A stretch of DNA of 64,000 nt from assembly GCA_944322025.1 (NCBI GenBank), contig CALUOH010000009.1, positions 62,001 to 126,000 of the forward strand, given 5' to 3'. The stretch is from an uncultured Bacteroidales bacterium. GTDB lineage: Bacteria > Bacteroidota > Bacteroidia > Bacteroidales > Paludibacteraceae. Position numbers and translations under genes: made by a program. The notes beneath the pieces are model-generated. The model saw only the letters and a list, made by a program, of their open reading frames with translations, did not search any database and was not told the origin of the DNA. Positions 1 through 64,000 of this stretch are shown in pieces (the stretch's first letter is position 1; every line of letters starts with the position of its first letter).

Positions 1-1398
1 GAAGTGCGTGAAACCAAGCGCGGTATGGAGGAATTGACTTCAGATATACCAAACGTGAGTGAGGAAGCTACTCGTAATCTTGATGAGAACGGCATCATCC
101 GCATAGGTGCATACGTTGTCCCAGGTGACATACTTATAGGTAAGATTACGCCGAAAGGAGAGACTGACCCGACACCAGAGGAAAAACTTTTGCGCGCCAT
201 ATTTGGAGATAAGGCGGGCGATGTTAAAGATGCATCGTTGAAGGCTTCTCCTTCGTTGCGAGGTGTAATTATAGGCAAGGAACTTTATTCAAAGGCAATC
301 AAGAACCGTAAGTCGCGTATTTCCGACAAAGTGGAACTTGACAGAATGGATGAAGAGTTCAATGTTCAGGTAGCCGAATTGAAAGCGATACTCATTGAGA
401 AACTTGTTTCTATTGTCAGTGGTAAAACCTCTCAAGGAGTCAAGGATTTCATGGGAGTTGATGTTATACCTAAGGGTATGAAGTTTACTCAGCGTATGCT
501 TAATGAGGTGGATTTCTCTACAATACAGCTTTCTAAATGGACGACTGATAACCAAAAGAATGAGATGATTAAGGAGATAGTAATCAATTATCTCCGTAAA
601 TATAAAGAACTTGATGCTATACTGAAACGCAAGAAGTTCAATCTTACAATTGGAGACGAACTGCCTTCCGGTATTGTGCAGTTGGCTAAGGTATATGTTG
701 CCAAGAAACGTAAGATACGAGTTGGAGACAAGATGGCCGGTCGCCACGGTAACAAGGGTATCGTGTCAAAGATTGTAAGACAAGAGGATATGCCGTTCCT
801 TGAAGACGGAACACCTGTTGATATTTGTTTGAATCCGCTTGGTGTGCCTTCACGTATGAATTTAGGCCAGATATTTGAGGCGGTGCTTGGCTGGGCAGGA
901 AAAGAACTTGGAGTCAAGTTTGCCACTCCGATTTTTGACGGTGCAAGTCTTGAGGACTTGGATTATTGGTGTGATAAGGCAGGCGTACCACGCTATGGTA
1001 AGTCATATTTGTATGACGGCGGTACAGGAGAACGTTTTGACCAACCGGCTACGGTGGGCGTGACTTATTTCTTGAAACTTGGGCACATGGTCGATGACAA
1101 GATGCATGCGCGTTCTATAGGACCATATTCACTTATTACACAGCAACCTCTTGGCGGTAAGGCTCAGTTCGGTGGTCAGCGTTTCGGTGAGATGGAGGTG
1201 TGGGCACTCGAAGCTTTCGGAGCAGCTCATATTTTGCAGGAAATATTGACCATCAAGTCTGACGATGTTGTCGGCAGGGCTCGTGCATATGAAGCCATAG
1301 TGAAAGGTGAACCTATGCCAGTGGCTGGAATTCCTGAGTCGCTCAACGTGTTGTTGCATGAATTGAGAGGTCTGGGTTTGAGTGTGAAACTTGAATAG
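1..1398 (+). CDS. rpoB: DNA-directed RNA polymerase subunit beta, C-terminal part (partial)
   Basis: This is the C-terminal portion of the RNA polymerase beta subunit. The reading frame is open from the first base, so the gene starts upstream of the window and the GTG at 4 is not its start. The segment [12 protein letters not shown] and the following motif around [12 protein letters not shown] are hallmark beta-subunit regions near the active centre. The end, with [21 protein letters not shown], is the conserved C-terminal clamp region that contacts beta'. rpoC follows after 60 bases in the usual rpoBC order, so the two are surely co-transcribed. Nothing in the visible part is unusual. Confidence 0.98.
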
Positions 1399-1458
1399 GA
1401 GTATGATTCTTTCGTTTCAAACACTAAGTTTCTTAATATGCTTAAATGATAGAAAGTT

Positions 1459-4400
1459 ATGGCTTTTAGAAGAGAAAACAAAATAAAAACCAATTTCACT
1501 AAAATCTCTATTGGTCTTGCATCTCCAGAAGAAATTCTAGAGGCGTCATATGGAGAAGTTCTCAAACCTGAGACCATTAATTACCGCACGTATAAACCGG
1601 AGCGAGACGGTTTGTTTTGCGAACGAATATTCGGTCCGACGCGAGACTATGAGTGCCACTGTGGAAAATATAAACGTATACGTTACAAGGGCATTGTCTG
1701 TGACCGGTGTGGTGTTGAGGTAACGGAAAAGAAGGTACGTCGTGAGCGTTCAGGTCATATACAGCTTGTTGTTCCCGTAGCACATATCTGGTATTTCCGT
1801 TCGTTGCCTAATAAAATAGGATACCTATTAGGCATGCCGAGTAAGAAACTTGACTCCATAATATATTACGAGAAATACATAATACTTCAGCCAGGAGTAC
1901 TTGAAGGTATCGAGGGTGTGGTAGCGGGAGAACTGATAGAAGAGGACCGTTATTTGGAGTTGATGGATATTATTGATAGGGAGTACAAGGGGAATCAATA
2001 TCTTGACGATACAGACCCTAACAAGTTTATTGCCAAGATGGGTGCGGAGGCTATTTATGATATGCTTTGTGCTCTTGACCTTGATAAACTTTCTTATGAA
2101 TTGAGGGACAAGGCAAATACAGATACTTCTCAGCAGCGCAAAGCGGAAGCTCTGAAACGCCTCAATGTTGTGGAGTCTTTCCGTTCATCGAGGGATAGGA
2201 ATCGTCCAGAGTGGATGATATTGAAAACTATACCGGTTATACCACCTGAACTGCGACCTCTTGTGCCTCTGGATGGAGGGCGTTTTGCTACTTCTGACTT
2301 GAACGACCTGTACCGCCGTGTTATTATAAGAAACAATCGACTGAAAAGGTTGATAGAAATTAAGGCTCCGGAGGTTATATTACGCAACGAGAAGCGTATG
2401 CTTCAAGAGGCAGTGGATTCGCTAATAGACAACTCCAGAAAGTCGAGTGCCATGAAGACAGATGCGAATCGACCCCTGAAATCGCTATCTGACAGTCTTA
2501 AAGGTAAACAGGGACGTTTCCGCCAGAACCTTCTCGGTAAACGTGTCGATTATTCAGCGCGTTCGGTCATTGTTGTTGGTCCGGAGTTGCAGATGCATGA
2601 GTGCGGCTTGCCGAAAGATATGGCAGCCGAGCTTTATAAACCGTTCATTATCCGCAAGCTCATAGAGCGTGGCATAGTTAAGACTGTTAAATCGGCTAAG
2701 AAATTCATTGACAGAAAAGACCCTGTTGTATGGGATATATTGGAACATGTGATGAAAGGTCATCCTGTTCTTCTTAACCGTGCCCCTACGTTGCACCGTC
2801 TTGGTATACAGGCGTTTCAGCCAAAGATGATAGAGGGAAAAGCCATACAGTTGCATCCGCTTGCATGTACGGCGTTCAATGCCGACTTTGATGGAGACCA
2901 GATGGCGGTTCATCTCCCGTTAGGAAATGAGGCTATACTGGAGGCTCAGTTGCTTATGCTGGCTTCGCATAATATACTTAATCCGGCGAACGGTTCTCCG
3001 ATTACGGTGCCGTCGCAGGATATGGTACTCGGTCTTTACTACATTACTAAACCACGCAAAGGTGCTAAGGGAGAGGGTTTGAAGTTCTATTCTCCAGAAG
3101 AGGTAGAGATTGCGTATAACGAGCAACAAGTAGATGTTCACGCCATAATATCAGTTCGTCATCAGGACGGGTTTGACAAAGAGGGTAATCCTATAATTCG
3201 CCTAATAGAGAACACGACCGTCGGTCGCGTCATTGTAAACAAATATGTTCCGGCAGAGGTAGGTTATATCGATGAACTTCTCTCTAAGAAATCGTTGAGA
3301 AATATTATTGGTCGTGTTATAGAGACATGTGGTGTGGCGCGTACAGCCAAGTTCCTCGATGACATTAAGAACCTCGGTTATTATATGGCATTCCGTGGAG
3401 GTCTGTCGTTCAATCTGGCCGATGTGATAATTCCGGAAGAGAAAGAGGCTCTCGTCAATGCTGGATATGAGGAAGTGGAGAATATCATGAACGATTATAA
3501 CATGGGTTATATCACATATAACGAGCGTTATAATCAGATAATCGATACATGGACGCGTGTGAACAGCGAACTGACCAACGTTGTGATGAAGAAGCTTACC
3601 AATGACAATCAAGGATTTAATTCCGTGTTCATGATGCTAGACTCCGGAGCGCGTGGTTCTCGCGAGCAGATACGTCAGTTGTCCGGTATGCGTGGTCTTA
3701 TGGCTAAGCCGCAGAAAGCGGGAGCTGAGGGAGGCCAGATTATCGAGAACCCTATTCTTGCCAACTTCAAAGAAGGCCTTTCGGTGCTGGAATACTTCAT
3801 CTCTACACATGGTGCGCGTAAAGGTCTTGCGGATACGGCATTGAAGACTGCCGATGCGGGTTATCTGACGCGCCGTCTTGTCGATGTCAGCCATGATGTG
3901 ATTATCACTGAGGAGGATTGCGGCACATTGCGAGGACTAGTGGCTACCGAGATTAAAAACAATGAGGAAGTTGTGGCATCGCTGTATGAGCGCATACTTG
4001 GCCGTGTTTCAGTGCATGATGTGATAGATCCGATTACTGGTGAGATTATAGTCGAGGCTGGACAGGAGATAGTCGAGTCTGCCGCCAAGAGAATTCAAGA
4101 GTCTCCAATAGAACGAGTAGAGATACGTTCGGTACTTACGTGTGAGTCTAAACATGGTGTTTGTGCCAAGTGTTACGGTCGTAACCTTGCTACAGGTCGT
4201 TTGGTCAACAAGGGTGAGGCAGTGGGTGTCATCGCGGCGCAGTCTATCGGTGAGCCGGGAACACAGTTGACCCTCCGTACATTCCACGTTGGTGGTGTGG
4301 CATCGAATATCGGTGCTGAGTCGAGTATCATATCAAAATATGATGGTATTCTTGATATTGAAGAGTTGCGAACAGTTGATGTTGTTGATGCTGATGTGTC

Positions 4401-5769
4401 GTATCAGGTCGTAGTAGGCCGTTTGGCTGAGGCGCGTATAGTTGACCCCAATCACAATGTTGTACTTACAACTCAAAATATACCTTACGGATCTAAACTG
4501 TTCGTTAAAAACGGTTCGGAAGTCCACAAGGGCGATAAGATATGCGAATGGGATCCGTTTAATGCGGTTATTGTGTCTGAGGTCAACGGTAAGATTGAGT
4601 TTGAATCGATGATAGAGAACGTGACGTACAAGGTTGAAGCCGATGAGACTACCGGTCTGCGCGAGAAGATTATCATCGAGTCGAAAGACAAGACTAAGGT
4701 ACCCTCGGCTCATATTGTAGATTCTAACGGTAATGTTCTCCGCACTTATAATCTGCCAGTGGGAGCTCACGTGGTTCTTGATGAGAAAGCTACTGTCAAG
4801 ACGGGAGATTTCCTTGTGAAGATACCGCGTGCTGTCGGTAAAGCAGGTGATATAACGGGTGGTCTGCCACGTGTTACTGAGCTATTCGAGGCGCGTAATC
4901 CGTCTAATCCTGCAGTCGTGGCCGAGATTGATGGTGAGGTGTCTTTCGGCAAAATCAAGCGCGGTAACCGTGAGATTATTATAACATCAAAGACGGGAGA
5001 GGAGAAGAAATACCTCGTGCAGCTTTCAAAACAGATACTTGTGCAGGAGAACGACTACGTGCGTGCTGGAACTCCGCTTTCTGATGGAGCCGTGACTCCG
5101 TCTGATATCCTCGCGATTAAAGGACCTACAGCAGTACAGGAGTACATTGTCAACGAGGTTCAGGATGTCTACCGGTTGCAGGGTGTGAAAATTAACGACA
5201 AGCACTTTGAGGTTATCGTACGCCAGATGATGCGCAAGGTGCAAATTGAGGATGCTGGCGATACGAGATTCCTTGAAGGACAGGTTGTTGACAAAATTGA
5301 ATTCATAGAAGAGAATGACCGCATGTGGGGCAAGAAAGTTGTAGTTGACGCGGGAGATTCTGAAACTTTTATGAAAGGTCAGATTGTTACTGCCCGTAAG
5401 CTGCGGGATGAGAATAGTATGTTGACACGTAAGGATTTACGTCTTGTCGAGGCACGTGATGCCATGCCAGCTACATCAGTACAGATGTTGCAGGGTATAA
5501 CTCGTGCCGCATTGCAGACAAGTAGTTTTATGTCGGCAGCATCATTCCAAGAGACAACCAAGGTGCTTAATGAGGCGGCAATTAACGGTAAGGTTGATTA
5601 TCTCGAAGGCATGAAAGAGAATGTAATTGTGGGTCATAAGATACCTGCAGGTACAGGTCTACGTGAGTATGACAACTTGATTGTATCGTCTATGGACGAA
5701 CATGAACGTATGTCTGATGCGAGCAAGAATGTAACCGATATCAGCAATATCTCTGATGGAATTAATTGA
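1459..5769 (+). CDS. rpoC: DNA-directed RNA polymerase subunit beta'
   Basis: This is the full-length (1436 aa) beta' subunit, which carries the catalytic magnesium site of RNA polymerase. The N-terminal zinc finger is visible as CHCGKYKRI followed by CDRCGVEV. The absolutely conserved active-site loop [15 protein letters not shown] follows. A second zinc site lies in the later part ([17 protein letters not shown]). The bridge-helix and trigger-loop region appears as [15 protein letters not shown]. Length and order fit Bacteroidetes RpoC. The gene lies 60 bases downstream of rpoB. No terminator is seen directly after the stop; the next promoter starts about 40 bases downstream. Confidence 0.98.
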
Positions 5770-5805
5770 TGCCGGACTTGCATAAATAAAATTATTGATT
5801 GATTG

Positions 5806-5837
5806 TTTGGCAGTTATGACAAATTGTTGTAACTTTG
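5806..5837 (+). promoter_or_regulatory. Bacteroidetes-type promoter for rimP-nusA-infB
   Basis: TTTG at 5806-5809, a 20-base spacer and TAACTTTG at 5830-5837 match the -33/-7 consensus of the Bacteroidetes primary sigma factor. Transcription would begin about 5-7 bases further on, leaving a leader of about 60 bases before rimP. Confidence 0.8.
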
Positions 5838-5856
5838 CTGTCAGAAGTGATGAAAT

Positions 5857-5884
5857 GAGGGGGGCTGATTGGTCCCCCTCTTTC
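5857..5884 (+). promoter_or_regulatory. GC-rich hairpin with short T tract in the rimP leader
   Basis: GAGGGGG at 5857-5863 pairs with CCCCCTC at 5874-5880 and is followed by TTTC. It lies downstream of the apparent rimP promoter. It may therefore terminate rpoC read-through, attenuate the rimP operon, or both. The T tract is short, so termination strength is uncertain. Confidence 0.5.
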
Positions 5885-5906
5885 GTGCCGAAAGTTTAAT
5901 GAAAGT

Positions 5907-6374
5907 ATGATACAAAAGGAGCTGATAGAAGATATAGTGAACAAAAAGCTGGATGGTACGGAATATTTCCTTGTGAATGTTTCTGTATCAGCCGCTAATG
6001 ACATCCTAGTGGAGATTGATAGTGACTATGTTGTTGATATTGATTATTGTGTGGAGTTGAACCGATATATTGAGGAACGTTTGGACCGTGAGTCTGAGGA
6101 TTTTAGTCTTGAGGTAGGTTCAGCGGGACTTACAGCTCCGTTGAAGTTGTTGAGACAATACAGAAAAAACATAGGAAATGAAGTGGAAGTGATATGCAGG
6201 GATGGCAAGAAACATGTTGGCCGGCTTAAACATGTTGGAGAAGAAGCGTTTGTAGTGACGGAAACAAATATGATAAGGAAAGAAGGAGATAAGCGTAAAA
6301 AGCTTTATGAAGAGGATATTGTGTTCGGGTATGACGAAATAAAATCAACAAAATATATAATCAATTGTAAGTAA
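5907..6374 (+). CDS. rimP: Ribosome maturation factor RimP
   Basis: A 155-aa protein of the RimP (DUF150) family, needed for maturation of the 30S subunit. The central segment LEVGSAGLTAPL corresponds to the family motif (usually EVSSPGLDRPL) at the domain boundary. The C-terminal half is the SH3-like beta-rich domain. The gene is immediately followed by nusA with one base between stop and start, the standard rimP-nusA-infB operon. That context makes the assignment secure despite modest sequence conservation. Confidence 0.95.
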   Translation: MIQKELIEDIVNKKLDGTEYFLVNVSVSAANDILVEIDSDYVVDIDYCVELNRYIEERLDRESEDFSLEVGSAGLTAPLKLLRQYRKNIGNEVEVICRDGKKHVGRLKHVGEEAFVVTETNMIRKEGDKRKKLYEEDIVFGYDEIKSTKYIINCK

Positions 6375-6375
6375 A

Positions 6376-7626
6376 ATGGCTAAAACAGAGACCGTAAATC
6401 TTGTCGATACATTTGCCGAGTTTAAGGAACTGAAAAGTATTGACCGTTCGACTTTAATATCGATTTTGGAAGAGTCGTTCAGAAGCGTGATAGCTAAAAT
6501 GTATGGCTCGGACGAAAATTATGATGTTATTATAAATCCGGATAAGGGCGACTGTGAAATATGGCGGACACGCATTGTTGTCGATGATGATGATTTAGAA
6601 GATGAGAATACTCAGATTGCTCTTTCAGAAGCCAAGAAAATAGATGAAGATTATGAGGTGGGGGAAGAGGTGGTAGATGCTGTCGATTTTCTCTCGTTCG
6701 GCCGTCGTGCCGTGCTTAATTTGCGCCAGACGTTGGCCTCCAAGATATTAGAAATACAGAAAGACGGGTTGTATACAAAGTATGCTGATCTAGTTGGACA
6801 GATTGTTACAGGAGAGGTGTATCAAGTGTGGAAAAAGGAGGTGTTGCTTTTGGATGACGACGGAAACGAGATGTTGCTCCCGAAGACAGAGCAGATACCT
6901 CGTGACTTCTATCGTAAGGGAGATTCTGTACGTGCTGTTGTGTTGAGAGTTGACAATAAGAACAATAATCCAAAGATATATCTTTCTCGCACATCACCCA
7001 TGTTTCTAGAACGTCTGTTTGAACTTGAAGTGCCAGAGATTCACGATGGGCTTATAACGATAAAGAAAGTGGTGCGTATACCGGGAGAGAGAGCCAAGGT
7101 GGCAGTAGAATCGTTTGATGACAGGATTGACCCAGTCGGAGCATGTGTCGGCATGAAGGGGGCGCGTATCCACGGCATCGTGCGCGAGCTGAAAAACGAA
7201 AATATAGATGTGGTGAATTATACGTCTAATGTGAGCCTGCTGATTACAAGAGCGTTGAGTCCTGCAAAGGTACAGACAATAGAGATGGACGATGAGAATA
7301 GAAGAGCTAACGTTTTCTTAAAACCAGAGGATATATCTTTGGCGATAGGCAAGAACGGAAATAACATAAAGCTCGCCACTATGCTTACCGGATATACGAT
7401 TGATGTTTTCCGTAACGATGCTGAGATTGACGAGGAGGATATATATATCGATGAATTCAACGATGAGATAGACTCATGGATAATTGATGTGCTTAAAGGC
7501 ATAGGGTGTGATACAGCGAAAAGTGTGCTCAATATTCCACGCGAGGAGCTTATACAGCGTACCGATCTTGAAGAGGAGACTGTGGACGAAGTACTCCGCA
7601 TATTGCAATCAGAGTTTGAGCAATAA
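6376..7626 (+). CDS. nusA: Transcription termination/antitermination factor NusA
   Basis: NusA binds RNA polymerase and nascent RNA and modulates pausing, termination and antitermination. The 416-aa protein has the N-terminal polymerase-binding domain, an S1 domain (GQIVTGEVYQVWKKEVLLLD onwards) and tandem KH domains (VGMKGARIHGIVREL and ISLAIGKNGNNIKLA). It ends with a short acidic helical tail that lacks the duplicated C-terminal repeats of the E. coli protein, as is usual in Bacteroidetes. It sits between rimP and infB and is probably transcribed from the promoter at 5806. Confidence 0.97.
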   Translation: MAKTETVNLVDTFAEFKELKSIDRSTLISILEESFRSVIAKMYGSDENYDVIINPDKGDCEIWRTRIVVDDDDLEDENTQIALSEAKKIDEDYEVGEEVVDAVDFLSFGRRAVLNLRQTLASKILEIQKDGLYTKYADLVGQIVTGEVYQVWKKEVLLLDDDGNEMLLPKTEQIPRDFYRKGDSVRAVVLRVDNKNNNPKIYLSRTSPMFLERLFELEVPEIHDGLITIKKVVRIPGERAKVAVESFDDRIDPVGACVGMKGARIHGIVRELKNENIDVVNYTSNVSLLITRALSPAKVQTIEMDDENRRANVFLKPEDISLAIGKNGNNIKLATMLTGYTIDVFRNDAEIDEEDIYIDEFNDEIDSWIIDVLKGIGCDTAKSVLNIPREELIQRTDLEEETVDEVLRILQSEFEQ

Positions 7627-7733
7627 TGTGCCAATAACACTCTATGGCGGCTATTTTGTTACCAAAGAGAATGACGGCATTAAGTGAGTGACGGATATTT
7701 TGTGTAAAGTAGTTAGACAGAGGATATTATTAT

Positions 7734-10715
7734 ATGGCAAGATTAGGACAGTTAATAAAACAATTGAATATAGGACTGAATACGGCAGTAGAGTTTCTAA
7801 AGAAGAAAGGCTTTGGAGTTGATGGCGGTTCAGTTAATCTTAAACTTACTGAGGAACAGGAGAATGCTCTTATTTCTGAGTTTGGTACGGATGAGGATGT
7901 AAAACGCCGGCAGGAGGCTGTGGTGCGCAAAACCAAGCCTGAGGTTAAGAAGCCCATTGTTGAAGAGATAAAGGTCGCAAGTAGTGTGCCTCACATAAAG
8001 GTAGTCGGAGTGGTAGATTTGGAACAACAGACAGGGAAGCATACCTTTAATAAGTCCGTTGAATCACGGATGGATAAGCCTGCGGAGGCTAAGACCGAAG
8101 AACATAATATTGCTACAGAGACTACAGATGTCGAACGTCAATCGAAGTCGGAAGTAGCGGTAAGTGTGCCTGATGCTGAAAATAAAACAGTGGAGAGCAA
8201 GCCTGCTATGTCCGTTAGAACTGCTTCTGAACAAGAGATGCATACAGAGCGTGTTCTTAGTGTAGAGCATGCCAAGAAAGATGTCTCCAATGGAGAGAAG
8301 AAAGAGTTTCCCAAAAACCAATTGCCAGATAATAAAGAAAATGAAGAGAGGAAGGATAAGGTTGTGAAACCTGAATCAATTACAGATGTGGTTAAACAAG
8401 AGGATGCCGTTCGTCAGTCGGTAGAAAAAAAGGAGGAAGAGATATTCAAGATTGAGAATACTGTTAAAGCTCAGATTAAAGTCATAGATAAAATAGACCT
8501 GTCCGCTATAAACAATTCAACCCGTCCTGCCAAAAAGAGCAGAGAGGAGAAGCGCAAGGAGCGCAATGCCATAGATGAGAGACGTAGACAGCAGAACAAT
8601 AAGGGTGGGAATACGCCGCAAGTAGCTTTAGTCAGTGATGCAGAAAAAAGCAGTAAACCTAAGGCGGATGCGGAGACCAGTGATGTACAGAAGAAAAAAC
8701 GTAAGCGCATCGGCGGTGAGAAAGTAGATGTTAACAAGGTGTTCAATGCCCCTAATAAACAGGGCAGCAAGAGGGTGCATTCAAAGCATCAGATACATAT
8801 TCCACAGGTGAATGAAGAGGATGTGGCGAAACAGGTGAAGGAGACACTTGCCCGTCTTACAGAAGGAAACAAAGGAGCTAAAAAAGGTGCGAAATACAGG
8901 AAAGAGAAGCGGGAAGCGAACATGCAGCGTATGCAGGCAGAGGTGGCGGCAGAGAGAGCGGAGGCAACTGTGCTTAAACTCACGGAGTTTGTTACTGCTA
9001 ATGAACTTGCTGCCATGATGAATGTGCCTGTGACACAGATTATACAGACATGTTTTAACCTTGGGCTTTTCGTTTCGATAAATCAGCGTCTTGATGCTGA
9101 GACTATTAATATCGTGGCAGACGAATTTGGATTCAAGACAGAGTTTGTAAGTGCGGAAGTGGTCAATGCAATACAGGAAGAGGCGGACAAGGAGGAAGAC
9201 CTTGTGCCGCGTCCTCCGATTGTTACGGTAATGGGACATGTCGACCATGGTAAGACATCTTTGCTTGACTATATCCGAAAGTCGAATGTTATAGCCGGCG
9301 AGGCAGGCGGAATTACGCAGCATATAGGTGCGTACAATGTGACGCTTGATGACGGGCGACACATAACATTCCTTGATACACCGGGTCATGAGGCATTCAC
9401 TGCCATGCGTGCCCGTGGTGCGAGGGTGACAGATATTGCCATAATTATTGTTGCTGCGGATGATAACGTGATGCCGCAGACTGTGGAGGCAATAAACCAT
9501 GCTTCGGCTGCCGGAGTTCCTATAGTGTTTGCCATAAACAAGATAGATAAGCCCAATGCCAATCCGGAGAAAATCAAAGAGGAGTTGGCTAATATGAATT
9601 ACCTCGTTGAGGACTGGGGTGGTAAATATCAGTCGCAGGAGATTTCTGCAAAGAAAGGAATCGGTGTGCCGGAATTGCTTGAAAAAGTTCTTCTGGAGGC
9701 AGAACTGCTTGACCTTAAAGCTAATCCGAACAGGAAGGCGACAGGGTCTGTCATAGAGTCCTCTTTGGATAAGGGGCGTGGGTATGTTGCCACGGTTCTT
9801 GTGAATAACGGTACGTTGAAAGTTGGCGATGTGATGTTGGCCGGTACATCTTATGGACGTATCAAGGCAATGTTCAATGAACGTAACCAGCGTATCAAAC
9901 AGGCCGGGCCGTCAGAGCCTGTTCTTGTGCTTGGACTCAACGGAGCGCCACAAGCAGGGGATAACTTTAATATTTTCGATGAGGAACATGAGGCGCGTGA
10001 GTTGGCGAACAAGCGCGAACAGCTGGCGCGCGAGCAGAGTCTGCGCACATCAAAGCATTTGACCTTAGACGAGATAGGCCGCCGTATAGCACTCGGCAAT
10101 TTCCAAGAGCTGAATGTCATAGTGAAAGGTGATGTGGACGGTTCTATTGAGGCACTTTCGGATTCGCTCCTGAAGCTCTCGACAGAAGAGATACAGGTCA
10201 ATGTCATCCATAAGGCTGTCGGTCAGATTTCGGAGTCGGATGTCATGCTCGCAGCCGCATCTAATGCCATTATCGTGGGCTTCCAAGTACGTCCGTCGCT
10301 CGGGGCGCGTAAACTCGCTGAAAAGGAGGAGATAGATATACGTCTCTACTCAATAATATATGATGCGATAGAGGAGCTGAAAGCCGCAATGGAAGGAATG
10401 CTTGCGCCGGAGATTAAGGAAGAGGTGGTAGGTACACTGGAGATACGCGAGATATTCAAGATTGCCAAAGTAGGTACTATCGCCGGATGTATGGTCAAGG
10501 AGGGCAAGGTAAAACGTACAAGCAAGGTGCGTCTCATACGCGACGGTATTGTGATATATACGGGTGAACTCGCTTCTCTGAAACGAATGAAGGACGATGT
10601 TAAGGAGGTGAACTCCGGATACGAGTGCGGTCTGAACATAGCCAATTACAATGATATACGCATCGGCGATATAGTAGAGGCTTATGACGAGGTAGAGGTG
10701 AAGAAAACGCTTTAA
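7734..10715 (+). CDS. infB: Translation initiation factor IF-2
   Basis: IF-2 is the GTPase that places initiator tRNA on the 30S subunit. The 993-aa protein starts with an IF2_N helix-rich module ([20 protein letters not shown]). A long, charged, poorly conserved Lys/Glu-rich linker runs to roughly residue 410, followed by a second IF2_N module. The G domain begins near residue 500 with [15 protein letters not shown] (G1); DTPGHEAF (G3) and NKIDKPNA (G4) follow. The C-terminal half carries domains II-IV. The gap of about 107 bases after nusA contains no clear promoter. The long linker is normal for Bacteroidetes. Confidence 0.98.
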
Positions 10716-10802
10716 TCATATTTTGTATAATCATTAATTACAGGTCTGGCATGATGCGCCGCGCGGGCTGCATGTGTCAGGCCTGTATTGGTATATATAG
10801 TT

Positions 10803-11366
10803 ATGGAATTGAACTGGACTTGGAATATACTCGATATTGTGATAGCCTGTGTTCTGGCATACGGCTTCATACAAGGGCTGCGCCACGGGATAGTCAAGGA
10901 ACTTGCGTCGATAGCGGCCCTGCTTGTAGGTATTTATGCCGCCAAGATGTTTGCGGAGACGGTGGCAGCATCTATTATCAAGACGTTTTCGTGGGATGCA
11001 TCGGTGTCGCTTGTGGTGGCGTATGTATTTGTGTTTGTGGTGGTGGCAGGGCTTGTGAACCTTGCGGCACATCTGATTACGAAGGTGTTGCGATACGCAT
11101 CGTTGGGCTGGGTGAACCGTTTGGTCGGCTGTTGTTTCGGTACGATGAAGATGGCACTGATTGTCAGTGTCGTACTGAATATAATGACGTTTTGCGGTGT
11201 TGCAGGGGATGCCTCCAAGCAGTCGGTTCTGTTCAACCCGATATCGGGAATACTGTCGAAAGTGCTGCCGTTCGCGGATTTTGAGCTGCCTGATATATCA
11301 TTGCCTGATATAGATTTGCCTTCTTTGGAGACGGATAAAGATAAGTCAGAGACGTCTTCTGTCTGA
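10803..11366 (+). CDS. CvpA family membrane protein
   Basis: A 187-aa membrane protein of the CvpA family (colicin V production accessory protein-like), whose molecular role is not settled. The start at ATG 10803 (MELNWTWNILDIV) is preferred over the in-frame upstream start because it begins the conserved first segment. Three to four hydrophobic helices are visible, including LASIAALLVGIYAAK and the VVAYVFVFVVVAGLVNL stretch, followed by a short hydrophilic acidic tail. It follows infB by 87 bases; CvpA genes sit here in other Bacteroidales. A strong terminator follows. Confidence 0.85.
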   Translation: MELNWTWNILDIVIACVLAYGFIQGLRHGIVKELASIAALLVGIYAAKMFAETVAASIIKTFSWDASVSLVVAYVFVFVVVAGLVNLAAHLITKVLRYASLGWVNRLVGCCFGTMKMALIVSVVLNIMTFCGVAGDASKQSVLFNPISGILSKVLPFADFELPDISLPDIDLPSLETDKDKSETSSV

Positions 11367-11444
11367 CTGTGGAATGAGGCAGTGGGAGGAGCTGTCAGTA
11401 ATGCCAATGGAGTCATGATGTAAGAGGTGTTGTCACGGGTCACA

Positions 11445-11491
11445 AGGGGCGCGGTTTGCTGCTATATAGCACGCAGTCCGCGCCCTTTTTT
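11445..11491 (+). terminator. Intrinsic terminator after the cvpA-like gene
   Basis: GGGCGCGG (11447-11454) pairs with CCGCGCCC (11478-11485) across a loop of about 23 bases and is followed by six T residues. It ends the rimP-nusA-infB-cvpA transcription unit. Confidence 0.85.
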
Positions 11492-11658
11492 GTCACGTAG
11501 TCAATCAGTTTCTTCTCTATGTCTTACGTGCGGGTATGCGAGTGTCCGGAAAAGTGAGGAAAAACCCTCAGAGGAAGGGCGGGAGGATGCCCTTATATCG
11601 GGGTGCGGATTGCTTTGGGGTGGCTGTCCGCTTCGGTGGTGCTTCCTGACTGTTGGCT

Positions 11659-11680
11659 CGAGAATACGTGTTTTTAACCT
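11659..11680 (+). repeat. Dispersed repeat family A, copy A1
   Basis: The core reads CGAGAATACGTGTTTTTAAC, one base different from the family core CGAGAGTACGTGTTTTTAAC, and is followed by CTATTTT. It lies in the 471-base gap between the cvpA terminator and the rpmB promoter. Nothing else was found in this gap apart from those two signals. Confidence 0.75.
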
Positions 11681-11758
11681 ATTTTCACTGTGTTTGTTCG
11701 GGATTTGCGGGTTCATGGCATATTTGCGGGTCAAACAGGAAATAAATTTGCTGACTGC

Positions 11759-11789
11759 TTGTGTATGTGGATAAAAAGTCGTACCTTTG
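11759..11789 (+). promoter_or_regulatory. Bacteroidetes-type promoter for rpmB-rpmG-DUF4295
   Basis: TTG at 11759-11761, a 20-base spacer and TACCTTTG at 11782-11789. It lies about 48 bases upstream of the rpmB start. Confidence 0.8.
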
Positions 11790-11837
11790 CACACTCATTT
11801 TGGGAATAATGTGGAACAATAAAAAGATATAAGTAAA

Positions 11838-12098
11838 ATGTCAAAGATTTGTCAGATTACCGGTAAGAAAGCGATGGTTGGAAATAATGTTTCCCACTCG
11901 AAACGCCGCACGAAACGTACGTTTGAGGTAAATCTCTTTACCAAGAAGTTCTATTATGTGGAGCAGGGATGCTGGATTAGCCTGAAGCTGTCAGCGTCGG
12001 GGCTCCGTACTATAAACAAGCTCGGACTTGATGCAGCTCTGACTCGTGCTGTGGAAAAGGGCTATTGTGATTGGAAGGATATTAAAGTTTTGGCGTAA
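11838..12098 (+). CDS. rpmB: 50S ribosomal protein L28
   Basis: An 86-aa protein with the L28 signature: [20 protein letters not shown] at the N-terminus, then the basic SKRRTKRTF segment and a C-terminal [12 protein letters not shown]. It begins a small ribosomal operon with rpmG 26 bases downstream and a DUF4295-type gene after that, a cluster typical of Bacteroidetes. The N-terminal cysteine-containing strand has only one cysteine, so it is the zinc-free form. Confidence 0.97.
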
Positions 12099-12124
12099 AC
12101 TTTTCATTCAGGAGGAATTAGACT

Positions 12125-12313
12125 ATGGCAAAGAAAGCGAAAGAAGCAAGGGTCCAAGTAATTTTGGAGTGCACAGAGCACAAGGACAGCGGTATGCCCG
12201 GTACATCTCGTTATGTCACGACGAAGAACCGCAAGAATACTCCGCAGCGTCTGGAGTTGAAGAAATATAACCCGATACTCAGAAGAATGACTATTCACAA
12301 AGAAATAAAATAA
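12125..12313 (+). CDS. rpmG: 50S ribosomal protein L33
   Basis: A 62-aa L33 protein. [20 protein letters not shown] and the C-terminal [20 protein letters not shown] identify it. The usual zinc-binding CxxC pairs are absent (only one Cys), so it is a C-minus type. An AGGAGG-like ribosome binding site (tcaggaggaat) stands just upstream. It is the middle gene of the rpmB-rpmG-DUF4295 operon. Confidence 0.96.
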
Positions 12314-12321
12314 TATAGGCT

Positions 12322-12474
12322 ATGGCAAAGAAAGCGGTTGCAACTCTGCAAAAAGGTGAAGGTCGCGGATTCGCGAAAGTCATCAAGATGGTGAAGTCTC
12401 CGAAGACCGGGGCTTATGTCTTTCAGGAAGACATTGTTCCCAACGAGAAGGTGAAAGAGTACTTCGCGAAGTAA
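12322..12474 (+). CDS. DUF4295-type small basic protein
   Basis: A 50-aa basic protein beginning MAKKAVATLQKGEGRGFAKV and ending VPNEKVKEYFAK. This matches the short DUF4295 family that in Bacteroidetes is encoded directly after rpmG. It is probably a ribosome-associated accessory protein, judging only from this constant linkage and its Lys-rich composition. It starts 8 bases after the rpmG stop and ends just before a terminator, so it is the last gene of the ribosomal operon. Confidence 0.85.
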   Translation: MAKKAVATLQKGEGRGFAKVIKMVKSPKTGAYVFQEDIVPNEKVKEYFAK

Positions 12475-12501
12475 TGGTTTGAATATTATTCCCAATCATA
12501 T

Positions 12502-12539
12502 AAGAGGGTGTTGGCAGTGATGCCTGACATCCTCTTTTG
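12502..12539 (+). terminator. Intrinsic terminator after DUF4295 gene
   Basis: AAGAGG at 12502-12507 pairs with CCTCTT at 12531-12536, extended by an imperfect inner GGCA/TGCC stem, and is followed by TTTTG. It ends the rpmB operon. Confidence 0.7.
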
Positions 12540-12572
12540 TTATAAGCACATTGCGGCCTGCCCTTTTTTTGT

Positions 12573-13277
12573 ATGAAGATAGATTTGAAAGAGATTGACG
12601 TAATCGCGTTCGATGCCGATGACACGCTGTGGGACAACGAGATATATTTCCGCGAGAGCGAAAGGGAGTTCTGCGCGCTGCTGGGCAGCTATGCGTGTGA
12701 GGAGGAGGTGATGCGGGTGCTCTATGAGGTGGAGGAGGCCAATATACCGTTGTTCGGTTATGGGGTCAAGAGTTTTGCTATGAGCATGCTGGAGAGTGCG
12801 GGGAGACTGACGCGGGAGAGTGCGCCGTACCCGCTGGTGAAGGCTGTGATGGGGATAGCCCGCGGTCAGCTAATGCGCCCGGTGACGATTATTGACGGGG
12901 TGCAGGAGGTGCTGGAAAGCCTCTATGGCCGCTGCCGCCTTGCCCTGGCGACGAAGGGCGACATAACAGATCAGAGGCGCAAGGTGCGTCTGTCGGGGCT
13001 GGAGCATTATTTTGACCATGTGGAGATAATGAACGAGAAGAGGGAGGAGGATTATGCGCGCATGGTCAAGGTGTTGCGTTGCAGGGCAGACCGTCTGCTG
13101 ATGGTGGGCAATTCGCTCAGGTCGGATATATTGCCCGTTCTCGGGCTGGGAGGCTACGGGATACATATACCATATCATACCACATGGATGCATGAGGTGG
13201 TGGAAGGGGATGTCGCCCACGGGCGTTTCTGCGAACTGAATAGTATAAGGGAGTTGGTTGGACTGTTTAATATATAG
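12573..13277 (+). CDS. HAD family hydrolase
   Basis: A 234-aa haloacid dehalogenase-superfamily hydrolase, probably a phosphatase of unknown substrate. Motif I is FDADDTLWDN, with nucleophile Asp14 and acid/base Asp16. Motif II is around ALATKGD and the motif III Lys lies in DQRRKVRLSGL. Motif IV is in MVGNSLRSDILPVLGLGGYG. An alpha-helical cap lies between motifs I and II. The gene follows the rpmB terminator and is followed after 4 bases by a lipoprotein gene, with which it is probably co-transcribed. No family-specific function can be read from the sequence. Confidence 0.88.
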   Translation: MKIDLKEIDVIAFDADDTLWDNEIYFRESEREFCALLGSYACEEEVMRVLYEVEEANIPLFGYGVKSFAMSMLESAGRLTRESAPYPLVKAVMGIARGQLMRPVTIIDGVQEVLESLYGRCRLALATKGDITDQRRKVRLSGLEHYFDHVEIMNEKREEDYARMVKVLRCRADRLLMVGNSLRSDILPVLGLGGYGIHIPYHTTWMHEVVEGDVAHGRFCELNSIRELVGLFNI

Positions 13278-13281
13278 ATTT

Positions 13282-13659
13282 ATGAAGAGAGTAATATCGA
13301 TGCTTTTGCCGTTTATGTTTGTCGCGGCGGCACTCAGCTCATGTACGGGCGGCAAGACAGACGGAGGCAAGGAGAGCACAGAGAGCGGCGAGGCCGCGCC
13401 GGCATATACAAATGATGCGCATACGGCGCAGAACTCCCTCGACTGGGCGGGGGTGTATAAGAACGACACCATGACTGTGGAGCTTAACTCCGATTTGTCG
13501 TTCATGAGGAGTATGCCTACGGAGATACGCAAGGGATATTTCATGTGGGACACGGAGGGGAGCGTGATAGCCCTCGACAACGGTGACGGGGGGTATATGC
13601 TCTTAAAAGTGGAGGAGAACCGCCTCACGAACGGTGACCTTGTACTCGTGAAACAGTAG
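13282..13659 (+). CDS. Small lipoprotein with NlpE N-terminal-like domain
   Basis: A 125-aa predicted lipoprotein. The start at 13282 (MKRVISMLLPFMFVAAALSSC) gives a clean signal peptide and lipobox LSSC with Cys21. A low-complexity linker follows. The C-terminal part, DWAGVYKNDTMTVELNSDLSF followed by a GYFMWDTEGSVIALDNGDGG stretch, resembles the beta-barrel N-terminal domain of the copper-resistance/envelope-stress lipoprotein NlpE. The Cys pair of E. coli NlpE is not visible. It lies between the HAD gene and queA with short gaps of 4 and 16 bases. The family call is from pattern memory only; the metal role is not shown. Confidence 0.65.
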   Translation: MKRVISMLLPFMFVAAALSSCTGGKTDGGKESTESGEAAPAYTNDAHTAQNSLDWAGVYKNDTMTVELNSDLSFMRSMPTEIRKGYFMWDTEGSVIALDNGDGGYMLLKVEENRLTNGDLVLVKQ

Positions 13660-13675
13660 AGCGAACAGGCTTCTT

Positions 13676-14893
13676 ATGGATGTAAAGAAGATAAGGATAG
13701 ACGATTTCGACTATGCTCTTCCGGAGGGGCGCATAGCCAAGTATCCTCTCGAAGAGCGCGACCACTCGAAGCTGCTCGTATGGCGCGACGGGGATATCGA
13801 TGAGAGGCATTTCTATGACCTGCCCGACTGTCTCGACAGTGGAGACCTGTTGGTGTACAACAATACGAAGGTGATACAGGCGCGTCTGCATTTCCACAAG
13901 GAGAGCGGCGCGACGATAGAGATATTCTGTCTCGAACCGCACGACCCGGCGGACTATGAGCTTGTGTTCCAGACGTATAAGAGTTGTGTGTGGAAGTGCC
14001 TTGTAGGTAATCTGAAGAAATGGAAAGAGGGTGAGTTGAGTCAGATGCTGTGCATACGCAATATCATATTCGAGTTGACGGCAGAGAGGGTGTCGGCCGA
14101 CGAGGGTATGTCGCATCTGGTGCGTTTCTCGTGGGACAATGAGGAGATAACGTTTGCCGAGATACTCGCGCATTTCGGCGAACTGCCCATACCTCCGTAT
14201 CTGAACCGTCCGACCGAGGAGAAGGACAAGAGAACGTATCAGACGGTGTATTCCAAGATAGACGGCTCAGTGGCCGCTCCGACGGCGGGGCTGCATTTTA
14301 CGATGGATGTGCTCCGCTATCTGGCTCTCAAAGGCATAAGGGAGGACGAGGTGACGCTGCATGTGGGGGCGGGGACATTCCAGCCTGTCAAGGCGGAGGA
14401 GATAGGCGGACATCCGATGCACAGGGAGATTATATCGGTGTCGAAAGCTACTATCGCGGACATACTCCGCAGTAAGGGAAGGGTGGTGGCCGTAGGTACT
14501 ACATCTGTGCGGACGCTCGAGAGCCTGTATTATCTCGGCTGTCACATCATGGCCAATCCGGAAGCTCCCGACCTGATAGTGGGGCAGTGGGAGCCGTATT
14601 CGGGCGCGGAAAGCGACATTTCAACGGAGGAGGCTCTGGAAGCCATAGTGGAATACCTGACGCGCAACCATCTGCCGGCCATTGACGCGTCGACGCAGAT
14701 AATGATAGTGCCGGGTTTCGAGTTCCGCGTGGTGAACAAGATAATAACCAATTTCCATCAGCCGAAGAGCACGTTGCTGTTGCTTATCTCGGCGTTTGTC
14801 GGACTTGACAGGTGGAGGGCAATATATGATTATGCGCTGGAGCATGATTTCCGTTTCCTCTCATACGGCGACAGTTCTCTGCTCATACGGTGA
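13676..14893 (+). CDS. queA: S-adenosylmethionine:tRNA ribosyltransferase-isomerase (QueA, long form)
   Basis: QueA transfers the ribosyl moiety of SAM to 7-aminomethyl-7-deazaguanine in tRNA, a late queuosine step. The N-terminus (DFDYALPEGRIAKYPLEERD, then LLVYNNTKVIQARL) and the core motifs AAPTAGLHFT and LHVGAGTFQPV are diagnostic. At 405 aa it is longer than the common ~350-aa QueA; the extra length is in the central region after IEIFCLEP. Similar long QueA-like proteins occur in Bacteroidetes, so it could be a paralogue rather than the main enzyme. It ends at a terminator shared with the opposing panC-panD operon. Confidence 0.85.
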   Translation: MDVKKIRIDDFDYALPEGRIAKYPLEERDHSKLLVWRDGDIDERHFYDLPDCLDSGDLLVYNNTKVIQARLHFHKESGATIEIFCLEPHDPADYELVFQTYKSCVWKCLVGNLKKWKEGELSQMLCIRNIIFELTAERVSADEGMSHLVRFSWDNEEITFAEILAHFGELPIPPYLNRPTEEKDKRTYQTVYSKIDGSVAAPTAGLHFTMDVLRYLALKGIREDEVTLHVGAGTFQPVKAEEIGGHPMHREIISVSKATIADILRSKGRVVAVGTTSVRTLESLYYLGCHIMANPEAPDLIVGQWEPYSGAESDISTEEALEAIVEYLTRNHLPAIDASTQIMIVPGFEFRVVNKIITNFHQPKSTLLLLISAFVGLDRWRAIYDYALEHDFRFLSYGDSSLLIR

Positions 14894-14907
14894 GGAGAGA
14901 CGGGCAT

Positions 14908-14950
14908 AATAAAAGCGGCTATGAGCCTGAAGCTCATAGCCGCTTTTATT
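14908..14950. terminator. Bidirectional terminator between queA and panD
   Basis: A perfect inverted repeat: AATAAAAGCGGCTATGAGC at 14908-14926 and its complement at 14932-14950, with a 5-base loop and A/T tracts on both sides. It serves queA on the plus strand and panD on the minus strand. Confidence 0.92.
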
Positions 14951-14968
14951 ATGGAGTATAATCCCGTC

Positions 14969-15322
14969 CTATTTCAATAGGCGGTTGGTGGCCGTGTCGG
15001 GGAAGATGACAGAAGGAGAGAAGCAACGCGCCTCGTCCATCTCCATCCACGTGTATGCCATGATTATCACTATGTCGCCTACGGATACAAGGTGGGCAGC
15101 CGCGCCGTTGATACATATTACTCCGGAACCGCGCTCTCCCTTGATGACATAGGTCTCGAAGCGGTTGCCGTTGTTGTTGTCGACAATCTGCACTTTCTCT
15201 CCGGCGATGATGTTTGCCGCGTCCATGAGGTCTTCATCGATGGTGATGCTGCCGATGTAGTCGAGGCATGCCTCGGTCACTGTCACGCGGTGGATTTTGC
15301 TCTTTACGATGTTTACGTACAT
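14969..15322 (-). CDS. panD: Aspartate 1-decarboxylase proenzyme
   Basis: PanD makes beta-alanine from aspartate for pantothenate and CoA synthesis. The 117-aa proenzyme has the self-cleavage site at Gly24-Ser25 in YIGSITID; Ser25 becomes the pyruvoyl cofactor. K7-S-K-I-H-R-V-T and the C-terminal GDIVIIMAY are typical. It is the second gene of a minus-strand operon, 15 bases after panC, so both halves of the beta-alanine to pantothenate branch are made together. Confidence 0.97.
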
Positions 15323-15337
15323 GAGAAACCTCCTATT

Positions 15338-16189
15338 CTATTTGTAGCGTATGTTGTCTATCAGCCTGATTTTACCGCAGTAGACTGTTATGCAGCCAAC
15401 GATATAGTCACTGTCGTCCCATTTGCTTATTTCTTGCAGTGTGGTGCCGTCGACGATGGAGAAGTACTCTACTTCCAGTCCCTCGTGGCGATTTATGGCC
15501 GCGATTACGGCGTCGTGGAGCTCCTGTACGGATGTTTCCAACGCGAACTGTGTGCTCTCTTTAAGTACGGCAGATATGTTTACCGCGAGTGTCCTTTGTT
15601 CGGGGGAGAGCAGCGCGTTGCGGCTTGACAGGGCGAGACCGCTCTCCTCGCGCACTATGGGGCAGCCAACTATCTCCACACCGAAGTTCATCAGCTTTAC
15701 CATGCGCCTTATGATGGCCAGCTGCTGGAAATCCTTTTCTCCGAAGTAGGCCCGGTCGGGGGTGACGAGGGAGAAGAGCTTGCTGACTACCTGTACCACT
15801 CCGTTGAAGTGGCCGGGGCGGTATTTGCCCTCCATGACGGTGTCAAGGCCGCCGAAGTCGAACTGGAATGTGCTGTTCATCTCTTCGGCAGAATACATCT
15901 CTTCCGGAGCGGGGGCAAACGCTGCCGCACATCCAGCCTTTTCGAGCAGAGCCGCATCGGCCTCTATGTTACGCGGATAGCGTTCGAGGTCTCCTTTGTC
16001 GTTGAACTGAGTCGGATTGACGAAGACACTGACTATGCAGGCATCGTTTTCACTGACTGCGCGGCGCACGAGTTGCAGATGTCCGCCGTGCAGGGCACCC
16101 ATAGTGGGGACGAAACCTATCGTCTTACCCTCCTTTTTCAGGCTTTCGACGTACTGTCTGAGAGCCTGTTTGTCTGTGAATAAGTTCAT
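15338..16189 (-). CDS. panC: Pantothenate synthetase (pantoate-beta-alanine ligase)
   Basis: PanC joins pantoate and beta-alanine using ATP. The 283-aa protein starts at the ATG at 16187-16189 ([20 protein letters not shown]); the frame is open further upstream, but there it lacks family similarity and would cross the promoter. Visible motifs are the ATP-binding [19 protein letters not shown], and the later [10 protein letters not shown] and ALSSRN segments. Bacteroides often have a glycogen synthase divergent from panC; here the divergent side is a repeat-filled spacer and a glycosyltransferase. Confidence 0.97.
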
Positions 16190-16215
16190 TGGTGTGTGAC
16201 TTTCAAAACGAAGTG

Positions 16216-16247
16216 CAAAATTACAATGAATTGTGGATAACGGCAAA
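16216..16247 (-). promoter_or_regulatory. Bacteroidetes-type promoter for panC-panD
   Basis: On the minus strand TTTG (16247-16244), a 20-base spacer and TAATTTTG (16223-16216) match the consensus. It lies 27 bases upstream of the panC start. Confidence 0.8.
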
Positions 16248-16390
16248 TGGTTTCGGGGTAAATGGCGGCCGGAGGGGTAGTTTATGCAAATGTTTTTCGC
16301 GGGGGAAGCACGGAGGGGCATGGGGCGGTGCAGGGCTGTTCCGGTTGTATGGTTGCTGAAGGGTAGGGTGAAGTCAGCTGATGGATAAGG

Positions 16391-16412
16391 CGAGAGTACG
16401 TGTTTTTAACCT
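16391..16412 (+). repeat. Dispersed repeat family A, copy A2
   Basis: An exact family core, CGAGAGTACGTGTTTTTAAC, followed by CT. It lies in the divergent spacer between panC and the glycosyltransferase, 65 bases before copy A3. Confidence 0.8.
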
Positions 16413-16476
16413 CAATTAGCATTCAGAGGGCGAGGGGCTATGGAGAGGCTCCGTAGGGTGTCCGTAGCTGTTCCGT

Positions 16477-16498
16477 CGAGAGTACGTCTTTTTAACTC
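16477..16498 (+). repeat. Dispersed repeat family A, copy A3
   Basis: The core reads CGAGAGTACGTCTTTTTAAC, one base different from the family core. Upstream it shares the longer flank GTAGGGTGTCCGTAGC with copy A4, showing that the repeat unit extends to about 60 bases. Confidence 0.8.
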
Positions 16499-16627
16499 CG
16501 GTTAACATAGGGGGCGGGAGGCAAGGAGGGGGAGTGCAGGGCAGGGAGAGGGCACGCGGCATGAGAACTGCCGGTTATGCTATGCTGAGTGATAATGAGG
16601 AGAGAGTGTGTTGCCAGTAAGGCCGAT

Positions 16628-16790
16628 TTTCGCTATCTTTGTGCTAACCGCACGAAGATAGGATACGTCTCGGCAGAGACAAATTAAGAACAAGTTCTCA
16701 TTTGTCTCTGCACTCGACTTTCGCTATCTTTGTGTGCTGATGCACACAAGACAGGAGGTGTTTCGGCAAGAGCTATTAATTTTGCCGCTG
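16628..16790 (+). repeat. Family B hairpin-promoter repeat, cluster B1 (two modules)
   Basis: Module 1 has hairpin 1 CTATCTTTGTGC (16633-16644)/GCACGAAGATAG (16650-16661). Its hairpin 2 has perfect 12-bp arms at 16673-16684 and 16700-16711 around GAACAAGTTC. It ends in TATCTTTG at 16725-16732. Module 2 starts on that same TATCTTTG with hairpin TTGTGTGC/GCACACAA (16730-16737/16742-16749), followed by CGGCAA/TTGCCG (16764-16769/16782-16787). The cluster lies directly upstream of the glycosyltransferase gene. Confidence 0.85.
16701..16732 (+). promoter_or_regulatory. Promoter carried by repeat B1
   Basis: TTTG at 16701-16704, a 20-base spacer and TATCTTTG at 16725-16732. The -33 lies inside the 3' arm of hairpin 2 and the -7 in the conserved 3' end of the module. 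It would drive the glycosyltransferase at 16814. Confidence 0.75.
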
Positions 16791-16813
16791 TCGGTGTTTT
16801 ATAAATCGGATTA

Positions 16814-17869
16814 ATGTTTACGGGAATGCGCAGGTTGTGCTATATTTCACATAATTACAGGGATACTTCAAGCGCGGGAGGGAAGGCCAAGAGCGATATG
16901 GAGTGTATATTGGCATCGCTGGGGGCTGTCAATATAGGTAACCGCCGTACGTGCTACCGCAACAAGGTGCTGCATTTTGCGGTTAACCTGTGTGGAATGG
17001 TGCGGGCTGTGCTGTCGGTGAGGCGGGGGGATATTGTCGTGTTGCAGTATCCGCTCAAGAAGTATTTTACGCTGGTGTGCCGTGTGGCGAGGACAAAGGG
17101 GGCGCAGACGGTGGTGCTGATACATGACCTCGGCTCGTTCCGCCGCCGTAAGCTGACTGTGGAGCAGGAGGTGCGCAGGCTGTCGCATGCCGACTGTCTG
17201 ATAGCACTGAACCCGTCGATGCGCGAATGGCTCAAAGAGAAGGGGTTGACGTGCCCTATCTGTGTGCTGGGTATCTGGGACTATCTGTCTCCGTCGGTTT
17301 ACAGGTCGGCAAGGGAGAAGGGTACGCCGCCGTCGCCGTATACCGTGGTTTATGCGGGCGGGCTTTCTCCGCGCAAGAACAGTTTCCTGATGGAGATGCC
17401 GGCGCATGCGCGGCATTACAGGATGGAGCTGTACGGTGATGCCCGTGAGGTTGAGCCGTATATCAAGTCGCCGAATATCAAGGCGTGCGGTTTTGTGGCT
17501 TCGGATGAGCTTATCGCGAGGGTGCAGGGGCATTTCGGGCTTGTGTGGGACGGCTCGTCGCTCGACGGGTGTGCGGGTCATTGGGGCGAGTATCTGCGTT
17601 ATAATAATCCGCATAAGACGTCGCTGTATATACGGTGCGGGCTGCCGGTAATCGTGTGGGGGGAGTCTGCCCTTGCGCCGTTCGTGAGGGAGAAGGGTGT
17701 GGGGCTGTGCATCGCGTCGCTGCGGGAGCTTGACACTCTGCTCCCGAGTATAGGCGCGGAGGAGTATGACACCATGAAGCGCAATGTGGAGGGGCTGTGC
17801 GCGAAGGTGGCTTCAGGAGAGTTTTTCAGGAGCGCGCTGAATGAGGCTATCGGGCTGCTGGGGATATAG
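16814..17869 (+). CDS. Glycosyltransferase, galactofuranosyltransferase-like
   Basis: A 351-aa cytoplasmic glycosyltransferase with two Rossmann-like halves. The N-terminal half has LCYISHNYRDTSSAGGKAKS and VVLIHDLGSFRR. The C-terminal half has VVYAGGLSPRKNS, GLVWDGSSLDGCAGHWGEYL, then NNPHKTSLYIRCGLPVIVW. This layout resembles bacterial galactofuranosyl- and beta-1,6-transferases of the GT4-like type, so transfer of a (furanosyl) sugar to a surface glycan is likely. Two in-frame ATGs exist; 16826 (MRRLCYISH) may be the true start. Expression is probably from the promoter in repeat B1. The gene stands alone between repeat clusters but near EPS genes. Confidence 0.75.
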   Translation: MFTGMRRLCYISHNYRDTSSAGGKAKSDMECILASLGAVNIGNRRTCYRNKVLHFAVNLCGMVRAVLSVRRGDIVVLQYPLKKYFTLVCRVARTKGAQTVVLIHDLGSFRRRKLTVEQEVRRLSHADCLIALNPSMREWLKEKGLTCPICVLGIWDYLSPSVYRSAREKGTPPSPYTVVYAGGLSPRKNSFLMEMPAHARHYRMELYGDAREVEPYIKSPNIKACGFVASDELIARVQGHFGLVWDGSSLDGCAGHWGEYLRYNNPHKTSLYIRCGLPVIVWGESALAPFVREKGVGLCIASLRELDTLLPSIGAEEYDTMKRNVEGLCAKVASGEFFRSALNEAIGLLGI

Positions 17870-17880
17870 AATAATATTTG

Positions 17881-18254
17881 TAACTTTGCTAACGCGAAGA
17901 GATGCGTCTCAACAAAAGCTGCCAAACAAGTTTGCCGCTTTTGCGCGCTCGACTTTCGCTATCTTTGTGTGCTGTCGCACACAAGATAGGATGCGGTTCG
18001 GCAAAGGCAATCAAACAAGTTTGTTGCCATTGCGCTCACCTTTCACTATCTTTGTAGAAGACAGGAGGCATCTCGGCAGTACTGTATTGTATACCAGACT
18101 GTCGTCGGTCATTACATTATGCTTTGCCATATCATGCCATTGTGCCGAGGCACATGTCCTGCTACGGCAAAGCATAATGTAATGCAAAAATGGCGTTTTG
18201 CATACAGCACTGCTCTCGATTTTCACTATCTTTGTCTCGAAGATAGTGATGCGG
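17881..18254 (+). repeat. Family B hairpin-promoter repeat, cluster B2 (three tandem modules)
   Basis: Three modules in tandem fill most of the 447-base spacer before the Nudix regulator. Module i starts at TAACTTTG (17881) and has a hairpin 2 with AAAAGC/GCTTTT arms around CAAAC-AA-GTTTG. It ends at TATCTTTG 17960-17967. Module ii has GGCAA/TTGCC arms around CAAAC-AA-GTTTG and ends at TATCTTTG 18047-18054. Module iii contains a large nested palindrome (19-bp perfect arms at 18110-18128 and 18166-18184) and ends at TATCTTTG 18227-18234. That is followed by the hairpin CACTATCTT/AAGATAGTG (18224-18232/18240-18248) and the conserved foot GATGCGG. Confidence 0.85.
18024..18054 (+). promoter_or_regulatory. 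Promoter carried by repeat B2, module ii
   Basis: TTG at 18024-18026, a 20-base spacer and TATCTTTG at 18047-18054. It could drive the Nudix-type regulator gene at 18317 through module iii. Confidence 0.7.
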
Positions 18255-18316
18255 TTGTGAAGGCGTTTTGCTATGCGCCATGATAATAGGGTATTCAGTT
18301 TTTAAGGTAAAAAGGT

Positions 18317-19024
18317 ATGGAATATAATCCGCAGATCTCTGTTGACTGTGTGGTATTCGGCTTTGACGGGGAGCGGCTCAAGGTGCTTCTTGTCGAGAGG
18401 GATACTGAGGAGACGGGCACGGACGGTACTGTGTACAACAACAGGAAGCTCCCCGGCAGTATCATACGTCAGGATGAGGATTTGGACAGTGCAGCGTATC
18501 GTATACTCGAAGAGTACACAGGTCTTACTAATATCTATCTGCATCAGTTTCAGGCGTTCGGGAAGCCGCAGCGCAGCAGTGCGGCGGATGAGCCGTGGCT
18601 GGAAAAGACCCACCGGCTGAAGATAAGCAGACTTATAACAGTGGCGTTCATTGCCCTGATAAAGCTCAATAATAAAGTGAAGCATGCATCGGGAAAGAAG
18701 ACTTCCGTGGTGTGGCTTAATATAGAGGATTATAAGAACGAGCGTCTGGCGTTTGACCATAAGGAGATTATAGAGGCGGGGCTTGAGAATATACGGCGTT
18801 CGTTGAAGTTTGAGCCGTGGCTGATGTTCGAGCTGCTGCCGAAGAAGTTTACAATGAGCCAGCTCCGCACATTGCATGATACTATTTATCAGACGCGTTC
18901 CGATGTGAGGAATTTCCAAAAGCGGGTGATGGCTATGGAGGGTATATCCGTGCTTGCGGAGACGGAGGTAGGAGTACCGCACAGAGCGGCGAGATATTTT
19001 ACTTATACCAAGCGCAGGCGTTGA
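18317..19024 (+). CDS. NrtR/AraR-type Nudix transcriptional regulator
   Basis: A 235-aa protein with an N-terminal Nudix fold (about residues 1-150) and a C-terminal winged-helix DNA-binding domain (about 160-235), the architecture of NrtR and of the Bacteroides arabinose repressor AraR. The Nudix box is degenerate: the catalytic REUxEE segment reads R62-I-L-E-E-Y67, replacing two of the glutamates. It should therefore bind rather than hydrolyse its ligand, perhaps a sugar or nucleotide sugar. No pentose or NAD genes are adjacent, so the regulon is unknown. The gene is preceded by the three-module B2 repeat and ends at a bidirectional terminator. Confidence 0.82.
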   Translation: MEYNPQISVDCVVFGFDGERLKVLLVERDTEETGTDGTVYNNRKLPGSIIRQDEDLDSAAYRILEEYTGLTNIYLHQFQAFGKPQRSSAADEPWLEKTHRLKISRLITVAFIALIKLNNKVKHASGKKTSVVWLNIEDYKNERLAFDHKEIIEAGLENIRRSLKFEPWLMFELLPKKFTMSQLRTLHDTIYQTRSDVRNFQKRVMAMEGISVLAETEVGVPHRAARYFTYTKRRR

Positions 19025-19038
19025 TGTCTTTTCCTGTA

Positions 19039-19090
19039 CCAAAAAAGGAGCGGGATGCGACCGACAGGTCGCATCCCGCTCCTTTTTTGG
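19039..19090. terminator. Bidirectional terminator between the Nudix regulator and wzc
   Basis: A perfect 24-bp inverted repeat runs from 19039 to 19090 with a 4-base loop. It is flanked by A6 and T6 tracts and serves both converging genes. Confidence 0.93.
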
Positions 19091-19110
19091 TGGTGTGCTA
19101 TGCCCGAGTT

Positions 19111-21474
19111 TTAATGTGTTGTGGCAGAATATGTGCCATAACCGTATCCGTACAGGCTTGATTCTTTTACTCCGTTGAGAACTATTGAAACGTTGTTCAA
19201 CTGTCCGTTGTCCACAAGCTCTTCGAGGTTATAGATGTACTCTTTCGGGGTCACACCGCAGCGGCTCACGTATATCACTGCATCGACAAGCGGATTGATT
19301 ATGAGCGAGTCGGCTACGAGATTGACGGGCGCAGAGTCTACAATGATGTAGTCGTAGTTGTCACGCAGCCATGCGATGAACTCTTTCAGGCGCGGGTGCG
19401 TAAGTATCTCTGCCGGGTCGGGCGGTATTGTCCCGGAGATATATACATCGAGGTTCTGTATGTCGCGGTATTTCTCGCATATGTCCTGCGGAGTAAGGGA
19501 TGAGTCGACAAGGTAGTCGATGACACCATAGCGGCCGTTTATGTCCAGATACTTTTTGAGCATCGGCTTGCGGATGTCGAGGCCGATGAGTGCAACCCTC
19601 TTGTTGAGGAGAGCGAACGATGCGGCCAAGTTGACTGAGACGAACGACTTGCCTTCCCCTGATATGCTCGATGTTATCATAAGCACTTTGTCGTCCTGCT
19701 TCTTGAACAGGAACTTGACATTAGCTCTCATGAGCTTGAACGCCTCGGCAACGGGAGAGGTCTGGCCATGCTTCACAACCACATGTTCCCCGTTTGTCTT
19801 AGCCATAGGCACCATGCCAATCACGGGCAGTGAGGTTAGCTGTTTGAGCATCTTCTTGTCCGTGATTTTGTTGTTTATCAGTTCGAAGATATAGAGGTAT
19901 GCGCAGCCGAACAGCATGCCGAGAACGCCGGCAGCAAGCAGTATGAGCATCTTGCGCGGGGCGACCGGCTTTTCCGCCGTATAGGCATCGTCAATGACCT
20001 TGGTAGAGTTGGTTGTCGCGGCAAGGGAGAGCTGAGCCTCTTCGCGCTTCTGCAAGAGGAATACGTAGAGGGCGCGCTTGACCTCCTGTTCACGAGCAAT
20101 CTCGACGTATTCGCGCTCTATCTTCGGCACGGATGATATCTTGTCCTCTATTTCCCGGTTCTTGCCCAGCAAATCCTGCTTCTGGAGAGCCAGACCCTTT
20201 TTCACGTTGACGATGGTCTGTATGATGTTTTTGCGTGTCAGCTCTATCTTGGTCTTGAGCTGCGAGACGTAGGGGTTCGACTCATTAGTCGAACGAGTCA
20301 TGCGCTGGTATTCGAGTACCTGATTGTTGTATGAGACTATCAGGTTAGCGAGAGTCTGGTCTTCTACGCCTGTGTTACTCGGCAACAGGTCACCCTCATT
20401 TGAGTTGATGACATAGTTCTCTATGTCGGATACAAGCGTATACTGCAAGTCGAGGAGAGTGACCTGCCTGTCATAGTCGGAGACGGACTCAATGACGGCC
20501 TTGGCCTGTGTGGAGAGGTCGGCGAGGTTGTTCTTTGTGCGATACTCTTCTACTTTCTGCTCCACTATGCTGAGTTCCTGTTCGAGCAGCACGAGGCGGC
20601 GCGTGATGAAGTCGGTCATCTGGACGGCGGTCTTGTTCTTGTCCTGCAATGCGTCAAGCTCATAGAGTTCGACCAGCGTGTTTATTATAGCTTCGGACTT
20701 GGCCGCATTTTCGCCAACCATGCTGATGTTCATTACGTTTGTCTTCTTGTTAGTGAGGGCAACCGTAATGAGTTGTGCGTAGCGTTCTATGTTGCTTTTG
20801 CGTGTGCGGGTGACGAACTTTATCTTGTAATTTGGGTAGTCAGGGTCAATGTATTCGGGGTGTTCTATGAAGGTGAACTTGCCCCAAGGTGTCTCCACTG
20901 AGGAGTTGAGGCTGTCCACAGTGCATTCGTATGTGGTCTCGTCGCCGAGGTATGTGTGTTCAAACTCGAGCTTCCATCCTCCCTTTTTCTTTTTTGAGGC
21001 CTCAATGACCATTGTCCCCTTGTCTGCCACGAGGTATCCGGTGGGGTGTACAACCTGCAATGGCGAGTTGCGGTACAACTCCCTGTATACGCCGAACTTT
21101 TTCTTATAGAAGATGTCAGTGTGGAGTTCGAGGCGGTCTATCATGTCGCCGAGTATGGTCTTAGAGCGCAAGATTTCCATCTCATCGTCGACGGCCTTGC
21201 CCGCATCGAAGAGCGATGATGCAGGTCCGGATATTGATGACGACAAGAATCCCATGGTGTTGTCGGTACGCACGAGAAGGGATGCCGATGTGCTGTACTC
21301 CGGCTGCTTGACTATGATGTAGATTACGGCGAGAGATACGCATACAGCGAAGGCGATTACGAATACGTACCACTTGCGCAGCATTTTCATCAGCAGCTCG
21401 CGGAGGTCTATCTCGTCAATGTTATTGTCCTGTCTTGGGTTGTGTTTTGTATGATGGTTATTGTCGGTTTGCAT
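19111..21474 (-). CDS. wzc: Wzc-type polysaccharide co-polymerase/tyrosine autokinase
   Basis: A 787-aa inner-membrane protein controlling chain length and export of surface polysaccharide. It has a cytoplasmic N-terminus, TM1 near residues 35-53 (WYVFVIAFAVCVSLAVIYII), a large periplasmic coiled-coil domain and TM2 around LILLAAGVLGMLFGCAYLYI. The BY-kinase domain has Walker A SISGEGKS (605-610), Walker A' LDIRKP (from about 632) and Walker B VDSAP (from about 712). The C-terminus has a Tyr cluster (SLYGYGYGTYSATTH), the usual autophosphorylation site. It is the last gene of the rfbB-wza-wzc operon, 48 bases after wza. Chemically it is a bacterial tyrosine kinase; the polymer is unknown. Confidence 0.93.
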   Translation of the reverse strand: MQTDNNHHTKHNPRQDNNIDEIDLRELLMKMLRKWYVFVIAFAVCVSLAVIYIIVKQPEYSTSASLLVRTDNTMGFLSSSISGPASSLFDAGKAVDDEMEILRSKTILGDMIDRLELHTDIFYKKKFGVYRELYRNSPLQVVHPTGYLVADKGTMVIEASKKKKGGWKLEFEHTYLGDETTYECTVDSLNSSVETPWGKFTFIEHPEYIDPDYPNYKIKFVTRTRKSNIERYAQLITVALTNKKTNVMNISMVGENAAKSEAIINTLVELYELDALQDKNKTAVQMTDFITRRLVLLEQELSIVEQKVEEYRTKNNLADLSTQAKAVIESVSDYDRQVTLLDLQYTLVSDIENYVINSNEGDLLPSNTGVEDQTLANLIVSYNNQVLEYQRMTRSTNESNPYVSQLKTKIELTRKNIIQTIVNVKKGLALQKQDLLGKNREIEDKISSVPKIEREYVEIAREQEVKRALYVFLLQKREEAQLSLAATTNSTKVIDDAYTAEKPVAPRKMLILLAAGVLGMLFGCAYLYIFELINNKITDKKMLKQLTSLPVIGMVPMAKTNGEHVVVKHGQTSPVAEAFKLMRANVKFLFKKQDDKVLMITSSISGEGKSFVSVNLAASFALLNKRVALIGLDIRKPMLKKYLDINGRYGVIDYLVDSSLTPQDICEKYRDIQNLDVYISGTIPPDPAEILTHPRLKEFIAWLRDNYDYIIVDSAPVNLVADSLIINPLVDAVIYVSRCGVTPKEYIYNLEELVDNGQLNNVSIVLNGVKESSLYGYGYGTYSATTH

Positions 21475-21522
21475 AAGTTTTCAGTATCGATAAATACTTT
21501 GTTAAACCATTGGGGATTAGGC

Positions 21523-22314
21523 TTATCTGGCGTTTACGACTATGGAGACTATTACAGTAGCCATTGATGCCAGAGTGGACAACGCGCTCAGATAGAGCGA
21601 GACGTTTGTCGAGGATGCAGAGGTGACCTTGGTTTTGTTCGCCTCAACGTATATGACATCGTTCTGCTGCAAGTAATAGTATTCCGATGTAAGAATGTCA
21701 GTGTCATTAAGGTTGATGCGTACATATTCTTTCACTCCACCCTCCTTTTCACGGATGAGCAGCACGTTGTCACGCCGGCCGTAGATAGTGAGGTCTCCTG
21801 CTCTGCCGAGAGCTTCGAGTATGGATACGCGCTCAGTGTTGATTGTGTATGTGTTTGGGCGAGCCACTTCACCTAGCACAGTCACTTTGTAGCTCATGAA
21901 CTGTATGGTGATGATGGGGTCTTTCAGATATGGTTCCAATTGTTTCTTGATGTAGGCTATGGCCTCGGACTTGAGCAGTCCGCCGAGTTTCATCTTTCCT
22001 ATCACAGGGAAGTCTATATATCCTTCCTTGTCAACGAGATAGGGCTGGAATGAGGGTGTGGCGTAGATGTTCTCAGAACCCGGAGACTGGTAGGCGACGA
22101 CGGGAAGGTTGAACGGGGCGACTGCCAGCGGGTCTATGCCGGAGACGGTGATGGAGAGCATGTCGTCGGGGCATATGCGTGCTTCGTGCTGTACGACACC
22201 AACCGCGTCTTCCGACGACTGCAACCCTTTGAAATAGGGTATGTCACGTGCCATGGAGCAGCCTGTCAGGAATGCGACAGCCGCGAGGCACAGGGATTTA
22301 ACAAGAAACTTCAT
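21523..22314 (-). CDS. wza: Wza-type polysaccharide export lipoprotein
   Basis: A 263-aa outer-membrane lipoprotein. The signal peptide ends at lipobox LTGC with Cys19. A poly_export domain (from about residue 45, ICPDDMLSITVSGIDPLAVA) and a SLBB domain (VTVLGEVARPNTYTINTE) follow. A hydrophobic C-terminal segment (LYLSALSTLASMATVIVSIV) is compatible with the outer-membrane helix of Wza. It is encoded between rfbB and wzc and should form the outer-membrane pore of the export complex with the Wzc protein. Confidence 0.92.
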   Translation of the reverse strand: MKFLVKSLCLAAVAFLTGCSMARDIPYFKGLQSSEDAVGVVQHEARICPDDMLSITVSGIDPLAVAPFNLPVVAYQSPGSENIYATPSFQPYLVDKEGYIDFPVIGKMKLGGLLKSEAIAYIKKQLEPYLKDPIITIQFMSYKVTVLGEVARPNTYTINTERVSILEALGRAGDLTIYGRRDNVLLIREKEGGVKEYVRINLNDTDILTSEYYYLQQNDVIYVEANKTKVTSASSTNVSLYLSALSTLASMATVIVSIVVNAR

Positions 22315-22415
22315 AAGCAGTTTTTGTGTCTAAGTATGTTACAAATAAAATGGTTACTGTCTTGTGTCCGCGCCAAGGGGCAGGGGGAACAGAGAGCGGT
22401 GTGAGCAATGTGCGT

Positions 22416-23477
22416 TCATCTGTTGCCGTACTGTTTTTCGTAGTATTCCTTGTATGCTCCGGAGGTTATGCGGTCAGACCATTCTTCGTTGGCGAGATAC
22501 CAGTCGACGGTCTTTTCCAGCCCTTCCTCAAATGTGACTGATGGGCGCCATCCGAGTTCGCGTTGCAGTTTTGACGAGTCGATGGCGTAGCGGAGGTCGT
22601 GGCCTGCGCGGTCGGTCACAAAGGTGATGAGTTTGGCGGATGTGCCTTCGGGCCGTCCCAGCTTGCGATCCATGATGGAGCAGAGGAGGCGTATGAGGTC
22701 TATGTTTGTCCATTCGTTGTTTCCGCCGATGTTGTATGTCTCGCCGTCACGTCCGTTGTGGAATATGAGGTCGATGGCGCGGGCGTGGTCGTCGACGTAG
22801 AGCCAGTCGCGGACGTTCTCGCCTTTGCCGTAGACGGGTATCGGGCGGTTATGGCGTATGTTGTTGATGGCTAGAGGAATGAGTTTCTCGGGGAAGTGGT
22901 GCGAGCCGTAGTTGTTCGAACAGTTGGACATGACTATGGGCAGCCCGTATGTGTCGTGATAAGCACGGACGAAGTGGTCGGATGAGGCTTTTGAGGCGGA
23001 GTAGGGGGAGTGGGGTGCGTAGCGTGTCTCTTCGGTGAAGAGTGTGCCGTCCTTTTCAAGCGCGCCGTAGACTTCGTCAGTGGAGACGTGGTAGAAGCGT
23101 TTGCCGGAGTAGTCGGCTTTCCAGAGCTCTTTGGCGGCGTGGAGCATGTTGCATGTGCCCATGACGTTGGTTCGCACGAACGAGAAGGGGTCGGTGATGG
23201 AACGGTCGACATGGGATTCCGCCGCGAGGTGGATGACTCCCGTGGGGTTGTACTGGCGGAATATGCCGGTGATTGCCTCGTAGTCGGTGATGTCCGCCTT
23301 GACGAATGTGTAGTTGGGGCGGCCGGCTATGTCGGTGAGGTTCTCGAGGTTGCCTGCGTATGTGAGGGCATCGAGGTTTATGATGTGCGCGTCCGGGTAT
23401 TTGTTTACGAAGAGCCGGACTACGTGGGAGCCTATGAAGCCTGCGCCTCCGGTTATGATTATGGTTTGTCTGTCCAT
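22416..23477 (-). CDS. rfbB: dTDP-glucose 4,6-dehydratase
   Basis: RfbB converts dTDP-glucose to dTDP-4-keto-6-deoxyglucose, the second step toward dTDP-rhamnose and related sugars. The 353-aa SDR enzyme has the NAD-binding TGGAGFIGSHVVRLF, VSTDEVYG, and the catalytic YSASKASSD (YxxxK). The ATG at 23475-23477 is preferred over an in-frame TTG at 23501, which lies at the promoter. It is the first gene of the rfbB-wza-wzc operon. The other dTDP-rhamnose genes are not in the window. Confidence 0.95.
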   Translation of the reverse strand: MDRQTIIITGGAGFIGSHVVRLFVNKYPDAHIINLDALTYAGNLENLTDIAGRPNYTFVKADITDYEAITGIFRQYNPTGVIHLAAESHVDRSITDPFSFVRTNVMGTCNMLHAAKELWKADYSGKRFYHVSTDEVYGALEKDGTLFTEETRYAPHSPYSASKASSDHFVRAYHDTYGLPIVMSNCSNNYGSHHFPEKLIPLAINNIRHNRPIPVYGKGENVRDWLYVDDHARAIDLIFHNGRDGETYNIGGNNEWTNIDLIRLLCSIMDRKLGRPEGTSAKLITFVTDRAGHDLRYAIDSSKLQRELGWRPSVTFEEGLEKTVDWYLANEEWSDRITSGAYKEYYEKQYGNR

Positions 23478-23509
23478 TTGAATCGGTGTGTTATGGTTCA
23501 AATTGAACG

Positions 23510-23540
23510 CAAAGATAATTGTTTTTTCTCTTACGGCAAA
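23510..23540 (-). promoter_or_regulatory. Bacteroidetes-type promoter for rfbB-wza-wzc
   Basis: On the minus strand TTTG (23540-23537), a 19-base spacer and TATCTTTG (23517-23510). It lies about 33 bases upstream of the rfbB ATG and supports that start over the TTG. Confidence 0.8.
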
Positions 23541-23656
23541 ATGTTGTCAGAGGTTTCGTTTTGCGGCGTGAGGGGGTGAGTGTGGGGGGTGATAGGGTGT
23601 GCGGGGCGGGGCTGGTGTCTGGGAGGTGCTTCGTAGGGTGTCCGTAGCCGCTGGCT

Positions 23657-23678
23657 CGAGAGTACGACTTTTTAACCT
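23657..23678 (+). repeat. Dispersed repeat family A, copy A4
   Basis: The core reads CGAGAGTACGACTTTTTAAC, two bases from the family core. The upstream flank GTAGGGTGTCCGTAGC (23626-23641) is shared with copy A3. It lies in the divergent spacer between rfbB and the CapD-like gene. Confidence 0.8.
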
Positions 23679-23743
23679 ATTTTTGCGTATGGGATGGGGA
23701 GGGGCTGGGGGGCTGCCCCGTGGGGGCTTCGGGTCCGTTCCGT

Positions 23744-23765
23744 CGAGAGTACGTGTTTTTAACCC
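23744..23765 (+). repeat. Dispersed repeat family A, copy A5
   Basis: An exact family core, CGAGAGTACGTGTTTTTAAC, followed by CC. It stands 87 bases after copy A4 in the same spacer, the same tandem spacing style as A2/A3. Confidence 0.8.
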
Positions 23766-23941
23766 AAATTTACATTTGGCGGAGGGGGTGGAAAAAGTTT
23801 TTTCGGGGTGGTGCAGTTTTTTTCTTCCGGATTTTACGGGGGGGGGTAAGTATCTTATTATCAATGACATAACCAAGAAGGTAGTGGGGCGAATGGGGAG
23901 GAAAGTGGGACGGTGGTGTTTTGTTATGGTTGGTATGGTGG

Positions 23942-23970
23942 TTTGTTGTGAATTAAAAAGAGTATCTTTG
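23942..23970 (+). promoter_or_regulatory. Possible promoter for the CapD-like gene
   Basis: TATCTTTG at 23963-23970 is a good -7 element. The nearest TTTG (23942-23945) is only 17 bases upstream, shorter than the usual 19-21. The resulting leader would be about 145 bases. Confidence 0.5.
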
Positions 23971-24119
23971 CAATCTGTTTTGCCGCGACATGTGGCTGCG
24001 GGGTGAAGGTGCAGGAGCGGGGCGTGAAGGTGCGGGGGGGTGTGGAGAGGGTGTGGCGATGGGCGGGGCAGAGGCTGAGAGTTTGTAATTACGTTTTAAG
24101 CAAGTGTCAATCAGGTGTC

Positions 24120-26090
24120 ATGATGATGAAGACGGGTCATAGGGAACATTCGTTCAGGGAGATGCTGGTATCCAAGGTATCGTCGATAGGCTATATGCCG
24201 AGGTGGGCTGTGCTTATTATGGATATGCTGCTGTGTACGTTCGCGTTCTATGTGGCGTATGCCGTGTCGAAGGATGTGTATTACGGTCATGATGTGGAGG
24301 TGAACTGGACGTGGGATTTGGTGGTGCTGCTGTCGACGCAGGCGGTGTGGTTCGGGGTGTTCCATACGTATTCGGGGATATTGAGGTATTCGACGTTTGT
24401 AGATGTGGTGCGTCTGATAGTGTCGCTTATGTCGGAGATGGTGACGCTGTATGTGCTGCATGTGGCTGTTCTATGGTTTGCTGGAGTGAGTCTGCTGCTG
24501 CCGATAGGGATATTGTTTTACGGGATGTTCGCTTTTGTGTTCCTGTTTGTGCTGCGGCTTTTTGTGAAGACGTCGTATGACGCGTTTGTGATTTCGTCGG
24601 GGAAGAAGGTGCCTGTGGTGGTGTACGGTACGAAGACAGCGGGTGTGAGTATAGCGAAGATGCTGAAGTCGAACAGTGATTCGCGGTTTATGCTTGTGGG
24701 TTTTGTGGATGACGGTCAGAGGGTTTATGACAAGCGGATATTCGGGCGGAGGATATTTTCTCTGCTGGATATGGAGCGCGCGCTGCGTGAGCTGAAGCGG
24801 AAGAGGGTGAAGGCTGTGGTGGTGTCGCCGTTCAAGATGAAGCAGCTGGATACGTCGGTTCTGACTATGTTGATAGACAACGGGATAAAGGTGCTGACTG
24901 TGCCTGCGATGGAGCAGTGGAAGGAGGGAGACGCGGTAGAGGGTATCGACATTGAGCGCAATATGCGCAATATACAGATAGAGGATCTGCTGAACAGGAA
25001 GCCGATAGAGCTAGAGAAGAGTCATCTGCGGAAGCAGCTGGAGGGTGAGGTGGTGATGGTGACGGGGGCGGCGGGTTCGATAGGGAGCGAGATTTCGCGT
25101 CAGGTGGCGTCGTATGACCCGAAGCTGCTGGTGCTGGTGGATAATGCGGAGACTCCGATGCACAATCTGCGTCTGGAGCTGACGGAGAGGTATCCGAGGT
25201 TGCAGTTTGCGTGCTATATAGCGGATGTGCGTTCGCGGGAGAGGATGGATTATGTGTTCGGGGAGGTGCGTCCGGCGTATGTGTATCATGCTGCGGCGTA
25301 TAAGCATGTGCCGATGATGGAGGAGTTTCCGTCGGAGTGTGTGAAGGATAATGTGATGGGGACGAAGAATGTGGCGGACTGCGCGGTGAGGTACGGGGTG
25401 AAGTCGTTTGTGATGGTGAGCACGGACAAGGCTGTGAATCCGACGAATGTGATGGGCGCGTCGAAGAGGGTGTGCGAGATATATGTGCAGTCGCTGTCGA
25501 ACAAGCTGGCGAATGAGGGCGTGGGAGCGACGAAGTTTATCACGACGCGTTTCGGGAATGTGCTGGGGTCGAACGGTTCGGTGATACCGCTGTTCAAGAA
25601 GCAGATAGAGAAGGGGGGGCCGGTGACGGTGACGCACCCGGAGATTATAAGGTATTTCATGACGATACCGGAGGCGTGTCAGCTGGTGCTGGAAGCGGGG
25701 ACTATGGGCAGGGGCGGCGAGATATTCATTTTCGACATGGGGCAGCCGGTGAAGATAGCCGACCTTGCGGAGAAGATGATACGTCTGGCGGGGCTGCATC
25801 CGGGGAGGGACATTGAGGTGAAGTATACGGGTCTGCGGCCGGGGGAGAAGCTGTATGAGGAGCTGCTGAACGTGAAGGAGACTACGAAGCCGACGTATCA
25901 TGAGAAAATCATGATAGCCACGGTGCGGGAGTATGCCTATGACGATGTGAAGGTCAAGATAGGCGAGATGATAAGGCTGGCGGAGGCGAATGATGATTAC
26001 GGAGTGGTGAAGGCCATGAAAGAGGTGGTGCCGGAGTATGTGAGCCAGAATTCAAAGTATGAGGCCATAGATGCAGAGGTGAAGAGGTGA
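24120..26090 (+). CDS. CapD/WbpM-type nucleoside-diphosphate sugar epimerase/dehydratase
   Basis: A 656-aa membrane-anchored SDR enzyme of the FlaA1/CapD/WbpM family that makes UDP-4-keto-6-deoxyHexNAc or an epimer for surface glycans. Four N-terminal hydrophobic helices (within about residues 25-150) precede a CoA-binding-like Rossmann domain. The catalytic SDR domain then has VTGAAGSIGSEISRQ and VSTDKAVNPTNVMGASKR, where the YxxxK tyrosine is Met as in large WbpM-type members. ATG 24120 is preferred; the frame is open further upstream but that part lacks family character. It is divergent from rfbB-wza-wzc and fits an EPS/capsule locus. Confidence 0.9.
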   Translation: MMMKTGHREHSFREMLVSKVSSIGYMPRWAVLIMDMLLCTFAFYVAYAVSKDVYYGHDVEVNWTWDLVVLLSTQAVWFGVFHTYSGILRYSTFVDVVRLIVSLMSEMVTLYVLHVAVLWFAGVSLLLPIGILFYGMFAFVFLFVLRLFVKTSYDAFVISSGKKVPVVVYGTKTAGVSIAKMLKSNSDSRFMLVGFVDDGQRVYDKRIFGRRIFSLLDMERALRELKRKRVKAVVVSPFKMKQLDTSVLTMLIDNGIKVLTVPAMEQWKEGDAVEGIDIERNMRNIQIEDLLNRKPIELEKSHLRKQLEGEVVMVTGAAGSIGSEISRQVASYDPKLLVLVDNAETPMHNLRLELTERYPRLQFACYIADVRSRERMDYVFGEVRPAYVYHAAAYKHVPMMEEFPSECVKDNVMGTKNVADCAVRYGVKSFVMVSTDKAVNPTNVMGASKRVCEIYVQSLSNKLANEGVGATKFITTRFGNVLGSNGSVIPLFKKQIEKGGPVTVTHPEIIRYFMTIPEACQLVLEAGTMGRGGEIFIFDMGQPVKIADLAEKMIRLAGLHPGRDIEVKYTGLRPGEKLYEELLNVKETTKPTYHEKIMIATVREYAYDDVKVKIGEMIRLAEANDDYGVVKAMKEVVPEYVSQNSKYEAIDAEVKR

Positions 26091-26125
26091 TATTGGTTTT
26101 AAGTCCTAATCACAGATAAACGAAG

Positions 26126-26169
26126 AGTGTCGCCGCAACGATGGGAGTCGTTGCGGCGGCACTGTTTTC
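26126..26169. terminator. Terminator between the CapD-like gene and rarA
   Basis: A 15-bp near-perfect stem (26127-26141 with 26148-26162, loop TGGGAG) is followed by TGTTTT. It serves the plus-strand gene; the minus-strand side has an imperfect A/T tract. Confidence 0.8.
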
Positions 26170-26210
26170 AGATGTGTGTGTCGCGGCAGGGCGGGTGAGG
26201 TCTTTGCGAA

Positions 26211-27470
26211 TTACTCGCCCCAGAGCTTTTTCATCAGTTCGGCCATGCGGATTTCCGAGGAGTTGTTCTGCGCCTCCCAGAACCGTTGTCCCTGTACGCT
26301 GTCGGGCATGTACTGCTGTCGCACGAAGTGGTTGGGGAAGTCGTGCGCGTATTTGTATTCTTTCCCGTAGTCGAGTTTTTTCATGAGGGCGGTGGGTGCG
26401 TTGCGCAGATGGAGCGGGACGGGTTGGTTGCCGCTCTTTTCCACGAAAGCGAGGGCGGAGTTTATGGCGTTGTAAGCGGAGTTGCTTTTGGGGCTTGTGG
26501 CGAGGTATATGGTGGTTTCTGCCAATGGGATGCGTCCTTCGGGCCAACCTATCTTGTGTATGGTGTCGAAGCAGGCGTTGGCGAGGAGCAGCGCGTTTGG
26601 ATTTGCGAGACCGATGTCTTCGGCGGCGAGGATTACGAGGCGGCGGGCGATGAACTCCGGAGTTTCACCCCCGGCAATCATGCGTGCGAGCCAGTAGATG
26701 GCGGCATCGGGGTCTGAGCCACGGACGCTTTTGATGAAGGCGGAGATGATGTCGTAGTGCATCTCGCCGTTTTTGTCATAGACCATCGGGTTCTGCTGAA
26801 GCCGTTCGGTGACAGTGGCGTTGTCAATCACGATGTCGCCGTCGGGCTGTGCATTGGCTATCAGTTCGAGTATGTTGAGCAGTTTGCGTGCATCGCCGCC
26901 GGCATAGCGGTAGAGGGCTTCGTCCTCGGCGACGGTGATGTTGCGCTGGCGCAGTTCGGTGTCGTTGTGCAATGCTTTGGAGGTCAGTTCTTTGAGGTCG
27001 GACTCGTCAAGAGGTTTGAGCACATAGACCTGACAGCGGGAGAGGAGCGGAGTGATGACCTCGAACGAGGGGTTTTCGGTGGTTGCGCCGATGAGAGTGA
27101 AAGTGCCGTCCTCAACTGCTCCGAGCAGGGAGTCCTGCTGCGATTTGCTGAAACGGTGTATCTCGTCGATGAAGAGTATTGGGTTTGCCTGATTGAAAAA
27201 GCGGGATTGGCGGGCTTTCTCGATGACTTCACGCACGTCCTTCACGCCGGAGGTCACTGCGCTGAGGGTGTAGAAGGGGCGTTCGAGGCGGTTGGCTATA
27301 ATCTTGGCGAGAGTGGTCTTTCCTACCCCCGGCGGCCCCCAGAGGATGAACGACGAGAGGTTGCCGCTCTCAATCATGCGGCGCAGTACGGCACCTTCGC
27401 CCACGAGGTGTTTCTGCCCGATGTAGTCGTCGAGCGATTTGGGGCGCATCCGTTCAGCAAGAGGTAGCAT
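26211..27470 (-). CDS. rarA: Replication-associated recombination protein RarA (MgsA) AAA ATPase
   Basis: A 419-aa AAA+ ATPase of the RarA/MgsA/WRNIP1 family that acts at stalled replication forks. The start at 27470 ([19 protein letters not shown]) matches the family N-terminus. Walker A is [12 protein letters not shown] and Walker B is [16 protein letters not shown]. Sensor 1 is [11 protein letters not shown]. The C-terminal tetramerisation region includes [15 protein letters not shown] and [11 protein letters not shown]. It is a monocistronic-looking minus-strand gene with a TAACTTTG -7 element at 27528-27521 but no clear -33. Confidence 0.95.
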
Positions 27471-27613
27471 AGTGTATTGTGTTTTTTGAGTTGTGCAGTT
27501 TGTGATTGGTTGTATCAGCACAAAGTTACATCTTTTTTTGCCGACGGGGGAGCGGCGTTTGCGAAAAAATGGGGTAACTTTGCCATGAGTAAGCTGATTT
27601 GATACTGAGGATT

Positions 27614-28189
27614 ATGACAGATACGTTCAATGAAGACGTGAGACGCGCAGTGGAGGTGATGCGGCGTGGCGGCGTGGTGCTATATCCTACTGATACGGTG
27701 TGGGGTATAGGTTGTGATGCTACTAACGCGGATGCCGTGAGGCGCGTCTATGAGATAAAGAGGCGCGAGGAGTCGAAGGCACTGATAGTGCTTGTGGACT
27801 CGATGGCGAAGCTCACGGGGTGTGTGCGCGAAGTGCCGGATATGGCGTGGAGCCTTGTTGAGTTGGCTGATAAGCCGCTGACTATCATATATGACGGTGC
27901 GAGAAATATGGCGGAGAACCTGATAGCCGAGGACGGGTCGGTGGCTATACGCATTACGGCGGAGCGTTTCTCCAAAACGTTGTGCGAACGGATGCGCGTG
28001 CCTGTGGTCTCCACGTCGGCCAATGTGAGTGGAGAGCCTACGCCGAAGAATTTCGCGGAGATTTCGCGTGAGATAGTAGAGGCGGTGGATTATGTGGTGC
28101 GTTACCGTCAGTACGATGCGGCACAGTCTAACCCGTCGTCAATCATAAAGTTAGGAGTAAATGGAGAAGTGAAGGTTATTAGGGAGTGA
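27614..28189 (+). CDS. L-threonylcarbamoyladenylate synthase (TsaC/YrdC family)
   Basis: A 191-aa Sua5/YciO/YrdC-family protein that makes threonylcarbamoyl-AMP for tRNA t6A37. ATG 27614 (MTDTFNEDVRRAVEVM) is chosen. Visible motifs are GGVVLYPTDTVWGIGCDA, the KR.E.KAL segment (KRREESKALIVLV) and STSANVSGEPTP, which bind ATP, threonine and bicarbonate. It is the short form without the Sua5 C-terminal domain. A TAACTTTG element at 27575-27582 may be its promoter. A terminator follows. Confidence 0.93.
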   Translation: MTDTFNEDVRRAVEVMRRGGVVLYPTDTVWGIGCDATNADAVRRVYEIKRREESKALIVLVDSMAKLTGCVREVPDMAWSLVELADKPLTIIYDGARNMAENLIAEDGSVAIRITAERFSKTLCERMRVPVVSTSANVSGEPTPKNFAEISREIVEAVDYVVRYRQYDAAQSNPSSIIKLGVNGEVKVIRE

Positions 28190-28242
28190 AGCTTCATCTT
28201 GGGGGACTGTGATGAGAATACATTGCTGTTAAAGAATGTAAC

Positions 28243-28283
28243 AAACCCGTCTCATGCTAATAAAGCAGAGGCGGGCTTGTTTT
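28243..28283. terminator. Bidirectional terminator between tsaC-like gene and lon
   Basis: An imperfect stem (ACCCGTCTC near 28245 with GAGGCGGGCT ending near 28277) is flanked by AAAC on the left and TTGTTTTA on the right. It fits termination of both converging genes. Confidence 0.7.
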
Positions 28284-28306
28284 ATATCAAATTGTTGATA
28301 TCAGGG

Positions 28307-30709
28307 TCAAGGTATCGCAATTCTTACAGCTTCCTGCATGTCCCGTACAAAGTGGAAAGTCAGCCCTTTTAGGTATTCGGGCGTGATGTCCTCGATGTCC
28401 TTTTTGTTGTCCACGCAGAGAATAATCTCCTTTATGCCGGCACGTTTGGCTGCGAGCACCTTTTCCTTGATGCCGCCCACGGGGAGCAGTTTGCCGCGCA
28501 GGGTAATCTCGCCGGTCATGGCGAGGCGTTCCTTGACTTTCTTCTTGGTGAAACTCGACACGAGAGAGGTCAGTATCGCTATGCCGGCCGACGGACCGTC
28601 TTTCGGTATAGCACCCTCAGGCACATGGACATGCACGCTCTGCTCCTCCATGTCGGCGGGGTCAATGCCGAGTTCAGCGGCATGGCTCTTTGCATATTCG
28701 AGAGCGAGCATGGCCGACTCTTTCATCACGTCGCCGAGGTTGCCGGTCAGCGTGAGTTTTGCCCCCTTGTCCTTGTGCGTGCTTGTCTCGATGTAGAGTA
28801 TCTCGCCGCCGACGCTTGTCCAAGCGAGACCGGTCACGACACCGTAGTAGCCTGAAATGTCGTAGACATCATGTTCGTAGCGCGATGTGCCGAGATACTC
28901 TTTCAGCTCTTCCGGCTTGATGTTCGCAACGTAGTTCTCGTCATTGGCTATCGCCTTGGCTACCTTGCGCATTATCTTGGCTATCACGCGGTCGAGTTCG
29001 CGCACGCCGCTTTCACGCGTGTACTTCTCTATAATCTCCCTCACCGCCGCCTTTGAAATCTTGCATTTGCCCTTGGCAATGCCGTGCGCCTCCATCTGTT
29101 TCGGGATGAGGTGGCGTGTGGCGATTTCTATCTTCTCTTCGGCGATATAGCCGTTGACCTCAATTAATTCCATACGGTCAAGCAGCGGCTGAGAGATGCT
29201 GCCTATATTGTTGGCCGTGGCGATGAACAGCACTTTCGACAGGTCGAAGTCAATGTCGAGGAAATTGTCGTGGAATGCGTTGTTCTGCTCCGGGTCGAGC
29301 ACTTCGAGCAGGGCGGACGAGGGGTCGCCCTTGAAGTCGTTGCTCATCTTGTCAATTTCGTCGAGTACGAAAACCGGGTTGGACGAGCCTGCCTTGTTGA
29401 TGTTCTGGATGATGCGGCCGGGCATCGCCCCGATGTATGTGCGGCGGTGTCCGCGTATCTCCGCCTCGTCATGCAGTCCGCCGAGACTCATGCGTATGTA
29501 CTTGCGGTTCAGCGTTTCCGCTATGGATTTGCCGAGCGAGGTCTTACCTACTCCCGGAGGGCCGTAGAGGCAGATGATGGGCGACTTCATGTCCCCTTTC
29601 AGCTTCAGTACGGCGAGATGCTCTATGATGCGCTCCTTGACTTTCTCAAGCCCGAAATGGTCGCGGTCGAGTATCTTCTGCGCCTTCTTAAGGTCGAAGT
29701 TGTCCTTCGTGTATTCGTTCCACGGGAGGTTGACCACCGTCTCGAGATAGTTCAGCTGTATGGAGTATTCCGGTGCGCTGTTCGGCATACGTTCGAGTTT
29801 GGCCAATTCCTTCTCGAAGACCTCTTTCACCTTGTCGTCCCACTTTTTGCCCGCAGCTTTCTCCTTTATGGCCTTGACTTCCTGGTCCTCGCCGCTGCCG
29901 AGCTCCTCCTGTATGGTCTTCATCTGCTGCTGGAGGTAATACTCGCGCTGCTGTTGGTCCATGCCCATCCGCGCCTTGCTCTGTATGGCGGCCTTGATTT
30001 CGAGGAGCTGGCTCTCCTTCGTGAGAAGGTCGAGCAGCATATAGCCCCGCTTGTTTACGTCATTGGTCTGCAAGAGCTTGAGCTTGTCCTCGAGCGATAT
30101 GCTGAAGTTCGTGCAGATGAAATTAATCATCGCGACGGGCTGCTCTATGTTGCGTATGGCGAATGTGGCCTCGTCTGGAATAGAGCCAGAACCCTTTATT
30201 ATCCTGATGGCCAGTTCTTTCAGAGCCTCGACGAGGGCGGTGAATACGCGGTTGTCATCCTCTGGCACTTTCTCCTCGAGTATGTGTATGCGTGCGGTCA
30301 TGTATGGTATCTCGCTGACGCATTCGCCCATCGTGGCGCGTTTCTTGCCTTGGAGTATTACCGTGGTCGTACCGTCGGGCATCTCGAGTATGCGCACTAT
30401 GCGCGCTATCGTGCCTATCTGCCAGAGGTCGGGCTTCTTCGGGTCTTCCACAGTGGCGTCTATCTGTGTGCCGACGAAGAGTTCGCCTTCTTTCTGGTAG
30501 ACTTCGCGCACTATGCGGAGCGACTTCTTGCGCCCTACGTTGACAGGCATCACAACCTGCGGGAACAGCACCATGTTGCGCAGCGGCAGCACGGGAAGCG
30601 TGTCGCCGTCGTTGCATTCCAACGGCACTTCGTCGTCGTCCGCCATGAGTGGTATCATATTGCTCTGGCTCTCTATCGTATCGTCCATTAAAAATTGTTC
30701 TATCTGCAT
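28307..30709 (-). CDS. lon: ATP-dependent Lon protease
   Basis: An 800-aa cytoplasmic AAA+ serine protease that degrades damaged and regulatory proteins. It has an N-terminal LON substrate domain (LPVLPLRNMVLFPQVVMPV), a coiled-coil linker and an AAA+ domain with Walker [14 protein letters not shown] and Walker B PVFVLDEIDKM. The protease domain has catalytic Ser in PKDGPSAGIA and Lys in PVGGIKEKVLAAKR. The start at 30709 (MQIEQFLMDD) is best placed behind the GGAGA ribosome binding site; an in-frame ATG two codons earlier is too close to it. Confidence 0.97.
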   Translation of the reverse strand: MQIEQFLMDDTIESQSNMIPLMADDDEVPLECNDGDTLPVLPLRNMVLFPQVVMPVNVGRKKSLRIVREVYQKEGELFVGTQIDATVEDPKKPDLWQIGTIARIVRILEMPDGTTTVILQGKKRATMGECVSEIPYMTARIHILEEKVPEDDNRVFTALVEALKELAIRIIKGSGSIPDEATFAIRNIEQPVAMINFICTNFSISLEDKLKLLQTNDVNKRGYMLLDLLTKESQLLEIKAAIQSKARMGMDQQQREYYLQQQMKTIQEELGSGEDQEVKAIKEKAAGKKWDDKVKEVFEKELAKLERMPNSAPEYSIQLNYLETVVNLPWNEYTKDNFDLKKAQKILDRDHFGLEKVKERIIEHLAVLKLKGDMKSPIICLYGPPGVGKTSLGKSIAETLNRKYIRMSLGGLHDEAEIRGHRRTYIGAMPGRIIQNINKAGSSNPVFVLDEIDKMSNDFKGDPSSALLEVLDPEQNNAFHDNFLDIDFDLSKVLFIATANNIGSISQPLLDRMELIEVNGYIAEEKIEIATRHLIPKQMEAHGIAKGKCKISKAAVREIIEKYTRESGVRELDRVIAKIMRKVAKAIANDENYVANIKPEELKEYLGTSRYEHDVYDISGYYGVVTGLAWTSVGGEILYIETSTHKDKGAKLTLTGNLGDVMKESAMLALEYAKSHAAELGIDPADMEEQSVHVHVPEGAIPKDGPSAGIAILTSLVSSFTKKKVKERLAMTGEITLRGKLLPVGGIKEKVLAAKRAGIKEIILCVDNKKDIEDITPEYLKGLTFHFVRDMQEAVRIAIP

Positions 30710-30815
30710 ATTCATATCTCCTTTCCTGTCTTTGTGGCGCACGGGCTGCCGTTTTGGCGTGCATCCAATGCCGCTTTGTCGGTATCAGACCGCTTGCCAT
30801 AGCGTGGTGCGCGAA

Positions 30816-31757
30816 TTACATTGTGAGTTTCATAATGTGCAATTGGTGTGCCACTGTTCCGGAGAGCAGTTTCACAATGTAGATTCCGTCGGGCAGGGCA
30901 GAGCAGTCTATCTGCTGGCTGTCGCGCCCGTCTGTGGTGACGGATAGCATCAGCCTGCCCTGCATGTCGTAGATTGAGATGGAGTGTACGGGCACTCCGC
31001 TTATGTTAAGGATGTCCTTCACAGGGTTGGGGTATGCCAGTGGCTCAGCAGCGTCAGTCACGGGGTCGGGCAGTGCGCTCGGCAGGCGGACAGTGGCGTA
31101 TGCCGATATGCCCGGTGCGCTCTCATAGTAATCGTCGCCAGGCTGTGTGGCTGTGATGACTGCCGTGCCCTCTTTTTTGGCTATCAGTATGTTGTCGCGC
31201 AGGTCGCACACGGACGAGTCGCTGCTTTCGTATACGACAGCGAGGCCTGACGATGCAGTCGCGGTCAGTTCCGTTTCGCTCCCGACGGTGAGGTTGTCGA
31301 GAGTCTGTTCCCATGTGATGGTCTGTTCCTCGTATACTAATTCGCCTGTGTAGGGTGTCACTTTAATGTTCTTGATATACTTCTGCATTGTCGCCCCTAA
31401 CTTCACATGAATCTTGAACTGTCTGGCTCTCGGGTTGAGCTTTATCGGGCCGAATGCCCTGTAAGCGGTATCCGGAGTAACGCTGTCCACCTCCCCCCAT
31501 GTACCGTTCAGGTTTTCGGATATATACACATTTCCCATTCCCGGTATCATTCCCAAAAATGATGCTGTGTGCACGTCGAACGTCAGTTCGTCCGGATGCT
31601 GACCGTCGGGAATGTCGATGACTAATTCTGACGGCAGTCCTGAGAAAGATAGAAACTCGATACTGTGTTCCGTCGGGTCGTCCACAATGTATGTCTGTGC
31701 CTGTGCGGCTGCCGGAATCATGAGCAGCGCGGCGAAGAGTGCAAGAATTGGTTTCAT
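30816..31757 (-). CDS. Secreted protein with T9SS type A C-terminal sorting domain
   Basis: A 313-aa exported protein. Start 31757 (MKPILALFAALLMIPAAAQAQ) gives a standard signal peptide. The middle contains a beta-rich domain and a BIG2-like segment (ATASSGLAVVYESSDSSVCD, then EGTAVITATQPGDDYY). The last ~75 residues are a Por secretion system sorting domain (YPNPVKDILNISG, SISIYDMQGRLML, LPDGIYIVKLLSG), so it is moved across the outer membrane by the type IX system and anchored or released. The substrate or ligand is unknown. A TACCTTTG -7 element lies at 31792-31785 on the minus strand. Confidence 0.85.
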   Translation of the reverse strand: MKPILALFAALLMIPAAAQAQTYIVDDPTEHSIEFLSFSGLPSELVIDIPDGQHPDELTFDVHTASFLGMIPGMGNVYISENLNGTWGEVDSVTPDTAYRAFGPIKLNPRARQFKIHVKLGATMQKYIKNIKVTPYTGELVYEEQTITWEQTLDNLTVGSETELTATASSGLAVVYESSDSSVCDLRDNILIAKKEGTAVITATQPGDDYYESAPGISAYATVRLPSALPDPVTDAAEPLAYPNPVKDILNISGVPVHSISIYDMQGRLMLSVTTDGRDSQQIDCSALPDGIYIVKLLSGTVAHQLHIMKLTM

Positions 31758-31862
31758 AAGTGTAAACGGTTTTGTTATACAAAACAAAGGTACGAAATTT
31801 CTCTGATACCGCACACGGAATAAATAGTGTGGATTGAGGGTGTTTGTTATGATAAAATGTTG

Positions 31863-31870
31863 TACCTTTG
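31863..31870 (+). promoter_or_regulatory. -7 promoter element for glnA
   Basis: TACCTTTG lies about 70 bases upstream of glnA. TTTG at 31843-31846 is 16 bases upstream, shorter than usual, so only the -7 is convincing. Confidence 0.5.
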
Positions 31871-31939
31871 TCAGCGGATTGCGCCGGGGCAATGAGAGTC
31901 CGGCGCGCTGTGTATGTACAATCTTTAATATTATATACT

Positions 31940-33442
31940 ATGAATACAAGTTTGAATCCAAATCCGCTGGTGCGTTTCCTCGGGAAGTCACAGCACGAGT
32001 TTACGAAGGCCGACATAGTCAAGTATGTCAAGGAGAACAACATCGAGATGATAAACCTTCACTATCCGGGAGCGGACGGCCGTCTGAAGACATTGAATTT
32101 CATAATCAATGACGAGGCTTATCTGGACAGTATCCTCACATGCGGCGAACGCGTGGACGGGTCGAGCCTTTTCCCATATATAGAGGCGGGCGCGAGTGAC
32201 CTTTACGTAGTGCCGCGCTACCGCACCGCATTCCGCAACCCGTTCAGCGATATACCTGCCCTTGATTTGCTGTGCAGCTATTATACCAAGGACGGCTCTC
32301 CTCTCGACATGGCACCGGAGTACACGCTGCGTAAGGCGCATGAGGAGCTGAAAAGGGTGACGGGGTTGACGTATCACGTGATGGGTGAGTTGGAGTATTA
32401 TGTCGTTAGCCCGAAGACAGACCTCTTCCTCGCGGCAGACCAGAAGGGGTATCATGAGTCGACCCCGTTCAACAAGGGGGCGGAGATGCGTGCCATGGCA
32501 ATGAAATATATAGCCGAGGCTGGCGGTCTCATCAAATACGGACACTCTGAGGTGGGCAACTTCACGAAGGGCGACCTGATGTATGAGCAGAACGAAATAG
32601 AGTTCCTGCCGACAAATCTCGAGGACGCGGCTGACCAGCTGATGGTGGCGAAATGGATTATCCGCACATTGGCCGACGAGTACGGCGTGGATGTCACTTT
32701 CGCTCCGAAAATCACAGTGGGTAAGGCGGGTAGCGGCCTCCACATACATACGCGTCTGATGAAGGGCGAGAAGAACGCTATGGTCATGGCGGACGGCTCT
32801 CTGTCGGAGAACGCTCTGAAAGCAATCGCGGGCTATCTCTATCTGTCGCCGTCGCTCACGGCGTTCGGCAACACCAATCCGACGTCATATTTCCGTCTTG
32901 TGCCGCATCAGGAGGCTCCGACCAACATCTGCTGGGGTGACCGTAACCGCTCGGTGCTTGTGCGCGTGCCTCTCGGATGGAGCGCGGGCGCGAACAGCAT
33001 GGTGTGCGATGCCAATCCGCTTGAGAAGCCATCGAACTTCGATACGTCAATCAAGCAGACTGTCGAGTTCCGCTGTCCGGACGGTTCGGCGGACATATAT
33101 CTGCTCCTTGCGGGCCTTGCAGTGGCGGCGCGTCACGGATTCGAGATGGAGAACGGATTGCAGTACGCGAAAGACCGTTATGTGGATGTCAACATATTCG
33201 ACGAGAAGCACAAGGAGGTGCTGGCGCGTCTGAGCCAGTTGCCGGCATCGTGCGAGGAGTCGGCGGCACGCCTCAATGAGCAGCGCGCTGTCTATGAGGC
33301 GCACGGGGTGTTCTCACCGCGCCTGATAGACGGTCTTGTGAAGAAGCTTTCTGACTATAAGGATGCAAATCTGCGTCAGGAACTCGGCAACAACGAGGAG
33401 AAGATAATGGCTCTTGTAAGGGAGTACTTCTACTGCGGCTAA
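31940..33442 (+). CDS. glnA: Glutamine synthetase, ~500-aa type I-like
   Basis: Glutamine synthetase makes glutamine from glutamate, ammonia and ATP. Start 31940 (MNTSLNPNPLVRFLGKSQHE) gives 500 aa. The beta-grasp N-terminal domain precedes the catalytic domain with GELEYYV and NEIEFLP (metal-binding glutamates), KAGSGLHIHTRL (ATP/glutamate binding) and NRSVLVRVPLGW (NRSxxxR, ammonium/phosphate site). The adenylylation-loop Tyr of GSI-beta is not apparent. It is a monocistronic unit with a terminator after it. Confidence 0.93.
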   Translation: MNTSLNPNPLVRFLGKSQHEFTKADIVKYVKENNIEMINLHYPGADGRLKTLNFIINDEAYLDSILTCGERVDGSSLFPYIEAGASDLYVVPRYRTAFRNPFSDIPALDLLCSYYTKDGSPLDMAPEYTLRKAHEELKRVTGLTYHVMGELEYYVVSPKTDLFLAADQKGYHESTPFNKGAEMRAMAMKYIAEAGGLIKYGHSEVGNFTKGDLMYEQNEIEFLPTNLEDAADQLMVAKWIIRTLADEYGVDVTFAPKITVGKAGSGLHIHTRLMKGEKNAMVMADGSLSENALKAIAGYLYLSPSLTAFGNTNPTSYFRLVPHQEAPTNICWGDRNRSVLVRVPLGWSAGANSMVCDANPLEKPSNFDTSIKQTVEFRCPDGSADIYLLLAGLAVAARHGFEMENGLQYAKDRYVDVNIFDEKHKEVLARLSQLPASCEESAARLNEQRAVYEAHGVFSPRLIDGLVKKLSDYKDANLRQELGNNEEKIMALVREYFYCG

Positions 33443-33485
33443 GGCAGACACTTTTTCATAATACATATAGATTAAAGAGAATGTG

Positions 33486-33518
33486 AAGGGCTGTGCCTGT
33501 GAAGGCGCAGCCCTTTGT
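33486..33518 (+). terminator. Terminator after glnA
   Basis: AAGGGCTGTGCC (33486-33497) pairs with GGCGCAGCCCTT (33504-33515) with one mismatch and a 6-base loop. The following T tract is weak (TTGTTG). Confidence 0.65.
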
Positions 33519-33608
33519 TGTGTCCATGTCCCGGGAATGTGTGCAGTGGTGCGATGATGATGCGGATGGGGTGACAGAAGCCTTGGAGAGAGGATATAAC
33601 AACCATGT

Positions 33609-33631
33609 CCGTGCCCCATGTGAGGGCACGG
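33609..33631. terminator. Hairpin downstream of the DUF3276 gene
   Basis: CCGTGCCC (33609-33616) pairs perfectly with GGGCACGG (33624-33631) across a 7-base loop. It sits between glnA and the converging DUF3276 gene and may help end the minus-strand transcript, but no T tract is seen. Confidence 0.4.
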
Positions 33632-33716
33632 CTATGATGATGTAAGGCAACAACAACACACGCTACATGCTATATGCGGCGTGCATTGTCGTATGTTGTC
33701 AAGGATGCCGGGAGGG

Positions 33717-34115
33717 TCAGAAGTCCATCTCGACGTTATATCTCTCTTTGTCGAAAGATGTGCCGTCCGCGCTTCTCTCTTCCTCCTGGGCCCTACGTGC
33801 AGCGTAGTAGCGTTGCTGCTGTCTCTGGTACTCCTCGGGGTGTTTCTCGTTCCAGTCGTCTATATATCCGAGCGCATCGGCAAGCCCGTCCTTGAACTTG
33901 TCGAAGTCCTCGGGGTAGAGGAATATTTTGTGTTTTTCGTATTGTACGTCGTTATCGTCCTCACCCGCCGACCTTCTTTTGCTCTCGGTTATTGTCAAGA
34001 ACAATTCTCCGCTCCTTGTCTCCTTCACGTCTATGTAGTATACCCTTTTGCCGGCTTTTATGACCTTAGAGAATACAATCACGTGCTCTTTTTTGTTAGA
34101 CTTTACTTCTTCCAT
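33717..34115 (-). CDS. PUR family (DUF3276) DNA/RNA-binding protein
   Basis: A 132-aa protein whose first ~85 residues form a PUR-alpha-like domain: HVIVFSKVIKAGKRVYYIDV, SGELFLTITESKR and KHKIFLYPEDFDKFKDGL. This is the DUF3276 family, which is widespread in Bacteroidetes and related to the spirochaete nucleic-acid binding protein BpuR. The C-terminal tail is charged and Gln/Arg-rich. It probably binds single-stranded DNA or RNA; the target is not known. It stands alone on the minus strand, with a repeat-rich spacer upstream. Confidence 0.88.
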   Translation of the reverse strand: MEEVKSNKKEHVIVFSKVIKAGKRVYYIDVKETRSGELFLTITESKRRSAGEDDNDVQYEKHKIFLYPEDFDKFKDGLADALGYIDDWNEKHPEEYQRQQQRYYAARRAQEEERSADGTSFDKERYNVEMDF

Positions 34116-34410
34116 AGATTTTAGTCTGGTTATACAACTATTTGATTATTAGATTATATGATAATGCAAGCGTGGCGGTGCGTACCCTTGCGGAGCACCT
34201 TTATTTTCAGAGTTCAAAATTGTGCTTTTTTTTGAAATTGTCAAAGTTTTTCCGCGAAAAATGAGCCATTATTTTCGTTTTTTTGTCGGGAAGAGATATA
34301 TTGTTGTGATTATCAATAAGTTGTAGAATGAGGTGCGTTATGTGGGGAGAGGAGATGGAGACAGGGTGATGATGGGGTGTGGTTTCGGAGGGGCTGGCTG
34401 TGCGCTGGCG

Positions 34411-34432
34411 CGAGAGTACGTGTTTTTAGCCA
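34411..34432 (+). repeat. Dispersed repeat family A, copy A6
   Basis: CGAGAGTACGTGTTTTTAGC, one base different from the family core, preceded by CTGGCG as in other copies. It lies in the spacer between the DUF3276 gene and the acidic-linker gene, 157 bases before a family B element. Confidence 0.78.
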
Positions 34433-34567
34433 TAATTAACAGAAACGCGGTAACGGAGCGGATGAGCGAGGAGGGAGGATGTGGGCGAGTTTTGTCGGGG
34501 AAAAGCAGTAATGGCTTAGGTGTGCGTAAAATTTATGCAATATGTGGGAGATGATTTGTGCTTTTAT

Positions 34568-34670
34568 TGTACCTTTGCGTCTGGTGACGCAAGATAGGAC
34601 AGGCTGCGGTTCGGCAAAGGCAATCAAACAAGTTTGTTGCCATTGCGCTCACCTTTCGCTATCTTTGTAG
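34568..34670 (+). repeat. Family B hairpin-promoter repeat, copy B3
   Basis: TACCTTTG (34570-34577) overlaps hairpin 1 TTGCGTC/GACGCAA (34575-34581/34586-34592). The AAGATAG foot follows, then CTGCGGTTCGGCA, and a hairpin 2 with GGCAA/TTGCC arms around CAAAC-AA-GTTTG. It ends with TATCTTTG at 34660-34667. From GCGGTTCGG onward it matches module ii of cluster B2 over about 65 bases with a single difference. Confidence 0.88.
34637..34667 (+). promoter_or_regulatory. Promoter carried by repeat B3
   Basis: TTG at 34637-34639, a 20-base spacer and TATCTTTG at 34660-34667. The next gene starts at 34744, which suits a leader of about 70 bases. Confidence 0.78.
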
Positions 34671-34743
34671 ATGACAGAGGAATGTGCGGAAACAGGGTGT
34701 TTTATTTGGGAAGAAGATTGTATTAATAGGACAAGAGATATAT

Positions 34744-35928
34744 ATGAATAGGGAAGTGCTGATAGCCTTGATAGACAAGGATATAAGGGAGCTGGCGAAG
34801 TTGACGGATGGGTTTTCGGAGATGAGGGAGTTTCCTGCGCCGTATATGGAGCTGGCGATAGACAAGGCCAATGCTCTGGTGGAGAATCTCGTGGCTCTTT
34901 CGGCTGCGGGGCGCGCTGCACATGTAGATGATGTGGCGGCGGAGTGCGGCGAGTCGCTTGACGGGTGTGTGCGGCCTGTGGTGATTAGCCCGGTGGAGCC
35001 GCAGACGTTTGCCGCAGAGGAGGCCGAAGGTACGCAGTGTCATGCCGACATGGGTTATGGGAGCGGTGCGGCGGAGATTGGGCAGAGTGTGCGGATGGCC
35101 AAAGAGGAGGCAGCACCCGTGACGCATCGTGCCGGGCAGGTGAGCGGTATGGAGGAAGGGGAGGTGAGCGAGCGGACGGCCGCAGAGGAGAATGCCGTGG
35201 GGGCGTGCCATGATGATACGGGGCATGTGAACGGCGCGGCGGAGCGTGAACGCCGTGAGCAGGATGCCGGGGATGAGAGAGCGGCGGCAGAGGAGATGCC
35301 GGAGGAGGATGCTACGGATGAGCAGCGCATCGGGGAGCTTGCCGAGGCGGCGGCTTCCGTTGCCAAGGCGATAGAGGAGATTATGGCCGACGTTGAGGAT
35401 ATTGCCGGGGAGAGGCAGGATGCCGGGACGGCGGATGAAAGTATATATACGGAGGAGAGTGGTATGTCCGAACCGGATGCTGCGGCGGAGACGGCAGATG
35501 AGTGTGAGATGGCTGCCGCAGGTGCAGCGGAGCGTCAGGAGGCGGAGCCTGTGGAGGATGATGTGGAGAGGAGAGCGGCGGATGTTGCCGAGAGGGTACA
35601 GCCGGTGACTACGGTGGCGGACGCGCTGAGGGCGGGGGAGTCGCTGCACGACTCGCTCACGAAGGGGAATGACGATACGATAGCCGCCACTATGGCGGCC
35701 AAGAAGATAACGGAACTGAAGTCCGCGCTGACTATAGCCGACCGTTTCCGCTTCCAGAGGGAGCTGTTCGGCGGCGATGGGGAGAAGATGATGCAGGCGT
35801 TGAGCGACCTTGACGCGGCAGGCTCGATTGCAGCCGCGAAGGAGTACGTAAGAGCCAAGTTCTCGTGGAAGGCGGATGACCCGTGCGTGGTGTCGTTCAT
35901 GACACTGCTCGAGAGACGTTATATGTAA
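34744..35928 (+). CDS. Conserved Bacteroidales protein with acidic Ala/Glu-rich linker
   Basis: A 394-aa cytoplasmic protein of unknown function. ATG 34744 (MNREVLIALIDKDIRELAKL) is preferred because the frame upstream runs into repeat B3. A short helical N-terminal domain (about 1-60) is joined to a C-terminal helical domain (about 310-394, ITELKSALTIADRFRFQREL through AKFSWKADDP). The long linker is extremely rich in Ala, Glu, Asp and Gly. The C-terminal domain resembles one I associate with unnamed Bacteroidetes proteins. The gene lies 23 bases upstream of rsmI and is probably co-transcribed with it. Confidence 0.72.
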   Translation: MNREVLIALIDKDIRELAKLTDGFSEMREFPAPYMELAIDKANALVENLVALSAAGRAAHVDDVAAECGESLDGCVRPVVISPVEPQTFAAEEAEGTQCHADMGYGSGAAEIGQSVRMAKEEAAPVTHRAGQVSGMEEGEVSERTAAEENAVGACHDDTGHVNGAAERERREQDAGDERAAAEEMPEEDATDEQRIGELAEAAASVAKAIEEIMADVEDIAGERQDAGTADESIYTEESGMSEPDAAAETADECEMAAAGAAERQEAEPVEDDVERRAADVAERVQPVTTVADALRAGESLHDSLTKGNDDTIAATMAAKKITELKSALTIADRFRFQRELFGGDGEKMMQALSDLDAAGSIAAAKEYVRAKFSWKADDPCVVSFMTLLERRYM

Positions 35929-35951
35929 AGAGACTTATGTGCGGGAGGAAT

Positions 35952-36701
35952 ATGTCGGACGCTATATCGAAGCTGTATCTGATACCTACGCCTGTTGGCA
36001 ACCTTGAAGACATCACGCTGCGTGCTCTCAGGCTTCTGAAGGAGGCAGACCTTGTGCTGGCGGAGGATACGAGGACAACGGGGATACTCTTCAAACATTA
36101 TGACATACACACCCCCATGATGGCGCACCATAAGTTCAATGAGCACAAGACTGTGGGGCGCATAGCGGAGCGCATAGAGCGTGGGGAGACCGTCGCGCTG
36201 GTATCAGATGCGGGGACACCGTCGGTCTCCGACCCCGGCTTTATGCTTGTGCGCGAGTGTGTGCGCCGTGGGGTGACAGTGGAGTGCCTGCCTGGCGCGA
36301 CAGCGTTTGTCCCCGCCCTTGTGGTCTCCGGTCTGCCGTCGGACCGTTTTACGTTCGAGGGTTTTCTCCCGCAGAAAAAGGGGCGGCAGAAGAGGCTGGT
36401 GGCATTGAGGGGGGAGAGCCGCACCATGATATTCTACGAGTCGCCGTTCCGTCTGGTGAAGCTACTGGAACAGCTTGCCACCGTGTTCGGGGGTGAGAGG
36501 CGCGCTTCGGTGTCGCGGGAGATTTCGAAGGTGCATGAGACCACCGTGCGCGACACGCTCGCGGGGCTTGCCGCCTTTTTCGCCGCCAATCCGCCCAAGG
36601 GCGAGATAGTGGTAGTAGTGGCGGGTGCGGGGGATGCCCGTCAGGAAGGAGATGGAGATGACGGGGAGCGGGATTGCTCTCAGTATGAAGCAGAATATTA
36701 A
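35952..36701 (+). CDS. rsmI: 16S rRNA (cytidine1402-2'-O)-methyltransferase
   Basis: RsmI methylates the ribose of C1402 in 16S rRNA at the decoding centre using SAM. Start 35952 (MSDAISKLYLIPTPVGNLED) follows a GGGAGGA ribosome binding site. The 249-aa protein has LYLIPTPVGNLEDITLRALR, LVLAEDTRTT and VSDAGTPSVSDPG, the hallmark motifs of the tetrapyrrole methylase-like fold, and EGFLPQKKGR. It lies 23 bases after the acidic-linker gene and 22 before a coiled-coil lipoprotein gene. Confidence 0.95.
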   Translation: MSDAISKLYLIPTPVGNLEDITLRALRLLKEADLVLAEDTRTTGILFKHYDIHTPMMAHHKFNEHKTVGRIAERIERGETVALVSDAGTPSVSDPGFMLVRECVRRGVTVECLPGATAFVPALVVSGLPSDRFTFEGFLPQKKGRQKRLVALRGESRTMIFYESPFRLVKLLEQLATVFGGERRASVSREISKVHETTVRDTLAGLAAFFAANPPKGEIVVVVAGAGDARQEGDGDDGERDCSQYEAEY

Positions 36702-36723
36702 TATTGCAGACAAATAGAAAGCT

Positions 36724-37596
36724 ATGAGAATTTTGTATGTCACGCTTGCCGTATATGCCCTGCTTTCTGCCGTGTCGTGCGGCGGGAACAGGACGGAGGG
36801 CGAGAGGCTGAGGCGCGAGAATGATTCGCTGCGGAGAGAAAACAGCCGCATAGAGGAGGAGGTCAACGTGTATTTTGACGCTATTTCCGCCATATCCGCC
36901 GGAATGGAGAAGGTCAAGTCGCTCGGCGGCTACATATCGGCGCGGATAGAGGAGGAGAGCGACTCGCTGAACCGGCTGAGAATGATAGAGGACGACATGC
37001 AGATAGTGGAGAGCATGCTCGAGAAGAACCGGCAGGAGATAGAGTCGCTACGCAAGAGGCTGGCGGGCAGCGGCCTTAAAATAGCGAACCTGGAAAAGAC
37101 CATCGACGCACTGACGGCTGAGATGGATGGGCTGACGCGCAACATCGACTCCCTGCACAGGGTTGTCGTGGCGAAAGACAGTGTGATAGCCACGCAGCAG
37201 AGTTCACTGGAGACACTGCGTGAGGACATGAGGGCATTGCAGACGGAGAAGCGCGAGTCGGATATGGCTCTTGCAATGCGGACTGAAGAGTTCTACACCG
37301 TGTGGTACGTCTTCGGCACATCGAAGGAGCTTAAAGACCAAGGTATAATAGCCAGGGGCGGCACGCTCTCGCAGAAGAAGGTATTAGAGGGCGACTTCAA
37401 CCGCGACTATTTCGTGAAGGTAGACCGCAGGGAGATAAGCCAGATACCGCTTTATGCGAAGAGGGCCAAGGTGCTGACTTCACACCCGTCAGACTCATAT
37501 ATACTCGAGAAGCAGGATGGTCAGTACACTCTGCGCATCCTTGACCCGGATGAGTTCTGGAGCGTCTCGCGCTATTTAGTGGTGCAGATAAACTGA
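36724..37596 (+). CDS. Coiled-coil lipoprotein, conserved in Bacteroidales
   Basis: A 290-aa predicted lipoprotein of unknown function. The signal peptide MRILYVTLAVYALLSAVSC ends in a slightly atypical lipobox (AVSC, Cys19). A long coiled coil with heptads rich in Arg, Glu and Leu follows (about residues 25-195). The last ~90 residues form a beta-rich domain (EEFYTVWYVFGTSKELKDQG, KRAKVLTSHPSDSYILEK). It is probably co-transcribed with rsmI. Its resemblance in layout to the membrane-anchored protein at 62335 is general, not demonstrable homology. Confidence 0.75.
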   Translation: MRILYVTLAVYALLSAVSCGGNRTEGERLRRENDSLRRENSRIEEEVNVYFDAISAISAGMEKVKSLGGYISARIEEESDSLNRLRMIEDDMQIVESMLEKNRQEIESLRKRLAGSGLKIANLEKTIDALTAEMDGLTRNIDSLHRVVVAKDSVIATQQSSLETLREDMRALQTEKRESDMALAMRTEEFYTVWYVFGTSKELKDQGIIARGGTLSQKKVLEGDFNRDYFVKVDRREISQIPLYAKRAKVLTSHPSDSYILEKQDGQYTLRILDPDEFWSVSRYLVVQIN

Positions 37597-37726
37597 CCGG
37601 TTTCCCTGAGGGCAGCGGTGGCTACCGTCCAGCTAAGTGCGGAGACAAAAAGGGCTATATCTGCGGGGCGCAAGTGTTAAAACGGAACTTTTGAGGCGCG
37701 GCGGGATAGCAGTATGTTGTCCGAAT

Positions 37727-37864
37727 AATATGTTTTATAACATATTGTCGTTCCGACGGCGAGTGGGACATATAGCGGAGGCACAGTACAGAAGGGCGAA
37801 GAGAGGCCTTACAACGAATTGATATTCATCTGTTTTTATTGTAATTGTAACATTGTTGCAACAA
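37727..37864. promoter_or_regulatory. Palindromes upstream of the susC promoter (possible operators)
   Basis: AATATGTT/AACATATT (37727-37734 and 37739-37746) is a perfect 8-bp inverted repeat with a 4-base loop, and TTGTTGCAACAA (37853-37864) is a perfect palindrome. Both lie in the 500-base spacer before susC and are candidate regulator sites. The rest of that spacer shows only the promoter. Confidence 0.4.
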
Positions 37865-37944
37865 AAGGGAGATATATTCCGTCACATATTTGTCGGGCGG
37901 ATATAAGGCTGATATCTGTGATGCAATATTTTTTACTTTCGCTC

Positions 37945-37975
37945 TTGTGTATTAAGAGTTGATTGTTTAACTTTG
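37945..37975 (+). promoter_or_regulatory. Bacteroidetes-type promoter for susC-susD operon
   Basis: TTG at 37945-37947, a 20-base spacer and TAACTTTG at 37968-37975. The leader to the susC ATG is about 115 bases, typical of Sus-like operons. Confidence 0.8.
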
Positions 37976-38097
37976 CCACTTGGGTAGGAGCATACATGCG
38001 TGGGTGCATTGTGTCCGTAGCCCAGAGCGAGAGGCGGGAAGACAGAAGAGACACTCAATACATTATTTATAAACAACTAAAAACGAAAAAGTATTCT

Positions 38098-41000
38098 ATG
38101 AGAAAACTAGCGCTATTGTTCGCTACGCTACTGCTATGTGCAGGGGCAGTTTTCGGACAGGGTAAGACGGTTTCGGGTACGGTCATGTCCTCGGTGGACA
38201 ACCTGCCGGTCATCGGAGCCGCTGTCCAAGTGAAGGGTGCGGAGTCTGTGGGTACTATCACGGATTTCGACGGTAAGTTTACAATTACACTGCCGGAAGG
38301 CTCTACCACTCTGATCGTATCGTTCATGGGACTCCAGACTCAGGAGGTGGTTGCCCAGAACGGTATGGTCATTACTCTGAATGAGGAGTCGACAGTGATG
38401 GACGAGGTGATGGTCGTTGCCTACGGAACTTCAACGAAGAAGGCGTTCACCGGTTCGGCAGAGGTCGTGAAAGGAGAGACCATCGAGAGGAAGAACCCTT
38501 CGGAGGTGTCGAAAGCCCTTGCCGGTGAGGTAGCCGGTGTGCAGGTCGTAACTTCTTCTGGTCAGCCGGGTTCTACCGCTACCATCAATATCCGTGGTAT
38601 AGGTTCGGTAAACTCTTCTACTGCTCCGCTCTATGTGGTAGACGGTATACCTTACGATGGAGACATCTCTTCTATAGATCCATCGGATATAGCTTCGACT
38701 ACTATTCTGAAAGACGCAACAGCTACATCACTTTACGGTGCGCGCGGAGCAAACGGTGTTATCCTTATCACCACAAAGAAGGGTACTGCCGGAGAGAGCG
38801 GCAAGATAGATGTAGACGTGAAGTATGGTGCCAACATGCGCCTCATACCGCTCTACGAGACAATACAGGATCCGCAGCAGTTTGTCGAGATGGCATGGCA
38901 GGGTCTCTACAATAACTATGTGGTGACAGGTTCTGACCCGGCGACTGCCGGCAGACGTGCTTCACAGGCCGTATTCTCCAATTCCTGTATTCCGGAGAAG
39001 TATAACATGTGGACCACTACGGGTGTACAGCTGATTGACCCGAACACCGGTAAATTCTATCCTGATGCCCAGCTGAAGCAGGGTTATATAGACGATCCAC
39101 TCTCTTCGTGGGAGGACAACATCTTCCGCATAGGCCAGAAGCTCGACGCTTCTGTCAAGATACATGGCGGTTCGGACAAGACCACTTACTACACATCAAT
39201 AGGTTACCTCATGGATGAGGGTTACTATTTAGGTTCAGACTTCAACCGTTTCACTGCCCGTGCCAATGTTGACCATCAGGCAAAGAAGTGGCTGAAAGGT
39301 AGCATGAACATGTCATATACATATTCTACATACAACAACCCGGGTCAGGAGACGGACGGTACGATGAACAACGGTTTCCTTTATGTCAACGGTATAGCTC
39401 CTATCTATCCGGTATTTGAGCGCGATGAGAACGGCTATATAATTGAAGACACTCAGGTAGGAGGCAATAAGTATGACTATGGTATGTCTCAGGGTGTAGC
39501 CCGTCTTTTCGGTAGCGGTATCAACCCGGCCGGTTCACTACAGCTTGACCGCCAGTACACACAGCAGCATCAGTTTGCCGGTAATGCGATGTTGGAGGCA
39601 ACATTTTATAAAGGTCTCAAGCTCACTGCTACCATCGGTATGCAGTATATCAATGCTGACCTCCATCAGTTGAAAAATGCCTATTACGGCGATGCTCAGG
39701 GCGTGGGCCGTCTCACACACCAGATAGGTCAACAGCTGAGCCTCACAGCCAACCAGATTCTTTCATATACGGCGACATTCGCGAACGACCACAACTTCGA
39801 CGCGTTCGTGGGTCACGAGAGCCAACTTTATACGCTGGCCTATATGTATGGAATGAAGAACTATTCTGCACGTCCTGACGGCATCTGGCTCAGCAACTTC
39901 ACGGAGATGAGTGCAATAGAGTCTTATTCAGACTCATACGCTCTCGAGTCTTATCTCGGACAGGTGCGTTACAACTATAAAGAGCGTTACTTCTTCCACG
40001 GTTCTATCCGTGCCGACGGTTCTTCACGTTTCGCGAAAGGACACCGTTGGGGTACATTCGGTTCCGTAGGTCTCGCATGGCTTATCTCGAACGAGGATTT
40101 CATGCAGAATGTCAATCTGCTCAGGAACTTCAAGCTGAGGGCTTCGTGGGGTGTTCTCGGTAACCAGAACATACCGCTTTATCTTGTCACAGACCTCTAT
40201 GGTATAGGTATATTCAACGGCCGTCCAGCCTACACATGGGGATCGTACGGTTCAGGCAACCTCACATGGGAGAGCTCACAGCAGTGGGACGTCGGCGTGG
40301 AGTTTGACCTCGGCAAGTATCTCACGACCTCTATCGACTACTTCCACCGTACGACGACCAACATGCTCTTCTCACGTGCCACAGCTCCGTCCTTGGGTTA
40401 TGGCTCATACTATGTGAACGAGGGTAGACTGGCAGTGCAGGGTGTTGAGTTCCAGTTCAACGTACATGCTGTCAACACACGTAACGTGAAGTTGGACATC
40501 CGACTGAACGGCGCGCACTATCAGGACAGGATGCTTGAGATGCCTCTCAATGCAGACGGGACGGAAATGTACCAGAGCGGATCGCTCGCCAAGGGACATT
40601 CTCAACTTGAGTGGTATCTGCCTACATTCATGGGTGTGGATGACGCTACCGGTCAGGCTATGTACAAATACTATTATTACGAGAATGCCGATGGCACGCA
40701 AGAGATTATCCTGAACCCGTATACCGAGAGGCTCAGACATCCCGAGCGTGTCGATGACCTGAAGGAGGGCTCTACTCCCGATTATACACAGGCGGGCAGC
40801 GACTATGTAGGCAAGACGGCTGTGGCAGACCTTCAGGGCGGTTTCGGCTTTGACCTCTCACTCTATGGTTTCGACATATCGGCATCGTTCATGTACGGTA
40901 TCGGCGGCTGGGGTTATGACAACATCTATGCAAGCCAGATGAACTCTGACCGTGCTGGTAAGAACAACTGGCATGTTGATATGCTTGATGCATGGACTCC

Positions 41001-41313
41001 TGATAACCCGACATCAGAGATACCGAAACTTTCTAATGGTAATGACTATTACAACAATAGCGGTTCAACGCAGTTCCTTACATCGAACTCATATCTGACG
41101 CTCTCCAATGTGCGTATAGGTTATTCGTTCCCGAAAAAATGGATGGAGAAGATAATGCTCAACAACCTCAACATATGGGTATCGGGCGACAACCTCTTCT
41201 GTCTGTCTGCCCGCAGGGGTTACATACCGTTCTCGTCGATAGACGGTTCGAGCGGCACAGCCAACTACGCGCCTATGAGTACAGTGATGTGCGGTATCAA
41301 GTTACAATTCTAA
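38098..41313 (+). CDS. SusC/RagA family TonB-linked outer membrane transporter
   Basis: A 1071-aa outer-membrane TonB-dependent transporter that imports a ligand captured by its SusD partner. Start 38098 (MRKLALLFATLLLCAGAVFG) gives the signal peptide. A carboxypeptidase D-like domain (KTVSGTVMSSVDNLPVIGAA) follows. After it come the TonB box region, the SusC signature plug (VVAYGTSTKKAFTGS, INIRGIGSVNSSTAPLYVVD, ATATSLYGARGANGVILITT) and a 22-strand barrel ending in Phe (CGIKLQF). No anti-sigma-binding N-terminal extension is present, so control is not by a FecR-type pair. The susD partner follows after 21 bases. Confidence 0.95.
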   Translation: MRKLALLFATLLLCAGAVFGQGKTVSGTVMSSVDNLPVIGAAVQVKGAESVGTITDFDGKFTITLPEGSTTLIVSFMGLQTQEVVAQNGMVITLNEESTVMDEVMVVAYGTSTKKAFTGSAEVVKGETIERKNPSEVSKALAGEVAGVQVVTSSGQPGSTATINIRGIGSVNSSTAPLYVVDGIPYDGDISSIDPSDIASTTILKDATATSLYGARGANGVILITTKKGTAGESGKIDVDVKYGANMRLIPLYETIQDPQQFVEMAWQGLYNNYVVTGSDPATAGRRASQAVFSNSCIPEKYNMWTTTGVQLIDPNTGKFYPDAQLKQGYIDDPLSSWEDNIFRIGQKLDASVKIHGGSDKTTYYTSIGYLMDEGYYLGSDFNRFTARANVDHQAKKWLKGSMNMSYTYSTYNNPGQETDGTMNNGFLYVNGIAPIYPVFERDENGYIIEDTQVGGNKYDYGMSQGVARLFGSGINPAGSLQLDRQYTQQHQFAGNAMLEATFYKGLKLTATIGMQYINADLHQLKNAYYGDAQGVGRLTHQIGQQLSLTANQILSYTATFANDHNFDAFVGHESQLYTLAYMYGMKNYSARPDGIWLSNFTEMSAIESYSDSYALESYLGQVRYNYKERYFFHGSIRADGSSRFAKGHRWGTFGSVGLAWLISNEDFMQNVNLLRNFKLRASWGVLGNQNIPLYLVTDLYGIGIFNGRPAYTWGSYGSGNLTWESSQQWDVGVEFDLGKYLTTSIDYFHRTTTNMLFSRATAPSLGYGSYYVNEGRLAVQGVEFQFNVHAVNTRNVKLDIRLNGAHYQDRMLEMPLNADGTEMYQSGSLAKGHSQLEWYLPTFMGVDDATGQAMYKYYYYENADGTQEIILNPYTERLRHPERVDDLKEGSTPDYTQAGSDYVGKTAVADLQGGFGFDLSLYGFDISASFMYGIGGWGYDNIYASQMNSDRAGKNNWHVDMLDAWTPDNPTSEIPKLSNGNDYYNNSGSTQFLTSNSYLTLSNVRIGYSFPKKWMEKIMLNNLNIWVSGDNLFCLSARRGYIPFSSIDGSSGTANYAPMSTVMCGIKLQF

Positions 41314-41334
41314 TTACATAAGGAGAAATATATT

Positions 41335-42870
41335 ATGAAACTGACAAAGATATTTTTAGCTGTAAGCCTTGCTGTACTCAGCTTCGCCTCCTGCTCAGAG
41401 TCTTGGCTTGACCGTGACCCCAATGGCAGTTCTATGACTGAGGAACAGTATTTTGCTCTTGGTTCTTCGACAATTGAAGGGCATGTAAGCGGTCTTTACA
41501 CCATCCTTCTTTATCCGACCTCTGACCACAGCCAGTTCGGACAAAGGAGCGTAGATATGACCTGCGATCTTCTCTCTTCCGATATGGCCATCACCGCGAG
41601 GGGTTATGGATGGTTCGAGACTGATGCGACACTGACCACATACACTTCCGGTCAAAGCAGGAACGCATATATATGGTCATACTATTATTATCTGATCAAG
41701 AATACCAATGTGCTTATAGGCCGAATCAAGGCAACTGAGGAGTTTCAGGCGGGAGACGCGACGTATGCCAACTACATGGCTCAGGCTATGACCATGCGTG
41801 CTTACGCATACTTCAATCTTTTCTCCCTCTACGGGCCATCTTATCAGCAGCTCGGTGAGAGCCATGACCAGATGAGCGCATTGGAGCTTGTGCCGTATTA
41901 CAATGAGGATTCGCGTGTGGACTCTGCGGTAGATCTCTCAACGATGCAGCAGATATATGAGTACATAGAGAGCGACCTCAACCAGGCTATCGGCTATTAT
42001 GATGCAGCGGGCAACCCAGGGCGCGACATCAAGAGTCGCGCCAACAAGGACGTAGCTACCGCATTGCTTGCAAAGTTACAGCTCGAGGGCGGATATTATA
42101 CCGATGCATACAATACTGCCAAGGGTCTTATTGACGATGGTACTTATACCATCATTCCTGCTGACGAGCTTACACATAACGGATTCAACGACGTGAATGA
42201 CGAGTCATGGATTTGGGGAGTGCTGATAGATGCCAATAACCGCGGCGGCTTGCGTTCTTTCCAAGGACAGGTTGATGTACACTCATACAGCTACGCGTTT
42301 GCAGGAGCATACAAGGCAATGGATCAAATACTTTACGAGAGCATGCCTACTACGGATCTTCGTCGTGGCTGGTTCAGTGACAGCGTTACGAGACAGCATA
42401 CCCCAGACTTCAAGTTCTATCCGAGCGAGGCTAAGCGTCTTGCCTATACGCAGGAGGAGATAGACCGTGACTGGTTGAGCGATGATGTGCTTATGCGTAT
42501 TGAAGAGATGTATCTGGTAGCAGCAGAAGCGGCTACACGTGCCGGCGATGTTCCTTCGGCAAAGGCTATTCTTGAACCGCTTATCAACCAGCGTTACAGT
42601 GACCCTACTGCCAAGATGGCTGAAATCAACGCCATGGATATGATGGCTCTTCTTGACGAGATATACTATCAGTGGCGTGTAGAGCTGTGGGGTGAGGGTC
42701 GTTCGCTTGCAGTCTTCAAACGTTTCCAGCCTTCGGAAACGAAGGAGAGGGGCAGTAACCATTTCTCCTATTCTCAGACAAGAGAAGCATCGCCGGTATC
42801 ATTCCAGTTGCCTCTTGGGGAGACAGAGTATAACCCAAATCTTGAAGATTACTATTCCGACGGGGAGTAA
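41335..42870 (+). CDS. SusD/RagB family nutrient-binding outer membrane lipoprotein
   Basis: A 511-aa surface lipoprotein partner of the SusC-like transporter. The signal peptide ends at lipobox FASC (Cys20), followed by SESWLDRDPNG. The family TPR-like features are visible as AQAMTMRAYAYFNLFSLYG and IEEMYLVAAEAATRAGDVPSAK, and the C-terminal region has DEIYYQWRVELWGEGRSLA. The RBS AAGGAGA precedes it. The ligand cannot be read from the sequence. The absence of glycoside hydrolases nearby and the presence of a secreted protease downstream favour peptides or proteins over glycans. Confidence 0.95.
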   Translation: MKLTKIFLAVSLAVLSFASCSESWLDRDPNGSSMTEEQYFALGSSTIEGHVSGLYTILLYPTSDHSQFGQRSVDMTCDLLSSDMAITARGYGWFETDATLTTYTSGQSRNAYIWSYYYYLIKNTNVLIGRIKATEEFQAGDATYANYMAQAMTMRAYAYFNLFSLYGPSYQQLGESHDQMSALELVPYYNEDSRVDSAVDLSTMQQIYEYIESDLNQAIGYYDAAGNPGRDIKSRANKDVATALLAKLQLEGGYYTDAYNTAKGLIDDGTYTIIPADELTHNGFNDVNDESWIWGVLIDANNRGGLRSFQGQVDVHSYSYAFAGAYKAMDQILYESMPTTDLRRGWFSDSVTRQHTPDFKFYPSEAKRLAYTQEEIDRDWLSDDVLMRIEEMYLVAAEAATRAGDVPSAKAILEPLINQRYSDPTAKMAEINAMDMMALLDEIYYQWRVELWGEGRSLAVFKRFQPSETKERGSNHFSYSQTREASPVSFQLPLGETEYNPNLEDYYSDGE

Positions 42871-42913
42871 TATTGAATCGAAATACATTCATCGTTAATT
42901 TAATTATAAGGTT

Positions 42914-44110
42914 ATGAAAAAAGTTCTTTTATTGATGTTCGCGGCTGTCGCACTGATGGCCTGCGAAAAAAAGCCAGATGAGAGCGGCAAGCCGACGGGG
43001 ATGGCGTTTGACAGAGATGCCATCACGATGTCGCATAGCGAGATTGACCGTCTCAGACTGACGTTCACACCGGAGGGTACGAGTGCGGGTAATATTACCT
43101 ATACGTCAAGCAACGACACTATCGTTGAAGTTGATGCAAACGGTAATATCACCGCGAGCAGCTACCTCGCCGTGGATGGACACACAGCTACCATCACCGC
43201 TACTACGAATGATTCTCAGGACGGTTCGACACTGACTGCGACGTGTGAGATTACAGTGGTTAATGCCCACAGGAATATCGAGTTTTACGGTTGGTATGCA
43301 CCTTGGTCAGACCCGGAGCCGACAGGCAAGCTGGTAAATCTTGAGTATGAAGGGGATTCAATCCAGGGAGAGGTTTACCGCGGTACATATTTCGGCTTCA
43401 GCCGCGGCAACGGTATCGTCGAAGTTCCCAATAGGCCAGGTTATGTTCAACTGCAGATTGCCGATGGAGATTATGTGCTTGTAACGGATATCTATTATGT
43501 ATTTGCACAGATAGACCCGGATGATTCGACAAGCCGTGTGAATTTCATTCTCGGACAGCATGACTTTATGAGCGGCGATACTGTCAGCGAGGATAACCCA
43601 CCCGCAACAGGTATGATTGCCGGTACGTTTGACGAAACGGCATTCAGAGCAGCACTAAACGGAGGTACGGCTCCTTGGGCTGATGGAGCATGGTTCGGTC
43701 CAGTAGAGTTCAGCACAGATGGCGCGACATGGGGTACAAGTTACGACAGCCGTATATTGGCAGGTTCTTTTGTGGTTTTGGGTAATACGCAGGATTCTCA
43801 GATGGCAACGAATCTTTATGAAGACTTCGATCTGATGGCTGCCGCATTCTATCCGCAGGATGACGGGCAAGGCGGTGTAGGCACAATATACTGGCAGGGT
43901 TTCGAATATACTCCTGAGGGTGTGACAGACCTTGAACTTACCGAAGACGGAAACCTGCCTGAGCAGGAGTCAGTAAGCGCGAAGGCTGCAAGCTCCATGA
44001 AGCCTATGCCGGCAGGGGAGTGCCAGTACAGAAATGACCTGCTCCGCACGCTGAATTATCCTGTCGCTATGCGTATGGATGATGTAGTGAAGATGAGGGA
44101 GTGCAGATAA
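42914..44110 (+). CDS. Ig-like (BIG2-type) surface lipoprotein of the SusCD operon
   Basis: A 398-aa lipoprotein. MKKVLLLMFAAVALMAC gives lipobox LMAC with Cys17. Residues ~30-115 form a bacterial Ig-like group 2 domain (ITYTSSNDTIVEVDANGNIT, then ATITATTND). The rest is beta-rich and not recognised (for example FYGWYAPWSDPEPTGKLVNL). It lies 43 bases after susD and before a strong terminator, so it is the third gene of the operon. It probably serves as a surface ligand-binding accessory, like SusE/F in position though not in sequence. The C-terminus (PMPAGECQYRND onward) is polar and unusual. Confidence 0.75.
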   Translation: MKKVLLLMFAAVALMACEKKPDESGKPTGMAFDRDAITMSHSEIDRLRLTFTPEGTSAGNITYTSSNDTIVEVDANGNITASSYLAVDGHTATITATTNDSQDGSTLTATCEITVVNAHRNIEFYGWYAPWSDPEPTGKLVNLEYEGDSIQGEVYRGTYFGFSRGNGIVEVPNRPGYVQLQIADGDYVLVTDIYYVFAQIDPDDSTSRVNFILGQHDFMSGDTVSEDNPPATGMIAGTFDETAFRAALNGGTAPWADGAWFGPVEFSTDGATWGTSYDSRILAGSFVVLGNTQDSQMATNLYEDFDLMAAAFYPQDDGQGGVGTIYWQGFEYTPEGVTDLELTEDGNLPEQESVSAKAASSMKPMPAGECQYRNDLLRTLNYPVAMRMDDVVKMRECR

Positions 44111-44158
44111 TCAGAGGTCTGTAAGAGGATTTTATCCACTTCAGAGAAGATGATTGAA

Positions 44159-44190
44159 GGGGAGAGCCATGAAAGCTCTCCCCCTTTTTT
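44159..44190 (+). terminator. Intrinsic terminator after the SusCD operon
   Basis: GGGGAGAGC (44159-44167) and GCTCTCCCC (44175-44183) form a perfect 9-bp stem with a 7-base loop, followed by CTTTTTT. Confidence 0.93.
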
Positions 44191-44242
44191 GTTTTGGGAG
44201 AATTTTGTAAGGGGAGGGGCTTGTATATCAGATTTTTTTGTG

Positions 44243-44338
44243 TAACTTTGTATGCAGTCGCATACAAGACAGGCTGCGGTTCGGCAAAGTTCAAACAAGT
44301 TTGGCTTTGCACTCACCTTGCACTATCTTTGTGTGCTG
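44243..44338 (+). repeat. Family B hairpin-promoter repeat, copy B4
   Basis: TAACTTTG (44243-44250) overlaps hairpin 1 TTGTATGC/GCATACAA (44248-44255/44260-44267). The CTGCGGTTCGGCA linker follows, then a hairpin 2 with CAAAG/CTTTG arms around CAAAC-AA-GTTTG. It ends in TATCTTTG at 44324-44331. The stem bases differ from those in B2 and B3 but stay paired. Confidence 0.87.
44301..44331 (+). promoter_or_regulatory. Promoter carried by repeat B4
   Basis: TTG at 44301-44303, a 20-base spacer and TATCTTTG at 44324-44331. No gene follows for about 760 bases, so its transcript may be a long leader or an orphan RNA. Confidence 0.65.
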
Positions 44339-44810
44339 TGTATATCGGGGCATTCCGCCCCGCACCCCTGGCCTCATTTCTTTGGATATGCACAAAAGGA
44401 GGGAGATGAAATGTGTGGAATGGGTATCAGGACGATGGGGTTTACGTTTTGATATAAATTGAACGAATAATGAGAGAAAGTGCGTTCTTGCTTGCTTGAG
44501 GGTAGGGAGAGGGTAGCGGGAAGATGGCTGACGGATGGGGTGAGGGCTTGATTTACAGTGGAGTATGTGAGCGCGTCAGCGGATAGCGAGAGTGTGCATT
44601 GGAAAAGGAGTGGCTTTATTGGGTGGTGCAGGTGTGTGACGAAGTTGTCGTGTTTTTGGCGTGGGGAGTGCCTGATATGGCAAAGGGCGCGATGCGAGTG
44701 GTTTGTGGAATAACTATAAGTGGCAGTTCAAAATTAAACGCTACTATGCCCGTTCAAGTCTAATGACAAACAAATAATAAATGCTTTGTATCACTTACAT
44801 TTCCTGTGCG
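44332..44810. other. Gene-free spacer between repeats B4 and B5
   Basis: About 480 bases without a credible gene. A weak, degenerate family A core lies near 44640-44660 (CGAAGTTGTCGTGTTTTTGGC). Nothing else was recognised. Confidence 0.5.
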
Positions 44811-44970
44811 CTATTTTGCGTCTTATGACGCAAGATAGGATGCGGTTAGCTACGTGCAATCTGTCACGACTCGGCAGTGCAATAACAAGTTACGCACTGC
44901 TCTCGCTGTTCCAGATTGTCGGCAAAGCCCAAACGTTTGGCTTTGCGTTCACCTTTCACTATCTTTTCAT
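44811..44970 (+). repeat. Family B hairpin-promoter repeat, copy B5
   Basis: Hairpin 1 is TTGCGTC/GACGCAA (44816-44822/44827-44833), followed by the AAGATAGGATGCGG foot. Two further hairpins follow: GCAGTGC/GCACTGC (44874-44880/44894-44900) around TAAC-AA-GTTA, and GCAAAGCC-type arms around CAAACGTTTG (about 44922-44946). The 3' end is TATCTTTT at 44960-44967. Confidence 0.83.
44937..44967 (+). promoter_or_regulatory. Promoter carried by repeat B5, upstream of the M6 protease
   Basis: TTG at 44937-44939, a 20-base spacer and TATCTTTT at 44960-44967, with one mismatch in the -7. The spacing is identical to B1-B4. It lies 128 bases upstream of the protease start. Confidence 0.65.
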
Positions 44971-45094
44971 GCCGCTTAACGGTCACATAGCCCGCTATGC
45001 TCCCGTTTTCGCGACAAGAAAATAGCTGCACAATATTCTGCAAGTGATATACAATTAATTTCGAACATATACTTAATCTTAATATCTTATATCT

Positions 45095-48040
45095 ATGAAA
45101 AGGTTAGCTTACCTGTTACTTTTCTTTTTGAGCTTCGGCATGAGTGCGGAGGCAGTGCCGGCATACCCGGGCGTTGTCGAGGTGCAACAGCCTGACGGGA
45201 GTGTGCTGGAGGTGCAGACATTCGGCGATGAGTATTTCTCATATACAATTACAGTGGACGGCTATCTCGTGACTGAGGGAGCGGACGGCTTTCTGGAGTA
45301 TGCGGAGCTGGACGGAGAGCGCATAGTGCCGACAGGCGTGAAGGCTAAGGCGGAGGCTATGCGCGGCGCGGCGGACTATGCCGTGCTGAGCCGTGTGCCG
45401 AAGGGCGAGGCTCTGAGGGGGAGGATGATGCCGGTGATGAACCGTGTGCGTGCCGCCGCACCCACAAGCTATCCGCAGACGGCGCGCTATCCGCTGCAAG
45501 GAGAGCCGAAGAGCCTTGTGATATTAGTGAATTTCTCGGATGTGTCGTTCGTCACTCCCAATCCGCAGGCTGCGTTTGAGGATATGCTCAATACGCCGGG
45601 GTACAGCGGGAACGGGGCGACAAGCTCGGCAAGGGACTATTTCATTGCGGCCTCGGACAGCGTGTTTGCACCGAACTTCGTGGTCATTGGTCCATATACG
45701 CTGGACAACCCGTGCGAGTATTACGGGGGTGACAGCCCGCGTCAGGATGCCAACGCAAGCAGGATGATAACGGATGCCTGCTCGAAGGCGTATAATGCGG
45801 GGGTGGACCTGACGGAGTTCGATACGGACAATGACGGGCGGATAGACAATGTGTTTGTCTATTATGCGGGGCATAACCAAGCGGAGGGTGGCGGCTTGAA
45901 TGACCATACGGTGTGGCCTCACCGCTCGCGGATATCTAATTCGCCGGAGTATGTGTATGAGAACGGTGAGAGCGTTGTGGTGTATGACTATTCGTGCACG
46001 TCGGAGCTGAAAGGACGTACGGGTAGGAGCATGTGCGGTATAGGGACATTCTGCCACGAGTTCGGACATGTGCTTGGGCTGCCAGACCTGTATGATACGG
46101 ATTATTCGGGGCATACGACGCTTGGCAGCTGGGACATAATGGACAACGGCTCGTACAACAACGACGGGCGCACGCCGCCGACATATTCGGCGTATGAGCG
46201 TTTCTTCCTCGGATGGCTGACACCGGAGGTGATGGAGCCGGGGAGGTATGAGCTTGAGCCTCTGATAGAGTCGAACAGGGCGTTTATCGTGTCGCTGACG
46301 GAGCATAACCTGAGCGGCCAGAACCCAAGCCCGACGGAGTTTTTCATGATAGAGAACAGGCAGCGGGTGGGGCTGGACGAGTATGCCCTGCCGGGCGAGG
46401 GGCTTTTGGTGGAGCATATACGCTTTATGCCGACACGGTGGAACAACAATACGGTGAACAATGACCCGAACGATATGGGTGTCACGATAGTACGGGCTGA
46501 CGGCACGACATCGAACCTCGCAGGGGACACGTATCCGGGGTCGAAGGACGTGCATTCGTGCTATTTCACGCTGCGTGACGGAACGGAGATAAGGACACCG
46601 CTGACGTCAATCCTGGAGGACGGGACTACCGTATCGTTCCAGTTCGCGGGGGGCGGGGAGAATGACCCGAATATAGAGATAGTGAACGCGCCGGAGCGGT
46701 TCGAGAGCTATCCAGACTCGGCTTCGGCAGTGCAGGTGATGGAGATAGGGGGAAGAAAGCTGCCATCGTCAGTGACTCTCAGGGCGAAGAGATTTTCAGA
46801 TTTTTATTTCAGGCCGGCGGGCAGCGACGAGGAGTTCAGCCACAGCCTGACGCTATATCCGGACGAGGAGGACTCGTTGCTCTATGCACAGGTGGAGGTG
46901 TATATGCAGACAGACATACAGACGTATGGCGATGTACTTACTACAACGTTTACGGCAGAGTGCGACTCGAACAGTCTGATTGCCGCACAGGTGCAGGTGG
47001 AGATGGTGACGCGCAGGCCAGTGTATGTGGTGCCGCCGGTGGCCAATGAGGCATCGGGTGTGTCGCCCTATTCATATCTTGCTTCGTGGAACGAGGTGGA
47101 GGATGCTACGCGCTACTATCTGACATGTTACAAGATAACGGAGACTCCGGGGCAGCTGCAAACGGACTTTACGGGCTTTGAAGAGGCTGCTCCGATAGAC
47201 TGGACAGCCACGTTCAACACAGTGTCGACCACACACTCAGCATCGGGCGATGCGGCGTATTTCACGAATGTGGCAGACACGTTAGTGAGCGAGAGGTATA
47301 TAATACCGGTGGACAGCATCTCGTACTGGATGAGGCCGAACAATGTGGAGAATGCGATGTTCATAGTGGAGGGGCGACAGGGAGACAGCGAGTGGGTCAC
47401 ACTTGTGAAGCATGAGGTGACAACGACCACGATGGGCGGCGTGTCGGGCTGCGGCACGGGCGGCGCGTATGACCAGTTCCGCATGTACTATGTGCCTGCG
47501 ACAGCCCCGCGCGGCGGAGTGGCGTTTGACAACTTCACCGTGCACAGCAGTCAAAGCCTCGACTATGTGCTGCGCAGGGAGCCGGTGGAGGCGGTGGACG
47601 GCACATATCTGACAGTGGGCAACCTCGAAGCGAACACTGAGTACACTTATGCGGTGCAGGCCTCAGACCTGAGGTATAACGATATGACCGGGGGAGTGCT
47701 CTACGAGAATATCACGGACTACTCGAATGCGATTGCTGTCCGGACATTGGAGACGGGGATACCTGAGGACCTGAAACCGAAGCACCGGGAGAGGTGGCTC
47801 TCCGTGCTGATGCGCGCGGACGGGTCGGGCTATACGGCATACGTTCCGGAGGTGCTTGACGGCTACTGCCTGTATATCTTCAATGTGAGCGGCATGATGG
47901 TGGCGAAGCTGCCGGTTACATCTAATGAAGTGCAGATACCGAGACTGACTAACGGGCAGATTTATATATTGAAATACTCACCGGAGAACGATGTGAGGCG
48001 GAGAGACAAGTACGCCAAGCTGTTCTATAATATCCGGTGA
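45095..48040 (+). CDS. Secreted M6 family zinc metalloprotease
   Basis: A 981-aa exported protease. The signal peptide MKRLAYLLLFFLSFGMSAEA is followed by a propeptide-like region. The M6 (immune inhibitor A-like) catalytic domain then has LVILVNFSD, DFDTDNDGRID-type metal loops (EFDTDNDGRIDNVFVYY) and the zinc motif CHEFGHVLGLPDLYD. C-terminal beta domains include a fibronectin III-like region (YSYLASWNEVEDATRYYLTC). The last ~70 residues (YCLYIFNVSGMMVAKLPV, LTNGQIYILKYS) look like a diverged T9SS type A sorting domain with an atypical basic tail. It lies downstream of the SusCD operon but behind its own repeat-borne promoter. Confidence 0.9.
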   Translation: MKRLAYLLLFFLSFGMSAEAVPAYPGVVEVQQPDGSVLEVQTFGDEYFSYTITVDGYLVTEGADGFLEYAELDGERIVPTGVKAKAEAMRGAADYAVLSRVPKGEALRGRMMPVMNRVRAAAPTSYPQTARYPLQGEPKSLVILVNFSDVSFVTPNPQAAFEDMLNTPGYSGNGATSSARDYFIAASDSVFAPNFVVIGPYTLDNPCEYYGGDSPRQDANASRMITDACSKAYNAGVDLTEFDTDNDGRIDNVFVYYAGHNQAEGGGLNDHTVWPHRSRISNSPEYVYENGESVVVYDYSCTSELKGRTGRSMCGIGTFCHEFGHVLGLPDLYDTDYSGHTTLGSWDIMDNGSYNNDGRTPPTYSAYERFFLGWLTPEVMEPGRYELEPLIESNRAFIVSLTEHNLSGQNPSPTEFFMIENRQRVGLDEYALPGEGLLVEHIRFMPTRWNNNTVNNDPNDMGVTIVRADGTTSNLAGDTYPGSKDVHSCYFTLRDGTEIRTPLTSILEDGTTVSFQFAGGGENDPNIEIVNAPERFESYPDSASAVQVMEIGGRKLPSSVTLRAKRFSDFYFRPAGSDEEFSHSLTLYPDEEDSLLYAQVEVYMQTDIQTYGDVLTTTFTAECDSNSLIAAQVQVEMVTRRPVYVVPPVANEASGVSPYSYLASWNEVEDATRYYLTCYKITETPGQLQTDFTGFEEAAPIDWTATFNTVSTTHSASGDAAYFTNVADTLVSERYIIPVDSISYWMRPNNVENAMFIVEGRQGDSEWVTLVKHEVTTTTMGGVSGCGTGGAYDQFRMYYVPATAPRGGVAFDNFTVHSSQSLDYVLRREPVEAVDGTYLTVGNLEANTEYTYAVQASDLRYNDMTGGVLYENITDYSNAIAVRTLETGIPEDLKPKHRERWLSVLMRADGSGYTAYVPEVLDGYCLYIFNVSGMMVAKLPVTSNEVQIPRLTNGQIYILKYSPENDVRRRDKYAKLFYNIR

Positions 48041-48077
48041 GAAGCGGGATAGTACAGGTGGGCAGTTTTTGTGAGGG

Positions 48078-48111
48078 AGTCCGGTCATGTGGGGGCATGG
48101 CCGGGCTTTTT
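48078..48111 (+). terminator. Terminator after the M6 protease gene
   Basis: An imperfect stem, GTCCGGTCATG with CATGGCCGGGC across a GGGGG-containing loop, ends in TTTTT at 48107-48111. Confidence 0.75.
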
Positions 48112-48239
48112 GTATGCGGGGGAGTGCGGGGAGTGTTGTGTTTGAGTTTTTTGTTGTAACTTTGCAGACGGGCAGCGCACTACTCCATGCGTCGGCATGA
48201 CGTGTGCCACGGGGAGGGGGGGGCTGCACGGAGAAAGGC

Positions 48240-48611
48240 ATGAAGCACAGGCTATTGTTCTGCATAATATCAGTCCTGATGGTGGGCGCGGACGTCGCCG
48301 CCACGGGAGGAGTGCGCTCAGGCGGTTTCGGTTCGGCGGGGCATGAGGTGACCTGTGCGGAGCATACACGCATGACGGCGGCAGACAAGACGGCGAGCGA
48401 CGGGGCGCGGTGCATCACGGCATCGCGGAGCGACGAGGCCATCAATGTGTACAGCCGCTATTCGGTGGAATGCCTTTCGGAATACCATTCGGACGAGTAT
48501 GCCCTCTATGTCAGGTGGAGGCATGAGGCTGCGGAGTGCGGCAGCGTGCATTTCTACAATACGGGAGAGAACCGGCTGCGCATGACTACGGATGAGGGGC
48601 TGCCTCACTGA
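48240..48611 (+). CDS. Small putative secreted protein, unrecognised
   Basis: A 123-aa reading frame of uncertain reality. From ATG 48240 the product [20 protein letters not shown] looks like a signal peptide; the mature part is short, polar and has no recognised domain ([20 protein letters not shown] is the most protein-like stretch). A TAACTTTG element at about 48155-48162 could be its promoter. It is followed by secA after 98 bases. Codon use is similar to that of the neighbours. It may be a lineage-specific secreted peptide or a spurious frame. Confidence 0.45.
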
Positions 48612-48709
48612 CTTACCATTTTTCTTCTATCCCGCGTGCCGCCAAGGCAGAGAGGTACGCGGAGAGTGTACTGCCACAATATCCGAGAAATAACGAAAAC
48701 AACTGTATA

Positions 48710-51700
48710 ATGGGATTTAATGAGATTCTTACCAAGCTGTTTGGTAACAAGTCGCAACGCGACATGAAAGAGGTTTCGCCGATAGTCGGCAAAATAAAGG
48801 CGTTTGACCTTACGCCACTGAGCCACGATGCGCTGCGTGCACGTACTCAGGAGATACGCGCCGATATCCAAGGCAGGGTGGCCGAGGAGCGCGCTAAAGT
48901 GAAGGAGCTCAAAGGGAGCGTGGAACAGACCGACCTGAACGAGAGGGAGAAGATTTACAACGAGATAGACAAGCTGGAGAAGCAGATACTCGACAAGCTG
49001 GAGACGGCACTTGACGAGAACCTGCCGGAGGTCTTCGCCATCGTGAAGGAGACGGCCAGACGCTTCGCCGAGAATGACACGATAGAGGTGACGGCAACGG
49101 AGTTTGACCGCGACCTTGCAGCGAAGCATGATTTTGTGGAGATAGAGGGCGACAAGGCGATATACCACAACGAGTGGGAGGCCGGAGGCAACATGCACAA
49201 GTGGGACATGGTGCACTACGACGTGCAGCTCATAGGCGGCTATGTGCTGCACAAGGGGAAGATAGCCGAGATGGCTACCGGTGAGGGTAAGACGCTTGTT
49301 GCCACGCTGCCGGTGTTCCTCAACGCGCTGACAGGCAACGGAGTGCATGTGGTGACGGTGAACGACTACCTTTCGAAGCGTGACTCGGAGTGGATGGGGC
49401 CAATCTATATGTTCCACGGGCTGAGCGTGGACTGCATAGACAAGTACAGGCCTAATTCGGACGAGAGACGGAAGGCGTACAACGCCGACATCACGTTCGG
49501 TACGAACAACGAGTTCGGTTTCGACTATCTGAGAGACAACATGGCCACGTCGCCGCTGGATCTCGTGCAGCGTTCGCACAACTTTGCGATAGTCGATGAG
49601 GTGGACTCGGTGCTCATAGACGATGCGCGTACGCCGCTCATCATCTCGGGTCCAGTGCCGAAAGGCGAGGATCAGCTGTTTGACGAGTACAGGCCGAGAG
49701 TGGAATCGCTCGTCAAGCTACAGAGTAACATGGCGACGCAGCTGTTGGCCGAGGCGCGTGCGAAACTCGCATCGGATGACAAGAAGGTACAGGAGGAGGG
49801 TGCGCTGGCACTGTTCCGCTCGTACAAGGCGATGCCGAAGAACAAGCCGCTCATCAAGTTCCTCTCTGAGCCGGGCATAAAGCAGCAGCTCATCAGGACG
49901 GAGGAGTTCTATATGCAGGAGAATAACAAGAATATGCATATAGCCACAGACCCGCTCTATTTCGTCATCGATGAGAAGAACAACACGATAGACCTGACGG
50001 ACAAGGGCATAGACACTATGACCGGCACGACAGAAGACCCGACATTCTTCGTGCTGCCGGACATGGGCGCGGAGATAGCGGAGATAGAGAAGATGCAGCT
50101 TTCCGCCGAAGAGAAGCAGGCGAAGAAAGACGAGCTGCTGCAGGACTACGCCGTGAAGTCAGAGCGCGTACATACAGTGAACCAGTTGCTTAAAGCATAT
50201 ACGCTCTTCTTTAAGGATGACCAGTATGTGGTGATAGACAACAAGGTGATGATTGTCGATGAGCAGACGGGGCGTATCATGGAGGGCCGCCGCTATTCCG
50301 ACGGGCTACATCAGGCCATCGAAGCCAAGGAGCATGTGAAGGTGGAGGCAGCCACGCAGACATTCGCCACTATCACGCTCCAGAACTATTTCCGTATGTA
50401 CCACAAGCTTTCCGGCATGACCGGTACGGCAGAGACCGAGGCGGGCGAGTTCTGGGACATCTACAAGCTTGATGTGGTTGTCATTCCGACGAACAAGCCT
50501 GTGATAAGGATAGACATGGATGACCGCGTGTACAAGACCAAGAGGGAGAAGTACAATGCCGTCATAGAGGAGATAGTGAACATGGTGAGCCAAGGACGGC
50601 CGGTACTCGTCGGCACAACGTCTGTTGAGATTTCGGAACTGCTTTCGAGGATGCTCACCATGAGGAAGATAAAGCACAATGTGCTGAACGCCAAGCTGCA
50701 TCAGAAGGAGGCGGACATAGTGGCCGAGGCAGGAAGGGCAGGAACGGTCACGATAGCTACAAACATGGCCGGCCGTGGTACGGATATCAAGCTCACTCCA
50801 GAGGTGCGAGAGGCGGGCGGTCTAGCCATAATAGGTACGGAGAGGCATGAGAGCCGCCGTGTCGACCGTCAGTTGCGCGGACGTGCCGGCCGTCAGGGAG
50901 ACCCGGGTTCGTCGGTATTCTATGTGTCGCTTGAAGACGACCTTATGCGTCTGTTCGGCTCGGAGAGAATATCCAATGTGATGGACAAACTCGGCTTCGA
51001 GGAGGGCGAGATGATAGAGCACTCCATGATTTCAAAATCAATAGAGCGTGCACAGAAAAAGGTGGAGGAGAACAACTTCGGCATCCGCAAGAGGCTGCTT
51101 GAGTATGACGATGTGATGAACTCGCAGCGTACCGTGATATACAATAAACGGCGCCATGCGCTTATGGGCGAGAGGATAGGCGTGGACATAGTGAACACGC
51201 TATACGACACGGCGGAGGCAATAGTGGCAAACAATTATCAGGCACTCGACTATGAGGGGTTGAAGTTTGACTTCATGTCAACGTTCGCCATGGAAGTGCC
51301 TATAACGGAGGATGAGTTCAAGTCATCGCGTGCGGACAAGCTTGTCGAGAAGTTGACGGATGCGGTGTTTGAAAACTTCAAGAGGAAGATGGACAAGATG
51401 GCCGAGGTGGCCAACCCCGTCATCAAGCAGGTGTATGAAAATCAGGGTCATCAGTATGAGCGTATTCTGATACCGATTACCGACGGCAAGAGGATTTACA
51501 ATGTGCCTGTCAATCTGAAAGATGCGTACGAATCCGAATCAAAGGAGGTGGTCAAGGCATTCGAGAAGGCGATACTGCTCCATACGATTGACGAGGGATG
51601 GAAGGAGAACTTGCGTGAACTCGACGAGTTGCGCCACTCCGTACAGAACGCCACATACGAGCAGAAAGACCCGTTGCTTATCTATAAACTGGAGTCGTTC

Positions 51701-52000
51701 AACCTCTTCAAGAAGATGGTGGAGGAGAGCAACCGCAAGATAACGTCGGTGCTAATGCGTGCGCAGATACCTGTGCGTGAGCCGGATGAGGTGCGTCAGG
51801 CGCAGGAGCAGAGGCGGCAGGACTACAGCCGTTACAGCACAGGCCGTGCAGGAGTCGGGGCGGCATCGGCGGCAAAGCGCGACACACGCGAACAACAGGT
51901 GACCCAGCCCATACATGTGGAGAAGACCGTGGGGCGCAACGACCCCTGCCCATGCGGCAGCGGCAAGAAGTATAAGAACTGCCACGGGAAGAATGCGTGA
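48710..52000 (+). CDS. secA: Preprotein translocase ATPase SecA
   Basis: SecA drives post-translational export of signal-peptide proteins through SecYEG. The 1096-aa protein has Walker A in [20 protein letters not shown] and Walker B/DEAD-like [19 protein letters not shown]. The preprotein cross-linking domain and the second nucleotide-binding fold follow ([32 protein letters not shown]). The C-terminal zinc domain is [19 protein letters not shown]. It is longer than the E. coli protein because of insertions common in Bacteroidetes. It is monocistronic with its own terminator. Confidence 0.98.
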
Positions 52001-52022
52001 CGCTGAATGGTTGATATAATTA

Positions 52023-52067
52023 CATGGCAGTCAGGTCATCACGTATGGCTTGGCTGCCATGTTTTTC
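52023..52067 (+). terminator. Terminator after secA
   Basis: CATGGCAG (52023-52030) pairs with CTGCCATG (52054-52061) across a long loop and is followed by TTTTTC. Confidence 0.75.
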
Positions 52068-52101
52068 AGTTTCATATTACATAATAATCAAATAATCAGA
52101 T

Positions 52102-52563
52102 ATGGAAGAACCAATATTGAATGAGCATAACAAGCAGGAGTATCCGCCTATGCACACGGCGGAGCATGTGCTGAACCAGACCATGGTACGGATGTTCGGC
52201 TGTCCGAGGTCAAGAAATGCGCATATAGAGCGCAAGAAGAGTAAGTGCGACTATCTGCTTGACGTTGAGCCCACGGCAGAGCAGGTGGCCGAGGTGGAGA
52301 GGAGGGTGAATGAGGTTCTGGCGGCGGGGATGCCTGTGACGGTGGAGTTTATGCCACGGGATGAGGCTGCTGGGATAGTAGACCTGTCCAAGCTGCCTGC
52401 CGATGCGTCGGAGACGTTGCGCATAGTGCGCGTTGGGGATTATGACGCGTGTGCGTGCATAGGGGCGCATGTGGAGAATACCAGTGAGGTGGGCCGCTTC
52501 AAAATAGCGTCACATTCGTATGAGAACGGCGTGTGGCGGGTGAGGTTCAAGCTGGAAGAGTAG
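52102..52563 (+). CDS. AlaX-like alanyl-tRNA editing domain protein
   Basis: A 153-aa stand-alone tRNA synthetase second-additional-domain (tRNA_SAD) protein. The zinc-binding signature is visible as HTAEHVLN (HxxxH) near the N-terminus and CACIGAHVENTSEVG (CxxxH) near the C-terminus. Such proteins hydrolyse mischarged tRNA, usually Ser- or Gly-tRNA(Ala). The protein is shorter than AlaX-M and lacks the N-terminal beta barrel. It stands alone between secA and hsp20. Substrate specificity cannot be read from the sequence. Confidence 0.82.
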   Translation: MEEPILNEHNKQEYPPMHTAEHVLNQTMVRMFGCPRSRNAHIERKKSKCDYLLDVEPTAEQVAEVERRVNEVLAAGMPVTVEFMPRDEAAGIVDLSKLPADASETLRIVRVGDYDACACIGAHVENTSEVGRFKIASHSYENGVWRVRFKLEE

Positions 52564-52838
52564 ACGCCTTTCAATGCCATCTTGACATTTTGTCATGAAT
52601 ATTCGGATTTTATTGTGTCAAAATGGCTGATAGATAAGAGAGTGGAAGATAATATTACGGGCGTAGTATGGTTTTGATTTATAGGTTGTTATGTTCTGAA
52701 TGACGGAATTCTACTTTGGTCGTGCGTTGTTTGGCACTCAGTTTGCAGTTTATTTAGTGCAGCCGCGAAGCTGAGAGGCAGGTCGGATGCGGGATAAATC
52801 AAGAATGTAAACAACAAAAATAAATGGAGGACAAAATT

Positions 52839-53270
52839 ATGACTACATTAGTAAGAAGAAATCAGAACTGGTTGCCGTCAATCTTCAATGATTTGTTTGA
52901 CAGCGATTTTATGGGACGCTCGAACTTTTCAGCTCCTGCAATCAATGTGAAGGAGACCGAGACTGAATATAAGGTCGAAGTGGCAGCTCCGGGCATGACA
53001 AAAGACGATTTCGATGTGCGTATAGATGAGGACAACAACCTCGTTATCAGCCTTGAGAAGAAAGAAGAGAAGAAGGAGGACAAGAAAGAGGAGCGTTATC
53101 TGCGCCGTGAGTTCTCATACTCTTCATTCCAGCAGACACTGATATTGCCTGACGATGTGGATAAGGACAAGATAGCCGCTACGGTTGAGCACGGTGTGCT
53201 TCATGTGACTCTGCCGAAGTTCACAGTTGAGCAGATTAAGAAGGCTCAGCGGATGATTGAAATCAAGTAA
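52839..53270 (+). CDS. Hsp20/alpha-crystallin family small heat shock protein
   Basis: A 143-aa ATP-independent chaperone. Start 52839 (MTTLVRRNQNWLPSIFNDLF) is chosen because GGAGG (52826-52830) sits 8 bases before it and would overlap an in-frame ATG at 52824. The alpha-crystallin domain runs from about residue 35 (PAINVKETETEYKVEVAAPG) with VEHGVLHVTLPK near its end. The C-terminal IEIK provides the I-x-I oligomerisation motif. An upstream gap of about 275 bases shows no clear TAnnTTTG promoter, which may mean alternative heat-shock control. A strong terminator follows. Confidence 0.94.
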   Translation: MTTLVRRNQNWLPSIFNDLFDSDFMGRSNFSAPAINVKETETEYKVEVAAPGMTKDDFDVRIDEDNNLVISLEKKEEKKEDKKEERYLRREFSYSSFQQTLILPDDVDKDKIAATVEHGVLHVTLPKFTVEQIKKAQRMIEIK

Positions 53271-53306
53271 GTGTTGAGTGTGTTTTCTCATAGATAATGT
53301 AGATAT

Positions 53307-53347
53307 GCGGCACGGCCTGATGAAGGTCGTGCCGCTTTTTTTGTTGT
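53307..53347 (+). terminator. Intrinsic terminator after hsp20
   Basis: GCGGCACGGCC (53307-53317) pairs with GGTCGTGCCGC (53325-53335), one mismatch and a 7-base loop, followed by a run of T residues. Confidence 0.92.
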
Positions 53348-53512
53348 GTGGAATATGAGCTTTCAATTTATTTTTTGAGGCCTCTGCAAAACACGTGGTA
53401 ATTTTGCCATCACCGAAAGTCAAGTTTCAACCTCAGTCACAAGAGACATACATATAATGGTTAGGTTTGTGGAAGGTATTTACGATGTCTGAAAAATAGT
53501 GCGGGGATTGTG

Positions 53513-53543
53513 TTGTTTGTTTGTAAGGTATTTGTTACCTTTG
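53513..53543 (+). promoter_or_regulatory. Bacteroidetes-type promoter upstream of the NERD-helicase operon
   Basis: TTG at 53513-53515, a 20-base spacer and TACCTTTG at 53536-53543. It would produce a leader of about 560 bases before the first gene at 54106. Confidence 0.75.
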
Positions 53544-53645
53544 CCATGGAAAGATGGTGCGAACCGGACGTGAGGGCGGCAAATGGGTTTGGCCGCCTCC
53601 GGGTCATGTTTCCGCTGTCTTTTCCGGCTGAGACAGGATGCGGAG
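53536..53645 (+). repeat. Degenerate family B repeat (B6) in the operon leader
   Basis: TACCTTTG is followed by a small hairpin (CTTTGCCATGGAAAG). Next is a second hairpin GGCGGC/GCCGCC around AAATGGGTTTG (about 53576-53598). Then CTGTCTTTTCCGGCTGAGACAGGATGCGG starts at 53615: a diverged copy of the hairpin-1/foot CTATCTTTG...AGATAGGATGCGG. Order and foot match family B, sequence less so. Confidence 0.55.
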
Positions 53646-53781
53646 GGCGCGACGGCTGCCTATCGAGAGGTGGGTGTGCTGCGCCTGATGCGGCTGTCTG
53701 GGCGATGATACCTCACGCCGAGCCACCACGTGTGGAGGCTGACGGGAGGGGAACATATACATAAAAAAGGCGTTTACTGAC

Positions 53782-53843
53782 GCTTTGATTTTGACATTCT
53801 AAGAATCTCGCAAATTCTTTAAACTGTTCGTCAAAGACAAAGC
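53782..53843 (+). other. Nested inverted repeat in the leader of the NERD-helicase operon
   Basis: GCTTTGATTTTGAC (53782-53795) can pair with GTCAAAGACAAAGC (53830-53843) with two mismatches. Inside it AAGAAT (53801-53806) pairs with ATTCTT (53814-53819). No T tract follows. It may be a structured leader element or a trace of an integration boundary. No tRNA or direct repeat was seen here. Confidence 0.4.
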
Positions 53844-54105
53844 AACGGGAACGCCCCAAGGGGTGTATTATATACGTCCTCTGCCTCGCGCCGTATCCTG
53901 AGGGGTGCGGTGCGGGGAAAGGTATATTATATTACATCGGCGTGGGGCTTTCGGCGTTGCTCGTTCCGACGGACAGGGCAATGCGAGAGCCTTTAGAATG
54001 TGGGGCGAGCGACAGTGTCGGCTCCACGTTCTTTTTTGTGTATGCGGAAGAAACTATAAATGTATTTCTGCCAAGGAAGCCAGCAGATGTGCACCTTCGT
54101 TTTTT

Positions 54106-55656
54106 ATGGGACTGCTGGTCTATAAATTTTCTGATTATGAATATACTGCCGAAAGAGAACAGTACAGAAACCTGTGCAAACAGCTGCAATCCTACTATGG
54201 GTCTAAGGATGAACTGTGTATATTCATAGCAAACTACAATATATACGACTGTGAGCTTGACGGGCTGCTGATAAAGCAGGATTCGATATTGGTTGTTGAG
54301 TTTAAGAATTACGGCGGGTGTGTGACAGCTGTGGATAACGGCGAATGGAAGTTGAGCGATGGTACTGTCATAAAAGGAGGTTCACGTAAAACGCTGTATA
54401 AACAGATACACATAAACCATGCGATGGTGAGGGGCGGACTGAAAGACGGTAATGTCATAACCTCAAAATCAGCCAGTGGCATTGCTGCCCTTGTGGTGTT
54501 TCACCAGCCAATCACACTTGACAATAAGTTGTCTGCCAGAACGCGCAGCTGGCTACATGTCTGTGACGAGACCACCTTTATGGAGAAGGTTCAGGACATA
54601 ACGAGCAAGTCGATAGAGTTCAACAGGCGGGATATGTTCTCCATTATTGAAAAGATGGCTCTTGACAGGGATTATCTCGACGAGACGTACAGCAATGCGG
54701 AGATTTTGGACGAGAGACCGCAGGATGAGGAGGAAGAGACGCTGTGTCCTGATGTTCCGCAGGAAAAGAGTGGGGAAACAACGGAAGGACAATCCGTGCT
54801 AACTGCACAAAGCGGTACGCCCGCAGCCGAGACGGAAAATGAGCCGGAGGCAGGGCGGGATATGCAGAATACGTGCACACTGCCTAAATGGTTGGATGAC
54901 TATATTTTCAATGAATTAGGAGCAAAATACTGCCGCTCCAATTCGGACATGACCGTGATAGACTGGGACAAGAGCGATGTCCTCAATTATCTCGGCACAT
55001 ACTTTCCCCGCAGTTATACCGAGGCGTACTGCATATTCAGCGAATATTTTTCCAGACATAAGAGAGAGTGGGCGGATAAGGAGACGCTGTCAGTGTTTGA
55101 TTTCGGATGCGGGACAGGCGGGGAGATAATAGGGATGGCCATGGCGGCGAAAGAACAATTGCCGTGGATAGATAAAATAACAGGGATAGCGTTAGACGGA
55201 AACCATCATGCCTTACGGATATACAGTGCTATCGAGAAGACTGCATCGGACAATATAGGGATTTCAATAGGACTCACTGTCGCACCGACCACGATATGTA
55301 ATTTCTATGACTTGTCGGTGGTTTCTGAAATAGTAGACCGTAAGTTTGATATAATCATGTCGTTCAAGGCAATTTGTGAGTTCGTGACTAAGGAGCGGTT
55401 TGAACAGGAGAATGCCTACCGATATATCTCATCGGTCTTATTTCCAAAGCTGAATGACGGGGGCATTATGCTTATGGTGGATGTATCTACGTATAACAAT
55501 ACGTTGAAAGAGTGGCTACCTATAATGATGGATAAAGGTTTTGCTATGTATAATATTGTTGGACGTAATGACGGATTTAACCAATGTTTTTATGTGAGCC
55601 ACTCGATGTCATACATGGACACAAGCAAAGTGGCATGGAGACTTATGAAACGGTAA
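54106..55656 (+). CDS. NERD nuclease-SAM methyltransferase fusion protein
   Basis: A 516-aa two-domain protein. From ATG 54106 (MGLLVYKFSDYEYTAEREQY) the first ~190 residues form a NERD (nuclease-related) PD-(D/E)xK-like domain with Asp52 in ELDGLLI and Glu65-x-Lys67 in VVEFKNYGG. A charged linker (about 220-270) leads to a SAM-dependent methyltransferase with motif I FDFGCGTGG near residue 331 and FDIIMSFKAICEF further on. The frame is open 67 codons further upstream but without NERD similarity. It is the first gene of a three-gene AT-rich set with a helicase. Methyl acceptor and nuclease activity are unproven; the fusion suggests DNA or RNA processing in defence or repair. Confidence 0.8.
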   Translation: MGLLVYKFSDYEYTAEREQYRNLCKQLQSYYGSKDELCIFIANYNIYDCELDGLLIKQDSILVVEFKNYGGCVTAVDNGEWKLSDGTVIKGGSRKTLYKQIHINHAMVRGGLKDGNVITSKSASGIAALVVFHQPITLDNKLSARTRSWLHVCDETTFMEKVQDITSKSIEFNRRDMFSIIEKMALDRDYLDETYSNAEILDERPQDEEEETLCPDVPQEKSGETTEGQSVLTAQSGTPAAETENEPEAGRDMQNTCTLPKWLDDYIFNELGAKYCRSNSDMTVIDWDKSDVLNYLGTYFPRSYTEAYCIFSEYFSRHKREWADKETLSVFDFGCGTGGEIIGMAMAAKEQLPWIDKITGIALDGNHHALRIYSAIEKTASDNIGISIGLTVAPTTICNFYDLSVVSEIVDRKFDIIMSFKAICEFVTKERFEQENAYRYISSVLFPKLNDGGIMLMVDVSTYNNTLKEWLPIMMDKGFAMYNIVGRNDGFNQCFYVSHSMSYMDTSKVAWRLMKR

Positions 55657-55689
55657 ACGATAACAATAAATAATAAAAAGTAATTTGAT

Positions 55690-56724
55690 ATGGCAGATTT
55701 TGATTCAGAATTTTTCATCGACTATTCAAGTCTCGATGATTTTCAACGGCAACTGATAGACCGTAAGAGTGAAAGGTCAATGGTTGTAGTCGGCAGCGCG
55801 GGAAGCGGCAAATCGCTAATTGCCTTGCATAAGGCAAAACAAATAGCTGCTATGGGGCAGGATTACGCCATAGTTGTCTATACAAAGACACTCCGTCAAT
55901 ATTTTGATGACGGACTTAAAGCTCTTGGCCTAAAAAATGTATATAACTGGCACGATTGGTGCAGGAATAGAAGGCATGTGAAGTATCTGATTGTAGACGA
56001 GTGTCAAGATTTTTCTTCTGGTGAGATTGATTCGTTAATAAGAAGCGGCGATATATGTTTCTTTTTCGGCGATTCTGCCCAGTCCATCATGGCTTTCAGA
56101 GACGAGGGCGTACAGAATGTGGAGACTACCGCTTATAAAATGAAGATAACACCAGACAAATTATATTACAATTATCGACTGACTAAACCGGTAGCTGAAC
56201 TTGCAGAACAAGTGGGTCAAGTGGATGATGACCTCGTGATTAAATGCAAACGGAAAGGGGTCAAACCACGTTTGATAGAAGCGTCGTCTTTTGACGGACA
56301 ATTGGACAAGATTGCCAATATTATCAGAAACGGTTCGCTTACAAATGTCGGCATATTGCTGCCATTTAACACAAAAGATAAGGGCCACATGTCTGTTGAA
56401 TATGTAAAAAACTATTTGTTGAATAGGGGTATAACATGTGAATTTAAGTATAATGCAAATCAAACTACGGAAATGGATTTGGACTTTCATACTTCAAATC
56501 CTAAAATCATGACGTGGTGGTGTGCGAAAGGATTGCAGTTTAAGGATGTGTTCATTCCCGGCTGTGAAAATCCGTTCCATTCGGACAAACGCGCACCGAT
56601 GTATGTGGCAATGACGCGTTGCAGTGAACGGTTGTATTTGGGATATAGCGGGAGACTGAATTCGTTCTTTCCAGATAGTTCGTCTCCATTGTATGAAAGA
56701 TTATCAGAAGTAACCAAGATATAA
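55690..56724 (+). CDS. Compact superfamily 1 (UvrD-like) helicase
   Basis: A 344-aa P-loop ATPase with SF1 helicase motifs in order. Q-motif-like FQRQLIDRKSE is followed by Walker A GSAGSGKS (35-42), Walker B VDECQDF, motif III FFGDSAQSI, motif IV-like YYNYRLTKP, motif V AKGLQFKDVFIPG and motif VI YVAMTRCSERL. It is far shorter than UvrD or Rep and lacks the 1B and 2B insertions, so it probably needs a partner. It begins 33 bases after the NERD-methyltransferase gene and ends 12 bases before the next gene. NERD domains fused to UvrD-type helicases are known, which fits a split version here. Confidence 0.85.
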   Translation: MADFDSEFFIDYSSLDDFQRQLIDRKSERSMVVVGSAGSGKSLIALHKAKQIAAMGQDYAIVVYTKTLRQYFDDGLKALGLKNVYNWHDWCRNRRHVKYLIVDECQDFSSGEIDSLIRSGDICFFFGDSAQSIMAFRDEGVQNVETTAYKMKITPDKLYYNYRLTKPVAELAEQVGQVDDDLVIKCKRKGVKPRLIEASSFDGQLDKIANIIRNGSLTNVGILLPFNTKDKGHMSVEYVKNYLLNRGITCEFKYNANQTTEMDLDFHTSNPKIMTWWCAKGLQFKDVFIPGCENPFHSDKRAPMYVAMTRCSERLYLGYSGRLNSFFPDSSSPLYERLSEVTKI

Positions 56725-56736
56725 TGTGATTAGATT

Positions 56737-59136
56737 ATGAAGTATTATATAGCAACATCAAGCCTGAATATGGACAATATATTGTCCACAGAGAGCATAT
56801 CGCCCGTTTCATTTTATAAACAACGTGATTTCGGATATGATGTATTCCAAAAGATAGAACAATTGCCTTATGATAATTTTTTAGTTCTGTTTTCGGAGCT
56901 TCCGCATTTTAGCATACATGATAGTCAGCGGGAGAATCACCCTATGGTTTTACAGATAGAGGATGATGAACAGCTGCAAGATGTCAAGAAAGTCGGCGAG
57001 TTTAAGGGGTGTCAGATATTTGTGTATTACAAGACGATATATCTCAATCCGACAAACTGCAAGCTGCTGTTTTTCTCGCGTCAGGCGGAAGTCCTGTTGA
57101 ATCACAGCTGCTCTGACAGCAAAATGAGCAAACTGGTGGATTATTTCACAACCAAGACTGTGGAACCGGGCAGATACAGGTTAGAGGATTTGGTGACGGG
57201 AGTGCCGTATGATGCCGAAAAGTATCCGGAGAGGTCAAGTGAGAATGCGTATGACAAGGTGAAGGGGTTTGTCTGCGGGTATTATATCGGTGCTGTGCAA
57301 TCATTGCCGTCTGATATAGCCCGCATGTATGCGATACAGAAACGGGTGTATGACATTGCGGTTTCAATAAAGAACAATGATGGAAAGCGCAATGCTATTT
57401 TTAATGAGGAGTTGGAGCGTCTAAGCAGAGAGTATGACAGCCTTGACCCAGACAAAAAAGAGGCGCAAAGGTTGTGGAAAGAGAGCTTTACAGGATATAG
57501 ATTTCCGGAGGAGATTCTGAAATATCTTAAAGTGAATAAATTGGAAGGAGTTGCCAAATGTGTATTTGTCAAGCAGCAAGGGTTGATTTTACGTACCCAG
57601 ACGATTACTAATTTACAGGCGTATAGTGATGAGCTTAAAATACATATCCAGTCTTTGATATTGAAGAGCAATGAGAAGAACAGGAAATTTAGCATAAAAG
57701 AGCAATTGGACCTTAGCCCGGATTACTCTAATGTAATGATGTACGGGAGCGATGAAGGGAGCAGACTGTTTAACAGTGTGTTGCAGAATGTATTGTGGAG
57801 GGGGTTAATTCCCAGTTTGGATAGACTACGCACGGACAGGGAGAATATAGCTACGCAAGTGGTTATACAGTTGAAAGAGATAGTGGAACGGAATAAAGGC
57901 CAATGGCAAGACAGTAAGGAGCAGATGTATTTTCAGCATTTGAGGGAGAATATATCCATGTTCTCGGAGTTTAAGCTGACGGAAATAGATGATGTAGTGA
58001 TGCAATCAGTGGCAGCGTTTCTGTTAAAAGGAGAGGATTATGACGGACTGATGAGCTATTTGAGGGCAAATGCTATCCCGACATATCAATATGCGCTGGC
58101 TTTATGGGGAGCTGTTTCAGGGTATGTGAGAATACCCCGGACGATAATACACGGACTAATGGGCAGGGAGATGTTTGAATCTTTTTATGTAGATTTGTAC
58201 AGCGTACTGTATGGGAGAACGCTGAAAGGAAAATTGGAGAAAAAGGAGGTTCTTATGCCTCCGATGCCTCCGAAGCCAGACGATTATAGAGGGGGGAAGA
58301 GTGAAACGATGCAGAAAGGCTCAAATAAGGGCAGATTCGGCATTTCAGGGAGTGTTGAAGCGGCAAAGGATACGGGATTTGATGGAGAAAAGGGTTTTGT
58401 TGGAGACCCGAAAGGAAAAATATTGCCCAAAGAACGTAAAATTGACGAAAGGAACTTCGGGAACTTGAAAATGAAGGAGAGCTGTCCGTATGAAAGGGGT
58501 GTTGCAGTACAGAAGGAGGATTATAGAGCAGAAGTTGAGCAAATATGTGACGACATGAAGAGTAGTGGAATACTTGATGTGGAGAAGGAGCATAGGTTGA
58601 AAGAAGTGTTGGCCAGATGTAATGATAAGAATACTTTTCTTAAAGAATTACATAAAGAAAAGGGGTGGAAGGGTAATTCCAAATTGTATAAGAAGATGGA
58701 AGAAAGACTTAATGGGCAGAAGAGCAGTAATGACAGATATGATAAGGGAGAACTGCAATTGTCGTTTGATGCACCACGAGCGGATTACAAAGATGAGAAT
58801 AGAGTGATGCGTCAAGAGGATAATATAGTCAGTTGCAGTATATTGAGGGATAAGAAAGTTGCGGCTGTTGTGCGAGATTGGATATGGAAGAGAGCACCAC
58901 GGATAAGTGAGAATGTGAACAAACTGTTTGCTAAGTTTTATAAAGAGTATAATGATAAGGATGGGTTTTATTACAACAAACGTAGTCAGTACGACAGAAC
59001 CAAGAATGGTGCCGTAATAGATCATTTTATTCGGTTTTGTTTTAAGCCTTGGGGTGGTGTGAATGGCCTATCAGTAGAGTATAGTGAAGTAATGGATGAG
59101 TTGAAACAATATTTAATGAGTATGTATCGTGACTGA
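56737..59136 (+). CDS. Large protein of unknown function in the NERD-helicase operon
   Basis: A 799-aa cytoplasmic protein I do not recognise. An N-terminal globular domain (about 1-130, MKYYIATSSLNMDNILSTES, LLFFSRQAEVLLNHSCS) is followed by a long helical region (about 150-500). A basic, Gly/Lys/Pro-rich disordered segment (about 505-600, MPPMPPKPDDYRGGK and onward) and a C-terminal helical domain (about 690-799) complete it. No nuclease, NTPase or membrane motif was found. It overlaps the next gene by 8 bases. Its tight linkage to a helicase and a nuclease-methyltransferase suggests a sensor, scaffold or target-recognition subunit of the same system. Base composition is clearly AT-richer than the window average. 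Confidence 0.75.
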   Translation: MKYYIATSSLNMDNILSTESISPVSFYKQRDFGYDVFQKIEQLPYDNFLVLFSELPHFSIHDSQRENHPMVLQIEDDEQLQDVKKVGEFKGCQIFVYYKTIYLNPTNCKLLFFSRQAEVLLNHSCSDSKMSKLVDYFTTKTVEPGRYRLEDLVTGVPYDAEKYPERSSENAYDKVKGFVCGYYIGAVQSLPSDIARMYAIQKRVYDIAVSIKNNDGKRNAIFNEELERLSREYDSLDPDKKEAQRLWKESFTGYRFPEEILKYLKVNKLEGVAKCVFVKQQGLILRTQTITNLQAYSDELKIHIQSLILKSNEKNRKFSIKEQLDLSPDYSNVMMYGSDEGSRLFNSVLQNVLWRGLIPSLDRLRTDRENIATQVVIQLKEIVERNKGQWQDSKEQMYFQHLRENISMFSEFKLTEIDDVVMQSVAAFLLKGEDYDGLMSYLRANAIPTYQYALALWGAVSGYVRIPRTIIHGLMGREMFESFYVDLYSVLYGRTLKGKLEKKEVLMPPMPPKPDDYRGGKSETMQKGSNKGRFGISGSVEAAKDTGFDGEKGFVGDPKGKILPKERKIDERNFGNLKMKESCPYERGVAVQKEDYRAEVEQICDDMKSSGILDVEKEHRLKEVLARCNDKNTFLKELHKEKGWKGNSKLYKKMEERLNGQKSSNDRYDKGELQLSFDAPRADYKDENRVMRQEDNIVSCSILRDKKVAAVVRDWIWKRAPRISENVNKLFAKFYKEYNDKDGFYYNKRSQYDRTKNGAVIDHFIRFCFKPWGGVNGLSVEYSEVMDELKQYLMSMYRD

Positions 59137-60178
59137 GAAAGTGATTATAACGACGGACGGGGGAGAGAGGGTTGAGGCGGCGGCACCGGTGGTGGTGTCG
59201 GCGAGCAGGGCTACGGATATACCGGCGTTTTACGCGAGATGGTTCGTGGAGCGGCTGAGGCGGGGGTATTGTGTGTGGTATAACCCGTTTAACAGGCAGA
59301 AGGTGCATGTGTCGTTCGCGAGGTGCAGGGTTGTGGTGTTCTGGACGAAGAATCCGATGCCTCTGATGCCGTTGCTGAGGGAGCTGGACGAGCGGGGGAT
59401 ACACTATTATTTCCAATATACGCTGAATGATTATGAGAGGGAGGGGTTTGAGCCTAATGTGCCGCCGCTGGAGCGTAGGGCGGAGACGTTCAGGGAGCTG
59501 TCGGGGATGGTGGGGAAGGAGAGGGTGATATGGCGGTTTGACCCGCTGATAGTCTCTCCGGAGCTTACTCCGAGGGAACTGCTGAGGCGCGTGTGGCGAG
59601 TCGGGGGGATGATAGAAGGGTATACGGAGAAGCTGGTGTTCAGTTTTGTGGATGTGAGGGCTTACAGGAAGGTGAAGTGCAATATGGCGCGCGAGACCGG
59701 ATGCTTTTCCGCGGACAGTGTGGAGGCGGCCGAGCCGGATGAGGTGCAGAGGGGTGAGATAGTGGAGGGTCTGGCGAGGATGCGCGAGGTGTGGGCCGAG
59801 AGGAGGTGGAATGTGAGGCTGGCTACGTGCGCCGAGGATGTCGATTTGGAGCGTTACGGTATTGAGCATAACCGATGTATTGACGGGGAGCTGATGGAGA
59901 GTGTGTTCGGGGAGGACAGGGCTCTGGTGTATTATCTGCGGACGGGTGTTTGGCCGGAGGCTGATTTGTTCGGGGAGCTGCCGCCGCTGCCTGAGACGAG
60001 GCAGAATTTGAAGGATAAGGGGCAGAGACGTGCGTGCGGCTGTATGATGAGCAAGGATATAGGGATGTACGATACGTGCAGGCATTTCTGTGTGTATTGT
60101 TATGCGAATGCGAGCCGGGAGAGGGTGATGAGGAATGCGGAGAGGCATTCGGAGGGTAGCGAGAGTCTGTTGGAGTGA
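59129..60178 (+). CDS. DUF1848 family protein with cysteine-rich C-terminal cluster
   Basis: A 349-aa protein of the DUF1848 family, of unknown function and distantly radical-SAM-like. The start is GTG 59129, overlapping the previous stop by 8 bases (translational coupling); a second GTG at 59141 is possible. Conserved parts are SASRATDIPAFYARWF, WYNPFNRQKVHVSF, VVFWTKNPMPLMP and VIWRFDPLIVSP. The C-terminus carries Cys residues in ACGCMMSKDIGMYDTCRHFC and VYCYANAS, a plausible iron-sulfur site. Codon use is GC-rich, unlike the AT-rich genes just upstream, so it may be a host gene at the island boundary rather than part of the system. Confidence 0.82.
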   Translation: MTEKVIITTDGGERVEAAAPVVVSASRATDIPAFYARWFVERLRRGYCVWYNPFNRQKVHVSFARCRVVVFWTKNPMPLMPLLRELDERGIHYYFQYTLNDYEREGFEPNVPPLERRAETFRELSGMVGKERVIWRFDPLIVSPELTPRELLRRVWRVGGMIEGYTEKLVFSFVDVRAYRKVKCNMARETGCFSADSVEAAEPDEVQRGEIVEGLARMREVWAERRWNVRLATCAEDVDLERYGIEHNRCIDGELMESVFGEDRALVYYLRTGVWPEADLFGELPPLPETRQNLKDKGQRRACGCMMSKDIGMYDTCRHFCVYCYANASRERVMRNAERHSEGSESLLE

Positions 60179-60645
60179 GGGCTGGACGGGGCTTTGCTGT
60201 GGTTTTGGGAGCAGCGGGGCTTATTGTGTTGGTTGTGCTGATGGGTTGGCGGAGAGGGTAATGGGCTACTGTTTCGGGCGGATGGGTTTAGGTGTTTGGT
60301 GAGGATTGATGGGGTCGGATGGAGGATGTGGATATGAAAAGGGCGCGCCGGAAAGAACAAGCGGATGCGCTGATGCCGATGTGCGGTTTTGTATTTTCCA
60401 CCACTCTGGCGTGCCTTTTCTTCCCATTCTTTTTTCTTGGCTGGGTCGCTGAGCTCTTCCTGCATCATGGCGGTGACGCTCTTGAATTTTTCGTGGACGG
60501 CTTTCTGGGCATCGGAGAATTCTTGTTTTTTAACTTCCATTTTCCACGCGTATGTTGCGCCGTAACGTGTGGAGAATACTAATACGTCGTCTTTGTCGGC
60601 CTTGCCTGACATGCTTTTAACCGGAAAGTTAGTTGTGATTTTCAT
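60100..60645 (-). CDS. Small Bacteroidales protein, C-terminus doubtful
   Basis: Only the first ~90 residues look real: MKITTNFPVKSMSGKADKDD, VFSTRYGATYAWKMEVKKQE, KAVHEKFKSVTAMMQEELSD, WEEKARQSGGKYKTAHRH. This resembles a small Bacteroidales family, probably phage- or mobile-element-associated, that usually ends soon after a YKT-RG segment. Here the frame runs on through Pro/His/Ser-rich sequence and over the last 79 bases of the DUF1848 gene, which suggests a frameshift or lost stop near 60370. It is related in layout to the protein at 61297. No clear promoter is seen. Confidence 0.5.
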   Translation of the reverse strand: MKITTNFPVKSMSGKADKDDVLVFSTRYGATYAWKMEVKKQEFSDAQKAVHEKFKSVTAMMQEELSDPAKKKEWEEKARQSGGKYKTAHRHQRIRLFFPARPFHIHILHPTPSILTKHLNPSARNSSPLPSPPTHQHNQHNKPRCSQNHSKAPSSPHSNRLSLPSECLSAFLITLSRLAFA

Positions 60646-61296
60646 AATTGTATTGTTTTAACGTTTATATGTGTCTCCGGAGAACTCTTTGGGCATACGC
60701 GGGTGGGTGTATGCGCTGATTTGGTTTTATCCGGAGACACCGATGAAGTCAAATCTTGTCAGTCTGTCGGGGAGTGGCGGACTGCCTAATCTGTTGTAAT
60801 GGATAATCTTATTGTCTGTTGGAGGACGCGGGCGGCGGGCTGTGGCGGGCGGAAGCCGCGCCGTAAAGGCCTTAATGTCTGCGCTCTATAATCTCGATAG
60901 GTATTTCTATGAGCCGGGATGCCGGCTGATGACCGGCCGGGCTTTCCCGACCGGCTGAACAATAGTATAAACTATTCCGGTATTTTTAAAGCGAGGGCGA
61001 ATTTTTTTTTGGGAAATTTTTGGTTTAAGGAGGTATTGTATTGATTTGCAGTGAGTTGTTAATTTGATAGAGGAATAGGGTATGAGGCTGTCCCGTTATG
61101 CTACGGAAAGGGGAATGGTAGCTGAGAGTTGGCTGGAAAGTACGTGTTTTTTAATATTTTTAGCGGTTAGGAATTTGGAGAGAGGGGGAATTTGGTGTAT
61201 ATTTGTGTTTATAAAGACGCTATGTCGGGATGGGGCGGGGGTGATGAGGGGGCGGAGGTGTGGGGGATATGTTGTTGATATAAAACAGGATAAGAT
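60646..61296. other. Gene-free spacer with structured elements
   Basis: No credible gene was found. GTGTCTCCGG (60671-60680) and CCGGAGACAC (60731-60740) form a perfect 10-bp inverted repeat enclosing GCATAC/GTATGC (60693-60698/60709-60714). CCGGCCGGG/CCCGACCGG forms another stem near 60931-60955. The first sits in the leader of the minus-strand gene that starts at 60645. A family A copy lies at 61134. Confidence 0.5.
61134..61155 (+). repeat. Dispersed repeat family A, copy A7 (diverged)
   Basis: GAAAGTACGTGTTTTTTAAT, preceded by GTTGGCTG as in copy A1 (GTTGGCTCGAG). It is the most diverged of the clear copies. It lies upstream of the plus-strand gene at 61297. Confidence 0.6.
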
Positions 61297-61833
61297 ATGA
61301 GGCTGGAATTGATTTCGATGGGCTATGTGGGGTTCGTGAGGAGGAGGATGAGGCGAGAAGGGATGAGGATTACGGTGAGGTGGGGGCGCGTGTATACGAT
61401 GGGGGCGAGGACGGGCCGGCAGCCGGACAGCGAGGCGCAGATGAGGGCAAGGGGTATCCTTGCGCGGGCGAGCGAGGCTGCGAAGCGGGAGATGGAGGAC
61501 GAGGCGAGACGGCTGTACTGGACGGAACATGCGGCGGAGATGGGCTACCGGACGGCGCGGGGGGCGTGCGTGGCGCACCATGTGCGGCTGCTGAGGGAGA
61601 TGCCGACGGAGGAGGCTGTGGCGGCGCTGGGGCGCGACGTGAGGCGCAAGCGCATGGAGGAGATGCGGCGGCTGAGGGAGGAGATGCGCAGGACGCAGGG
61701 GGAGCGCAAGCCGCTGTATGCCAAGGTGAAGGGGTTGCGGGGCAGGACGCGGCAGGGGATGGAGATGCTGAGGGCTGTGGATGAGGCGGTGAGGATGGTG
61801 AAGACGGCTATGGCTGGGCCGGACGGGTCGTGA
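61297..61833 (+). CDS. Small basic Bacteroidales protein, related to the gene at 60645
   Basis: A 178-aa Arg-rich protein of unknown function. The start MRLELISMGYVGFVRRRMRR, the strand RITVRWGRVYTMGARTG and the helix pair around QMRARGILARASEAAK, followed by MGYRTARGACVAHHV, match the layout of the small family represented on the opposite strand just upstream (60645). After the common core it has an extra ~70-residue, highly charged helical tail (RRKRMEEMRRLREEMRRTQG). The Arg-rich composition suggests nucleic-acid binding. A GGATAAGATATG start context is reasonable. It is preceded by repeat A7. Confidence 0.65.
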   Translation: MRLELISMGYVGFVRRRMRREGMRITVRWGRVYTMGARTGRQPDSEAQMRARGILARASEAAKREMEDEARRLYWTEHAAEMGYRTARGACVAHHVRLLREMPTEEAVAALGRDVRRKRMEEMRRLREEMRRTQGERKPLYAKVKGLRGRTRQGMEMLRAVDEAVRMVKTAMAGPDGS

Positions 61834-62334
61834 GCAGGAGTGATGAGGCGCGGAGAGGACGTTGACGCGGAGAGAGTATGCGCCGAGCGGGAGAGATTGA
61901 GGTGCTGGGAGAGACGGGGATGCTGACGGGCGTTGTGCCTGGCACGGGTCGGGCGGCGAGAGACGGTGGCGGATGGAGAGGGGAAGATGCGCGGAAAGGG
62001 GTAGAAAGGGGATTATGTTTGGATGATGGGGCGTTAGCAGGGGGACTGAGGTGCGGGATTGAGGCTTTGGCAGGAAAATGTGCGGGGATGAGGTGCGGTT
62101 TTTTGGGAGTATGGTTGTGCGTTCGGGGATTTGTTGTAACTTTGTACGTCAGCAGGGCTACGGGGCAAGTAGGTGGTGAGCTTTGTTGCAAGAAGTATTG
62201 GCGGGGATTGAGGAGGGGGGGCGTAGTGGGGATTGGGTGCGGGGTTTATTTTTGAGAGATGGAAGGAGGTGGCGAGGTGGATTTAGATGTGTTATTATAA
62301 AAAAGATGTATTATTAAAACAATGAACTGATACT
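61834..62334. other. Spacer before the coiled-coil membrane protein
   Basis: No supported gene. A TAACTTTG element at 62139-62146 may be the -7 of a promoter for the gene at 62335; the TTG at its usual distance is not clear. An in-frame open stretch (61878-62255) is low-complexity Gly/Arg-rich and judged non-coding. Confidence 0.45.
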
Positions 62335-63288
62335 ATGGAGGAGAACAAGAGCTTGACGACGGCTGGCGGGGGCCAGACACCGGGCGGAGGTGAGAAGAAG
62401 AACGGGAGCGGCCGTGCGGCGGTGATTGCCGCAGTGGCGGTGGCCGCAGTGTTTGTGGGCGTGGCGATTTATCTGTGGTCGCGGCTGAGGACTACGGAGA
62501 CGGAGATGTCGGAGATGGTTGAGATGATGACGTACGAGAAGGAGCAGCTGGAGAATGAGTATGCGAATGTGGCGATAGAGATGGAGGGTTTCGCGCTGAA
62601 GACGGATAATGACTCGATACTGAAGATGCTGGACAGGGAGCAGCAGAGGGTGCAGCTGCTGCTGGAGGAGCTTAGGACGGTGAAGGCTACGAACGCGAGG
62701 AGGATAGCTGAGCTGAAGGAGGAGCTGGCGTCGGTGAGGAAGGTGCTGGTGTATTATGTGGCGCAGGTGGACTCGCTGAATACGGTGAATACGAAGCTGA
62801 CTGAGGAGAACCGTGCTGTGCAGCGGCGTTACCAAGAGGCGACGGAGCAGGTGCAGAGCCTGTCGGAGGCCAAGACGATGCTGGAGGAGAAGGTGACGAT
62901 AGCGTCGCAGCTGGAGGCGCGGGATGTGGCTGTGGAGATACAGACGGCGCGTGGGTATAAGACGAAGTCGGTGAGGCGTGCGGCGGTGTTTGAGGTGTCG
63001 TGCACGATATTGAAGAATATCACGTCGACGGTGGGGCGGAAGCAGCTGTATCTGCGCATTATGGGGCCGGACGAGACGGTGCTGCAAAAGTCGCCGGAGG
63101 ATGTGTTTATGTTTGACGACCGGGAGATAGGGTATTCGTCGGTGCGTGATTTCGAGTATGCGGGTGAGGAGACTCAGGAGACGATATATTATACGATAGA
63201 GGAGACGCTGTGGCCGGGGGATTACCGTTTTGACTTGTTTGTGGACGGGCATCTGATAGGTACGGCGACTGCGACCCTGAAGAAGTAG
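62335..63288 (+). CDS. Membrane-anchored coiled-coil protein, conserved hypothetical
   Basis: A 317-aa protein with a short Gly-rich cytoplasmic N-terminus and one transmembrane helix (about residues 29-47, AVIAAVAVAAVFVGVAIYLW). A long coiled coil follows (about 50-200). The C-terminal beta-rich domain (about 205-317) contains TSTVGRKQLYLRIMGPDETV and YRFDLFVDGHLIGTATATLK. It is probably an inner-membrane protein facing the periplasm. No enzyme motif was found. Similar unnamed proteins exist in Bacteroidales. The next gene begins 8 bases after its stop, so the pair is likely co-transcribed with the GT2 gene. Confidence 0.75.
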   Translation: MEENKSLTTAGGGQTPGGGEKKNGSGRAAVIAAVAVAAVFVGVAIYLWSRLRTTETEMSEMVEMMTYEKEQLENEYANVAIEMEGFALKTDNDSILKMLDREQQRVQLLLEELRTVKATNARRIAELKEELASVRKVLVYYVAQVDSLNTVNTKLTEENRAVQRRYQEATEQVQSLSEAKTMLEEKVTIASQLEARDVAVEIQTARGYKTKSVRRAAVFEVSCTILKNITSTVGRKQLYLRIMGPDETVLQKSPEDVFMFDDREIGYSSVRDFEYAGEETQETIYYTIEETLWPGDYRFDLFVDGHLIGTATATLKK

Positions 63289-63296
63289 AGAAGGAG

Positions 63297-64000
63297 ATGA
63301 TAAGCGGGAAGAAGATAGTGGTGGTCATGCCGGCGTACAATGCGGAGAAGACGCTGGAGCAGACGTATGCGGAGATACCGTTCGACATAGTGGACGAGGT
63401 GATACTGACGGACGACTGTTCGCGGGACAATACGGTGGAGAAGGCGCGTGAGCTGGGCATCAGGGAGGTGCTGGTGCATGACCGGAACAAGGGGTACGGG
63501 GGCAACCAGAAGACGTGCTACAACCGTGCGCTGGAGATAGGGGCGGATATAGTGGTGATGGTGCATCCGGACTATCAGTATACGCCGAAGCTGGTGCATT
63601 CGATGGCTTATATGATAGCCAACGGGGTGTATCCGGTGTGCCTCGCGTCGCGCATACTGGGGAAGGGTGCTCTCAAAGGGGGCATGCCGTGGTTCAAGTA
63701 TGTGGCTAACAGGTGTCTCACGCTGTTCGAGAACATGATGCTGAGGCAGAAGCTGTCGGAGTATCATACGGGTTACAGGGCGTTTTCGGCCGAGGTGCTG
63801 AGGGCGATAGACTATAACGTGGATTCGGATGACTTCATTTTCGACAACGAGATGCTGGCGCAGATATTCTATGCGGGATATGAGATAGGGGAGGTGACTT
63901 GCCCGACGAAGTATTTCGACGATGCGTCGTCAATCAATTTCCGGCGTTCGAGTATCTACGGTCTGGGTGTGATAAAGGTGTCCATAGTGTACAGGCTGTG
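63297..64000 (+). CDS. Glycosyltransferase family 2 (partial, runs off window end)
   Basis: The first 234 codons of a GT2 enzyme, cut by the window edge. The start at ATG 63297 is preceded by GAGAAGGAG. The GT-A fold is shown by KIVVVMPAYNAEKTLEQTYA, ILTDDCSRDNT, NKGYGGNQKTCYN and the donor/metal site VMVHPDYQYTP. The later HTGYRAFSAEVLRAID fits DPM1/polyprenyl-phosphate-type GT2 enzymes. It is probably a membrane-lipid or polyprenyl-phosphate glycosyltransferase; any C-terminal membrane segments lie outside the window. Confidence 0.88.
   Translation, partial: MISGKKIVVVMPAYNAEKTLEQTYAEIPFDIVDEVILTDDCSRDNTVEKARELGIREVLVHDRNKGYGGNQKTCYNRALEIGADIVVMVHPDYQYTPKLVHSMAYMIANGVYPVCLASRILGKGALKGGMPWFKYVANRCLTLFENMMLRQKLSEYHTGYRAFSAEVLRAIDYNVDSDDFIFDNEMLAQIFYAGYEIGEVTCPTKYFDDASSINFRRSSIYGLGVIKVSIVYRL

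Follow-up and report, generated by a model that had tools for sequence, protein, structure and literature searches.

A four-gene operon with a predicted role in anti-phage defence links a compact SF1 helicase to an ADP-ribosyltransferase-like protein

The window analysed here, a 64,000-nt stretch of DNA from an uncultured Bacteroidales bacterium, carries four closely packed genes on one strand, hereafter M, H, U and D. The genes and their domains are as follows.

54106..55656, + strand: gene M, NERD–methyltransferase (MTase) ORF (ORF call, Pfam NERD)
Gene M residues 1 to ~215, + strand: NERD domain, PD-(D/E)XK-like (Pfam NERD, 9e-7)
Gene M residues ~255–516, + strand: class I MTase domain (motif FDFGCGTGG at 331–339)
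55690..56724, + strand: gene H, compact SF1 helicase ORF, 344 aa (ORF call, Pfam, motifs)
56737..59136, + strand: gene U, 799-aa protein, predicted ART/ARG-like (ORF call, structure model)
56737..57189, + strand: U residues 1–151, predicted DarT/KptA-like ADP-ribosyltransferase (ART) fold (structure comparison)
57238..58218, + strand: U residues 168–494, predicted ADP-ribosylglycohydrolase (ARH3/ARH1/DraG)-like (ARG-like) fold (structure comparison)
58516..59136, + strand: U residues 594–799, helical C-terminal region, interrupted by low-confidence linkers (AF2 model)
59129..60178, + strand: gene D, DUF1848, predicted radical-SAM-like barrel (8-nt overlap with gene U)

Gaps of 33 nt between M and H and of 12 nt between H and U agree exactly with the three tight same-strand genes described in an earlier note on this DNA. 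The start of gene M is placed at the ATG at 54106, backed by homologue N termini (MGLLVYRFSDY and MALLVYKFSDY); further upstream, 53905 holds a GTG in the same frame. The compositional contrast that the note reported also holds, with GC contents of 0.45 (M), 0.41 (H) and 0.41 (U) against 0.54–0.55 on either side, and its counts of 14 and 39 G/C in two 60-nt segments were correct on recounting. The DUF1848 gene has a GC content of 0.58, host-like in the window, and the note had treated it as a flank to a three-gene unit. GC is nevertheless a poor guide to the operon edge here, because a decayed copy in a same-genus genome repeats the split (MTase 0.47, DUF1848 0.57).

Relatives' loci, recovered with an alignment of the helicase as the query, show that the operon normally comprises four genes, M–H–U–D, with DUF1848 as the fourth member rather than a flank. 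The comparison covered 76 non-identical loci and confirms the conserved linkage across genomes that the earlier note had suggested checking. Among these loci, 50 have the order MTase–helicase–U–DUF1848, in most with a U–D overlap of 4–14 nt, and six have the order MTase–DUF1848–helicase–U. The second gene order, the overlaps and the decayed same-genus copy lead us to reject DUF1848 as plain host flank. Five loci with longer, different helicases and no U (L072, L078, L083, L092 and L095) were left out; in one further locus (L084), U is present and an intact helicase is absent. H and U also stand alone, without MTase or NERD, in ten loci. Distance correlations over 46 loci are high for helicase and U (r = 0.77) and for MTase and U (r = 0.70), against permutation maxima of 0.13–0.15. 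DUF1848 distances correlate weakly with those of the helicase and U (r 0.17–0.19), and D may therefore have been recruited repeatedly.

The operon was found in 5 of 150 genomes of the family and is not fixed in close relatives: other same-genus genomes hold no intact copy, and one has the decayed copy, at another place and with DUF1848 in the same order. Its spread is patchy, covering Bacteroidota and single records in Olsenella, Clostridium, Desulfovibrio and Helicobacteraceae. Helicase–U pairs are found inside type I BREX clusters or immediately 5' of HamA–HamB (Hachiman), with PglX, PglZ and BrxL among their neighbours (six loci). Conserved linkage, patchy distribution and these BREX and Hachiman neighbours uphold the view of a horizontally acquired, probable defence system.

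The NERD, FDFGCGTGG and SF1 helicase motifs reported for this DNA are all found at the residues given, including D52 and E65-x-K67 of the NERD domain. NERD is fused to 14 of the 64 MTases of the family and missing from 50, so that it is optional, and conservation lies with the MTase part; the proposal that the nuclease is a defining part is not supported. The amino-DNA-methylase motif [DNS]PP[YFW] (DNA-base MTase motif IV) occurs in 0 of the 64 family MTases, which counts against a restriction–modification logic, and the MTase protein of the window contains no PC dipeptide. A PDB profile search with the MTase gave best matches at chance level, from which a substrate is not inferable. H is a compact SF1 helicase, UvrD/HelD-like, with every motif intact (GSAGSGKS 35, VDECQDF 102, FGDSAQ 126, YNYRL 160, TWWCAKGLQF 275 and VAMTR 306) and Pfam matches to Viral_helicase1 (5e-12) and UvrD_C (1e-7).

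U is large, fast-diverging and missed by both Pfam and PADLOC. The earlier description of the 799-aa protein as unrecognised stands in that it has no Pfam family, but its ART and ARH-like folds are readable from an AF2 model built from 63 sequences (mean pLDDT 84.5). In comparison with known structures, all listed rows with Z of at least 8 are DarT or ARH-family hydrolases, each on its own half of the protein. The ART half matches DarT1 (8baq; Z 9.0, 132 aligned, rmsd 3.3), 7omu (Z 8.7) and Tpt1 (7yw4; Z 6.8), and the ARG half matches 2foz (Z 9.6, 205 aligned, rmsd 4.3); DALI-scale Z values of 8–10 are moderate only. A further comparison has 7omw (probability 0.99) as its top row for the ART half. 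Foldseek E-values for U are weak (best 0.15), and hhalign of U against DarT, ARH and 2CompART gives probabilities of 4–27%, a weak sequence link. From its fold, U is predicted to be a DarT-like ADP-ribosyltransferase followed by an ADP-ribosylglycohydrolase-like domain. Searches returned no Pfam DarT (PF14487) match in U or in the window's genome, no relative of U's N terminus among PDB sequence profiles, no match in a single-sequence back-translation search of genome contigs or in a plasmid search, and no significant match in a viral structure library.

Residues Y4, N11, P23, Y27, R30, G33, K132, G177, G458 and G462 of U are invariant or nearly so. The conserved N11 is in register with the DarT THxxN motif, and R30 is conserved. 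No canonical ART catalytic glutamate is assignable; at position E130, within the SxExK motif, the window protein has M, and just 63% of relatives have an acidic residue. The ARG-like domain seems to lack the metal-binding acids: no conserved acid pair corresponds to the ARH binuclear metal site (GDA.., GxDxDT), the N-terminal GxxxGDA reads GxxxG with the acid missing, and the C-terminal GxDTDT aligns with TYQYA. Zinc ribbons are present in the C-terminal region of U in a few relatives.

In D, a C-terminal CX3CX2C (C317, C321 and C324) is invariant in 44 sequences, and C303 and C305 lie nearby in the chain. Structure comparison returns radical SAM enzymes in all top eight rows (Z 8.1–9.1, rmsd 3.4–6.9), and a PDB sequence-profile search returns no relative of DUF1848. 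The model points to a radical-SAM-like enzyme carrying CX3CX2C on a partial TIM barrel; such an enzyme would be expected to hold a [4Fe-4S] cluster and to cleave SAM. We know of no function for DUF1848, and a literature search found no paper naming it. It is found next to other genes as well.

On balance, and with somewhat better than even confidence, we favour a mobile anti-phage operon that joins helicase-gated, NAD-dependent ADP-ribosylation to an MTase/radical-SAM modification module. The core would be H with U: by contacting or restructuring the nucleic acid of an invader, H may give U its licence to act. The ART of U would draw on NAD+ for the ADP-ribosylation of a target that is a nucleic acid or belongs to replication/transcription, and the ARG-like domain would bind ADP-ribose or restrain the ART in cis. 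M and D may modify nucleic acid or a partner, as a self-mark or to condition the target, and the NERD nuclease in the window copy would be an optional extra effector. A narrower version, which we put forward only tentatively, is a one-protein switch, gated by the helicase, in which a DarT-like transferase is controlled in cis by a catalytically dead ARH regulator and its target is conditioned by the dedicated MTase and radical-SAM enzyme, MTase–DUF1848 being an exchangeable cassette that unrelated defence operons of several kinds share (with reverse transcriptase UG35, AAA ATPase or helicase–ART).

The earlier note had cast the 799-aa protein as a sensor or specificity subunit; its folds better fit an effector or a NAD/ADP-ribose-handling protein. 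A sensor role is less likely than the favoured reading: the ligands of U's ART/ARG-like pockets would be NAD+, ADP-ribose or an ADP-ribosylated molecule that arises on infection, and NERD, the helicase or neighbouring systems would kill. The unassignable glutamate and apparently lost ARH metal ligands speak for it, as do H–U pairs inside BREX clusters that bring their own effectors and the copies with fused NERD. However, KptA-type ARTs function without a catalytic glutamate, most invariant residues (Y4, N11, P23, Y27, R30 and K132) fall in the ART half, as for a used pocket, and the ten H–U pairs have neither NERD nor MTase. That absence of MTase from ten loci also bears on a restriction–modification-like scheme in which M marks self DNA, NERD and helicase cut unmarked phage DNA and U confers specificity. 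The NERD–MTase fusion in the window and the NERD–helicase pairs of known defence families such as Nhi fit such a scheme, but with most family MTases lacking NERD, all lacking the amino-DNA-MTase motif, and ART/ARG folds in U, we regard it as very unlikely.

Somewhat less remote, though still unlikely, is NAD-dependent nucleic-acid repair or RNA processing by a KptA-like ART, helicase, methylase and radical SAM enzyme, sustaining the host or element under attack instead of striking the phage. Tpt1/KptA is among the ART-half matches, and RNA modification commonly employs methylases and radical SAM enzymes; the rare, patchy spread, decay in a sister genome and placement within defence clusters argue the other way. 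That the genes form no system at all, gathered by a mobile-element hotspot beside a resident DUF1848, is scarcely credible: the host-like GC of DUF1848 and its occurrence beside other genes agree with it, but the shared order in 50 loci, the overlaps, the second order with DUF1848 inside and the same-genus remnant contradict it.

The favoured reading assigns a fold and testable chemistry to a protein that Pfam and PADLOC miss, and points to DUF1848, which recurs in defence operons, as a radical-SAM-like enzyme. If the NAD chemistry is confirmed, a helicase would act as the licence for ADP-ribosylation in this route of defence, and there would be a reason for the insertion of helicase–U pairs into BREX clusters.

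The note could not match the full set to a named system, and no PADLOC system model fits these genes. BREX and Hachiman, the neighbours of helicase–U pairs, share zero components with the operon, which is an add-on and not a variant of them. H has SF1 motifs in common with Gabija GajB, Nhi and PADLOC C3a187 (C3a187 1.6e-19, GajB 2e-12), but is shorter (344 versus roughly 470–600 aa) and has no fused NERD, and the operon has no GajA-like (OLD-family ATPase-nuclease) gene. With DRT/UG35 (PADLOC RT_UG35, RTasDUF1848, RTasHel) the likeness lies in DUF1848, which matches RTasDUF1848 (5e-38), and in the MTase of one relative (L051), which matches RT_UG35 residues 52–160 (3.7e-8). However, the four genes include no reverse transcriptase, RT_UG35 is unmatched in the window's genome, and Rfam gives no match at 52.5–61.5 kb, so a DRT-like template RNA has no support from known ncRNA. 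DarTG (DarT1/DarT2 with a DarG macrodomain or NADAR) resembles U in the ART fold of residues 1–151 and in coupling a transferase to an ADP-ribose-handling domain; in U that partner is ARH/DraG-like and fused in cis, the catalytic glutamate is not assignable, and the operon adds helicase, MTase and radical-SAM-like partners.

The closest likeness is to the described 2CompART (PF22546) and 2CompARG (PF22545) pair, in which an ART and then an ARG-like domain share one protein beside an SF1 helicase. PF22546 is not detected in the window's U, and neither family is among the matches listed (best 25 of 84 families, E up to 10) for 63 U relatives, a search in which HMMER filters drop most weak matches. 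The window-type helicase profile matches the helicases of 2CompART operons (E 2e-19 to 2e-30), and in profile comparison with proteins of those operons the ART part at the U N terminus (100 columns) gives E 7e-4 and the helical part E 0.007, against 0.2–0.8 for cross-domain controls. Both families match in a DUF1848–helicase–ART/ARG operon (L183) and a helicase–ART/ARG operon (L182); in another (L176), ordered SF1 helicase–X–MTase–DUF1848, X matches 2CompART (2.9e-6, above the cut-off). These operons can thus include DUF1848 or MTase with DUF1848, as in the window. In contrast to them, U begins straight with the ART, all four genes are usually present and NERD is optional. Because distant helicase and DUF1848/MTase operons hold the pair at U's place, we read U as a diverged member of this class, and the operon is probably a diverged relative of the described 2CompART/2CompARG two-component class.

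The three genes singled out in an earlier note, whose reading frames, gaps, motifs and GC contrast all proved correct on recheck, run directly into a DUF1848 gene on the same strand:

54106..55656 (+), NERD domain fused to a class I methyltransferase (MTase); Pfam NERD, 9e-7
55690..56724 (+), 344-aa SF1 helicase with its full motif set intact
56737..59136 (+), 799-aa protein, hereafter U
59129..60178 (+), DUF1848 protein (Pfam 5e-91), overlapping the U gene by 8 nt

Searches of Pfam, NCBIfam and PADLOC gave no family for U. PADLOC PDC-M16A, a 917-aa candidate defence protein, matches the NERD part (54106-54750) with its first ~208 residues (2.5e-33); the remainder of PDC-M16A is not common to the two proteins.

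Relatives of U occur in 5 of 150 same-family genomes, the window genome included, and in one 'Bacteriophage sp.' contig of unverified origin. Using the helicase alignment as bait, we fetched 80 loci and added two from IMG/VR. Among the 76 non-identical loci with both helicase and U, some truncated at contig ends and some close relatives of one another, the order is MTase–helicase–U–DUF1848 in 50, MTase–DUF1848–helicase–U in 6, helicase–U alone in 10, MTase–helicase–U in 5 plus L012, helicase–U–DUF1848 in 3 and DUF1848–helicase–U in 1; U and DUF1848 overlap by 4, 8 or 14 nt in most loci. The three genes are thus conserved together, but the boundary drawn after them does not hold: gene orders and overlaps make DUF1848 an operon member, and its relocation to a second site inside the operon rules it out as a mere flank gene. 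NERD, earlier taken as a defining part of the system, is fused to just 14 of 64 methyltransferases and is therefore an option. Distances for U correlate with those for the helicase (r 0.77) and the MTase (r 0.70), and the weak correlation of DUF1848 with the other genes (0.17–0.38) suggests that it is swapped more often than they are.

An AF2 model of U (63 homologues, pLDDT 84.5) shows two domains. Residues 1–151 best match the ADP-ribosyltransferase (ART) DarT (8baq, Z 9.0, 132 aligned, rmsd 3.3; also 7omu, 7omv, 7omw and 7yk3), with Tpt1/KptA following, and residues 168–494 match ADP-ribosylhydrolases (ARH3 2foz, Z 9.6, 205 aligned, rmsd 4.3; ARH1; DraG). Among the rows listed, every match with Z >= 8 belongs to the DarT or ADP-ribosylhydrolase families; Foldseek alone was weaker, with DarT on top (E 0.15, probability 0.99). 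When the U profile was compared with the DarT and ARH sequences of related genomes, two short alignments in the correct register resulted, each at least tenfold better than controls. One covers a DarT segment (TSSLNMDNIL with THMDNLNHLF; E 0.01, controls 0.14–0.8), the other the glycine-rich helix near the ARH C-terminus (E 0.0015, controls 0.13–0.7). Core conservation in the ART half falls on Y4, T7, N11, P23, Y27, R30, S128 and K132, and no residue there could be assigned as the catalytic glutamate; the ARH-like half keeps G177, G458 and G462. Because the ARH GxDTDT motif is substituted at the aligned site and the aligned relatives have no conserved acid pair in this half, the second domain is probably a pseudo-hydrolase. 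Four of the 63 aligned relatives carry C-terminal topoisomerase-type zinc ribbons (PF01396, best 2.6e-12), which suggests direct nucleic-acid binding by part of the U family.

The DUF1848 model (pLDDT 94) has radical SAM enzymes as its best eight structural rows (Z 8.1–9.1, rmsd 3.4–6.9; Elp3, SuiB, the sactipeptide thioether enzyme 5why, anSME and SkfB), above a TIM-barrel background of Z 6–7.8. Invariant cysteines form a C-terminal CX3CX2C, and C303 and C305 are likewise invariant. MTase and DUF1848 look like a cassette serving different defence cores: they adjoin an AAA_15 ATPase in L175, DUF1848 matches PADLOC RTasDUF1848 of a reverse-transcriptase-associated set (5e-38), and the MTase of L051 matches RT_UG35 residues 52–160 (3.7e-8). 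The L175 segment (5641-10408) holds the AAA_15/DUF3696 ATPase (PADLOC NsnB, PDC-M55A) and a 294-aa unknown protein. DUF1848 also immediately precedes a ~1,490–1,504-aa DEAD helicase in L067:13598-19150 and in L124:667-7208 (same-genus genome G066), where the helicase is DpdF-like by PADLOC and the other operon genes are absent.

Defence genes recur beside the operon. BREX type I genes (PglX, PglZ and/or BrxL) adjoin L039, L042, L043, L065, L067 and L069, and in L069 the helicase–U pair sits between PglX and PglZ (PADLOC E <= 1e-261 for PglX, PglZ and BrxL). HamA (2e-95) and HamB (2e-235) directly follow U in L045, a HamB-like gene lies two genes downstream in L060, and Schlafen AlbA_2 proteins lie near several loci. 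One of these, a 554-aa protein downstream of DUF1848 (L018:9307-10971) conserved in the related L019, L032 and L055, is possibly a further accessory gene. A 2,640–2,970-aa protein followed by a 625–697-aa helicase recurs in L072:2-11029, L078, L083, L092:963-11017 and L095, apparently as a large defence system in its own right; the large protein combines SF2 DEAD (DpdF-like) and SF1 UvrD/GajB-like helicases in L072 and L092, and the smaller helicase is NERD-fused in L072 and L078.

Inheritance of the operon is patchy. None of eight other same-genus genomes holds an intact copy, and the operon was not found in the hsp20 neighbourhood of the five read there. The same-genus genome G108 retains a decayed copy at a different site, consisting of an MTase fragment (60% identical), 106 aa of the U C-terminus (6e-14) and DUF1848 (77%), with the helicase and most of U lost. 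Since this remnant (MTase 0.47, DUF1848 0.57) shows the GC split of the window operon, the high GC of DUF1848 marks no boundary. By sequence inspection, tyrosine-recombinase-like genes flank the L008 copy on both sides, and a MobA-like relaxase lies upstream in L018, L019 and L056.

In a possible mechanism, the helicase would engage invader nucleic acid and thereby license U, whose ART may use NAD+ to modify a target, either nucleic acid or protein, and whose ARG-like domain could bind ADP-ribose or hold the ART back. The MTase and DUF1848 would modify self or target, and NERD, where present, might contribute extra nuclease.

L176, reached by tracing the methyltransferase through the phylum, is ordered SF1 helicase–X–MTase–DUF1848, and its 624-aa X matches Pfam 2CompART above cut-off (2.9e-6). 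A 2CompART search then gave L182, a helicase followed by an ART/ARG protein, and L183:4270-7760, found in a distantly related genome within the phylum. The latter is a compact relative in which a different nuclease replaces the NERD-MTase, its order being Mrr-like REase–DUF1848–SF1 helicase–2CompART/2CompARG protein. Both ART proteins also match 2CompARG, which Pfam describes as a '2-component system ADP-ribose glycohydrolase domain'. Proteins occupying U's position in related operons thus carry this domain pair, ordered as in U, under curated Pfam names. Neither model is among the matches listed for U; what links it to these proteins is its architecture, genomic context and structure, along with a profile alignment spanning 100 columns (E 7e-4). 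In a literature search that had most subscription papers outside its reach, no paper retrieved names DUF1848 or describes the four-gene set; the existence of the Pfam names implies that a related two-component class has already been described somewhere. A fair label for the window operon is a diverged, expanded variant of the described 2CompART/2CompARG class.
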